DNA from: Methylococcales bacterium
Lineage (GTDB): Bacteria > Pseudomonadota > Gammaproteobacteria > Methylococcales > Methylomonadaceae
Assembly (NCBI GenBank): GCA_003584895.1
Contig: QVQF01000122.1
Span: 1-43,230, forward strand
Direction of reading: 5' to 3'
DNA length: 43,230 nt
In this document: one piece after another, positions 1 through 43,230 of the stretch
Layout of the letters: every line of letters begins with the position of its first letter
Position numbering within the stretch: position 1 is the first letter of the stretch
Notes under the pieces: model-generated
What the model was told of the DNA's origin: nothing
What the model saw: the letters and a program-made list of their open reading frames with translations, nothing else
Database searches by the model: none
Position numbers and translations under genes: made by a program

Positions 1-344
1 AACAGTATTTAGCTATTATTTTTGTAAAATGAGTTAAAAATCACCTTTGAGCTATTATTGGACTAATAAAGAGCCATCGTGCAAAGGTCTCAAGTTAAAT
101 AATAATATACTGATACTTACTGGCTTACTAGCAATAAGTACATTTTATTACGCTTTATGTCGAACAATCTCCTGTAAAAAAGCGCCAAATGTGCGCTAAT
201 CCTAAACCATCCTTATATTACGTAGATTTTTGTTTTAGTTAGCTAACTTTGTAGCCAGTGGACAACCCCCCCTTAAATCTGGCATGATGAGGCCTCAAGA
301 TACCTCGTATTCCACAAGGTTGAGACTAGCTAGATTAGGTAATA
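1..344. other. Non-coding left edge
   Basis: This stretch is AT-rich and I see no open reading frame with coding character on either strand. A short inverted repeat AGCGC-N7-GCGCT lies at 181-197, preceded on the plus strand by a run of A, so a leftward transcript could form a weak terminator-like hairpin; no minus-strand gene here needs one. Positions 248-265 resemble the right half of the inverted repeat upstream of nifJ (1572-1589). Nothing else is recognisable. Confidence 0.5.
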
Positions 345-689
345 ATGATGACTATGCTTCCACCCTGCCCTATCTGTGGCTCTGAATTCACCTACGAAGA
401 CGGTGAAAACTTTATCTGCCCTGAATGTGCACATGAATGGCCTAAAGCAGGTGACATAGAAGACAACTCTGATAGCCGCATCATTAAAGACGCCAATGGT
501 AATCTATTGCAAGATGGTGATAACGTTACGGTTATTAAAGATCTTAAAGTAAAAGGCTCTTCATTGGTGATTAAAGTCGGCACTAAAGTCAAAATCATAC
601 GCTTGATCGATGGTGATCATGACATCGATTGTAAAGTTGATGGCATTGGTGCCATGAAGCTTAAATCTGAATTCGTTAAGAAAGTTTAA
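345..689 (+). CDS. yjdM: PhnA/YjdM-family zinc-ribbon protein
   Basis: The protein is small (114 aa) and opens with a zinc ribbon of two Cys pairs (CPICGSE near residue 8 and CPECAHEW near residue 25), followed by a compact beta-rich domain. This arrangement is that of the PhnA/YjdM family. The family was named after a phosphonate gene cluster, but its members are not phosphonoacetate hydrolases and their biochemical role is unsettled. Three in-frame ATGs (345, 348, 354) compete for the start: AGG at 337-339 fits 345 or 348 best, while the usual family N-terminus begins close to the ATG at 354. No phosphonate genes are nearby; the gene stands alone before a REP/transposase region. Family assignment is firm, function is not. 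Confidence 0.85.
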
Positions 690-754
690 TCCGTATAAAA
701 AAGGGCTCGGCTTATAATTATTAAGGAAGAGCGGCATTCTTGAAAGTTCTAAAT

Positions 755-824
755 GCTGGGATTCGTACCTCATCCCAGCCTACATTATAAGTAGGCTGGG
801 ATGCAGCGATAGCGGAATCCCAGC
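755..824. repeat. REP-like palindrome pair (left of transposase relic)
   Basis: Two hairpins sit back to back. GCTGGGAT 755-762 pairs with ATCCCAGC 772-779, and GCTGGGAT 795-802 pairs with ATCCCAGC 817-824. Between them AGCCTAC (777-783) and GTAGGCT (791-797) form another inverted repeat. The same palindromes occur on the far side of the transposase relic (1448-1525). This BIME-like organisation is typical of REP sequences mobilised by REP-associated tyrosine transposases. Confidence 0.85.
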
Positions 825-900
825 AATCGGAGTCTCAAAATTCCGAAATTTGTACCTCTCATGGCAGTTCACATAGTAAGTCAATTAATAGGATTCAGTC

Positions 901-1433
901 ATGCGCACCTATAAACGCCTTAATATTGAAGCTGGCTGCTATTTTTTTACGCTCACATTGGCCAATCGACAAGGAAACGATTTGTTGATCAGACATGTTG
1001 ATGACAGCGCGAGGCTTTTCGCCTAACTCAACGCGACCATCCTTTTAAAATGGACGCGGTTGTGATCATGCCGGATCATTTACATTGTCTTTGGCAGTTA
1101 CCACCAGGCGATGATGATTTTCCCACTCATTGGTATTTAATCAAATCACGCTTTTCCCGATCAATTAAGCCCGGAGAATTCATATCTAAAAGCCGGCAAC
1201 GTAAAGGTGAACGAGGGTTGTGGCAACGCCGGTATTGGGAGCATCTGATCCGCGATGAAAGCGATTATTACCGCCATGTAGATTACATCCATTACAATCC
1301 AGTTAAACATGGCTATGTGCCCGCGGCAAAAGATTGGCAATACTCATCATTTCATCGTTGGGTGGCGCGTGGATTATATCCGTTGAATTGGACGACAGCA
1401 GCGCCTGAAGTTATTGATGCTAATTGGGAATAG
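901..1433 (+). pseudogene. REP-associated tyrosine transposase (RAYT), frameshifted
   Basis: The N-terminal part is read from ATG 901 (MRTYKRLNIEAGCYFFTLTL...), with the YFFTL beta strand typical of Y1 HUH transposases of the RAYT/IS200-like group, and stops at TAA 1024. The remainder continues in another frame (REAFRLTQRDHPFKMDAVVI then MPDHLHCLW). It contains the HUH-type PDHLH motif and, near the C-terminus, the YIHYNPVKHGYV segment that carries the catalytic Tyr. A single base appears to be missing around 1003-1008; restoring it would join the two halves into about 177 codons, close to the family length. The ATG at 1050 is only an internal Met. RAYTs act on REP palindromes, and REP pairs flank this copy on both sides. 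A sequencing error at the frameshift cannot be excluded. Confidence 0.85.
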
Positions 1434-1447
1434 TAATAGATATTTGT

Positions 1448-1525
1448 GTAGGCTGGGATGAGGTACGAATCCCAGCGCTAGGGACTTCGAATGCTGGGAT
1501 TACGCTACGCTCCATCCCAGCCTAC
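1448..1525. repeat. REP-like palindrome pair (right of transposase relic)
   Basis: GTAGGCTGGGAT at 1448-1459 pairs with ATCCCAGC ending at 1476, and GCTGGGAT at 1493-1500 pairs with ATCCCAGCCTAC ending at 1525. The family is the same as at 755-824. The loop GAGGTACGA in the first unit is the reverse complement of the TCGTACCTC loop in the first left-hand unit, so the unit is inverted relative to that copy. Confidence 0.85.
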
Positions 1526-1558
1526 AACTAAATCCCCTTTTAAACGAATCACTAAATT

Positions 1559-1589
1559 TTGTACACTAAGCTTGTACGCCAGTGTACAA
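1559..1589. promoter_or_regulatory. Inverted repeat, candidate operator upstream of nifJ
   Basis: TTGTACACT (1559-1567) and AGTGTACAA (1581-1589) are perfect 9-bp arms separated by 13 bp, with centres about two helical turns apart. It lies about 70-100 bp before the nifJ start, and a possible -10 box TATAGT follows at 1609-1614 without a convincing -35. The geometry suits a dimeric regulator, but I cannot name one; it does not match an FNR box. Confidence 0.4.
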
Positions 1590-1661
1590 TCGACCAAAAC
1601 TTAAATCCTATAGTTATATTAAGGTTATTAACTTTCTTTGGTTTCATTTCAGGATGGTCTC

Positions 1662-4600
1662 ATGCAATCTCAGCAAACAGTTACGATAGACGGCAATCAA
1701 GCGGCTGCAACGATTGCCTATAAACTCAATGAAGTCATCGCCATTTACCCGATTACACCCTCCTCTACCATGGGCGAATGGGCTGATGAATGGGCATCAC
1801 TCGGCCAGCTCAATTTATGGGGCACCGTGCCGCAAGTCTCAGAAATGCAAAGTGAGGCCGGTGCTGCTGGCGCTATTCATGGCGCTTTGCAAGTCGGCGC
1901 TATGGCAACAACCTTTACCGCTTCTCAGGGCTTGCTGCTAATGCTGCCTAATATGTACAAAATTGCTGGTGAACTGACACCGACAGTGTTTCATATCGCC
2001 GCGCGCTCGCTAGCCTGCCAGGGTTTATCTATTTTTGGTGACCATAGCGATGTCATGTCGGCACGCATGACTGGCTTTGGTATGCTTTGTTCTAACTCAC
2101 CTCAAGAAGTCATGGACTTTGCCTTGATTGCTCATGCCGCTAGTTTAGAAGGTCGCATTCCGCTGATGCACTTTTTTGATGGCTTTCGTACTTCGCATGA
2201 AGTCGCCAAGATTAAGAGCATAGATGACACGGTGATACGCGCCATGATTAAAGATGAATGGGTAACGGTCCATCGCCATCGCGCCTTAACACCGGATAAA
2301 CCGGTGATGCGCGGCACGGCTCAAAATCCGGATGTGTATTTTCAGGCTAGGGAATCGGTCAATCCTTATTACCTTGCGCTGCCTAACATCGTGCAAGCCG
2401 CCATGAAGCGCTTTGCCAACTTAACTGGCCGCTCCTATCAATTGTTTGAGTATTTGGGTTCAGAGCTAGCGGAGCGAGTGATTGTCATTATGGGTTCTGG
2501 TGCAGAAGCGGTCACAGAAACGATGACCTATTTAAATCAGCAAGGTGAAGCGGTCGGTTTGCTTAAAGTACGGTTATATAGACCGTTTGATGCGCAGCGT
2601 TTACTTGCTGCTCTACCCAGTAGTTGTCAAAAAATTGCCGTACTCGATCGGACTAAAGAACCCGGCTCTGATGGTGAACCTTTATATAAAGATGTACTCA
2701 CCGCTATCGCCCAAGCTTATAGTCAGGGCACTAGTAAATTTAAAGCATTCCCCAAGGTTATCGGTGGCCGTTATGGCCTGTCTTCTAAAGAATTTACACC
2801 GGGCATGATTAAGGCTGTTTTTGACGAATTAAAGCAAGCGCAACCCAAAAACAATTTCACTATCGGCATCAATGATGATGTCACACACCGTAGCTTAAAC
2901 TGGGATGATCATTATCGTACCGACGCATTGGATGATACTTTTCAGGCATTATTTTATGGCTTAGGCAGTGATGGTACTGTCAGCGCTAATAAAAACACCA
3001 TTAAAATTATCGGCGAAACCACTGAGCTGCACGCACAAGGGTATTTTGTTTACGACTCGAAAAAATCGGGTGCTATGACGGTTTCGCATTTACGCTTTGG
3101 CCCCAAGCCCATACAGTCCACTTATTTAATTAGCGATAATGATGCTGATTTTATTGGCTGTCATCAAAGCATTTTTCTGGAACGCTCAGACCTGCTGAGC
3201 AGTGCCGCAAAGCAGGCCGTGTTTTTACTCAACACCCCCTTATCAGCCGAACACGCTTGGGCATCCCTGCCCTTAACCATGCAGCAACAGATGCTAAGTA
3301 AACAGCTACGTTTCTATATCATTGATGCTTACGCTGTGGCTGAAAAAACCGGCATGGGTAAGCGCATTAATACCATTATGCAGACCTGTTTCTTTGCCAT
3401 TTCTGGAGTATTGCCCCAAGAGGATGCAATATCTGCCATTAAGCACGCGGTCGAAAAGACCTATGGCAAGAAAGGCCAGAGTATCATTGAACTGAATTTT
3501 CAGGCTATCGATGAAACCCTGAGCAGTTTACACAGCGTGTCTTTACCCGATCATGCCAGCAGCCAACTAGAACTTAAAGCGACCCTACCAGATACCGCAT
3601 CCGATTTTGTTAAACGCGTGACTGGCGAAATTATTGCTGGTCGTGGCAATGCCTTACCTGTCAGTGCAATGCCTATTGATGGTACTTTTCCCACTGGCAC
3701 AGCTATTTATGAAAAACGTAATTTAGCGCTGGAAATTCCTGTCTGGGAAACCGACTTATGCACGCAATGCGGAAAATGCGCGATGGTTTGCCCGCATACA
3801 GCGATACGCAGCAAAATTTATGCAAACGATGAATTAGCTTCTAGCCCAATAACCTTTAAACATGCAGACATACTCGGCAAAGACTTTCCTGAGGACTTAG
3901 CCATCAGCTATCAAGTGGCACCCGAAGACTGCACCGGCTGTACTTTATGCGTAGATATTTGCCCGATACGTGATAAAAGCAATGCCAGCCGTAAAGCCTT
4001 AAACATGCGTCCACAAGCACCGCTAAGAACAGCAGAACGTGATAACTGGGATTTCTTTTTAGCACTCCCTGACTATGATCGACGTTTGTTAAAAACGAAT
4101 ACCATTAAAGGCGCGATGGCCCTGCAACCTTTGTTTGAGTTTTCTGGTGCGTGCGTCGGTTGCGGTGAAACTCCTTATATTAAATTAGCCTCGCAATTAT
4201 TTGGTGATCGTATGATCGTCGCCAATGCTACGGGCTGTTCTTCGATTTATGGTGGCAATTTACCCACTACGCCTTGGACTAAAAATAACGAAGGTCGCGG
4301 CCCTGCGTGGAGTAATTCTTTATTTGAAGACAATGCCGAGTTTGGCTTAGGTATGCGCATCGCCCTAGATAAACAACAAGACACGGCTAAAGAGTTGCTT
4401 ATCAGCTTAAGAGAACCTTTAGGCGATGAGCTAGTTGATGCTATTTTAACTGCCGACCAATCTGATGAAGTCGGAATTTATGAGCAACGTGAACGAGTCG
4501 CTGAGCTAAAACAACACTTAAGTAGAGAGGCAAAGTTTTGCGCCTTTAATAACGAACAGTCTTATGTCGCTAGCGCACAAAGCCTATTACAGTTTGCCGA

Positions 4601-5333
4601 CAGTTTGTGTAAAAAAAGCGTCTGGATTATAGGCGGTGATGGTTGGGCTTATGATATAGGCTTCGGCGGTGTTGATCATGTTTTAGCCAGCGGTAGGAAT
4701 GTTAATATTCTAGTGCTAGATACCGAGGTTTATTCTAATACCGGCGGCCAAACTTCAAAATCCACGCCCTTAGGTGCGGTTGCTAAGTTTTCCGCTTCCG
4801 GCAAAGCAACCGCTAAAAAAGATCTAGCCTTGTTAGCGATGGATTACAGTAATGTCTATGTCGCCCATGTTGCTTATGCCGGCAAAGACATTCAAACCTT
4901 GAACGCCTTTTTAGAAGCCGAAGCGCATGACGGGCCTTCTATTATTATTGCTTACGCGCCCTGTATCGCTCACGGTGTCGATTTATCTAATAATCATAGG
5001 CAACAAAATCTAGCGGTTAAGAGTGGGCATTGGCCGCTGTTTCGATTTGATCCTAGCAGAGCCAAAGCTGGCAAAAACCCGATGAAGCTGGATTCGGCTG
5101 AACCTTCCATCCCTTATCGTGACTTTGTAAAGACTGAAACTCGCTTTAGTATGCTCTGGCAAACACATCCTGAAGCCGCCGAGCGTTTTTTAGCACAAGC
5201 GCAGCAAGATGTTAAAAATCGTTATGCTTATTACAAGCAACTTTCTGAACTAGACTGGACCGCGACCACTTCAGTGTCAGCCCTAAAAGCTCAACTTAAG
5301 AATGAGAATACTCAGGAGATTGATCATGGTTGA
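1662..5333 (+). CDS. nifJ: Pyruvate:ferredoxin (flavodoxin) oxidoreductase
   Basis: This single-chain enzyme of about 1223 aa oxidises pyruvate with CoA to acetyl-CoA and CO2 and passes electrons to ferredoxin or flavodoxin. The expected domain order is visible: the N-terminal pyruvate-binding domain (ITPSSTMGEWADEW), the gamma and central domains, two [4Fe-4S] ferredoxin motifs (CTQCGKCAMVCP from residue 700 and CTGCTLCVDICP from residue 757), then the thiamine-diphosphate domain (GGDGWAYDIGFGG). The proximal-cluster cysteines are present at about 831, 834, 859 and 1101. The start is taken at ATG 1662 with AGGA at 1651-1654; an upstream TTG at 1638 would add eight residues without a better ribosome site. 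Its 3' end overlaps the next gene by 8 bp, so the two are probably translationally coupled. An oxygen-sensitive enzyme like this suggests micro-oxic or fermentative metabolism. Confidence 0.96.
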   Translation: MQSQQTVTIDGNQAAATIAYKLNEVIAIYPITPSSTMGEWADEWASLGQLNLWGTVPQVSEMQSEAGAAGAIHGALQVGAMATTFTASQGLLLMLPNMYKIAGELTPTVFHIAARSLACQGLSIFGDHSDVMSARMTGFGMLCSNSPQEVMDFALIAHAASLEGRIPLMHFFDGFRTSHEVAKIKSIDDTVIRAMIKDEWVTVHRHRALTPDKPVMRGTAQNPDVYFQARESVNPYYLALPNIVQAAMKRFANLTGRSYQLFEYLGSELAERVIVIMGSGAEAVTETMTYLNQQGEAVGLLKVRLYRPFDAQRLLAALPSSCQKIAVLDRTKEPGSDGEPLYKDVLTAIAQAYSQGTSKFKAFPKVIGGRYGLSSKEFTPGMIKAVFDELKQAQPKNNFTIGINDDVTHRSLNWDDHYRTDALDDTFQALFYGLGSDGTVSANKNTIKIIGETTELHAQGYFVYDSKKSGAMTVSHLRFGPKPIQSTYLISDNDADFIGCHQSIFLERSDLLSSAAKQAVFLLNTPLSAEHAWASLPLTMQQQMLSKQLRFYIIDAYAVAEKTGMGKRINTIMQTCFFAISGVLPQEDAISAIKHAVEKTYGKKGQSIIELNFQAIDETLSSLHSVSLPDHASSQLELKATLPDTASDFVKRVTGEIIAGRGNALPVSAMPIDGTFPTGTAIYEKRNLALEIPVWETDLCTQCGKCAMVCPHTAIRSKIYANDELASSPITFKHADILGKDFPEDLAISYQVAPEDCTGCTLCVDICPIRDKSNASRKALNMRPQAPLRTAERDNWDFFLALPDYDRRLLKTNTIKGAMALQPLFEFSGACVGCGETPYIKLASQLFGDRMIVANATGCSSIYGGNLPTTPWTKNNEGRGPAWSNSLFEDNAEFGLGMRIALDKQQDTAKELLISLREPLGDELVDAILTADQSDEVGIYEQRERVAELKQHLSREAKFCAFNNEQSYVASAQSLLQFADSLCKKSVWIIGGDGWAYDIGFGGVDHVLASGRNVNILVLDTEVYSNTGGQTSKSTPLGAVAKFSASGKATAKKDLALLAMDYSNVYVAHVAYAGKDIQTLNAFLEAEAHDGPSIIIAYAPCIAHGVDLSNNHRQQNLAVKSGHWPLFRFDPSRAKAGKNPMKLDSAEPSIPYRDFVKTETRFSMLWQTHPEAAERFLAQAQQDVKNRYAYYKQLSELDWTATTSVSALKAQLKNENTQEIDHG

Positions 5334-6339
5334 TTTAAGCACGCATTATTTGGGTTTAAAACTAGCTAACCCTCTAGTACCCTCAGCATCACCTTTAAGT
5401 AAAGATATAGACAGTGCACGTCGGTTGGAAGATGCGGGCGCTTCTGCCTTGGTTATGTATTCCTTGTTCGAAGAAAAAATAGTCGCCGAACAACAGCAGA
5501 TGCAACGCTTTTTATATGAGCAAGCTATAGGACATGGCGAAGCTGATTCCTTTCATCCTCGCTCTCATCTGATAAAGACTTATCAAGAGCATTATCTGGA
5601 ACAGGTACAGAAATTAAAGTCGGCACTAACCATACCTGTTATCGCTAGCTTAAATGGCACGTCCTTAAGTGGCTGGCTAGAATACGGTTTGCAATTACAA
5701 CAAGCCGGCGCTGATGCCTTAGAACTTAATATCTATCATTTAGCCGCCAATGCCGAAGACAGTAGTGAAGTCGTTGAAAATCGTTATCTGACTATCTTGC
5801 AGACCTTAAAAGCCCAAGTAAACATTCCAATTACTATGAAACTTTCTTCGCAATTTAGCTCACCGCTGCATTTTGCAAAGCGGCTGGAAGCTGCGGGAGC
5901 TTGCGGCGTGGTGCTTTTTAACCGCTTTTATCAACCTGATATTAATTTAGAATCGCTAGAAGTTGTGCCTACTTTAGAACTGTCTAGCTCCTCAGAAGCG
6001 TTATTACGCATACGCTGGGCCGCGTTACTGTATGGCAGAACTCAGTTATCACTCGCCGTTACTGGTGGCTTTCACCAAAGCTCAGATGTTATCAAGGCAC
6101 TGTTAGCGGGTGCTGATGTGGTGCATTTATGTAGTGTCTTACTTAAACACGGTGTGGGTCGTTTAAGTGAAATCCTCTCAGAACTGGAACAGTGGTTAGA
6201 CGAGCATGACTATCAATCAATCGAGCAGCTTAAAGGTAGCGTCAGCCAACAACATGCTATAGATCCCAGCGCTTATGAACGCGCCAATTATGTGCAAGTG
6301 CTGGATAATTATTCTTCTCCGGCTGGGGTTTTAAGATAA
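5326..6339 (+). CDS. Dihydroorotate-dehydrogenase-like flavoprotein linked to NifJ
   Basis: The 337-aa protein is a TIM-barrel flavoprotein resembling class 1 dihydroorotate dehydrogenases (GLKLANPLVPSASPL at the N-terminus, ALELNI near the middle, TMKLSS, and AVTGGFHQSSDV with GADVVHLCS for phosphate/FMN binding). At the position where class 1 PyrD enzymes carry NxSCPN with the catalytic cysteine, this protein reads NIYHLA, so that base is absent and a PyrD role is unlikely. Start ATG 5326 has AGGAG at 5314-5318 and lies inside the end of nifJ; the alternative ATG at 5302 lacks such a site. The pairing with nifJ suggests an electron-transfer partner or accessory to pyruvate oxidation, which is inference. 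The gene converges on bioD with only 3 bp between stop codons. Confidence 0.85.
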   Translation: MVDLSTHYLGLKLANPLVPSASPLSKDIDSARRLEDAGASALVMYSLFEEKIVAEQQQMQRFLYEQAIGHGEADSFHPRSHLIKTYQEHYLEQVQKLKSALTIPVIASLNGTSLSGWLEYGLQLQQAGADALELNIYHLAANAEDSSEVVENRYLTILQTLKAQVNIPITMKLSSQFSSPLHFAKRLEAAGACGVVLFNRFYQPDINLESLEVVPTLELSSSSEALLRIRWAALLYGRTQLSLAVTGGFHQSSDVIKALLAGADVVHLCSVLLKHGVGRLSEILSELEQWLDEHDYQSIEQLKGSVSQQHAIDPSAYERANYVQVLDNYSSPAGVLR

Positions 6340-6342
6340 CGA

Positions 6343-7005
6343 CTACGGGGTTAGCTGATCCGCTAACAACTCAAAATCAAGTTGTTCCTGATAAGGCAAA
6401 ATGCCTAATAATGGCACAGGCAAGGCGGCTTTAATGGTTTGTATATTTTCTTCCCGATTTAATAAATCGGGATCTACACAGACGGCTATCCAACCGATAC
6501 AAGTGATGCCTGAAAGCTGTATAGCCTGATAACTTAATTTGGCATGATTAATACAACCTAAACGCAGGCCTACTACCAGTATTACGGGTAAGGCCAAAGC
6601 CTTGGCTAAATCACTGATGTCATCCTGAGCATTTAAGGGCGCATACCAACCGCCAGCACCTTCAACAATGATTACATCAGCTAATGCTTTTAAGCTATTA
6701 AAGCGCTCGACAACAGTTGCTAGTTCAACAGGATTATGAACACCGGCAATATGGGGTGAAACCGGTAATTCGTAAGCGTAGGGATTAATCAGTTGGTAAT
6801 CTACGGCTATTGAGGCATTGCCTTGTATCAGCAAAGCATCGGCATTTTTCAATTCACCTGCATGTAAAGTACACCCTGACGCCACCGGCTTCATGCCCAG
6901 CACTGTTTTGCCCTGACGCTTAAAGTAACGCATCAAAGCTATGGTGGCGCAGGTTTTGCCCGCGTCAGTATCTGTGCCGGTTATAAAATAGCCTTGTGTC
7001 ATCAT
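6343..7005 (-). CDS. bioD: Dethiobiotin synthetase
   Basis: BioD carboxylates 7,8-diaminopelargonic acid with CO2 and ATP to close the ureido ring of dethiobiotin, the penultimate step of biotin synthesis. The P-loop GTDTDAGKT lies at residues 10-18, followed by MKPVASG and, mid-protein, the EGAGGWYAPL motif, all characteristic. The length of 220 aa is normal. Two consecutive Met codons open the frame; either could start it. It is the last gene of the minus-strand biotin operon, 3 bp after bioC. Confidence 0.97.
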   Translation of the reverse strand: MMTQGYFITGTDTDAGKTCATIALMRYFKRQGKTVLGMKPVASGCTLHAGELKNADALLIQGNASIAVDYQLINPYAYELPVSPHIAGVHNPVELATVVERFNSLKALADVIIVEGAGGWYAPLNAQDDISDLAKALALPVILVVGLRLGCINHAKLSYQAIQLSGITCIGWIAVCVDPDLLNREENIQTIKAALPVPLLGILPYQEQLDFELLADQLTP

Positions 7006-7008
7006 GGC

Positions 7009-7791
7009 TTATGCCGTCGCTGTTATGCTAATCACTTCAAAGGTCGCCAAAACTTGATCATCCTCACCTTGTTTTTCATAAGCACTAATCATCTGCTGCA
7101 TCGCTGTTTTAGTCGTAATATGTTTATTAGCACCCGTCACTACATGATGAGCGCCTAAGTGTTTTAATTCTTGCATCAAAGCTAAAACGGAGACATAGCT
7201 TGAGCTATAACAAACACTATGCAGCTGAATATTATTAAATCCTGCTGTTACTAAGAACTGCTTTAATTCTGTCTGACTATAAAAGCTGTTCACATGCTGA
7301 TAGCTATCTACGCTTGCCCAAGCACTTTTCAATTCACACAAGGTTTGCGGGCCAAAGGTCGAAAACACTAAAGGCTTACCGGGTTTTAAGGCTAGATTAA
7401 TACCAGTGAAGACTGAATCCAGATCACTACACCATTGCAAGGCAAGATTAGACACTACGCCATCTAGGCACTGTTCAGAAAAAGGAAGTTGCTCTGCATC
7501 TGCGCACACATAATGTACTTGCTGATGTAAGGCCAATTTCTGTTGTGTACTTTGCAGCATAGTCCAGGCAATATCTAGAGCGATGATGGTGTCATGGTTA
7601 CACTGTGCTAATAACTCAGCGGTTAAAAAACCGGTACCACAACCTATGTCTAATAAGGTTCCGGTTAACAACTCGGCATCAATAGTTTTAAGTAATTCTA
7701 AACCTACTCTGCGCTGCAATGCTGCAGCACCGTCATAAGTTGATGAGGCGGCAGTAAAAGCTCGTTTAATGCCTGTTTTAGTTAGTGGCAT
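7009..7791 (-). CDS. bioC: Malonyl-[acyl-carrier-protein] O-methyltransferase
   Basis: BioC methylates the free carboxyl of malonyl-ACP with S-adenosylmethionine so that the fatty acid machinery can build the pimeloyl chain. The SAM-binding motif LLDIGCGTGFLT is at residues 46-57, and the Rossmann methyltransferase order continues with IALDIAWTML and NLALQW. The length of 260 aa fits. The start overlaps the end of bioH by 10 bp, indicating coupled translation. Its presence with BioH in one operon supports the BioC-BioH route to pimeloyl-ACP. Confidence 0.95.
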   Translation of the reverse strand: MPLTKTGIKRAFTAASSTYDGAAALQRRVGLELLKTIDAELLTGTLLDIGCGTGFLTAELLAQCNHDTIIALDIAWTMLQSTQQKLALHQQVHYVCADAEQLPFSEQCLDGVVSNLALQWCSDLDSVFTGINLALKPGKPLVFSTFGPQTLCELKSAWASVDSYQHVNSFYSQTELKQFLVTAGFNNIQLHSVCYSSSYVSVLALMQELKHLGAHHVVTGANKHITTKTAMQQMISAYEKQGEDDQVLATFEVISITATA

Positions 7792-8558
7792 GGAGCGTCC
7801 ATAAATTGAGTAATTGTCTCCAAAACGATTTGTGGATGTGATAAAAAAGGCACATGCCCCGCTTTATCAATGACAACTATTTGAATAGTAGGTGCTAAGT
7901 CTTTTATAGCCTCGCCTACTGCGATAGGCACTAAGGTATCTCGCGTACCTAATAATAACAAGATCGGCATCTGGGCTGCAGCCAAGGCAGGCCGTAAATC
8001 AGCTTGCTTAAGTATCGTTAGCCCACCTTGCAAGGTATCAAGATTCGGCGTTGCCCTAGCCATAATGGCTGTTTTAATGTTTTTCAACAGAACTTTATAA
8101 TCGGGCAACTGAGCGACTTGCAAGGATAAGAATCGTAATAAGGTGGCTGGCGCATCAAGCGTCAACTGCTCAGAAAATGCTTCTAATAAATCGACCTTCA
8201 TGCCCGGCCACTGCTCAGTACAAGTAAAGTGTGGATTGCCTGCCAGTAAAATTAGGCTATTTACGCGTTCGGGATAGCGCTTAGCAATTTCCATAACTAC
8301 AGTTGCACCCAATGACCATCCCAGCCAACAACTCTGCTTATCGGCTACGGCATCTACTAGCGCATCAGCGACTTGCTCTAAGGTAAAGTTATCAAGATTG
8401 TCACTATGGCCATGTCCCGGTAAGTCGATACAAGTGACTTGATAATGCTGGGCTAGTTGCATAGCAAAATCATGCCAAATACCACTGTGCATAGCCCAGC
8501 CATGCACTAGCACGATGGACTTACCGGTACCAAAAGTTTGTTGATGTAGATTGATCAT
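7782..8558 (-). CDS. bioH: Pimeloyl-ACP methyl ester carboxylesterase
   Basis: This alpha/beta hydrolase removes the methyl group that BioC added, ending chain extension at pimeloyl-ACP. The nucleophile elbow GWSLGA places Ser at residue 82, and the other members of the triad are visible as Asp207 (GTRDTLVP) and His235 (AGHVPF). These positions agree with my memory of E. coli BioH. The length of 258 aa is normal. The gene lies 3 bp after bioF and overlaps bioC. In many bacteria bioH is unlinked; here it is inside the operon. Confidence 0.96.
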   Translation of the reverse strand: MINLHQQTFGTGKSIVLVHGWAMHSGIWHDFAMQLAQHYQVTCIDLPGHGHSDNLDNFTLEQVADALVDAVADKQSCWLGWSLGATVVMEIAKRYPERVNSLILLAGNPHFTCTEQWPGMKVDLLEAFSEQLTLDAPATLLRFLSLQVAQLPDYKVLLKNIKTAIMARATPNLDTLQGGLTILKQADLRPALAAAQMPILLLLGTRDTLVPIAVGEAIKDLAPTIQIVVIDKAGHVPFLSHPQIVLETITQFMDAPCH

Positions 8559-8561
8559 GAG

Positions 8562-9731
8562 TTATCTAAGACCTGCGCAGGCTTTATCCAAGGCATCTAG
8601 CAGACTATCTACATGAACTTCCTCATGCAAAGCAGAAAAGGTGACTCGTAAACGAGAGCTACCTTGCGGTACCGTAGGTGGTCTTATGGCACTAACTAAA
8701 AAACCAGCATTTAACAACGCCTGACTGATATCGAGGACTTGTTGATTCTCACCGATGACTATCGGTTGTATAGGTGAGGTAGAACTCATCAACTGCAAAC
8801 CCAATTGCTTAGCACCCACACTAAAACGTTCTGTTAGTTGTTTAAGTTTGTCTCTGCGCCAACTTTCTGCAATTACTAGCTTTAAACTGGCTCTAGTCGC
8901 TTCAGCCACCGCTGCTGGTAAGGCCGTGGTATAAATATAAGTACGGGCTTTTTGTATCAGCGTTTCAATCAAGTCTTCAGAACCCGCCACAAAAGCACCG
9001 AAAGTACCGAAGCCTTTACCTAAAGTTCCCATTAATATAGGCACATCAGTCTGCTTAAGTCCGTAATAATCAAGTAAGCCGCCACCTTGTGCGCCGAGCA
9101 CACCTAAGCCATGCGCATCATCAACCATCAACCAAGCATCATGGGCTTTAGCCGCTATCGATAAAGCGGGCAAGGGTGCAAAATCACCATCCATACTGAA
9201 CACGCCATCAGTTACGATTAATTTCTGACCACTGGCTTTTTTTAGATGACTATTCAGATGCTCAACATCGCTATGACGATAACGTTTGAAAGTTGCGCCT
9301 GACATTAAGCCACCGTCTAACAAAGAGGCATGATTGAGCCTATCTTCAAACACAGCATCTCCACGCCCCAATAACGCAGACATAACGCCCAGATTAGCCA
9401 TATAGCCGGTAGAAAATAACAAGGCGCGGTCACGACCGGTAAACTCGGCCAATTCTTCTTCCAAGGCATGATGCGCTGCGCTATGCCCACAAATTAAATG
9501 TGCTGAACCACTGCCGACACCATACTGATCGACGGCACTTTTAAAAGCACTCACCACCGAGGGATGATTAGCCAGGCCTAGATAATCATTACTGCAAAAG
9601 TTAAGCACCGTTTTACCATCAACTTGCAGATAGATACCTTGCGGCGAGCTTATAACCCGCCGAGTACGATACAAGCCTTGGTTAGCAATGCTTTCTAATT
9701 CATTAGGTAACTGTGAAAAAGCCAGTGTCAT
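8562..9731 (-). CDS. bioF: 8-amino-7-oxononanoate synthase
   Basis: BioF is a PLP enzyme of the alpha-oxoamine synthase family that condenses pimeloyl-ACP (or -CoA) with L-alanine to 8-amino-7-oxononanoate. Family landmarks are NFCSNDYLGLANHP near the N-terminus, VDDAHGLGVLG, and the PLP lysine in GTLGKGFGTFG (Lys239). The length of 389 aa is typical. Its ATG shares one base with the bioB stop (TAATG on the minus strand), so translation is probably coupled. Confidence 0.97.
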   Translation of the reverse strand: MTLAFSQLPNELESIANQGLYRTRRVISSPQGIYLQVDGKTVLNFCSNDYLGLANHPSVVSAFKSAVDQYGVGSGSAHLICGHSAAHHALEEELAEFTGRDRALLFSTGYMANLGVMSALLGRGDAVFEDRLNHASLLDGGLMSGATFKRYRHSDVEHLNSHLKKASGQKLIVTDGVFSMDGDFAPLPALSIAAKAHDAWLMVDDAHGLGVLGAQGGGLLDYYGLKQTDVPILMGTLGKGFGTFGAFVAGSEDLIETLIQKARTYIYTTALPAAVAEATRASLKLVIAESWRRDKLKQLTERFSVGAKQLGLQLMSSTSPIQPIVIGENQQVLDISQALLNAGFLVSAIRPPTVPQGSSRLRVTFSALHEEVHVDSLLDALDKACAGLR

Positions 9732-10723
9732 TAGGCGTAACTTGAACCGCCAGAATAAACACCTAAGCGTGCAAATAACGCTAGATCATGATTAGTCATA
9801 GGATTATCAGTGGTCAATAACTTATCACCATAAAAAATCGAGTTAGCCCCTGCCAGAAAACACAAAGCCTGCATTTCATCGCTCATTTTGCTGCGACCGG
9901 CTGACAAACGCACCCGCGATTTAGGCATCATGATTCTTGCGACCGCTAATGTGCGCACAAATATAATCGGGTCTAATTGTTCAGTGCCCATTAAAGGCGT
10001 ACCTTCAACCTGAACTAACATATTAACTGGCACACTTTCAGGATGCTTAGGCATATTGGCTAACTGTATTAACAATTGAGCACGATCGACATCGGTTTCA
10101 CCCATGCCAACAATACCGCCACAACAGACATTAATACCGGCATCTCTAACACGCTCTAAAGTATCTAATCTATCCTGATAAGTACGTGTGGTAATCACTT
10201 CTGAATAATAATCTTCGGAGGTATCCAGATTATGATTGTAATAATCTAAACCACCTTCTTTTAAGCGTAGCGTTTGCGCATCAGTCAACATGCCTAAGGT
10301 GACACAGGTTTCCATACCCATAGCCTTAACGCCTTGTACCATTTCAATGACTCGCTCTACATCTTTATCTTTAGGCTGACGCCAAGCCGCCCCCATACAA
10401 AAACGTGAAGCACCTTGATCTTTAGCCTGTTGGGCAGCTTTCAATACAGCATCAACGGGCATCAAAGCTTCGGGTGTTAATCCTGAATCATAACGCGCAC
10501 TTTGTGGACAATAACCGCAATCTTCTGAACAAGAACCCGTCTTAATACTTAATAAACTACTAATTTGAACTTCATTAGGATCAAAATGCTCTCTATGAAC
10601 AGTTTGCGCTTTAAAGATTAAATCATTAAAAGGTAAAGCATAAAGGGCTTGCACTTCATCCAACTGCCAATCATGACGTAAGCTAAGTGAATTAGGATGG
10701 TTAATGGCAGGGTTTGCAGACAT
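9731..10723 (-). CDS. bioB: Biotin synthase
   Basis: BioB is a radical SAM enzyme that inserts sulfur into dethiobiotin to make biotin. The radical SAM cluster motif CSEDCGYC has its cysteines at residues 65, 69 and 72, and [16 protein letters not shown] and RLSAGR follow as in the family. Start ATG 10723 is preceded by GGAG at 10733-10736 on the minus strand with a 9-nt gap. An upstream TTG at 10738 would add five residues and destroy that site's function. It is the first gene of bioBFHCD and is divergent from comF with only 34 bp between start codons. I do not see the bioA aminotransferase here. Confidence 0.97.
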
Positions 10724-10757
10724 ACTGATAATCTCCAACTACAAATTAAGGGTAAAC

Positions 10758-11501
10758 GTGACAAATAAAAACCTTATTCGTCAACCGGCAAGTATCAATA
10801 AGGGATACAACTGGATAGATATTATACAGGATTACCTGCTGCCGCCTATCTGCATCTTATGTGGTAATCCTGGCACTAAAGGTCGTGACCTTTGCAGTCA
10901 CTGTTCTCAACGCCTACATAGAAACACACTTTGTTGTTATAAATGCGCGGAAATACTAGAGCCACCCGCCTCATACCCAATGCTTTGCGGACATTGTTTA
11001 AGCGCCACACCGGCCTTTGATGAAACGTATGCACCCTTTACATATCAAGGTGAAATACGTCATTTAATCACCACCTTAAAATTCGGCGCACATTACAAAA
11101 ACGCCCGTTTACTCGGGTTATTATTAGCGGATCATTTAAAACTAACTGCCCAAAGACCAGATCTGATTTTACCCGTGCCTTTGCATAAAGCGCGTTACCA
11201 TGAGCGCGGATTTAATCAAGCGATAGAAATCGCTAAAACAGTAGGCAAAGAATTACGGCTACCCCTAGATTTACATAGCTGTCTTAGGCACAAGAACACA
11301 CCCCACCAATCGGCGTTGACGGCCAAACAACGTCGCAAGAACATCAAACAAGCCTTCTCAATGACTCAAGCTATTCCAGCGCAGCACATTGCCCTGCTAG
11401 ATGATGTAATGACCACAGGCTCGACCGCGCATGAATTGGCTAGCCTATTAAAAGCTGCAGGCGTGAGTCGAGTGGATGTTTGGGTCATTGCTAGAGCTTG
11501 A
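10758..11501 (+). CDS. comF: ComF-family phosphoribosyltransferase-like protein
   Basis: The protein has an N-terminal zinc-binding region with repeated Cys pairs (CILCG, CSHC, CYKC, CGHC) and a C-terminal type I phosphoribosyltransferase domain with the PRPP motif LLDDVMTTGST. This combination defines ComF/GntX proteins, which are linked to DNA uptake in naturally competent bacteria. LPVPLHKARYHERGFNQA is another family hallmark. I place the start at GTG 10758 with AAGGG at 10748-10752. An ATG at 10704 would give 18 more residues but lies within the opposed bioB start region and has no better ribosome site. The resulting length is 247 aa. Confidence 0.9.
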   Translation: MTNKNLIRQPASINKGYNWIDIIQDYLLPPICILCGNPGTKGRDLCSHCSQRLHRNTLCCYKCAEILEPPASYPMLCGHCLSATPAFDETYAPFTYQGEIRHLITTLKFGAHYKNARLLGLLLADHLKLTAQRPDLILPVPLHKARYHERGFNQAIEIAKTVGKELRLPLDLHSCLRHKNTPHQSALTAKQRRKNIKQAFSMTQAIPAQHIALLDDVMTTGSTAHELASLLKAAGVSRVDVWVIARA

Positions 11502-11601
11502 CCCCACTAATTAATGCCTCTACACTCAATTAAAAATTGACTGTCCTATATCAATCTCCTAGCACTTAAAAAACCCAATCTTCTACTCTTTTAATTAATT
11601 C

Positions 11602-12579
11602 ATGTTAATACCGAATACCCCAAGTAACCGCTTTAGCGTTGCACCGATGTTAGATTGGACTAATCGGCACTGCCGTTATTTTCATAGACTCATTACCAAA
11701 CAGGCCTTGTTATATACTGAGATGGTGACTACCGGCGCGTTAATACACGGCGGCAGCCATCGCTTTTTGCAGTATTCGCCTATAGAAAACCCCGTTGCCT
11801 TTCAATTGGGTGGCAGTAATCCTAAAGATCTCGCTCTTTGCGCCAAGATGATTAAAGACTATGGCTATGCGGAAGTTAATCTCAATGTCGGTTGTCCTAG
11901 TGATCGTGTACAAAATGGTCGTTTTGGTGCCTGCTTAATGGCTGATCCGCAGTTGGTTGCTGACTGTGTTGCCGCTATGTCTGAAGCGGTTTCAATTCCC
12001 GTTACCGTTAAATCAAGAATCGGTATTGATGAACAAGATTCTTACCCTGAATTGGTACACTTTGTATCGACCATTAGCGAGGCCGGTTGTAACACGTTTA
12101 TTGTTCATGCCCGCAAAGCGTGGCTGAGTGGCTTATCACCCAAACAAAATCGTGACGTCCCACCCTTACGTTATGATGTGGTCTACCAATTAAAAAAAGA
12201 TTTTCCAGATTTAACCATCATTATTAATGGTGGCATTACCACCTTAGAACAAGCCGAACAACATTTAACTCAGGTTGATGGCGTGATGATGGGGCGAGAA
12301 GCCTATCACAACCCTTATATTTTGGCAGAAGTTGATCAACGGATTTTTGGCGCGACTGATGAAGCGTTGTCAAGGTCTGCGGTTATTGAACATTTAATTC
12401 CCTACATACAAGAACAACTTAAAACCGAAGCTCGTTTAAACAGCGTATCACGCCATATTTTAGGCTTGTATCATGGAGAACCTGGCGCACGCGGTTGGCG
12501 TAGATATATCAGCGAAAATGTCAGTCGACTCGGTGCAGATGAACAAGTCATACTCGAAGCTTTAGCTTATACAAGATAA
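11602..12579 (+). CDS. dusA: tRNA-dihydrouridine(20/20a) synthase
   Basis: DusA is an FMN enzyme that reduces uridine at positions 20 and 20a in the D-loop of tRNA. The N-terminal VAPMLDWTNRHCRYFHRL, the NVGCPSDRVQNGRFGACLM segment with the catalytic Cys98, VKSRIGID, and IINGGI are all visible. The DRVQN-G-FGACLM form distinguishes DusA from DusB and DusC. The length of 325 aa is normal. No strong ribosome site precedes ATG 11602. It is about 100 bp after comF and may be separately transcribed. Confidence 0.95.
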   Translation: MLIPNTPSNRFSVAPMLDWTNRHCRYFHRLITKQALLYTEMVTTGALIHGGSHRFLQYSPIENPVAFQLGGSNPKDLALCAKMIKDYGYAEVNLNVGCPSDRVQNGRFGACLMADPQLVADCVAAMSEAVSIPVTVKSRIGIDEQDSYPELVHFVSTISEAGCNTFIVHARKAWLSGLSPKQNRDVPPLRYDVVYQLKKDFPDLTIIINGGITTLEQAEQHLTQVDGVMMGREAYHNPYILAEVDQRIFGATDEALSRSAVIEHLIPYIQEQLKTEARLNSVSRHILGLYHGEPGARGWRRYISENVSRLGADEQVILEALAYTR

Positions 12580-12657
12580 CAGAACAGCAAAAACCTTAGA
12601 GTTCACCGTAGAATGTCGTTATACTCAAAGCCGTTACGATTGCAGCATTATTAAGTT

Positions 12658-12688
12658 GTCGGGTTACGCTATCGCTAAACCGACCTAC
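12658..12688. repeat. REP-like palindrome (GTCGGGTT family)
   Basis: GTCGGGTT (12658-12665) pairs with AACCGACC about 12 bases later, ending in the CTAC common to this family. Copies in the same family occur at 13587-13616 and 17240-17314. It lies across the 5' extension of the long reading frame of the next gene, which argues that this extension is not coding. Confidence 0.8.
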
Positions 12689-12727
12689 TGTATATTAAAA
12701 ATACCATCACCCTACAGAGTAAGCGCA

Positions 12728-13576
12728 GTGAAATTAACAACCACCGATCATCGCTCAGACAGCGCAGGATTAACCTACATTTACCCCGTCATCTCAAGAC
12801 GTATGGGCGGTTTATCCATCGGCATTAACTTTAACACCAACAATGCCTGCAACTGGCGCTGTATTTATTGCCAAGTACCCGACTTAAAAATTGGTGCAGC
12901 ACCTAAAATAGATCTTGAGTTACTAGAGCAAGAATTACGATCTTTTCTTAACGATGTTAAAGAAGGCGACTTTTATGATCGCTATTATGTTCCTGCTGAC
13001 AAACGCATCATTAAGGACATTGCCATTGCCGGCAATGGCGAACCCACTAGCCTAAAAGACTTTGCCGCCGCAGTAGAATTGATCGGAAAAATAGCCACCG
13101 AGGCAGGTATATTTCCAGACAGCCACTATGTACTCATTACCAATGGCAGCCTAATCCATCAAGCTAATGTTCAAGCTGGCTTAAGCGCACTGAAAACTTA
13201 TGGCGGTGAAGTTTGGTTTAAATTCGATAGCGCCACCGAAGAAGGCAGAGCCTTAATTAATCATGCCAGCCAAAGTAGCAAAACCAGCCTTAACAATTTA
13301 TTGCTATCGGCCTCGTTATGCCCGACTAAGTTACAAACCTGCTTAGTTGATTATGATGAACAAGGTTTTTCAAACAAAGAAAGACTCGCTTTTATCGACT
13401 TATTCAAGACCCTCAAACAATTGGATTGCCAGCTACAAGACATTTTGCTGTACACCATCGCTAGACCTTCTTTACAGCCAGAAGCCTCAAAGATTCGCCC
13501 TTTAGATACCAATATATTAAATGACTTCGCCTTAGAGATTCGGCTATTAGATTACAAAGTATCGGTTACTGCATGA
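12728..13576 (+). CDS. Radical SAM protein of unknown substrate
   Basis: The cluster-binding motif CNWRCIYCQ (Cys-x3-Cys-x2-Cys) sits about 40 residues from the start and is followed by the glycine-rich AGNGEPT segment that contacts S-adenosylmethionine. The remainder resembles the COG0731-type Fe-S oxidoreductases, of which some act on tRNA wybutosine precursors; I cannot assign a substrate. An open frame extends to a TTG at 12656, but that extension is occupied by a REP palindrome. GTG 12728, with AGAG about 8 bp before it, is the better start and gives about 282 aa. A small cluster of Arg-Arg-Met-Gly-Gly (RRMGG) precedes the cluster motif. No partner gene is adjacent. Confidence 0.8.
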   Translation: MKLTTTDHRSDSAGLTYIYPVISRRMGGLSIGINFNTNNACNWRCIYCQVPDLKIGAAPKIDLELLEQELRSFLNDVKEGDFYDRYYVPADKRIIKDIAIAGNGEPTSLKDFAAAVELIGKIATEAGIFPDSHYVLITNGSLIHQANVQAGLSALKTYGGEVWFKFDSATEEGRALINHASQSSKTSLNNLLLSASLCPTKLQTCLVDYDEQGFSNKERLAFIDLFKTLKQLDCQLQDILLYTIARPSLQPEASKIRPLDTNILNDFALEIRLLDYKVSVTA

Positions 13577-13586
13577 TTTGTAGTTT

Positions 13587-13616
13587 GTAGGTCGGGTTAG
13601 CGCAGCGTAACCCGAC
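13587..13616. repeat. REP-like palindrome (GTCGGGTT family)
   Basis: GTAGGTCGGGTTA at 13587-13599 pairs with TAACCCGAC ending at 13616 around a GCGCAGCG centre. It follows the radical SAM stop codon by about 10 bp, where the hairpin could also stabilise the 3' end of the transcript. Confidence 0.8.
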
Positions 13617-13639
13617 AAGGATTTTGCCTTAATATTCGA

Positions 13640-13860
13640 CATTACGTAGTAACGTCGTTTTACTCTCGTTTGCCGCGCTGAGCACCGCAGGTTTTTTTGG
13701 GATTAGCCCGAAGGGGCGCGGCATGGATGCCGCGAGGCGGTAGGAGGGCAGGAAGCTCTCTCTACCGACCCCCAATAAAACCGAGGAGCGCAGGAAGAAG
13801 CGGCAATCGAGCCGCCTTTTCTTTGGATACTTTCTTTTGGCGGAGCAAAAGAAAGTATCT
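13640..13860. repeat. Composite GC-rich dispersed repeat with nested palindromes
   Basis: This block is clearly richer in G and C than its surroundings and holds three perfect inverted repeats. CGCGGCAT/ATGCCGCG spans 13717-13734, GCGGC/GCCGC spans 13800-13815, and a 14-bp-arm hairpin starting GATACTTTCTTTTG spans 13826-13859 with a 6-nt loop. Open frames of 60-95 codons cross it on both strands, but they run through the palindromes and have no recognisable protein content. A 33-bp piece of it (13790-13822) recurs with three mismatches at 33949-33981. The type is a dispersed intergenic repeat seen in several proteobacteria, from memory. The rest of the gap to 13985 holds nothing I recognise. 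Confidence 0.75.
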
Positions 13861-13984
13861 CGCCCTCGGGTGCGATAACCCGATTGAATAAATCGTCGCG
13901 ATAGCGATCTCATTATTTGGTTTTTTATAAGTCGCTGAATGACTGCGTAACATCAGTTAATATAAAAAACCAGGTAATACACCA

Positions 13985-15163
13985 TCAAACATACTGCCCA
14001 GCACACCAAGCCGATGACCACGCCCACTGAAAATTATAACCACCTAACCAACCACTTACATCGACCACTTCACCAATAAAATAAAGCCCAGGCACTTGTT
14101 TACTAGCCATCGTTTTAGAAGACAAGGCATCACAATCTACCCCACCTAAAGTGACCTCAGCGGTACGATAACCTTCCGTAGCATTGGGCTTGATCTGCCA
14201 CTGTTGCAACTGCTGAGCAACCAACTGTATCTGGCGATCAGATAAATCCGGCAAAGTGCAACTTAATAACTCTTCAGGTAACAAACAACTAATTAAGCGC
14301 TTAGGTAAATAGCTATCTAAGACTGTCTTTAAGGTGCTCTTGACTTTATCACGACGTTTTTCTTTTAAGGTATCCACTAAATCTAGCTGAGGTAAAAAAT
14401 TAAGTTCCAAGTCTTCACCAGCAAACCAATAAGACGACATTTGTAAAGCCACGGGACCACTCAGGCCTCGATGCGTAAACAATAAGGCCTCAGTAAAAGA
14501 TTCGCGATGATTACTTATCGTACAAGGCACGGCAATGCCTGACAGCGGAGAAAACTTTTCCTTATCTTCTGGTTGTAAAGTTAAAGGCACGAGGCCGGCT
14601 CGAGTAGGCACAATGGCAATACCAAATTGCTGAGCTATTTGATAACCGAACGGCGTAGCACCCATTTTTGGAATCGACAAACCGCCCGTCGCGACCACTA
14701 AAGAAGCGCAAGTCAAAACACCCTGATTGGTTTCAAGCGTAAAACCATCTGCACAGGTTTTTATGCTAGCTATGCGTGTATCTAGCTGTACCGAAACATT
14801 CACCGCCACACATTCAGCCAGCAACATCGTCAAGATGTCTTTAGCGCTGTCATTACAAAATAATTGCCCGTGCTCACGCTCATGAAAATTAATATGATGA
14901 CGCTCAACTAAGGCCAAGAAATCCCATTGGTTAAAACGACTCAAAGCCGACTTACAAAAATGACTATTATTTGAAATAAAGTTGTCTGGCTCTACCGTGA
15001 GATTAGTAAAATTACAGCGGCCACCACCTGACATAAGAATCTTTTTCCCAGCCTTGTTAGCATGATCGATGACCAACACACGCCGCCCACGCTTGCCAGC
15101 CTCAAGCGCACACATCAAACCTGATGCGCCAGCACCGATAATGATGACATCGGTTTTTGTCAT
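13985..15163 (-). CDS. BaiN/HI0933-family FAD-dependent oxidoreductase
   Basis: The protein (392 aa) opens with a dinucleotide-binding fold, VIIGAGASGLMCALEAGKRG, and continues with KKILMSGGGRCNFTN, which is the family signature of HI0933-like flavoproteins. Near the C-terminus it has TLGGVD and a final GLYFIGEVVDVSGWLGGYNF motif that completes the FAD site. Members are often annotated BaiN-like or aminoacetone oxidase, but the physiological substrate is generally unknown and I do not assign one. It is monocistronic, flanked by the composite repeat and by the antitoxin relic. Confidence 0.9.
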   Translation of the reverse strand: MTKTDVIIIGAGASGLMCALEAGKRGRRVLVIDHANKAGKKILMSGGGRCNFTNLTVEPDNFISNNSHFCKSALSRFNQWDFLALVERHHINFHEREHGQLFCNDSAKDILTMLLAECVAVNVSVQLDTRIASIKTCADGFTLETNQGVLTCASLVVATGGLSIPKMGATPFGYQIAQQFGIAIVPTRAGLVPLTLQPEDKEKFSPLSGIAVPCTISNHRESFTEALLFTHRGLSGPVALQMSSYWFAGEDLELNFLPQLDLVDTLKEKRRDKVKSTLKTVLDSYLPKRLISCLLPEELLSCTLPDLSDRQIQLVAQQLQQWQIKPNATEGYRTAEVTLGGVDCDALSSKTMASKQVPGLYFIGEVVDVSGWLGGYNFQWAWSSAWCAGQYV

Positions 15164-15241
15164 GACCTATACCCACAGAAAAGGGCTAACTATACGCTAA
15201 GTTGCCTGATATTAGAAAACAGGCTTAAGGGCAGCAAATAG

Positions 15242-15268
15242 CCTCGATGTAACGCAGTAGAATCGAGG
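15242..15268. repeat. Short palindrome CCTCGAT/ATCGAGG
   Basis: CCTCGAT at 15242-15248 pairs with ATCGAGG at 15262-15268 around a 13-base loop containing AACGCAG. This is the pattern of REP-like elements. A possible degenerate relative begins AGCCTCGATG near 41572. Function is unknown. Confidence 0.4.
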
Positions 15269-15370
15269 AAGCAGAACTCCATGTTCACGCAACTTTTTCA
15301 GGTTAATGATAAACAGACTGCAAACCTAGGTTTGTACTCCATTATTGTCGTAAGTATCGGCGTTACTGAC

Positions 15371-15502
15371 TTAATCTCTTAAGTCGTGTTTATTAGTACG
15401 CTGATTAAATTCACTTAGCGCCAACTCTATCACTTGGCGTTGAGTGTCGATATTGGCTAATTTAGCAGCTAGTTCGCATACTGCAATCCATGTACACCCT
15501 GT
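15371..15502 (-). pseudogene. VapB-type antitoxin relic (C-terminal half)
   Basis: Reading the minus strand from 15502 to the TAA at 15373-15371 gives about 43 codons without a start, bounded upstream by a TAG. The translated core reads CELAAKLANIDTQRQVIEL then ALSEFNQRTNKHDLRD. This matches the T-x-R-x-VIE-x-AL-x-EF...DLRDL pattern of short VapB antitoxins of type II toxin-antitoxin systems. The N-terminal DNA-binding strand and start codon are missing, the end is cut before the usual glycine-rich tail, and no VapC PIN-domain gene is adjacent. I read it as a decayed remnant; chance resemblance is possible given the short length. Confidence 0.45.
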
Positions 15503-15541
15503 CTAAATCAGCTCTAAATCTAGCAGTAACCTAAGAGGTAA

Positions 15542-15550
15542 TGCTATACT
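15542..15550 (+). promoter_or_regulatory. Extended -10 promoter of folE-hemH
   Basis: TGCTATACT fits an extended -10 element (TG-n-TATACT, five of six bases of the -10 consensus). No good -35 is visible, which extended -10 promoters tolerate. Transcription would start near 15557, leaving a leader of about 28 nt before the folE ATG. Confidence 0.5.
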
Positions 15551-15584
15551 TTTAGCCATTTTTTGATAATTGAGACCTCATAAC

Positions 15585-16127
15585 ATGGAAGAACATTTCG
15601 CTAGTATTATTTCAGCCGTCGGTGAAGACTTAACCCGTGAAGGCCTGATTGATACCCCCAAAAGAGCGGCTAAGGCCTTCAAGTTTCTTAATAATGGCTA
15701 CGATAAAACCTTAGAAGAAGTCCTTAATGGCGCGATTTTTAGCGCTGATACTGAAGACATGGTTATCGTTAAAGACATAGAGCTGTATTCTTTGTGCGAA
15801 CATCATTTATTACCGTTTATCGGTAAATGCCATGTCGGCTATTTGCCTCAGGGCAAAGTTCTAGGCTTGTCTAAAGTTGCTCGGATTATTGATATGTATG
15901 CAAGGCGCTTACAAATCCAAGAAAAACTGACCAAACAAATCGCTGATGCTATTGAAGTTTCTATCGGTGCACGTGGAGTGGCTGTAGTGATTGAAGCCAA
16001 GCATTTATGTATGATGATGCGTGGTGTTGAAAAACAAAATTCAGTAATGACTACTTCGGTGATGACGGGCGTGTTCCGTAAAGAGATCAGTACACGTTCA
16101 GAATTCTTAACGCTTATTAATAGATAA
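15585..16127 (+). CDS. folE: GTP cyclohydrolase I (FolE type)
   Basis: FolE opens the imidazole ring of GTP to give 7,8-dihydroneopterin triphosphate, the first step of folate synthesis and also of tetrahydromethanopterin-independent pterins. The zinc ligands are visible: Cys71 and His74 in CEHHLLPF and Cys142 in [28 protein letters not shown] and the QNSVMTTS segment are diagnostic. I start it at ATG 15585 (180 aa); a TTG at 15570 would add five residues without support. hemH follows after 8 bp, so the two are likely one transcript. Confidence 0.96.
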
Positions 16128-16135
16128 TAATCCTC

Positions 16136-17104
16136 ATGAGCCATAAAAAAATCGGGATCATCCTTGCCAACCTAGGTTCACCTACAGCACCGACGACTAA
16201 AGCGGTACGTCGCTTTCTTAAAGATTTTTTAGGAGATCCGCGCGTGGTTAATTTGCCACGCCCACTATGGTGGTTGATTCTGAATTTTTTTGTGCTGCCG
16301 TTTCGGCCCAGTCGCTCGGCAAAAGCTTATCGCAAAGTCTGGCATGAAAAAGGTTCACCGTTAACTTATCTGACTCGACAATTATCCGAGAAAGTCGCCG
16401 AACAATTAAAGCCTAAAGGCATCACTGTCAATTATGCCATGCGTTATGGCGAGCCTTCTATTGCCACGCAATTAAAAGCTTTTAAAAAAGACGGTATCAC
16501 TGATGTCATGGTGCTGCCTTTATATCCTCAGTATTCATCAACGACGACCGCGTCTATTTATGATGATTTAACCAAAGAACTGAAACAATGGCGACATTTG
16601 CCTAGCTTTCAATTTATTAGTGATTACCATCAAGACAGCCATTATATTGCTGCCGTTGCTGCCTCTATTGAGCAAGCTTGGCGTGAGCAAGCTAAAAACG
16701 AACTGTTAGTGATGTCGTTTCATGGCTTACCTGAGCAATTAACAGTGTGGGGTGATCCTTACTTTCACCAATGCCATAAAACAGCAGCCTTAATTGCCGA
16801 AAAACTGGGACTTACTGAAAAACAATGGATGATTGTTTTTCAGTCTCGTTTTGGTAAAGCTCAATGGTTAAAACCTTATTGTGTTGATACCTTGCAAGTC
16901 CTACCTACACAAGGCATTAAAGCCATTGATATCGTCTGCCCAGGTTTTGCCGTAGATTGCTTAGAGACTTTGGAAGAAATTGCCATGGAAAACAAGTCTA
17001 TCTTTATGGAAGCAGGTGGTAGTGAATATCGTTATATCCCTTGTTTAAACGATAGCCAAGCGCACGTTGACGCCCTGATTCAGTTACTTCAACTACACGA
17101 TTAA
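16136..17104 (+). CDS. hemH: Ferrochelatase
   Basis: HemH inserts Fe2+ into protoporphyrin IX, the last step of protoheme synthesis, at the inner membrane face. The protein begins KIGIILANLGSPTAPTTKAV, has the metal-binding His196 in SFHGLPE, and near the C-terminus contains CPGFAVDCLETLEEI. The length of 322 aa is within the bacterial range. Its start lies 8 bp after folE. The tryptophan-rich LWWLILNFF segment around residues 44-52 is the usual membrane-contact lip of gammaproteobacterial ferrochelatases. Confidence 0.96.
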   Translation: MSHKKIGIILANLGSPTAPTTKAVRRFLKDFLGDPRVVNLPRPLWWLILNFFVLPFRPSRSAKAYRKVWHEKGSPLTYLTRQLSEKVAEQLKPKGITVNYAMRYGEPSIATQLKAFKKDGITDVMVLPLYPQYSSTTTASIYDDLTKELKQWRHLPSFQFISDYHQDSHYIAAVAASIEQAWREQAKNELLVMSFHGLPEQLTVWGDPYFHQCHKTAALIAEKLGLTEKQWMIVFQSRFGKAQWLKPYCVDTLQVLPTQGIKAIDIVCPGFAVDCLETLEEIAMENKSIFMEAGGSEYRYIPCLNDSQAHVDALIQLLQLHD

Positions 17105-17179
17105 CGAACTATTTATTTTGTGGTACCTGTTCTCTAAGCTATGCATCTATAAAAATCACGAAATATATCCATGTAACCT

Positions 17180-17208
17180 AGATTCCGGCAGCCCATGCCG
17201 GAATGACG
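17180..17208. repeat. REP-like palindrome ATTCCGGCA/TGCCGGAAT
   Basis: ATTCCGGCA (17182-17190) pairs perfectly with TGCCGGAAT (17196-17204) around a 5-base loop, followed by GACG. This is a widespread intergenic palindrome type in proteobacteria. It lies after hemH and may double as a 3' stabiliser. Confidence 0.75.
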
Positions 17209-17239
17209 ATTATTGTTAGGCATGTCTACTTAGAGGTCT

Positions 17240-17314
17240 GTAGGTCGAGTTAGCGGCAGCGTAGCCCGACACAATCGCAACATGTCGGGTTACGCTGCCG
17301 CTAACCCGACCTAC
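17240..17314. repeat. REP-like palindrome pair (GTCGGGTT family)
   Basis: GTAGGTCGAGTTAGCGGCAG at 17240-17259 begins the first imperfect hairpin, which ends with CCCGAC at 17270. The second, 17284-17314, is GTCGGGTTACGCTGCCGC closing on TAACCCGACCTAC. The units are inverted relative to each other, a BIME-like layout, and lie just before the ribosome site of the MutS-like gene. Confidence 0.8.
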
Positions 17315-17331
17315 GCCACAGAGGCTAAACT

Positions 17332-18927
17332 ATGAAAGAAACGTTATTACAAAGCTGGCAAGCACTGTGGCCAGTCGTTAAATCTACTCAGCCTTTGGCT
17401 ACGGGCGTCGGAATCTTAGACGAAAGCGCCTTTAATACCATGGAAGTCGATAAGCTGTTTGATGCCGTCAATCATGCCGAAACCTTGGTAGGTCAAGCCA
17501 CTTTATTTCGGTCTTTAACGCAACCATCTGATGACATTGATCATCTTCAAGCTAAGCAAGAGGCTGTCAAAGAATTACAAGCCAACCCCGCACTTAAAGC
17601 AGCTATAGACGCTTTAGTTATTAATGCGGCGAGTCATGAAAACAATTTTTACACTTTATTATTTGGTGAGTTTTTAGGTACCTTTGGCACAGCTAGAGAA
17701 GCTCATGAAATTGAAGGCTATGGTTATTTACAATATAAGCGCGGCATAAAGCTGTTACTGGAATTGGTAGAACAGACTTACCGCATAGACGCGCCACAAA
17801 GCCCTTATTTAATTGCGCTCTTCGCTAAAATAAAAGCTTACGAAAACTCTCGAGCTTATTCGTTAATGGAAGGCCCCGCTTATATTTCCGAAGCTGGCAT
17901 ACAATCTAAGCAAGAAAGAGCGAGTTCTTTTTCACCTGCCATCATTTTTAAACCCAGCTTATTTAAGCCACTGCTGATCAGTTTATTTTTTGGTATGGTT
18001 TGGGCATTAGCGCATTTCTTTCCTACGGATATGTTTAATATTTCCGTTGAAGCCATACCAACAGCGACTATTTTCGTCATTCCCTTGTTATTGATCTATT
18101 ATCCAATAGTCGGCAGTTTTGACAGAGACAGCTGTATTATTCCTTTAAGAAATGACTTTAAAAAATCATCTGAAGTCGCTGAAACTTTAGATGCTCTAGG
18201 TCAGCTCGATGAGTTACTGTCGTTTATTAAGTTTTCTGAGGCGATGGCTAACCCTACGGTATTGCCATCATTGATAGCTAGCGATCATCACCGCATTCAT
18301 TTAAGCGCAGCCAAAAACCCTATCTTAGGCAAAGGTCATGCTGATTATGTAGGCAATGACTTTAGGTTAGAAGACGATAAATTAGTACTAATCACTGGTC
18401 CTAACAGTGGTGGCAAAACCGCCTTTTGTAAGACCATTAGCCAGATTCAATTACTCGCGCAAATCGGTTGTTTTGTACCTGCAACTGCTGCGACCTTAAC
18501 GGTTGCTGACAGAATTTTTTATCAAGTCTCTGAAGTGAGTCATTTAAACGATGGAGAAGGTCGCTTTGGTACCGAATTAAAGCGCACCAAAGATATTTTT
18601 CTAGCCACTAGCCCTAAAAGTTTAGTCATCTTAGATGAACTTTCCGAAGGCACGACCTTTGAAGAAAAAATGGAATCTTCAACTAACGTACTCAACGGTT
18701 TTTACCGTAAAGGCAATAGCACTATTTTAATTACTCACAATCATCAACTGGTTGATCATTTTGCCAAGCTGCGTGTAGGTTTAGCGAAGCAAGTTGAGTT
18801 TGCAAATGAAGCGCCGACTTATAAATTAATTGACGGCATATCGCGCGTCAGTCACGCTGATCGTGTTGCTAAAAAGATCGGCTTTTCAAAAGAAGACATA
18901 GAACACTATTTAACGGATACAAAATGA
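17332..18927 (+). CDS. Membrane-anchored MutS-like ATPase
   Basis: The 531-aa protein carries a MutS-type ATPase domain at its C-terminus: Walker A GPNSGGKT at 356-363, Walker [15 protein letters not shown] with Asp435-Glu436, and an [11 protein letters not shown] switch. The N-terminal half resembles MutS core and lever helices, but the mismatch-recognition domain of true MutS is absent. Around residues 210-262 there are two hydrophobic stretches ([17 protein letters not shown] and [16 protein letters not shown]) long enough to span the membrane as a hairpin. This form is found in a little-studied MutS homologue group. A role in mismatch repair is doubtful; the substrate is unknown. GAGG about 8 bp upstream supports ATG 17332. 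Its stop overlaps the purT start by 4 bp, so the two are coupled. Confidence 0.8.
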
Positions 18928-20120
18928 CATTAGGCACTCCATTAAGCGGCAATGCGACCAAAGCTTTATTATTAGGCAGTGGTGAATTAGGTAAAGAACT
19001 GGCTATTTCTCTGCAACGCTATGGCGTTGAAGTGATTGCAGTAGACCGTTATGAAAATGCCCCAGCTCATCAAGTCGCTCATCGTAGTTATGTTATCGAT
19101 ATGACCGATGCCGAGGCCGTCAAAAAGCTAATTGCTCTTGAGCAACCGCACTTTATTATTCCTGAAATTGAAGCGATAGCCACCACGGCGCTGGCTGAAA
19201 TTGAAGCCGAAGGCTTGTGTACCGTGGTACCTAATGCCAGAGCTATACAATTAACCATGAATAGAGAAGGTATACGTACTTTGGTCGCCCAGCAGTTAAA
19301 GCTGCCGACTTCAAACTATGCTTTTGCACAAAGTTTTGAGGAATTACTAGCGGCAGTAGAGGCCGGCATTGGCTATCCGTGCTTTATTAAACCAACTATG
19401 TCATCATCCGGCAAAGGCCAATCGATGGTCAAGAATCCTGAGCAACTTAAAGCGGCCTGGGATTACGCTAAATCTAGCGGTCGAGTAGATACTGGTAAAG
19501 TGATCGTTGAAGCCAAAATTGATTTCGATTTTGAAATTACCTTGCTCACAGTACGCGCCTTAGATGCCAATCAAGTGATACAAACCTATTTTTGTGCGCC
19601 TATCGGACATCGACAAGAAAACGGTGATTATAGAGAAAGCTGGCAGCCGCAGATTATGAGCGCAGCTTCTTTAGCCTTATCTCAAGATATTGCTTTTAAA
19701 GTCACGCAGGAAATCGGTGGACTAGGCTTGTTTGGCGTGGAGTTATTTATCCAAGGCGATCAAGTATGGTTTAGTGAAGTCAGTCCTAGACCGCATGACA
19801 CAGGCATGGTGACGATGGTCACCCAGAAACAAAATGAATTTGAGTTACACGCTAGAGCTATTTTAGGCTTACCCGTGAATACTGATTTACAACAAGCTGG
19901 AGCCAGTGCGGTTATTTTAGGCGGCGTTGATGCTATGGGTGTGAGTTATGAGGGCTTGGCGCAAGCACTCACAGTACCTGATAGCGAAGTAAGATTATTC
20001 GGTAAACCCGAAGCCTTTACCCACCGACGCATGGGCGTTGCTTTAGCCAGCGCAGATAGCGTTGACGAGGCTAAAAACAATGCGATTAAAGCCGCAAGTT
20101 ATGTAATGGTTAAAGTATAA
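18924..20120 (+). CDS. purT: Formate-dependent GAR transformylase 2
   Basis: PurT formylates glycinamide ribonucleotide using formate and ATP, an alternative to the folate-dependent PurN step of purine synthesis. It is an ATP-grasp enzyme: [44 protein letters not shown] and [15 protein letters not shown] follow the E. coli order closely. The length of 398 aa is normal. Use of formate fits a methylotroph, where formate is a central C1 intermediate. Its ATGA start overlaps the preceding MutS-like gene. Confidence 0.97.
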
Positions 20121-20130
20121 GCCTATAAAT

Positions 20131-20214
20131 GTAGGTTGGGCTAACGGCTCTATCGTTAACCCAACATTAAAGCTCCGACATGTTGGGTTGCGAAAAGCAT
20201 GCAACCCAACCTAC
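20131..20214. repeat. REP-like palindrome pair (GTTGGGTT family)
   Basis: GTAGGTTGGGCTAACG at 20131-20146 pairs with CGTTAACCCAAC ending at 20165. A second hairpin at 20181-20214 runs from TGTTGGGTTGC to GCAACCCAACCTAC. The layout mirrors the GTCGGGTT family and may be a sister type. Confidence 0.8.
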
Positions 20215-20273
20215 GCGACTACAATAATGACAGCTTAAAATAACCACTACGCTAATCAACTAGGTGTGAATTA

Positions 20274-20876
20274 ATGAAATTTGTCGTTATGCTAGTTATG
20301 TTATTAAGCTCTACTCAGGTGGTTGCCGATATTTATAAGTTTGTCGATACTGATGGCCGTATTTACTATACCGATGAACCTCGCAATAATCTTTATAAGC
20401 GCATCATTAAATCACTACCACGGCCACTCATTCCAGCTTCTGTTTCTGCTTTAAGAGGCGACTATTTCAAAAATCAAAACTTTAGTGGAGCTAATAAAAA
20501 AAGATTTGCAGATCTTATAGAACAAACCGCTTATAAACACCAAGTTGATGCCAAATTAGTACATGCAGTCATTCAAACAGAATCTGCTTACAATGCCGAT
20601 GCGCAATCGCCCAAAGGCGCAGTCGGGCTCATGCAATTAATGCCAGATACTGCCAAGCGCTTTGGTGTTATTGATCGCAATGATCCTGATCAAAATGTGG
20701 ATGGTGGCATACGCTACTTAAAACATTTAATAGCTTTATTCAATCCCAGCATAGATCTTGCATTGGCGGCCTATAATGCCGGTGAAAATGCCGTCATGCG
20801 CAATAACAACACTATTCCGCCCTACCCTGAAACCCAAAACTACGTCAAACAGGTATTAGCCTTATATCGCCAATAA
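20274..20876 (+). CDS. Lytic transglycosylase with N-terminal DUF4124
   Basis: After a signal peptide (MKFVVMLVMLLSSTQVVA) comes a DUF4124 segment (DIYKFVDTDGRIYYTDEP), then an SLT domain that cleaves the MurNAc-GlcNAc bond of peptidoglycan. The catalytic Glu is about residue 103 in VIQTESAYN, and GAVGLMQLMPDTA, VDGGIRYLKHL and ALAAYNAGENAV are standard SLT motifs. The length of 200 aa suits a periplasmic soluble enzyme. It begins the run of envelope genes but is separated from the next one by about 380 bp. Confidence 0.92.
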   Translation: MKFVVMLVMLLSSTQVVADIYKFVDTDGRIYYTDEPRNNLYKRIIKSLPRPLIPASVSALRGDYFKNQNFSGANKKRFADLIEQTAYKHQVDAKLVHAVIQTESAYNADAQSPKGAVGLMQLMPDTAKRFGVIDRNDPDQNVDGGIRYLKHLIALFNPSIDLALAAYNAGENAVMRNNNTIPPYPETQNYVKQVLALYRQ

Positions 20877-21253
20877 GCCATATTTTTGAGCATCATGCGT
20901 TTTAAGGCACTAAGCAGCAGTGTAATATTGCTAATCATTAGTCCTTGCTGGTGGAAGTTTATGCCGGAGTCTCACAATATTAAACATCTGTAGACAGCTA
21001 AATCCATAAATAGTAGTGCTTGCACGCTATGTTAGCCCTACCTAAAAGAATCATTACTAATTAACGACAATGCTCAGCTAGCACACCTAAGCTAACGTAT
21101 TTTGACAGCCGACCATTATCATGTTAATTTTGTCCTAGGCTTTTAACTTCTCTGTTTTAACTTCATAGAATTATCGGGGCCCGCTGCACTAACCTGACTT
21201 ACTCTAGATCCGTATGGATGGCCGCAAAACTAAACAACCGATAATATTCTGTC
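20877..21253. other. Intergenic region upstream of the VanZ/ligase gene
   Basis: No open frame with coding character is visible. A possible promoter has TTGACA at 21102-21107 and, 17 bp on, only a weak -10 (TAATTT, 21125-21130), which leaves a leader of over 100 nt. No riboswitch or small RNA is recognisable. Confidence 0.4.
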
Positions 21254-24200
21254 ATGATGAACCGCAGTGTTTTTTTTGCTACTAGCTTGTATTTAGCCTT
21301 TATCATCTATGGCAGCCTCGTGCCGTTGGTGTTCAATCATCTATCCATTGAAGCGGCCTTAACTCAATTTAAACATATCCCTTATTTAAACTTAGGTGCA
21401 GCCTCTAGGGCAGATTGGATAGCCAATATAGTGCTATACATTCCTTTGGCTTTTTTTGCGGCGGCCACAATTAATTGCGCACATACTCTGCTAGGTCGAC
21501 TTTTAGTTGCTATCCTAGTCTTGGCTTTTTGTCTGCTAGTCGCCGTTGTAGTGGAATTTACCCAGTTGTTTTTCCCACCTAGGACAGTCTCATTAAACGA
21601 TTTAAGCGCTGAAGCATTAGGATCACTGATAGGAGTATTGACCTGGCTATTTTTAAGTGATTACTTTTCAGGCTTATGGCGTCAGTTAGTCAGTGCTAAC
21701 AGACTCTCAGTACAATCAGCCATTATCTTTTATATACTTATTTATGGCGCGCTCAGTCTATTCCCTTATGATTTTGTCACCTCCATCGCTGAGCTTAATC
21801 TGAAATTAGCCCATGGTTCAGATAACATTTTTATGTCTTTCTCTACTTGCCAAATTAATGGGGTTCGTTGTGGACTTAAGATACTTTCTGAAATAGCCGT
21901 ATTATTACCGTTAGGACTTTTATGTGGTTATTTGCCTTCTGTACAACAACGAATAACCATTGCTGTCTTACTAGGCTTTTTGATAGGCTTGGTACTTGAA
22001 TTGATACAGGTCTTTTTATTATCTGGTTCTGGGCAAGGACTATCCATCATCACTCGTATGATTGGCATGGGCTTAGGCGCTAGCTTATGGTCACGCATTC
22101 AAACATTAGATGTATCTATCACACTCAGCTATCTAAAACGATCACTGTACTTAATCATACCGCTCTATCTTTTACTACTGATCACCGCTAACGGAGAGTT
22201 CACTCATCACTGGTTATTACCGCAACTCGCTTTAGAACGGCTGACAGACATTCATTTTTTACCGCTCTATTATTTTTATTACACCTCTGAAGGCGTGGCC
22301 TTGGTGAGCTTGTTAAATACCTTAGGTCTTTATTTTCCTATCGGTTTATTTTGTTGGCTAGGCTTTATCAAAAAAGATTATTTGCAAAACCCGCCTACTC
22401 TGCATTGGTTTTTTGTAGGCTTACTTGCAGGATTTGTGGCATTGGCCATAGAGACAGGTAAATTGTTTTTAGTAGCTAAACATCCAGACCCCAGTAATAT
22501 TTGGTTGGCCTTTATGGCAGCAGCGGCTTGCTATCAATTGATGAGCGCCATACCATCCTGGTTATTTCATACTAAAAATACTATCCCGACTATAACCATC
22601 GCGCCGCTTGCGACGACTTCAGAACACACACAACAGCAGGTACTACCAGCATTTGAGGCCGATAAGCGTTGGCGCATCTTGTCCTTACTATTGTGGAGCC
22701 TCATCATGGTGGTATTATTTGATTATCCTGTCGCGCCCTTTGCTTTAGGATTATTTTTGCTAGGCTATTCCACGTTACTAGCTTATGCGCCTTATACTTG
22801 GCTAATCGTTATCCCTGCTCTATTACCATTGATGGATTTTGCCCCATGGACAGGGCGCTTTTTCTTTGATGAATTTGATTTACTCATTTTAACCACCCTA
22901 GCCTATTACTTTTGGCACAAACCCAAACATGCCCAGAGGTCGCTATTAACTATACCCAGTATTTTACTGTTAACGATATTTACCGTGCTCTATGGCATTA
23001 GCTTATTAAGAGGCCTGTTACCTTTACCTGTTATTAATGCCAACGCTTTTAATCATTATTACAGTCACTTTAATAGTTTACGAGTCGGTAAAGGTTATCT
23101 ATGGAGCTTACTACTCTTGCCCTTTTTGCAACTCACTCTGCGCCGCTATCGTGATGCTCTCTATTACTTCGGCTATGGCATCTTACTAGGTTTAGCGGGT
23201 GTATCTTTGTTTGCCATCATTGAACGATTGGTCTTTGTTAGTTTGTTTGATTTTAGTAGTGACTATCGCATCAACGCTTTATTTTCCAGTATGCATACGG
23301 GCGGAGGTCATATTGAAAGTTATTTAATGTTATCGCTACCGTTTATAACGCTGTTATTTATTAATGATATTCACCATAACAGCCGTTGGGTACTCGGCAT
23401 CCTTTTGTTTATAATAAGCATCTATACCTTACTAGTCACTTTTTCACGTGGTGGCTATTTAGGTTTTTGTGTAGGCTTTTTAGTATTGTTATTCACATTA
23501 CTCATAGGCTTTAGAAAAACACCGCAGCTGACCAAACAATTTCGAATACCTTTGCTGTTAATAATTACCAGTTTACTCATCGCGTTGCCAATATTACGGG
23601 GCAGCTATATTCAACAACGCTTTGATGCATACCATCAAGATCAAAACACTCGTAGCGCTCATTGGCAAGATGCTATTTCTATGCGAGATGATGATTTAGC
23701 GACCTCTTTGTTCGGCATGGGCTTAGGCAGTTTCCCTCGAACGTTTTTTTGGTTAAACAACGAGGGCATCAAGCCGGCTAGCTATGAAATAATCACCGAA
23801 AAAGATCAATCTTATTTACGTTTATCTGGTGGCGATGCTTTATTTATGGGGCAATATATTGCTGTTAACGCTCACACAGCGTACCGTTTACTTTTAGATA
23901 TCCGTAGTAAAAACCTAAGCCTAACCTTATCTAGCTCACTGTGTGAAAAGTCGCTGCTATATTCTTTAAATTGCAGCACTGTGCTAAGCAACAGCAAACC
24001 TGAGTGGCAGCGTGTAGAGCAAATTATCGACAGCCATAATCTAGCTGAGCCGGTAGCCCTAGGTCTGTTAAAGCGTCCCATACAATTATCTTTTTATAAC
24101 GATAATGCTGTAGGGCAAGCCATAGATATTGATAATGTGCAATTACTGAATCCTGAAGGCATTAACATAATTAAAAATGGCGACTTCTCGCATAATACTG

Positions 24201-24520
24201 ATTTATGGTTATTTTCTTCCCAGAAACACTATCCTTGGCATATCAAAAATATTTGGGTGCATCTATTATTCGATCAAGGTTGGCTGGGGCTTAGTGTATT
24301 TATTTTGTTATTTTCCTTGGCCATACATCGCTGTTGTCGGCTTTTTCCCCAGCAAGCAATTTACTCAAGTATTTTATTATCGGCTTTTAGCGGCTTTCTC
24401 GTGGTGGCGTGGGTTGACAGCCCGTTTGATGCACCACGGCTAACGCTATTGTTTTTCTTACTACTGTTTTTAGCCCTGTTGCGTACACCGCAGGTTTGGA
24501 AAACAGCACCTATCATTTAA
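21254..24520 (+). CDS. Triple VanZ-like / O-antigen ligase fusion membrane protein
   Basis: The 1088-aa protein is almost wholly membrane-spanning. Residues about 1-140 and 150-285 form two VanZ-like units (each with an NI(V)LYIPLA- or EIAVLLPLG-type strand, then a VVEFTQLFFPPR- or LELIQVFLLSG-type segment), and residues about 295-440 resemble a third. From about 470 the pattern becomes that of a Wzy/O-antigen ligase (FDEFDLLIL, LLVTFSRGGYLGFCVGF, LFGMGLGSFPRTFF). A segment of about 150 residues (850-985), hydrophilic and beta-rich, with IKNGDFSHNTDLW near its end, interrupts the periplasmic ligase loop before the closing IWVHLLFDQGWLGLSVFIL. It probably polymerises or ligates an undecaprenyl-linked glycan. 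No clear ribosome site precedes ATG 21254; ATG 21257 is equally possible. The next gene starts 10 bp later. Confidence 0.8.
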   Translation: MMNRSVFFATSLYLAFIIYGSLVPLVFNHLSIEAALTQFKHIPYLNLGAASRADWIANIVLYIPLAFFAAATINCAHTLLGRLLVAILVLAFCLLVAVVVEFTQLFFPPRTVSLNDLSAEALGSLIGVLTWLFLSDYFSGLWRQLVSANRLSVQSAIIFYILIYGALSLFPYDFVTSIAELNLKLAHGSDNIFMSFSTCQINGVRCGLKILSEIAVLLPLGLLCGYLPSVQQRITIAVLLGFLIGLVLELIQVFLLSGSGQGLSIITRMIGMGLGASLWSRIQTLDVSITLSYLKRSLYLIIPLYLLLLITANGEFTHHWLLPQLALERLTDIHFLPLYYFYYTSEGVALVSLLNTLGLYFPIGLFCWLGFIKKDYLQNPPTLHWFFVGLLAGFVALAIETGKLFLVAKHPDPSNIWLAFMAAAACYQLMSAIPSWLFHTKNTIPTITIAPLATTSEHTQQQVLPAFEADKRWRILSLLLWSLIMVVLFDYPVAPFALGLFLLGYSTLLAYAPYTWLIVIPALLPLMDFAPWTGRFFFDEFDLLILTTLAYYFWHKPKHAQRSLLTIPSILLLTIFTVLYGISLLRGLLPLPVINANAFNHYYSHFNSLRVGKGYLWSLLLLPFLQLTLRRYRDALYYFGYGILLGLAGVSLFAIIERLVFVSLFDFSSDYRINALFSSMHTGGGHIESYLMLSLPFITLLFINDIHHNSRWVLGILLFIISIYTLLVTFSRGGYLGFCVGFLVLLFTLLIGFRKTPQLTKQFRIPLLLIITSLLIALPILRGSYIQQRFDAYHQDQNTRSAHWQDAISMRDDDLATSLFGMGLGSFPRTFFWLNNEGIKPASYEIITEKDQSYLRLSGGDALFMGQYIAVNAHTAYRLLLDIRSKNLSLTLSSSLCEKSLLYSLNCSTVLSNSKPEWQRVEQIIDSHNLAEPVALGLLKRPIQLSFYNDNAVGQAIDIDNVQLLNPEGINIIKNGDFSHNTDLWLFSSQKHYPWHIKNIWVHLLFDQGWLGLSVFILLFSLAIHRCCRLFPQQAIYSSILLSAFSGFLVVAWVDSPFDAPRLTLLFFLLLFLALLRTPQVWKTAPII

Positions 24521-24530
24521 CTCAAAGTCT

Positions 24531-25340
24531 ATGTCAATTCATTCAAAACCCCATACGCTATCTAACAAGATCTTAAACCTACGCTGCGTTCTTTTAAGTC
24601 TTATCGCCTTATTAGGCTCAGGATCAATCTGTGCAGAACCTTCACTTGCTGATACGGTAGCCAAGATTAAACCTAGCATTGTGGCAATTGGCACTTATAT
24701 GCCTAGACGCAATCCACGTTCGGTATTCATGGCGACAGGCTTTGCCGTCGGCGATGGCAGTTTAATTATTACTAATGCACACGCCATACCTGAAACTCTA
24801 GATATTGAACACTTAGAAAGGATCGCTATTTTTTATCATAAAGATAATGTTGATAAAGTCATTATTGCAACTGAACTGGCTGTCGATAAAGATCATGACT
24901 TAGCACTCTTAAAAATCAACGATGAACGTTTGCCAGCACTGACATTAGGTTCTACAGCATCAGTGCGCGAAGGACAACTATACGCTTTCACCGGCTTTCC
25001 TATCGGCATGGTTCTAGGACTATCTCCAGTAACCCATAGAGGGATCATTTCTGCCATTACACCTAATATCATTCCTATGATCCAATCCGGCCAAATAAAA
25101 CAAGCTCAATTTAAACGCTTACAAGACCCCTATAATGTCTTTCAATTGGATGCCACGGCCTATCCGGGCAATAGCGGTAGCCCACTTTATCATCCTGAAT
25201 CAGGGCAAGTTATCGGCGTTATTAATAAAGTCTTTGTACAAGAAAGTAAAGAAAACATCTTAGCCAAGCCCAGTGGAATTTCTTACGCTATACCCATTAA
25301 CTACGTAGAAAGCTTACTAAAAGCCAAAGGCTACTATTAA
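24531..25340 (+). CDS. Periplasmic trypsin-like serine protease
   Basis: A signal peptide (hydrophobic VLLSLIALLGSGSICA ending near residue 35) precedes a single trypsin-like domain. The catalytic triad is visible as His84 (ITNAHAIP), Asp123 (DKDHDLALL) and Ser215 (YPGNSGSPLY). No PDZ domain follows, which separates it from DegP/DegS; the length is 269 aa. It lies between a polysaccharide ligase-like gene and a sugar transferase, so its target may be in the same envelope pathway, but that is inference. Confidence 0.9.
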   Translation: MSIHSKPHTLSNKILNLRCVLLSLIALLGSGSICAEPSLADTVAKIKPSIVAIGTYMPRRNPRSVFMATGFAVGDGSLIITNAHAIPETLDIEHLERIAIFYHKDNVDKVIIATELAVDKDHDLALLKINDERLPALTLGSTASVREGQLYAFTGFPIGMVLGLSPVTHRGIISAITPNIIPMIQSGQIKQAQFKRLQDPYNVFQLDATAYPGNSGSPLYHPESGQVIGVINKVFVQESKENILAKPSGISYAIPINYVESLLKAKGYY

Positions 25341-25375
25341 TTGCAGCCACATCAACACACAGCAAGGGGAATTAA

Positions 25376-26764
25376 ATGATACGCATTTTTCGCCACTATA
25401 TATCCAGAGCTTATCTAATTTTATTATTGATAGAGTTTTGTATGTTTTTTGCCGCCATGTATTTGGGTAGCGACATACGCTTTCTGATGTCGGAATCTTG
25501 GTACACCGAAAACCACATCACCTTAGCCAGCTTCATTTTTTCTAGCGTCATGAGCCTATCTTGCATCGGCTTAGGCTTGTATAGACGTACGCTGAGTGGT
25601 GAAGAATATAACTTGATGACTAGGATTTGTATTAGCTTTGGCCTAGGCATATTGCTCATTGTTAGCATTTATTATCTATTACCCGAGCTTTATATTGCTC
25701 GCAGCGTATTAGTGTTTGCCATTATGCTGGCTTTTATAGGTATGTCATGCATACGTTATCTGTTTTATAAGTTTGCGCATTTTGATCGATTAAAAAGACG
25801 TTTTCTAGTCATCGGTAGTGGTGAAAAAGCACAGCAATTAATTTCACTGAATGAGTCTTTAGTCCACAAAGGCTTTAACATTATTGGTTTTTTAGCCTTA
25901 GCTGATGAAGAGCCTATCGTTGATAAAAGTCATATTATTGCTTACGATCAATCCCTGATTAAAATTGCAGAGCATTATAAAATTGATGAAATTGTTATTG
26001 CCATCCATGACCGTAGATTAGGTTTACCTTTTGATGAGTTATTAGATTGCAAAATGTCAGGCTTAACTATCATGAATATTGTCGAATTCTATGAGCGAGA
26101 ACAAGGCATTATTTCCTTAGCCAATGTGAGTCCCAGTTGGCTAATTTTTTGTGATGGCTTTGCACAAGGTGATTTAAGAGCGCTTAAAAAAAGAGCTTTT
26201 GATTTATTTGCCAGCATCCTATTACTCAGCGTTGCTTGGCCCATCATGTGTTTAACTGTATTGGCTATTATTTTGGAAAGCGGCCTTAAGGCACCGATAC
26301 TCTATCAACAAATACGCGTAGGTGAAAAAAACCAACCCTTTAATGTACTTAAGTTTAGAAGCATGAAGACAGATGCTGAAAAAAATGGGGCGCAATGGGC
26401 ACAAAAAAATGATGATCGCATTACCTGCGTAGGGCGTTTCATCCGAGCATGTCGCATTGATGAACTACCACAAATTGTTAATGTTTTAAGAGGCGACATG
26501 AGCTTTGTTGGCCCCCGACCAGAAAGACCCGAATTTGTTAAAGGCTTTAATGAACGCATCCCCTATTATCAAGAAAGACATAGAGTAAAACCCGGCATTA
26601 CCGGTTGGGCACAATTATGTTATCCCTACGGCGCTGACGAGCATGACACCATACAAAAGCTACAATACGATTTGTACTATGTTAAAAATTACAGTTTGTT
26701 TTTAGATTTCTCTATCTTGTTTAATACTGTGGAAGTTATTTTGTGGGGTAGAGGGGCGAGGTAA
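25376..26764 (+). CDS. Undecaprenyl-phosphate sugar phosphotransferase (EpsB/WbaP type)
   Basis: This enzyme transfers a hexose-1-phosphate to undecaprenyl phosphate, starting exopolysaccharide synthesis. The N-terminal half has several membrane segments and a CoA-binding-like Rossmann region (FLVIGSGEKAQQLI near residue 145). The C-terminal half has one membrane segment, then LKFRSMKTDAEKNG, RIDELPQIVNVLRGDMSFVG and PGITGWAQL, which are diagnostic of bacterial sugar transferases. The 462-aa length and sequence fit the subfamily associated with PEP-CTERM/XrtA exopolysaccharide clusters, from memory. Ribosome site AAGGGG precedes ATG 25376. It probably shares a transcript with the two genes before it. 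Confidence 0.92.
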   Translation: MIRIFRHYISRAYLILLLIEFCMFFAAMYLGSDIRFLMSESWYTENHITLASFIFSSVMSLSCIGLGLYRRTLSGEEYNLMTRICISFGLGILLIVSIYYLLPELYIARSVLVFAIMLAFIGMSCIRYLFYKFAHFDRLKRRFLVIGSGEKAQQLISLNESLVHKGFNIIGFLALADEEPIVDKSHIIAYDQSLIKIAEHYKIDEIVIAIHDRRLGLPFDELLDCKMSGLTIMNIVEFYEREQGIISLANVSPSWLIFCDGFAQGDLRALKKRAFDLFASILLLSVAWPIMCLTVLAIILESGLKAPILYQQIRVGEKNQPFNVLKFRSMKTDAEKNGAQWAQKNDDRITCVGRFIRACRIDELPQIVNVLRGDMSFVGPRPERPEFVKGFNERIPYYQERHRVKPGITGWAQLCYPYGADEHDTIQKLQYDLYYVKNYSLFLDFSILFNTVEVILWGRGAR

Positions 26765-26782
26765 GGCTTATAAAGCTTTATC

Positions 26783-27607
26783 TCAAAGCGGCGGATTCCT
26801 GTCCCCTGTTGCCTTAACATGCACACGATCACCTACGGTTAGTCGTCCCTGTTGATCATGCAAAGCATTTTGACCAAAATAGACTTTGTTTTGCCACTTT
26901 CTAGTCAGATTGAGTGTGCGCAAAGGTTCTTGGCCAACTTCAGCGCTTTCAGGATCTATGACTACTACAGAGCAACGTGAACAAGGCTTAGGTAATCTAA
27001 AGTCAATCGCGCCTATACTGATTTCACGCCAACTGTCTTCTGCATACCCTTCGCAACCAGAAACGACTAAATTGGGTCTAAAGCGCGTCATAGGTAAATT
27101 TAAAGCCATGTCGTTATTCAAAGACACTAATGAATTTTCTGAAATAATTAAAAAGGGGAAGCCATCAGAAAAAGCCACCGTATCGGTAGGCAGTCCATAA
27201 TGAGCATCAACTACGCGCATTAAAGTTTCTGGTTGGTAGACCAAGCGACAGTCACGCTTTAAAAAATCACTCAACCATTGATCTGCCTCTAGCGATACGC
27301 TAGTAGCTGCACATTGATCCGCCCAAATCTGGCTATCAATAACGTTGCCGCCTATCGGCACCAAAGCCAATAATAAATCATCCTTACCGTGTACGGATAA
27401 GATTAAATGCGTCTCGGTCAAAGCCGTTTTTATCAAGGCCATTGACGGTAATTTTCGTTGACTTAAAAACTGCTGTTCTGCATCAATTAACATCCATTGT
27501 CTATCGTACTTCAGTCCAGTTCGAATAACAGGCCAGCTATTAACACTAATGCCAGCCAAAGATTTTACGGGATAAAGCGTAATAGCACTTAAGGTGATGT
27601 TGGTCAT
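26783..27607 (-). CDS. MOSC-domain protein (YcbX-like)
   Basis: The N-terminal beta-barrel (ITLYPVKSLAGISVNSWPVI) and the C-terminal MOSC domain with the cofactor-binding cysteine (LPKPCSRCSVVVID) identify a YcbX-like molybdenum-cofactor sulfurase C-terminal protein of 274 aa. In E. coli YcbX reduces N-hydroxylated substrates such as 6-hydroxylaminopurine. No electron-transfer domain is fused here (E. coli YcbX has a C-terminal ferredoxin domain), so its partner is unknown. It is divergent from the PQQ-associated ABC operon. Confidence 0.9.
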   Translation of the reverse strand: MTNITLSAITLYPVKSLAGISVNSWPVIRTGLKYDRQWMLIDAEQQFLSQRKLPSMALIKTALTETHLILSVHGKDDLLLALVPIGGNVIDSQIWADQCAATSVSLEADQWLSDFLKRDCRLVYQPETLMRVVDAHYGLPTDTVAFSDGFPFLIISENSLVSLNNDMALNLPMTRFRPNLVVSGCEGYAEDSWREISIGAIDFRLPKPCSRCSVVVIDPESAEVGQEPLRTLNLTRKWQNKVYFGQNALHDQQGRLTVGDRVHVKATGDRNPPL

Positions 27608-27714
27608 GGTAAGGCAGCCTTTAAACTGTGTTAATCGGATTTAACCGCGATTTGCAGCTATTATTATCAACATTACCTAGACTAGCAATCATCGATAGTG
27701 CAAAAACTAAATAA

Positions 27715-28965
27715 ATGTTTATAAATCCGTTAAAATTAACCGCTAATAATCTCTTTGCTAAGAAAATGATGCCCTTAATTAACCCACCTAATCAAATATT
27801 TATTAGCCTTTTATACTTGTTGCTGATTAGCACCACCCATCCAGCTTATGCAAAAGCCAAGCTCAACATCAATATTGCTTACTTAAGCCAAGAACAAAAA
27901 AATCCGCCACAACTATCCAACTTAGATCCATTTGTTAAAGATAAAGGCTTAAAAGGCGCAGAACTTGGTATAGCTGATGACAATACCACCGGTGAATTTA
28001 CCGGGCAGCAGTTTAATTTAGTTAAATTTATCGTACCCATAGAAGGAAATATCGTCGATACCTTTAACAAAGACATCGCCAATAAATTTCAGTATGTGAT
28101 CGTTAATCTAAATGCCGAGCAACTTAACACCATAGCCGACTTACCCGTAGCAAAAAACATACTGCTCTTCGATGTTGCTACCTTAGATGATGCTTTGCGC
28201 AACGAGCAATGTCGTAGTAATGTCTTACACCTACTACCTAGCCGAGCCATGCGTGCAGATGCCTTAGCGCAATATATGCTCAAGAAACGCTGGAACAAAT
28301 GGTTTCTGGTGATAGGCAACAGCCCAGAAGATCGTTTATATGCCGATGCCTTGAAACGTTCAGCCAAACGCTTTGGTATGAAAATAGTCACCGAAAAAAT
28401 CTGGGAGCATACTTATGATGCCCGTAAAACCACGCAATCTGATATTGCCGTGTTTACGCAAGTTGATGACTATGACGTGTTAGTGGTGGCCGATGAACAC
28501 AGTGAATTTGGTGAGTATCTTGACTATCGCACTTGGCTAGCTAGACCTATCATAGGTACACAAGGTTTGATTGCCAGTGCTTGGCATAAAACCCATGAGC
28601 AATGGGGCGCCATACAAATGCAAAACCGCTTTAAAGATAAAGCCGGTCGTTGGATGGAAGAGCAAGATTATGGCGCTTATTTAGCAACGCGCGCCTTAGG
28701 AGAAGCGGCCACTCGCAGTTTATCTAGCGAACTGAATCCCATCAAAGCTTATCTATTAAGCCCTGCCTTTGCTTTAAATGGTTACACCGGCGCACCGCTG
28801 TCTTTTAGAAGCTGGGACGGCCAATTAAGAATGCCTGTTTTACTAGCGGCACCTAGATCATTAGTCGCTGTCGCGCCTATCGAGGGCTTTTTACATCCCA
28901 AAACCGAACTCGATACTTTAGGTTATGATCAAGCTGAATCACACTGTCAATGGACACCACAATGA
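27715..28965 (+). CDS. ABC substrate-binding protein of PQQ-alcohol dehydrogenase type
   Basis: This periplasmic protein (416 aa or fewer) belongs to the Leu/Ile/Val-binding-like fold in the version linked to PQQ-dependent alcohol oxidation (TIGR03863 by memory). KLNINIAYLSQ begins the mature part after a signal peptide NQIFISLLYLLLISTTHPAYA; LLPSRAMRADALAQYM and RPIIGTQGL follow. The start is uncertain: ATG 27715 puts about 25 residues before the hydrophobic stretch, while ATG 27766 or 27769 gives a more ordinary signal peptide. The stop overlaps the next start. The ligand is unknown; an alcohol-derived compound or PQQ-system signal are the usual suggestions. Confidence 0.88.
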   Translation: MFINPLKLTANNLFAKKMMPLINPPNQIFISLLYLLLISTTHPAYAKAKLNINIAYLSQEQKNPPQLSNLDPFVKDKGLKGAELGIADDNTTGEFTGQQFNLVKFIVPIEGNIVDTFNKDIANKFQYVIVNLNAEQLNTIADLPVAKNILLFDVATLDDALRNEQCRSNVLHLLPSRAMRADALAQYMLKKRWNKWFLVIGNSPEDRLYADALKRSAKRFGMKIVTEKIWEHTYDARKTTQSDIAVFTQVDDYDVLVVADEHSEFGEYLDYRTWLARPIIGTQGLIASAWHKTHEQWGAIQMQNRFKDKAGRWMEEQDYGAYLATRALGEAATRSLSSELNPIKAYLLSPAFALNGYTGAPLSFRSWDGQLRMPVLLAAPRSLVAVAPIEGFLHPKTELDTLGYDQAESHCQWTPQ

Positions 28966-29927
28966 TAAAAAAAACCTGTTTAAGCATAGCTATAGGCTTA
29001 CTTTGCCTAGGTAATGTTATGGCTGAAAGCGTCTTTGTTACTTTAGAAAATGATAATGCCTTAGCCATCGTCGATCCTATTGCGGGTCAATTAATCAAAA
29101 CCATACCCATAGGACAGCGGCCTCGAGGCATCGCTATCAGCCCTGACTATAAGTTTTTATATATCGCCACTAGCGATGACAACACCATCAAAATCATCGA
29201 TGCCTCCACCTTTAAGGAGCTCGGTCATTTACCGTCTGGCAAAGACCCTGAAACCTTTGCCTTAAATCCTGCGGGTAATCGTATTTATGTTTCCAATGAA
29301 GATGACAGCTTGGTCACAGTCATTGATGTCCCTAATAAAAAAGCCATCAAACAAATCAAGGTCGGTGTCGAGCCTGAAGGCATTACCGTGAGTCCTGATA
29401 ATCGCTGGCTAGTGAGCGCTTCTGAAACCACCAATATGGTGCATTGGATAGATACCAAAACTAATACCATTATTGAAAACACCTTGGTTGATCCGCGTCC
29501 AAGAGCGGTAAGTTTTACCGCAGATAGCCAACAACTGTGGGTGAGTTCTGAAATGGCTGGCAGTGTTATGGTTTTAGATGCTAACAACCAACAGCTTATT
29601 AAAACGATTAAGTTTGAAATATCAGGCATTACCACCGATAAAATTCAGCCCGTCGGCGTAGTCATTGATAAAGAGCGACATCGAGCTTATGTAGCCCTAG
29701 GCCCTGCAAACCGAGTCGCGGTGATTAATGCCCAAACTTTTGAAGTCGAAAAAATCTTACTGGTAGGGCAACGGGTTTGGAATCTAGCCTTTTCGCCTGA
29801 TCAAAAACGTCTTTACACCACTAACGGCACTAGTAATGATATGTCTATTATCGACTTAGACAGCCAAACTGTGACTAAGTCGATAGGCGTAGGCACGTAT
29901 CCTTGGGGCGTAGCGGTAAAACCATGA
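28962..29927 (+). CDS. PQQ-associated YVTN beta-propeller protein
   Basis: A signal peptide (IKKTCLSIAIGLLCLGNVMA) precedes about seven repeats of the YVTN type, each with a pattern like GQRPRGIAISPDYKFLYIA followed by DNTIKIID. This is the family reported with PQQ-dependent catabolism (TIGR03866, from memory). Such propellers sit in the periplasm or outer leaflet; binding partner unknown. I take ATG 28962, which overlaps the previous stop as ATGA, instead of ATG 28950, because it gives a compact signal peptide. Length is about 321 aa, and the 3' end overlaps the ATPase gene by 4 bp. Confidence 0.88.
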   Translation: MIKKTCLSIAIGLLCLGNVMAESVFVTLENDNALAIVDPIAGQLIKTIPIGQRPRGIAISPDYKFLYIATSDDNTIKIIDASTFKELGHLPSGKDPETFALNPAGNRIYVSNEDDSLVTVIDVPNKKAIKQIKVGVEPEGITVSPDNRWLVSASETTNMVHWIDTKTNTIIENTLVDPRPRAVSFTADSQQLWVSSEMAGSVMVLDANNQQLIKTIKFEISGITTDKIQPVGVVIDKERHRAYVALGPANRVAVINAQTFEVEKILLVGQRVWNLAFSPDQKRLYTTNGTSNDMSIIDLDSQTVTKSIGVGTYPWGVAVKP

Positions 29928-30670
29928 ATATAAATACTCCAAGTGCCTTATGTATCGAACAGTTAAGTTACGCTTATAGTGGCAAAATAGCCTTAGATCA
30001 GGTTAGTTTTAGCATACAACCTGGTGAATGCACCTTATTACTGGGGCCTAATGGTGCAGGAAAAAGCACCTTGTTTTCTTTAATCACGCGCCTTTATGAT
30101 AGCCGTGAAGGCCAGATTAGCTTATGTGGCTATGATATTAAGCGCCAAACACGTCTAGCCTTAGCCAAGTTGGGTGTAGTATTCCAACAAAGTACGTTGG
30201 ATATGGATTTAACGGTGATGCAGAATTTACTCTATCACACGGCTTTACACGGCATAGCCCGCAAAGTAGCCCTGCCACGCATACAGCAAGAACTCGAACG
30301 CTTAAACATGTTTGAGCGGCGCTTTGAAAAAATACGCCAGCTTAATGGTGGACACAGACGCCGCGTAGAAATTGCTAGAGCCTTATTACATAAACCCGCC
30401 TTATTATTGTTAGATGAGCCGACTGTCGGCTTAGATGTTCCCAGTCGCTTAGCCATCGTTGACTATGTACATCAATTAGCCATGGAAGAAAATCTAGCGG
30501 TGTTATGGGCTAGTCATTTAATTGATGAGATATTTCCTGACGATCATTTAGTGGTGTTATCCAAAGGTTGTATTAAAGCCAAAGGCACGGTTACAGAGGT
30601 CTTAGCCGCCACCGAGTGCGCCTCAATCAAAGAGGCTTTTTATAATTTAACGCAAGGAGAGTCGTCATGA
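29924..30670 (+). CDS. ABC transporter ATP-binding protein, PQQ-alcohol type
   Basis: The protein has Walker A GPNGAGKST near residue 42, Q-loop VFQQSTLD, Walker B LLLLDEPTVGLD and the switch His in WASHLIDE. The signature loop reads LNGGHRRRVE in place of LSGGQ, the form found in the PQQ-associated ATPase family (TIGR03864, from memory). The start is ATG 29924, overlapping the propeller stop (248 aa); a TTG at 29903 would lie within that gene. It couples with the next gene, whose start also overlaps. Confidence 0.93.
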   Translation: MNINTPSALCIEQLSYAYSGKIALDQVSFSIQPGECTLLLGPNGAGKSTLFSLITRLYDSREGQISLCGYDIKRQTRLALAKLGVVFQQSTLDMDLTVMQNLLYHTALHGIARKVALPRIQQELERLNMFERRFEKIRQLNGGHRRRVEIARALLHKPALLLLDEPTVGLDVPSRLAIVDYVHQLAMEENLAVLWASHLIDEIFPDDHLVVLSKGCIKAKGTVTEVLAATECASIKEAFYNLTQGESS

Positions 30671-31470
30671 ATTGGCTACATTACTGGCGCGCCATGTCGG
30701 GCATTATCGGTAGAGAACTCTGGCGCTTCATTACCCAACGCGAACGTTTTATTTCAGCACTGGTTAGGCCGCTAATCTGGCTATTCGTCTTTGCCGCCGG
30801 TTTTAGAGCCGCCTTAGGTCTCGCTATTACCCCACCTTATGAAACCTATATTTTATATGAAGTGTATATCACGCCAGGACTGATCGGCATGATTCAATTA
30901 TTTAACGGCATGCAAAGTTCCTTATCGATGGTCTATGACAGAGAAATGGGCAGCATGCGCATCTTAATGGTCTGTCCCCTGCCCCGTTGGTTTTTATTGC
31001 TCAGTAAATTGTTGGCCGGTACCTTTGTATCGATCTTACAGGTTTATGTGTTTTTGGGGATTGCTTGGTTTTATGACATACATGCGCCCTGGCAAGGTTA
31101 CTTATGGGTGATGCCTACACTAATATTGTCGGGTTTAATGTTAGGTGCACTGGGCTTGTTAATGTCATCTTTTATTAAGCAACTGGAGAATTTTGCGGGG
31201 GTGATGAATTTTGTTATTTTCCCTATGTTTTTTATGTCTACCGCGCTCTATCCCTTATGGAAAATGAAAGAGTCTAGCGCTCTGCTGGCCACACTAGCCG
31301 AATACAATCCCTTTTCTCAAGCTGTGGAGTTAATTCGCTTTGCTTTATATGCGCAATTTGATCAACAGGCTTTTTTCTACACGCTAGGGGCTTTTATCGT
31401 GTTCATGGCGGCCGCTATCGTCGGCTACAACCCGTCAAAAGGCATGATGAGTAAGAAAGGTGGAGCTTAA
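30667..31470 (+). CDS. ABC-2 type permease (PedC-like)
   Basis: The 267-aa protein has about six membrane segments and the ABC-2 exporter-like pattern (LVRPLIWLFVFAAGFRAALG, MVYDREMGSMRILMVCPLPR, then GALGLLMSSFIKQLENFAG). It matches the permease of PQQ-alcohol ABC systems (PedC-like). ABC-2 permeases usually export, whereas the gene two places upstream encodes a binding protein; the direction of transport is not settled by sequence. It ends the four-gene operon and converges on pqqC. Confidence 0.88.
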   Translation: MNWLHYWRAMSGIIGRELWRFITQRERFISALVRPLIWLFVFAAGFRAALGLAITPPYETYILYEVYITPGLIGMIQLFNGMQSSLSMVYDREMGSMRILMVCPLPRWFLLLSKLLAGTFVSILQVYVFLGIAWFYDIHAPWQGYLWVMPTLILSGLMLGALGLLMSSFIKQLENFAGVMNFVIFPMFFMSTALYPLWKMKESSALLATLAEYNPFSQAVELIRFALYAQFDQQAFFYTLGAFIVFMAAAIVGYNPSKGMMSKKGGA

Positions 31471-31598
31471 TCGCTCTCATCTTTATCATTGGGTCTCGTG
31501 GCGTTAGCCGCTATTCCATAAGATGTGGGTACAATACGTTATGTAACCACTCAATCACCTATGAAATAGCGCAAGCCCACCCCGATAATGACTCAGTA

Positions 31599-31616
31599 GG
31601 GTTAGGGTTAGGGTTA
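31599..31616. repeat. GGGTTA triplet microrepeat
   Basis: Three perfect GGGTTA units lie between the ABC permease and pqqC genes, which converge here. Three G3 runs, with a further guanine-poor GCG after them, fall short of a full four-run intramolecular G-quadruplex. The rest of 31471-31652 holds no feature I can name and no clear terminator for either operon. Confidence 0.7.
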
Positions 31617-31652
31617 GCGTAGATCGACATTTCGAATGTGTATTCACACGCC

Positions 31653-32393
31653 TTATTGCTCAGCATCCACACTATTAAAATATGGTGGCATGTTGTTAAT
31701 GTAGGCCATATACATGGCATCAGCCATAGACCACAACACATCCAACTTAAACTGTAAAATTTGCACCATACGATCTTGCTGTGCGCGAGTCTTATACCAA
31801 TCTAAGGTGATTTCCAAGCCATGCTCAACATCACGCCGTGCTTCGGTTAAGCGCTTACGAAAATAACTGTAACCTTCTACATCAACCCAAGGATAATGTT
31901 CTGGCCAATTATCTAGGCGCTGTTTATGTATTTTGGGCGCGAACATTTCCGTCAGAGAAGAACTCGCTGCCTCATGCCATTCTGCTCTACGAGCAAAATT
32001 AACGTAAGCATCAACAGCGAAACGTACGCCAGGTAACACATGCTTAAATGAGGTGATATCTTCTCGTGTTAAACCAACCGCAAGACCCAATTGTATCCAC
32101 GCTTCTATACCACCCACATCGCCGGGATGACCATCGTGATCTAATATACGCTGCGTCCATTTAGCGCGGGTTTCTCGATCAGGACAATTGGCTAAGATAT
32201 TAGCGTCCTTAATGGGAATGCAAGCTTGATAATAAAAGCGATTAGCCACCCAACCTTGTAATTGTGCTTGGGTAAGCTTACCTTCATTCATCAAAGTATG
32301 GTAAGGATGATGAATGTGATAATACTTTTCCATGCCACGTAATGCGGCTTCAAACTCTACTTTAGTCCATGCTTGTTGGTCGTTATTGTTCAT
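31653..32393 (-). CDS. pqqC: Pyrroloquinoline-quinone synthase
   Basis: PqqC performs the last, cofactor-free oxidative ring closure to PQQ. The helical protein (246 aa) shows [18 protein letters not shown] near the N-terminus and [27 protein letters not shown]-type [15 protein letters not shown] and GYSYFRKRL toward the C-terminus, all family hallmarks. It lies 20 bp after pqqB. No pqqD or pqqE follows: downstream is a short gap and the end of the ABC operon. Completion of PQQ synthesis needs those genes elsewhere. Confidence 0.96.
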
Positions 32394-32413
32394 AGTGAGT
32401 CACTGTAATGGGT

Positions 32414-33325
32414 TTATAAATCGATTTCTAAGCCGTCATAGGCCACTTCAATGCCGGCAGCATCAAGGATTTTGCGCTGCTCAGAATCATCATCTAAGAT
32501 GGGATTAGTATTATTGATATGGATCAATATTTTCCTAGCTTTAGCAACGCCACTTAGCACTTCTATCATGCCACCAGGGCCAGATTGTGGTAAATGTCCG
32601 ATCTCGCGCGCCTTTTTATGACTGATGTTTTGTGTACACATTTCATCATCAGTCCAAAAGGTACCGTCGACTAATAAGCAATCAACTTCTTGCATGGCAG
32701 TCATTACATGGGGCTCAATTTCACCTAACCCGGGCGAATAGAACACTTTTTTACCGGTAGAAATCTGTTCGATAATCACACCAATATTGTCGCCTTCATG
32801 GGGATCATAACGATGCGGCGAATAAGGCGGCGCCTTACTTTTTAAAGCTTGGGTATAAAATCGTAAATCTTCGATGGCGGGAATAGTAAAACTACTACCA
32901 TCAACAGGAATGTCATGATGATTAACGGTACAGTAATCTTTTAGCATGGTAAATAAAGGAAAACCTGTAGTTAGGTCTTGTTTAACCATATCCGTGCAAT
33001 AAACCTCTAAGGGCTTGCCTTCTCTTAGCATCAACATGCCAGTGGTATGATCTATTTGACTATCGATTAACAGAATCGCTTTAATGCCCGTATCACGAAC
33101 ACCTTCTTTAGGCTGAATCGCAGGAAAAGCTTCCAGTTGGCTACGAATATCAGGCGAAGTATTAATCAACAACCAATTTTTGTTGTCCGTGCTTACGGCA
33201 ATAGATGATTGGCTACGCGATTTACCGTTCATGGCATTATGGCGTAAACGATGACAATTATGACAGTTGCAATTCCACTGAGGAAATCCACCACCCGCAC
33301 CTGAACCAAGAACTCTAACTTTCAT
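32414..33325 (-). CDS. pqqB: PQQ biosynthesis protein PqqB
   Basis: PqqB is a metallo-beta-lactamase-fold oxygenase-type enzyme that hydroxylates the tyrosine-derived part of the cross-linked PqqA intermediate. The N-terminal RVLGSGAGGGFPQWNCNCHN and CHRLRHN carry the zinc-cysteine cluster, and DSQIDHTTGML is the metal site. GLGEIEPH and the C-terminal ILIHINNTNPILDD agree. The 303-aa length is normal. The gene lies about 120 bp after pqqA, across the hairpin at 33379-33411, which probably lowers its expression relative to the peptide. Confidence 0.96.
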   Translation of the reverse strand: MKVRVLGSGAGGGFPQWNCNCHNCHRLRHNAMNGKSRSQSSIAVSTDNKNWLLINTSPDIRSQLEAFPAIQPKEGVRDTGIKAILLIDSQIDHTTGMLMLREGKPLEVYCTDMVKQDLTTGFPLFTMLKDYCTVNHHDIPVDGSSFTIPAIEDLRFYTQALKSKAPPYSPHRYDPHEGDNIGVIIEQISTGKKVFYSPGLGEIEPHVMTAMQEVDCLLVDGTFWTDDEMCTQNISHKKAREIGHLPQSGPGGMIEVLSGVAKARKILIHINNTNPILDDDSEQRKILDAAGIEVAYDGLEIDL

Positions 33326-33378
33326 AGTAAAAACCTACATAAAATGTCTGAATGATACGGCAATAATATTTTTCAGGC

Positions 33379-33411
33379 AAAAAAAAGGGAATCGATAAGA
33401 TTCCCTTTTTT
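33379..33411 (-). terminator. Stem-loop between pqqA and pqqB (attenuating terminator)
   Basis: GGGAATC (33387-33393) pairs with GATTCCC (33399-33405) around a 5-base loop, flanked by A and T runs that extend the stem and give a U-run on the minus-strand RNA. This is an intrinsic terminator between pqqA and pqqB. Partial read-through would keep the precursor peptide in excess over the enzymes, as reported in other pqq operons. It also works on the plus strand by symmetry. Confidence 0.9.
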
Positions 33412-33447
33412 ATGTAAACCCTTCCAAGCTCTGGAGCTTGATTGTGC

Positions 33448-33522
33448 TTAACGGTTGTAGATGTACATAGTTACTTCAAAACCAAAACGTAGGTCTGTAT
33501 AGCTTGGTGTTTCCCATTTCAT
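33448..33522 (-). CDS. pqqA: PQQ precursor peptide PqqA
   Basis: The 24-residue peptide begins MKWETPSYTDLRFGFEV and ends MYIYNR. Glu16 and Tyr20 stand in the E-x3-Y arrangement that PqqE cross-links and that becomes the PQQ skeleton. It is too short for most gene callers. GGAGG at 33529-33533 lies 6 nt upstream of ATG 33522, a strong ribosome site suited to a highly made peptide. It is first in pqqABC, followed by a terminator stem. Confidence 0.98.
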   Translation of the reverse strand: MKWETPSYTDLRFGFEVTMYIYNR

Positions 33523-33554
33523 AATGAACCTCCAGTAATTATTAGAATTAGTTG

Positions 33555-33576
33555 CTAGCTTGATCAAGCAAGCTAG
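33555..33576. promoter_or_regulatory. Inverted repeat near the pqqA transcription start
   Basis: CTAGCTTG (33555-33562) and CAAGCTAG (33569-33576) are perfect 8-bp arms 6 bp apart. By spacing from the -10 box, pqqA transcription should start near 33575, so the repeat lies at the very 5' end of the RNA. It could be an operator or a protective 5' hairpin; I cannot say which. Confidence 0.45.
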
Positions 33577-33581
33577 TTCAA

Positions 33582-33610
33582 AGTATACGATGAACTATTT
33601 TTTTACGCAA
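33582..33610 (-). promoter_or_regulatory. Sigma70-like promoter of pqqA
   Basis: On the minus strand TTGCGT (33610-33605) lies 17 bp before TATACT (33587-33582). The -10 matches five of six consensus bases and the -35 three of six, with ideal spacing. The leader to the pqqA ATG is about 50 nt. Confidence 0.6.
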
Positions 33611-33710
33611 CATAGACATGATTCAAGCAGGGGTGTTTTTTATTTTAATAAAAGAGTATTATCCGAATTCACCTGAAAATAATAAGACTATACAACGATG
33701 AGGAGGACTT

Positions 33711-33917
33711 ATGGCTGATGTTACTGAGCTTTTTATTATTATGTTACTCATAGCTAGTGCAGCATTTGCACCGCTAGGTTATTTTATTTATAAATACACC
33801 AAGAAAAATGGCGAACCCTTTGGAGAAATTGAACCCCATGGTGATAGTCATTCGTTTGTTAATGATTTAGCCGAAACGGCTATTCATTTTATCAAGAGTC
33901 GACTCGGTAAGAAATAA
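33711..33917 (+). CDS. Small single-pass membrane protein, unknown
   Basis: I do not recognise this 68-aa protein. Residues about 5-28 (LFIIMLLIASAAFAPLGYFIY) form one membrane segment, followed by a basic KYTKKNG stretch and a hydrophilic tail with an acidic FGEIEPHGDSH segment and an amphipathic AETAIHFIKSRLGKK end. By the positive-inside rule the C-terminus should be cytoplasmic. AGGAGG at 33701-33706, 4 nt before ATG 33711, is a strong ribosome site and supports real translation. It is divergent from pqqA, about 190 bp away, and stands alone. Confidence 0.65.
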   Translation: MADVTELFIIMLLIASAAFAPLGYFIYKYTKKNGEPFGEIEPHGDSHSFVNDLAETAIHFIKSRLGKK

Positions 33918-33948
33918 ACATTAATTATTAATTGGGTTCTAACGTTAC

Positions 33949-33981
33949 GCAGAAAGAAGCGACAATCGAGCCGTCTTTTCT
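33949..33981. repeat. Fragment of the composite dispersed repeat
   Basis: This 33-bp block matches 13790-13822 at 30 of 33 positions (GAAGCGACAATCGAGCCG is the core). The larger palindromes that surround it in the first copy are missing, so it is a partial or decayed copy. The remaining gap to moeB holds only the palindrome at 34068-34086. Confidence 0.75.
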
Positions 33982-34067
33982 CAAGCGGGACGGGGTTTGT
34001 AACATCCCCCCTAACGTTTCGAAAATTATTGAAACATCCAAATATTTCGGTCGGAGTACTTTATAAA

Positions 34068-34086
34068 GGGCGTATGCAATACGCCC
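34068..34086. repeat. Palindrome GGGCGTAT/ATACGCCC after moeB
   Basis: Eight-bp arms with a 3-base loop lie directly after the moeB stop codon. It resembles a common intergenic palindrome of proteobacteria and could act as a 3' hairpin for the moeB transcript, though no U-run follows. Confidence 0.65.
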
Positions 34087-34836
34087 CTACTGGCTATCTC
34101 CACAAGTTGGGCATTTTAGGTTTTTTGCTAGCTTCATAGTATTCCACTCCATAGTCAGCCCATCTAGTAACAATAAACGTCCAGTTAATGGCTTACCAAT
34201 AGCCATAATTAACTTTAATGCTTCTAAGGCCTGAATACTGCCAACAATACCCGTAATGGGTGCAATAACGCCATTAGTTGCGCAATTCTGTAATTCTTCA
34301 CCATCACTGCTATATAAGCAGTTATAACAAGGACTATTATCTTTCCCCGGTGTAAATACAGACACTTGCCCTTCAAAGCGTATTGCAGCTCCTGAAACTA
34401 GGGCTGTTTTATGTTTAACACAGGCCTTATTGATAGCAAAACGTGTTAAAAAATTATCGCTACAATCCAACACCACATCAGCATTAGTGACTTCAATATC
34501 GAGCTCCTCTCCTGCTAAACGTTGCTTAATTGCTTTTACTTGTACTTCAGGATTTAATTTATTGAGAGTTTCGCAGGTTGAAATTACTTTATCCATCCCT
34601 ATATCGGGTGTGTGATGAGCGATCTGTCGCTGTAAGTTGGAAAGTTCAACTACATCATCATCATAAATAACAATACTACCAATCCCTGCTGCCGCTAAAT
34701 ACATCGCTGCTGGAGATCCTAAACCTCCGGCACCGATGATTAATACTTTGGCGGCAAGAATTTTTTGCTGACCTTCAATATCACATTGAGGCAGCATGAT
34801 TTGACGGCTGTAGCGTAGTAGTTGAGTGTCATTCAT
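34087..34836 (-). CDS. moeB: ThiF/MoeB-family adenylyltransferase
   Basis: This E1-like enzyme adenylates the C-terminal glycine of a ubiquitin-like sulfur carrier, MoaD for molybdopterin (or ThiS for thiamine). It starts RYSRQIMLPQCDIEGQQKIL, has the ATP site IIGAGGLGSPAAMYLAAAG, then NLQRQI, and DCSDNFLTRFAINKAC. The zinc cysteines are in CYNC and CPTC. At 249 aa it is the short form without a rhodanese domain. MoeB is the likely choice; ThiF is possible since neither moaD nor thiS is adjacent. Confidence 0.88.
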   Translation of the reverse strand: MNDTQLLRYSRQIMLPQCDIEGQQKILAAKVLIIGAGGLGSPAAMYLAAAGIGSIVIYDDDVVELSNLQRQIAHHTPDIGMDKVISTCETLNKLNPEVQVKAIKQRLAGEELDIEVTNADVVLDCSDNFLTRFAINKACVKHKTALVSGAAIRFEGQVSVFTPGKDNSPCYNCLYSSDGEELQNCATNGVIAPITGIVGSIQALEALKLIMAIGKPLTGRLLLLDGLTMEWNTMKLAKNLKCPTCGDSQ

Positions 34837-34881
34837 AGCTTAATTATTGTTATAGGGTGGAGGTGAATGATGCCAAATAAC

Positions 34882-34909
34882 TTGACAGACTGCAAAACCT
34901 GATTATTAT
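34882..34909 (+). promoter_or_regulatory. Sigma70 promoter of groESL
   Basis: TTGACA at 34882-34887 is a perfect -35, and TATTAT at 34904-34909 matches five of six -10 bases with a 16-bp spacer. The expected start falls inside the CIRCE element that follows. Confidence 0.85.
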
Positions 34910-34935
34910 TAGCACTCATTACTAGCGAGTGCTAA
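34909..34935. promoter_or_regulatory. CIRCE operator (HrcA site) of groESL
   Basis: TTAGCACTC (34909-34917), a 9-bp spacer, and GAGTGCTAA (34927-34935) form a perfect CIRCE inverted repeat. HrcA binding here would block the overlapping promoter and relieve on heat stress. Within gammaproteobacteria CIRCE control of groESL is less universal than sigma32 control, so it is informative. hrcA is not in the window. Confidence 0.95.
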
Positions 34936-34972
34936 TAACCGAAAACCTTTATTTTAATGTTAGGAGATATAG

Positions 34973-35260
34973 ATGAATATACGTCCATTGCACGACAGAG
35001 TCATAGTAAAACGTCTTGAAGAAGAAACAACAACAGCAGGCGGCATCGTCCTTCCTGGCTCTGCTGCTGAAAAACCTAGCCAAGGCATTGTCTTAGCCGT
35101 TGGTTCTGGTAAAGCATTAGACAATGGTACTGTGCGCGCTTTAGAAGTTAAAGTAGGCGATAAAGTATTATTTGGCAAATACTCTGGTAACGAAGTCAAA
35201 GTTGACGGTGATGATCTCATCGTTATGCGTGAAGAAGACATCATGGGCATCTTAGGTTAA
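34973..35260 (+). CDS. groES: Co-chaperonin GroES
   Basis: GroES (95 aa) is the heptameric lid of the GroEL folding chamber. It begins [18 protein letters not shown], carries the mobile loop [18 protein letters not shown] that contacts GroEL, and continues with [13 protein letters not shown]-like [18 protein letters not shown] about 7 bp upstream supports the start. groEL follows after 48 bp on the same transcript. Confidence 0.98.
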
Positions 35261-35299
35261 GCCTAAAACTTCTTACTTCATAATCACACAAACTACTAA

Positions 35300-36961
<1,662 letters not shown>

Positions 36962-37012
36962 TCATGTTGTCTTAAAGCCAGATGGCTTTAGACACTTCGC
37001 TTTAAAAATTTG

Positions 37013-37047
37013 AGCCTCGATTGCCTTAAGCAATCGGGGCTTTTTTT
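37013..37047. terminator. Bidirectional terminator between groEL and dnaQ
   Basis: AGCCTCGATTGC (37013-37024) pairs with GCAATCGGGGCT (37030-37041; a G-T wobble is tolerated in the RNA) around CTTAA, followed by seven T. On the minus strand the hairpin is followed by AAATTTTT, so it can also end dnaQ transcription. Confidence 0.9.
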
Positions 37048-37091
37048 ATACCTCTCGTTCGAAATTTAAACGCGAAAGCAACGCTATTTAC

Positions 37092-37805
37092 TTATTGATT
37101 CCATAAACAGCTCTCAATAGTATCTAAACTTATTTGATGAGCAGATAGCTCTTCCTCATTGCAACGCACGACACTTAGCGCAGGACGATTTGCTGTTGAT
37201 CTAGGAGTATTTAAACTTGCTACCACTGGCTTTACCTTAGCAGGCGCATCATCTATCAATGATGATTGCCCTCCTGTCATTAACAAAAATACTTCTGCTA
37301 AAATTTCCGCATCAAGTAAGGCGCCATGTAATTCTCTATGGCTATTATCAATACCATAGCGCTTACAAAGTGCATCTAAGCTATTACGCTGTCCTGGATG
37401 TTTTTTTCGAGCATAAACGAGAGTATCAAAAACTAAACAGAAATCAGCGATCGTTTCTGTGTGATTATCTAAACGTGAAAACTCATTATTGATAAAACCA
37501 ACATCAAATGGCGCATTGTGGATAACTAGCTCTGCATTTTTTATGAAGGCTATAAATTCAGCTGAGATTTGCTTAAAAAACGGCTTATCATCTAAAAATT
37601 CATTACTGATGCCATGAACTGCAGTAGCGCCATCATCTATTTTTCTTTCTGGATTAAGATAGGCATGAAACCGTTTCCCTGTTAAACGACGATTTATTAA
37701 TTCAACGCAACCAATTTCAATAATTCGATGCCCTTCTCGCGTGCTAAGTCCGGTGGTTTCGGTATCAAGAACAACTATTCGGTTAGAAATATTACTTTTA
37801 GTCAT
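37092..37805 (-). CDS. dnaQ: DNA polymerase III epsilon subunit (proofreading exonuclease)
   Basis: The DEDDh 3'-5' exonuclease proofreads for the replicative polymerase. Catalytic residues are visible: Asp14 and Glu16 (VLDTETTGLS), Asp101 (IHNAPFDVGFINNE), His160 and Asp165 (HRELHGALLDAE). The 237-aa length and the C-terminal tail, which binds the alpha subunit, match the family. It converges with groEL, and its promoter region faces the tRNA-Leu gene. rnhA, the usual neighbour in E. coli, is absent. Confidence 0.96.
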   Translation of the reverse strand: MTKSNISNRIVVLDTETTGLSTREGHRIIEIGCVELINRRLTGKRFHAYLNPERKIDDGATAVHGISNEFLDDKPFFKQISAEFIAFIKNAELVIHNAPFDVGFINNEFSRLDNHTETIADFCLVFDTLVYARKKHPGQRNSLDALCKRYGIDNSHRELHGALLDAEILAEVFLLMTGGQSSLIDDAPAKVKPVVASLNTPRSTANRPALSVVRCNEEELSAHQISLDTIESCLWNQ

Positions 37806-37939
37806 AGAATTATTGCAAAAGGGTTAAATTGTTGGTCTGTATTCGCTCAGAAAGTAAAACTTTACGACAAAATCTTGCTAGATGCTAGGTATCAATTGAT
37901 TCTTATCAGACATAAAAAAGAAAAAACTTAATTTATAAC

Positions 37940-37968
37940 TTGTTAAAACCATCATTAATCTTTAGAAT
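37940..37968 (+). promoter_or_regulatory. Sigma70 promoter of tRNA-Leu
   Basis: TTGTTA (37940-37945) and TAGAAT (37963-37968) are separated by 17 bp; five of six -10 bases and four of six -35 bases match. Transcription would begin near 37975, twelve bases before the tRNA. It may also serve tig, as no clear terminator follows the tRNA. Confidence 0.75.
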
Positions 37969-37986
37969 AGTCCGTTCATACAAAAT

Positions 37987-38071
37987 GCGAATGTGGCGGA
38001 ACTGGTAGACGCGCTGGATTTAGGTTCCAGTAGGTTATCCTGTGAGAGTTCGAGTCTCTCCATTCGCACCA
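37987..38071 (+). tRNA. tRNA-Leu (anticodon UAG)
   Basis: Acceptor GCGAATG (37987-37993) pairs with CATTCGC (38061-38067), followed by A and an encoded CCA. The anticodon stem CTGGA/TCCAG encloses TTTAGGT with anticodon TAG, reading CUN leucine codons. The long variable arm typical of leucine tRNAs and the GAGAGTTCGAGTCTCTC T-arm are present. Length 85 nt. Confidence 0.97.
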
Positions 38072-38175
38072 CCCTATTCTAAAAAGCTTTACGAATCATC
38101 GTTCTGCTTTCAGTTTTATCAAGCCATCAACGGCACTCATAAAAAATCTTCTACATACAAACACGAGGTATAGGA

Positions 38176-39471
38176 ATGCAAGTTTCTGTCGAAATGACAT
38201 CAGAATTAAGCCGAAAAATGACTGTAAATGTGCCTGAAGCTTTAGTTCAGGAAAAAATAGCTCAGCGTTTAAAATCATTAGCCCGCGAAGTAAAAATCGA
38301 TGGATTTCGCCCAGGCAAAGTGCCTGCTCAGGTTGTTAAAAAAATGTATGGTGAGCAAGTTCGCGGCGAAGTTTCCGGCGATCTCATCAACAGTACCTTT
38401 TATAAAGCCTTAGAAGAACAGAATATAAATCCTGTTGGACGCCCGCTTATTGAAGAAATAGACCAAGCTGATGGTTTCAAATACACCGCTGTATTTGAAG
38501 TTTATCCTGAAATATCATTAGCAAGCGTTACAGAACTTGAAGTCGTGCGCCCACAAGCCAGCGTTGCTGACAGTGACGTTGATGACATGATTGAAAAATT
38601 AAGAGCTCAAAAGCAAGATTGGTTGATTGTTGATCGCGCTGCGCAAATACTTGATCGCGTGACTGTTGGCTTTACCGGCATAGCGGACGACGAAAACTTT
38701 ACTGATGGCCGCATAGAAGACTTTAAAGTCATCTGCGGCGAGAAAAAGATGATCCCAGGATTCGAAGAGAACCTGATTGGTCTTAAAGCCGGTGACAATA
38801 AAGTATTTTCAGTGACCTTCCCTGAAGACTACAACCATGAAAAACTCGCAGGCAAAGTCGCTGAATTTAACGTAGACGTAACTTCAGTCGAAGAACCTGT
38901 GTTGCCAACTATTGATGAAGCCTTCATCGCAGCTTACGGCATCTCAGGCGGAACAATTGAGCTATTCCGTGCTGACATCAAAAACAATATGGAAAGAGAA
39001 CTCGAACAAGCATTGCGCGGCAAATTAAAAATTGCTGTCATGAACGAGTTATATGAAAAAATTCAAATAACCACACCTAACGCGCTTATCGATATTGAAG
39101 TAGAAAATCTTCTTAAACCTTATATCGAAACAGCTAAAAGACAAAAAACAAAACTTGAAGAACTTAACATCCCTAGAGATGCTTTTGAAGAACAAGCTAA
39201 ACGTCGCGTAGCTTTGGGCTTAATTTTAAGTGAAGTCGTACAAAAAAATAGCATTGAAATTGACAATGACAAAGTACTAGCGACCATCCAAAATATGGCA
39301 AAAAGCTATGAACGTCCAGAAGATGTGGTCAGTTGGTATTACTCTGATGAAAAACGACTAGACGATGTTCGCCAAATGGTTTTAGAAGATCAAGTTATTG
39401 AATGGCTAGTTACCCAAGCCAAAGTAACGGATGAAACCGTTAAATTCAGTGATGTCATGGATCAGCGTTAA
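38176..39471 (+). CDS. tig: Trigger factor
   Basis: Trigger factor is the ribosome-bound chaperone and peptidyl-prolyl isomerase that meets nascent chains. The N-terminal MQVSVEMTSELSRKMTVNVP with the ribosome-binding signature GFRPGKVPAQVV (around residues 43-54), a central FKBP-type PPIase domain, and a helical C-terminal arm domain are visible over 431 aa. GAGG at 38165-38168 supports ATG 38176. It heads tig-clpP-clpX, the common bacterial order. Confidence 0.97.
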   Translation: MQVSVEMTSELSRKMTVNVPEALVQEKIAQRLKSLAREVKIDGFRPGKVPAQVVKKMYGEQVRGEVSGDLINSTFYKALEEQNINPVGRPLIEEIDQADGFKYTAVFEVYPEISLASVTELEVVRPQASVADSDVDDMIEKLRAQKQDWLIVDRAAQILDRVTVGFTGIADDENFTDGRIEDFKVICGEKKMIPGFEENLIGLKAGDNKVFSVTFPEDYNHEKLAGKVAEFNVDVTSVEEPVLPTIDEAFIAAYGISGGTIELFRADIKNNMERELEQALRGKLKIAVMNELYEKIQITTPNALIDIEVENLLKPYIETAKRQKTKLEELNIPRDAFEEQAKRRVALGLILSEVVQKNSIEIDNDKVLATIQNMAKSYERPEDVVSWYYSDEKRLDDVRQMVLEDQVIEWLVTQAKVTDETVKFSDVMDQR

Positions 39472-39480
39472 GGATTAGCT

Positions 39481-40128
39481 ATGTATAATCAATTTGCAAT
39501 AAATCAAGCTAGAGCACTGGAAGCCGCAGGTGGATTAGTCCCCATGGTCATCGAGCAAACCGCTAGAGGCGAACGCTCTTATGACATTTACTCCAGACTT
39601 TTAAAAGAACGCGTTATTTTCTTAGTTGGCCAAGTAGAAGACTACATGGCTAACTTAGTCGTTGCTCAGTTACTTTTTTTAGAATCTGAAAATCCCGATA
39701 AAGACATACATCTATATATTAACTCTCCTGGTGGCTCAGTAACTGCTGGCATGTCGATTTATGACACCATGCAATTTATTAAACCCGACGTTAGCACTCT
39801 TTGTATCGGTCAAGCAGCAAGTATGGGAGCATTATTATTAACGGGTGGTGCTAAAGACAAACGTTATTGCTTGCCAAACTCAAGAATGATGATTCATCAG
39901 CCTTTAGGTGGCTTTCAAGGCCAAGCGTCTGATTTTGACATACATGCCAAAGAAATATTGTCTATTAGAGACAAACTCAATAACATCATGTCACACCATA
40001 CCGGCCAACCCCTGAAAAAAGTACAACAAGATACTGACAGAGACAACTTCATGAATGCTAATGATGCCGTAAGTTATGGCCTCATTGATAAAGTATTAGC
40101 CAACAGAGCAAGCACTACCGATCTATAA
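39481..40128 (+). CDS. clpP: ATP-dependent Clp protease proteolytic subunit
   Basis: ClpP is the serine peptidase that degrades proteins unfolded by ClpX or ClpA. The catalytic triad is Ser114 (AASMGALLL), His139 (MIHQPLGG) and Asp184 (QQDTDRDNF). [18 protein letters not shown] is also diagnostic. The 215-aa length includes the short N-terminal propeptide. AAGGA before ATG 39481 is the ribosome site. It starts 9 bp after tig. Confidence 0.98.
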
Positions 40129-40214
40129 CGGATTGGTATTGTTCGGATATTTCGGCTAAGCTAAGCTATATAGAAAACTTGAGCTATGTACTTGGTACTG
40201 CAGAGGATTGATTA

Positions 40215-41489
40215 ATGAGTAATGATAAAAATAGTAAAGATGACGATAAATTACTTTATTGTTCATTTTGTGGCAAAAGCCAACATGAAGTAAGAAAGCT
40301 GATTGCTGGGCCTTCTGTCTACGTTTGTGATGAATGTGTAGAACTTTGTAATGATATTATCAAAGATGAATTAGACGATGAGACCTCGACTTTTTCAGGC
40401 AATTCATTACCCAAGCCTAAAGAAATAAAAGAAGAGCTAGACGGTTATGTGATCGGACAAGATCGTGCTAAAAAGATTTTAGCGGTAGCTGTTTATAATC
40501 ATTACAAACGCTTACGCAACAAATCTAAAAAAGACTCTATTGAATTGGCAAAAAGTAATATCTTACTAATAGGTCCAACTGGCTCAGGCAAAACACTGTT
40601 AGCCGAAACCTTAGCACGTCTTTTAGATGTACCCTTTACTATTGCAGATGCTACTACGCTCACAGAAGCCGGCTATGTCGGTGAAGACGTAGAAAACATT
40701 ATTCAAAAAATTCTACAAAAATGTGATTATGATGTAGAAAAAGCAGAAACTGGCATCGTTTACATAGACGAAATTGATAAGATTTCCAGAAAATCTGACA
40801 ATCCCTCTATTACTCGTGATGTTTCAGGTGAAGGTGTACAACAAGCTTTACTAAAACTCATCGAAGGCACTATCGCCTCAGTACCGCCACAAGGTGGTCG
40901 TAAACATCCACAAGGTGAGTTTTTACAGGTCAATACCGCTAATATTCTATTCATAGTAGGCGGTGCCTTTGCTGGTTTAGATCGTGTTATCAAAGCCCGC
41001 TCAGAAAAAGGCGGCATTGGCTTTTCAGCGGATGTTAAAACCAAAGATGAATCCAAAAATATTGGTCAACTCTTTGCCGAAGTCGAATCTGAAGATTTAA
41101 TCAAATACGGATTAATTCCTGAGTTTGTAGGTCGTTTGCCTATTATCGCAACCCTAGAAGAACTCGATGAAGCCGCGTTAATTAAAATTTTAACTGAACC
41201 TAAAAATGCCCTCATCAAACAATATAAACATTTGTTTGAAATGGAAGGTGCAGAACTTGAGTTCAGAGAAGATTCTTTAAAAGCTATCGCCACTAAGGCT
41301 ATGGAAAGAAAGACCGGTGCTCGCGGACTTAGAACTATTGTAGAAAATGTCTTACTCAACACTATGTATGAAATACCGTCAGCCGATAACATCAGTAAAG
41401 TGGTTATCGACGAAAGTGTTATTTTAGGTCAATCAGAACCTTTATTAGTGTATGAAACTGATAAAAAACTAGCATCTTCTGAATCCTAA
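40215..41489 (+). CDS. clpX: ATP-dependent Clp protease ATP-binding subunit ClpX
   Basis: ClpX is the AAA+ unfoldase that feeds ClpP. The N-terminal zinc finger has Cys16, Cys19, Cys38 and Cys41; Walker A GPTGSGKT is at 120-127; GYVGED is the substrate-gripping pore loop; the Walker B DEIDK follows. GGIGFSADV resembles the ClpP-docking IGF loop. Length 424 aa. GAGGA is 7 bp before the ATG. In many gammaproteobacteria lon follows; here a terminator and an unrelated gene do. Confidence 0.98.
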
Positions 41490-41498
41490 GCTCAAAAC

Positions 41499-41533
41499 AA
41501 ATATAGCCAAGACCCTAAGTCTTGGCTATATTT
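41499..41533 (+). terminator. Intrinsic terminator after clpX
   Basis: A 15-bp perfect stem (AAATATAGCCAAGAC, 41499-41513, pairing with 41519-41533) closes a 5-base loop, ten bases after the clpX stop. The 3' arm ends in TTT and only a short T tract follows. It ends the tig-clpP-clpX transcript. The stretch from 41534 to 41781 shows no gene. Confidence 0.85.
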
Positions 41534-41781
41534 ATCCATCACACACCCCACTCTTATCATAGCGACTAGCCTCGATGCTGCATAGCGAAACCTAGGCTTT
41601 ATAAAGTCTGAAAACCTTAATTCCAGTACATTACATCGAGACTACTTGCTGTTTTTTTCCTTAAGTAGGGGCAGTGGCGCAGAGATACACTGTTGGTATT
41701 TCTACGCCGGAGCATGTGTAAACGATAAAAAAGCTTTCACTACTGTTTTGACAGGTCTTTTGTGCTAGCCACAAATTCTAG

Positions 41782-42390
41782 CTAAACTACTAATTTTCGT
41801 ATTGGCTCACTAAATTCGGTAGTACCATCGGGCGTTACAGCGGCTACTCGAAAATAATAATAGCAACCAACAACAAGGTTACTTAAAACATAGGTTGTCT
41901 GAGTTACTGTTGCCAAAACCTCCCAGCCACTTTCAGTGCTAGGCAGTGCATCTTTACTCCATTGGATAATATACGCACCAGCCCTTTCGTTAGCTTTATA
42001 AATTATTTTAATGCTACCACTATGATCCCCATCATTCGCTGTTATGGGTGATTTAACTCTGGGAGCTATATCTTTGGTCGCCTGAAAACCAGCACTTATG
42101 ATAATAGTTTCATCGCCATCGGCTATCATGTCTACATAATGAGCTAAGCTTCTAAACATTTTATCAATCGCAATTTCAGTATCGTGCATAACAGCGACTG
42201 CTAAATGGCCTCCATCACGAGCGGCTAAAATAGCTGCCTCAAATTTATCGAGTGCAATGGTTAAATCAGCCAGAGATATTATTGGTGTGGGGAACAAGGC
42301 ATTGCCCGTAAACTTAGCGACTACATTACGGTAGTAGCTAGCCTTTTCGGGAGCTGCAATTGTAGTAAAGCTTAATAATACTTTCTTCAT
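41782..42390 (-). CDS. Fibronectin type III domain protein, unknown function
   Basis: The C-terminal half (about residues 110-200) is one FN3 domain: AYIIQWSKD, WEVLATVTQTTYVLSNL, CYYYFRVAAVTPDGTTEFSEPI are the expected strands. The N-terminal half is helical, with LADLTIALDKFEAAILAARDGG, and has no signal peptide. Comparable two-part proteins occur in environmental bacteria, with no established function. I choose ATG 42390 with AGGTG about 6 bp upstream; GTG 42399 would add three residues. The length is 202 aa. It is divergent from the tandem array, separated from clpX by a terminator. Composition is similar to its neighbours. Confidence 0.75.
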   Translation of the reverse strand: MKKVLLSFTTIAAPEKASYYRNVVAKFTGNALFPTPIISLADLTIALDKFEAAILAARDGGHLAVAVMHDTEIAIDKMFRSLAHYVDMIADGDETIIISAGFQATKDIAPRVKSPITANDGDHSGSIKIIYKANERAGAYIIQWSKDALPSTESGWEVLATVTQTTYVLSNLVVGCYYYFRVAAVTPDGTTEFSEPIRKLVV

Positions 42391-42822
42391 TTGGATCACC
42401 TTAAATTAGAAAACAACACAATCGGTTAGGTGTATCAATGATATAAAAAATACGATGCCTGTAAAATAAGCGACTACGCACCAGTTAAGTTGACCAAGAA
42501 TAGTCTTAGCAACGAGATAGCCAATAGTTTCACAATTTATTTATTATAAAATCGGAGATTGTCAAGCAGATAAAGCTTTTGCAGCTGGGTACGTTAATAA
42601 TTAACGCAGATCATTGTCGCCTAACATTGTTAACTAGGTCAATAGATTATTTTATTAGCTCTCAATTTAAGGCGGGGTAGATTGAGATTAACTGTTTACT
42701 TTTAGAAAGAGCTCTTGCTAGCGCAGGTGAAAGGCTAAAGCTTACGGATATATCAGTTCTGCCCTAAGTTGCAGGCTAGTTTATCCTACTGAACGCTAGC
42801 TAGCACTATAATTGCTTTAATA
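42391..42822. other. Intergenic region before the tandem array
   Basis: No open frame is seen. On the minus strand TTGACA (42565-42560) lies 11 bp before TATAAT (42548-42543); that spacing is too short for a standard promoter, although either box alone could belong to the FN3 gene promoter. A degenerate partial copy of the array unit (CTATAATTGCTTTAATA) immediately precedes the array at about 42806-42822. Confidence 0.45.
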
Positions 42823-43195
42823 GGACTGGCAAGCGACAGATAGACTCTATAACTGCTTTAATTAGGTCTGGTAAGCGAAAGATTGCCCTATAATTGCCTT
42901 AATTGGTCTGGTAAACGAAAGATAGACTCTATAACTGCTTTAATAGGTCCGGTAAGCGAAAGATAGGCTCTATAACTGCTTTAATAGGTCCGGTAAGCGA
43001 AAGATAGCCCTATAATTGCCTTAATAGGTCTGGTAAACGAAAGATAGACTCTATAACTGCTTTAATAGGTCTGGTAAGCGAAAGATAGCCCTATAATTGC
43101 CTTAATAGGTCTGGTAAACGAAAGATAGACTCTATAACTGCTTTAATAGGTCTGGTAAGCGAAAGATAGCCCTATAATTGCCTTAATAGGTCTGG
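42823..43195. repeat. Alternating 40/41-bp tandem array
   Basis: Nine full units begin at 42823, 42865, 42905, 42946, 42987, 43027, 43068, 43108 and 43149, with a tenth cut after GGTCTGG. Two types alternate: 40-bp units with AAGCGAAAGATAGCCC and TATAATTGCC, and 41-bp units with AAACGAAAGATAGACTC and TATAACTGCT, giving an 81-bp higher-order period. The first units at the left are the most diverged and the right-hand ones almost identical, as expected for expansion by unequal exchange. Every unit has stop codons, so it is not a protein repeat. Confidence 0.95.
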
Positions 43196-43230
43196 GAGGG
43201 TGTCCCATATTTTGTGTAAATGGGGTTAAT
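43196..43230. mobile_element. Probable left end of an IS256-like insertion sequence
   Basis: The array unit stops at 43195 and is followed by GAGGGTGTCCCATATTTTG then TGTAAATGG. From memory, the GTGTC...TTTTGTGTAAA pattern resembles terminal inverted repeats of IS256/mutator-type elements. The transposase and the other end lie beyond the window, so the assignment rests on the terminus alone. Confidence 0.45.

Follow-up and report, generated by a model that had tools for sequence, protein, structure and literature searches.

A conserved single polypeptide with three VanZ-like units and a Wzy_C-type core interrupted by a predicted jelly-roll domain

We analysed a 43,230-nt stretch of DNA from a methane-oxidising bacterium of the Methylococcales (hereafter the window) and found one gene whose product carries three VanZ-like units, followed by a Wzy_C-type membrane core into which a domain resembling carbohydrate-binding modules (CBMs) is inserted. 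Judged from sequence and predicted structure, the protein is probably (roughly 0.6) an accessory inner-membrane polymerase/ligase for undecaprenyl-diphosphate-linked glycan of an exosortase-linked exopolysaccharide (EPS), with VanZ as its lipid-carrier module. In a literature search, we found no description of the triple-VanZ/Wzy_C/CBM-insert architecture.

Results

The gene is a single intact ORF that starts with ATG and contains no internal stop (Table 1). Along the protein, the three VanZ units (residues ~4-441) precede the Wzy_C core (471-836 and 988-1088), and a beta domain lies inside that core; the AlphaFold2 model had a mean pLDDT of 87.5. Of the 80 relatives retained after the scan, 71 encode triple VanZ and Wzy in one ORF, a proportion biased by scan patterns located in the VanZ part and by ranking against the full-length protein, with ligase-only forms out of reach. 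Separate genes for the parts (relatives L076, L082, L090 and L030) would suit an artefact, in which a frameshift or misassembly joined two genes. However, such a frameshift, named beforehand by the first-pass annotation, is ruled out by the one-ORF relatives and by the phylogeny of the split ones, and we consider the artefact's probability negligible. Split relatives divide at the linker corresponding to window residues 442-470; the three split pairs with both genes on the same strand cluster in a single starred clade within a starred set of fused proteins, so splitting was derived in that clade.

Table 1. Features of the triple-VanZ/Wzy_C gene and its downstream neighbours (window coordinates)
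Feature	Position	Strand	Remarks
Triple-VanZ + Wzy_C core with CBM-like insert, whole ORF	21254..24520	+	1088 aa
VanZ unit 1	21263..21694	+	residues 4-147
VanZ unit 2	21704..22099	+	residues 151-282
VanZ unit 3	22112..22576	+	residues 287-441
Linker between VanZ and Wzy modules	22577..22663	+	residues 442-470; pLDDT <50 in part
Wzy_C-type membrane core, first part	22664..23761	+	residues 471-836
Inserted CBM4/16/22-like jelly roll	23762..24214	+	residues 837-987, 151 residues
NGDFSHNTDLW	24176..24208	+	residues 975-985; like CBM4/16 start motif, but at insert end
Wzy_C-type core, closing part	24215..24517	+	residues 988-1088, with His996 and Lys998
Trypsin-like serine protease	24531..25340	+	10 nt downstream of triple-VanZ/Wzy ORF
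EpsB_2-type initiating glycosyl-phosphate transferase of XrtA/PEP-CTERM systems	25376..26764	+	

The 80 relatives were distributed over Methylococcales, Nitrosomonadales, Rhodocyclaceae and other groups, with identities down to ~30%; that of the laboratory methanotroph Methylotuvimicrobium buryatense 5G (L066) was 45% identical. The architecture had been called unusual, and it is unusual but, occurring in several groups, not rare. Its modules also recombine: the triple VanZ is found alone or, in three genomes, fused to a heparinase II/III-like domain, and the ligase-plus-insert part is found alone or fused to a beta-helix. A phage origin was rejected, none of the 165 pattern-matching stretches in the viral_contigs scan encoding a relative.

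Employing Pfam VanZ (PF04892), we obtained 51.9 bits for the whole protein (cut-off 30.1) in three stretches, and the model repeats the helix pattern three times, in agreement with the earlier proposal of three tandem units in the N-terminal 440 residues. Scored singly, units 1, 2 and 3 reached 49.6, 29.5 and 16.8 bits (E 7.7e-13, 1.3e-6 and 0.011), unit 1 alone passing the cut-off. Unit 3, weak by itself, shows the same helix pattern as units 1 and 2 and has residues conserved in all 66 aligned proteins (the window protein included, here and in all conservation counts below).

According to PMC12419801 (2025), VanZ has been an enigma for more than two decades; VanZ-1, of the Lipocone superfamily, is predicted to be an enzyme acting on lipid-linked head groups, is tied to exopolysaccharide genes and is recognised by an Asn in H2, ExxQ in H3 and DxDDxxxN in H4. 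Unit 1 has the H2 Asn (Asn58) and the H3 ExxQ (Glu101, Gln104), and these residues, together with Ser113, Asn115, Asp116 and Glu120, are each invariant (66/66). With the register aligned by eye, H4 reads SxNDxxxE in unit 1, QxxSxxxR in unit 2 and mostly Dx[ST][ND]xxxA in unit 3. The acidic residues of H4 are replaced in unit 2 by Gln261, Ser264 and Arg268 (66/66), and unit 3 carries Glu400..Lys403 and Asp412-x-[ST]-[ND] (Lys and Asn/Asp each in 65/66). On its sequence, the triple VanZ is a variant, not a typical VanZ-1 member, since DxDDxxxN is absent from H4.

These residues bear on whether the triple VanZ might have no catalytic activity and serve as a membrane anchor or sensor, leaving the Wzy_C core to work alone. 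We consider this doubtful, even though the H4 acidic set is missing from units 2 and 3, the H4 of unit 1 departs from the VanZ-1 pattern, the parts are encoded by separate genes in three same-strand split pairs, and other fusions of VanZ with ligand-binding domains are read as signalling in PMC12419801. The invariance of the unit-1 polar residues exceeds the need of a plain anchor: of 10 further proteins with split genes or other fusions, 9 were identical at all 11 unit-1 positions compared. Units 2 and 3 are variable among the proteins that carry the heparinase-like fusion, and unit 3 of L147 could not be aligned. If VanZ acts as a lipid-carrier module, activity probably resides in unit 1, and units 2 and 3 are divergent.

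The C-terminal part had been described as Wzy/ligase-like and as interrupted by about 150 beta-rich residues, and both descriptions hold. Pfam Wzy_C (PF04932) matched the native protein with 36.5 bits (cut-off 31.7) over profile positions 1-105 only; when residues 837-987 were omitted, a deletion at that single place, the match rose to 53.2 bits and covered the profile in full (1-149 of 149). The same omission in two relatives gave 49.9 and 55.8 bits, both reaching the profile end at 149. Arg732, Arg789 and Arg800 are present in 66/66 proteins. The more specific label, O-antigen ligase, is weak. We compared the core with what we take to be the WaaL motif, H[NSQ]x9Gxx[GTY] with the catalytic His (a literature search yielded no paper for it): the position of this His corresponds to Lys998 in the window protein and is His in only 7/66 proteins, although the remainder of the motif is kept in 62/66. 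His996 is His in 57/66, so that no single histidine is universal there; in M. buryatense 5G, Asn and Asp occupy the positions of His996 and Lys998.

The insert is all-beta in the AlphaFold2 model. Comparison with CBMs, as proposed in the first-pass annotation, led via Foldseek to CBM4/16/22-type jelly rolls (best E 5.7e-6 against solved CBMs; TM-scores ~0.45-0.57 in the top rows, from predicted models), and a PDB profile search matched 4mgq (E 2.6e-6). Among the 66 members, Pfam hits at E<=1 were PF02018 in 24 (best 8e-6) and PF22637 in 26 (best 1.8e-7); the window insert itself had no match in the Pfam scan. Cys897 and Cys907 are invariant (66/66). For the membrane parts, PDB sequence searches with the single sequence and with the 66-row profile returned nothing, the only matches being carbohydrate-binding modules. 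A Foldseek search with the complete model was uninformative on the membrane part, its best 50 rows being carbohydrate-binding or other mostly beta-rich proteins and no membrane enzyme.

NGDFSHNTDLW had been taken as a typical CBM ending, but in CBM4/16-like modules the motif that it resembles is N-terminal rather than C-terminal. Perhaps, then, the strand order of the insert is rotated, with the module start NGDFS...W at its end; support for this is moderate only. In the native order, the start of 4d0q aligned to the query end in a very weak segment (2.8 bits). When the end motif was moved to the front (10 rows), matches to isolated CBMs rose by ~3 bits (2zex from 19.2 to 22.0, 4d0q from 18.4 to 21.5) and matches of this type then ran from the chain start, whereas the scores with a control rotation elsewhere in the insert were 18.4 (2zex) and 17.9 (4d0q). 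4mgq fits the native order best (31.9 bits; 15.9 rotated, 30.8 control). With Pfam CBM_4_9 (five rows, native against one rotation, all scores below the cut-off of 25.9), rotation changed L043 from none to 15.4, L066 from 17.7 to 23.8, L073 from none to 15.0 and L089 from 13.4 to 15.1; the window insert matched in neither order.

Downstream lie the protease gene and an EpsB_2 gene (TIGR03013, 561.5 bits; cut-off 393.35), and this order of three genes recurs at the loci of 11/80 relatives. Other neighbour clusters, each annotated from one representative, were an Asn-synthase-type amidotransferase (18/80 loci), a Wzx-type flippase (16/80), GT1 (15/80), an AMP-ligase (12/80) and a weak beta-helix (9/80). 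A small secreted-looking protein adjoins the gene at 23/80 loci; tblastn with one member found no homologue of it within the window. Promoter and terminator sites were no more numerous in the scan than in shuffles.

Strong matches were found in 19 of 276 genomes of the class (carriers; E<=1e-50, a line set after the list was seen). At E<=0.001 there were 74 matching genomes, and the 55 of them that fall short of this line are not included among the carriers. Carriers had an exosortase match in 18/19 cases (16 over the XrtA cut-off) versus 86/276 overall, and EpsB_2 over its cut-off in 19/19 versus 91/276; the exosortase matches, taken at E<=0.001, include other subtypes, and these co-occurrence statistics ignore kinship. 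Among 61 relatives, 19/21 strong carriers had an exosortase match versus 40/61 (Fisher p 0.0025; exceptions G003 and G010); G034, with stops in its match, was left out. The exosortase of the window genome passed TIGR02602 EpsH (136 vs 105.55) and failed XrtA (144.8 vs 208 bits); it lies on another contig, adjacent to a PEP-CTERM response regulator (693.3 vs 502.6). The window ORF itself matched none of the exosortase-specific NCBIfam models. The earlier suggestion of a polypeptide that both recognises a glycan and joins it is compatible with the CBM-like insert, with the neighbouring EPS genes and with this exosortase association.

PEP_O_lig_1 (TIGR03097) was over cut-off in 17/19 carriers, the window genome included; therefore, the window protein is not the sole Wzy_C protein of such genomes. 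With two such proteins, polymerase and ligase roles could be divided: PEP_O_lig_1 would polymerise, and the window protein would be a true WaaL-like terminal ligase moving finished chains from undecaprenyl diphosphate to a fixed acceptor, which could be the lipid A core, a protein or an anchor. Its Wzy_C family membership agrees with such a role, in which the CBM-like domain could hold the finished chain. We nevertheless regard a terminal ligase as rather unlikely, since the WaaL-motif histidine is seldom kept even where the rest of the motif is, and no acceptor gene was identified.

Discussion

As an accessory polymerase/ligase, the protein would work as follows. On the periplasmic side, the Wzy_C core would accept a glycan chain carried by undecaprenyl diphosphate and pass it to an acceptor, either the growing chain or a terminal acceptor. 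The jelly roll, placed just ahead of the core's closing segment, may bind and orient the glycan, and the N-terminal triple VanZ may handle the lipid carrier or the glycan-diphosphate head group attached to it. More speculatively, and at rather long odds, the triple VanZ could be an enzyme module of the plug-in type, capturing exopolysaccharide linked to undecaprenyl diphosphate, or releasing it, and handing the chain to whichever partner it is fused to, be it the polymerase/ligase with a rotated sugar-binding domain in one lineage or a heparinase-like domain in another; in exosortase-linked EPS, VanZ would then provide the step that handles the carrier and releases the chain.

The conserved fusion of VanZ to a probable glycan polymerase/ligase in one polypeptide could help to show the role of VanZ, and the alternative heparinase-like fusion suggests that the shared substrate is the glycan or its lipid carrier. 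A probable second Wzy_C-type enzyme in exosortase-linked EPS systems would matter for biofilm and EPS of methane and ammonia oxidisers. Against the proposed exosortase-linked role, PMC1569441 reports that methanolan production by Methylobacillus 12S was unaffected by disruption of EpsH.

The abstract, section 19 and other passages of PMC12419801 name WaaL-like proteins among VanZ-1 associations; these parts contain no triple-VanZ/Wzy/CBM architecture and no occurrence of 'exosortase', 'heparinase' or 'tandem'. PMC10920833, in its accessible part, assigns O-ligases to CAZy GT121 and describes a different bimodular O-ligase, WadA (GT121+GT25), with no occurrence of 'VanZ' or 'carbohydrate-binding'.

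Compared with known systems, the protein resembles VanZ-1 in its Pfam match, helical units, unit-1 H2 and H3 residues and exopolysaccharide gene context, but it has three units in a row, with an H4 that deviates in unit 1 and more strongly so in units 2 and 3. It is like the Wzy_C/O-antigen ligase superfamily in its full-length match once the insert is omitted and in its three invariant arginines, and unlike it in holding a jelly roll inside the domain and in the unconserved WaaL His position. The insert shares the jelly-roll fold of CBM4/16/22 modules (e.g. 4mgq, 2zex, 1gui, 4d0q), whereas its place in a membrane enzyme, its terminal start motif and its invariant Cys pair with a CEK..S..C pattern set it apart. 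PEP_O_lig_1, the exosortase-A-associated ligase, is likewise of the Wzy_C type and occurs in similar genomes, but it is a separate protein in the same genome (a 419-aa frame on contig C20 of the window genome, G000).

Domain organization of the VanZ-Wzy protein

Pfam matched VanZ in three stretches of the window protein and Wzy_C at residues 717-828. Scored singly, VanZ units 1, 2 and 3 gave E-values of 7.7e-13, 1.3e-6 and 0.011, and only unit 1 passed the curated VanZ cut-off. An AlphaFold2 model built from a 66-row alignment (the window protein and 65 relatives; mean pLDDT 87.5, pTM 0.74) showed three copies of one helix arrangement (residues 4-147, 151-282 and 287-441), a poorly ordered linker after the VanZ block (pLDDT <50 at 441-461), a helical core, an all-beta block (844-989) and final long helices. 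Arg732, Arg789 and Arg800 of the Wzy_C core were present in 66/66 proteins. The ORF, Pfam and the model confirmed the first-pass annotation of three VanZ units, a Wzy/ligase-like part and a beta-rich insert in one protein.

Coordinates of the VanZ-Wzy gene, its neighbours and related genes (L, loci; G, genomes)
Feature	Location	Strand	Remarks
Triple-VanZ/Wzy_C ORF	21254-24520	+	Single ATG ORF, 1088 aa
Trypsin-like protease	24531-25340		10 nt after the VanZ-Wzy gene, before the EpsB_2-type gene
Triple VanZ + C-terminal Hepar_II_III_C	L144:4632-8090	-	Class genome
Triple VanZ + C-terminal Hepar_II_III_C	L145:10030-13578	+	Class genome
Triple VanZ + C-terminal Hepar_II_III_C	L146:8009-11464	-	Class genome
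Ligase + insert without VanZ, fused to right-handed beta-helix	L032:8161-12579	+	1472 aa; G036, window's family
Ligase + insert up to ~residue 649 (protein of 1087), then ~430 residues	L130:184-3447	-	G177
Single-VanZ ORF	L131:2882-3985	-	367 aa; convergent with stand-alone triple VanZ of same genome
Ligase-only second paralogue	L106:9962-15177	+	Directly behind full protein
Small protein near VanZ-Wzy gene	L048:6018-6479, and 22 further loci		134-284 aa as called; 23/80 loci

The insert within the Wzy_C domain

The native Wzy_C match ended at profile position 105 of 149 (36.5 bits). With residues 837-987 removed (one deletion site tried), it extended over positions 1-149 of 149 and rose to 53.2 bits; the same removal in the relatives L066 and L089 gave 49.9 and 55.8 bits, each to profile end 149. 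The insert sits within the Wzy_C domain. Modelled alone, it folded confidently (pLDDT 89.4, pTM 0.85), and Foldseek ranked structures of carbohydrate-binding modules (CBMs) on top, 4mgq first (E 5.7e-6), then CBM4 and CBM16. The TM-scores were about 0.45-0.57; the insert is therefore of the same fold class as CBMs, with no close match. A profile of the insert from the 66 rows matched 4mgq (E 2.6e-6) and 4d0q (E 0.0092). At E<=1, Pfam found CBM_4_9 in 24/66 members and CBM_4_9_1 in 26/66; the window's own insert had no Pfam match. Cys897, Cys907, Trp918, Asn975 and Trp985 were invariant (66/66).

The NGDFS...W motif had been read as the close of a CBM. Instead, it looks like the opening motif of CBM4/16 modules: in L066 and L089 the last part of the insert aligned to positions 1-20 and 1-23 of the CBM_4_9 profile, and the N-terminal residues of 4d0q likewise aligned to the insert end, though this segment scored just 2.8 bits. 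The strand order of the insert is probably rotated relative to CBM4/16 modules; the rotated order brought a modest gain against isolated CBMs and none against 4mgq.

Fused and split relatives

A tblastn scan of genome_contigs found 277 stretches encoding relatives, the best 80 of which were kept; none was found in viral_contigs. One ORF covered at least query residues 25-1060 in 71 of these best 80 loci, a proportion skewed towards fusions because the patterns lay in the VanZ part, query set A2 was fused-only and loci were ranked by the full-length query. Three others (L076, L082 and L090) hold two adjacent genes on the same strand, and reading frames were incomplete or broken in L044, L046, L054, L055, L065 and L108 (3/6 at contig ends). 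A rapidly built tree of the ligase module (49 sequences; two long branches placed uncertainly) grouped the three split pairs in one starred clade, itself inside a starred set whose other 12 rows are fused; nested among fused rows, the split is therefore derived. A frameshift joining two separate genes, as the split loci might suggest, was rejected on the single ORFs and the tree. The architecture is unusual, as first noted, but not rare. The closest named relative was a Crenothrix polyspora MAG (79%); others came from Methylobacter, Methylovulum, Methylomonas, Methylotuvimicrobium, Nitrosomonas, Nitrosospira, Accumulibacter, Rhodoferax, Chromatium and a Cellvibrionales MAG.

Exchange of modules

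Among 276 genomes of the class, 19 had strong matches (E<=1e-50, a line of our choice): 7 to the whole protein, 3 to the ligase part (G177, G068 and G326), 6 to triple VanZ in frames of ~450-550 aa and 3 to triple VanZ in frames >1100 aa. G068 had another match, to query 6-525. The three proteins with frames >1100 aa are the heparinase II/III-like fusions L144, L145 and L146, which come from three different genomes. G043 encodes triple VanZ and the ligase in two separate genes that converge. The ~430-residue tail of L130 had no Pfam match. In G151, a ligase-only paralogue lies ~17 kb from the full protein (L142/L143).

Unit-1 positions R52, D54, N58, P64, E101, Q104, R110, S113, N115, D116 and E120 were identical in 9/10 split or otherwise fused proteins, the exception being L147 (two of eleven changed). 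At unit 2, heparinase-fused L144 and L145 each differed at three positions; L146 had one unit-2 and two unit-3 differences, and unit 3 of L147 failed to align. Compared with unit 1, units 2 and 3 are more variable.

Gene neighbourhood and association with exosortase

An EpsB_2-type glycosyl-phosphate transferase gene (TIGR03013, 561.5 bits) lies 35 nt past the protease gene. The order VanZ-Wzy, protease, EpsB_2 recurs in 11/80 loci, many loci ending at contig edges. Neighbour clusters, annotated from one representative each, included Asn-synthase-type amidotransferase (18 of 80 loci), Wzx-type flippase (16), GT1 (15), AMP-ligase (12) and a beta-helix protein (9; Pfam match below cut-off). The small protein has a secreted-looking start (by eye) and lies on either strand or side of the VanZ-Wzy gene; the one member scanned had no Pfam match, and tblastn with one member did not find it in the window. 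At 27715-31470, the window also encodes a PQQ-dependent alcohol dehydrogenase-type ABC system of substrate-binding protein, beta-propeller, ATPase and permease (TIGR03863, TIGR03866, TIGR03864 and TIGR03861, each above cut-off).

Elsewhere in the same genome, contig C65 (L138) carries an exosortase and an adjoining PEP-CTERM response regulator. This exosortase (295 aa) scored under the XrtA cut-off and over the general one, and possibly represents a subtype without its own model; the C65 amidotransferase was closest to the XrtA type (272.6 bits, below the cut-off of 816.9). PEP_O_lig_1 was above cut-off on contig C20, Wzy_C matched at two further places, and VanZ was found in this genome nowhere besides the window protein.

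Exosortase matches occurred in 18/19 strong carriers versus 86/276 genomes overall (p 2.8e-9), exosortases over the XrtA cut-off in 16/19 versus 53/276 (p 2.7e-10) and EpsB_2 over cut-off in 19/19 versus 91/276 (p 1.7e-10), by Fisher tests that ignore kinship and with the window's genome among the 19. PEP_O_lig_1 was over cut-off in 17/19 versus 43/276. The exosortase association was weaker among the 61 relatives' genomes (19/21 versus 40/61, p 0.0025).

Predicted function and comparison with known systems

We favour, at a probability of roughly 0.6, an accessory polymerase/ligase acting on Und-PP glycans as a second such enzyme of exosortase-linked EPS, in which triple VanZ would handle the carrier end of the Und-PP glycan and the insert would hold the glycan. 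The WaaL motif, which we take to be H[NSQ]x9Gxx[GTY], places its His at residue 998, which is Lys in the window protein and His in 7/66; the remainder of the motif is kept in 62/66; two positions before it, residue 996 is His in the window protein and in 57/66 overall. The acceptor base of this Wzy_C core is therefore shifted or varies, and the protein is better classed as a Wzy_C enzyme than as an O-antigen ligase proper. In a RodA study, Asp262 has been likened to WaaL His338 as base (PMC10449877).

Titles and abstract openings of the papers listed by the literature searches contained no description of the triple-VanZ/Wzy/insert architecture, which the figures or source tables of PMC12419801 may contain; 'VanZ' does not occur in the available text of the founding PEP-CTERM paper (PMC1569441). 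EpsH disruption reportedly left methanolan production unchanged in Methylobacillus 12S (PMC1569441); for Methylomonas LW13, a reduction of EPS upon epsH disruption is cited, and the polysaccharide band was lost when the exosortase-system N-acyl amino acid synthase was disrupted (PMC11072679). With these LW13 phenotypes, test systems exist.

VanZ-1 has been placed in the Lipocone superfamily, predicted to act on lipid-linked head groups, and linked to exopolysaccharide genes, WaaL-like ones included (PMC12419801, main-text excerpt). Its features there are Asn in H2, a shared ExxQ in H3 and DxDDxxxN in H4. Compared to this description, unit 1 keeps the H2 Asn and ExxQ in 66/66 proteins but has SxNDxxxE rather than DxDDxxxN, and units 2 and 3 are more divergent.
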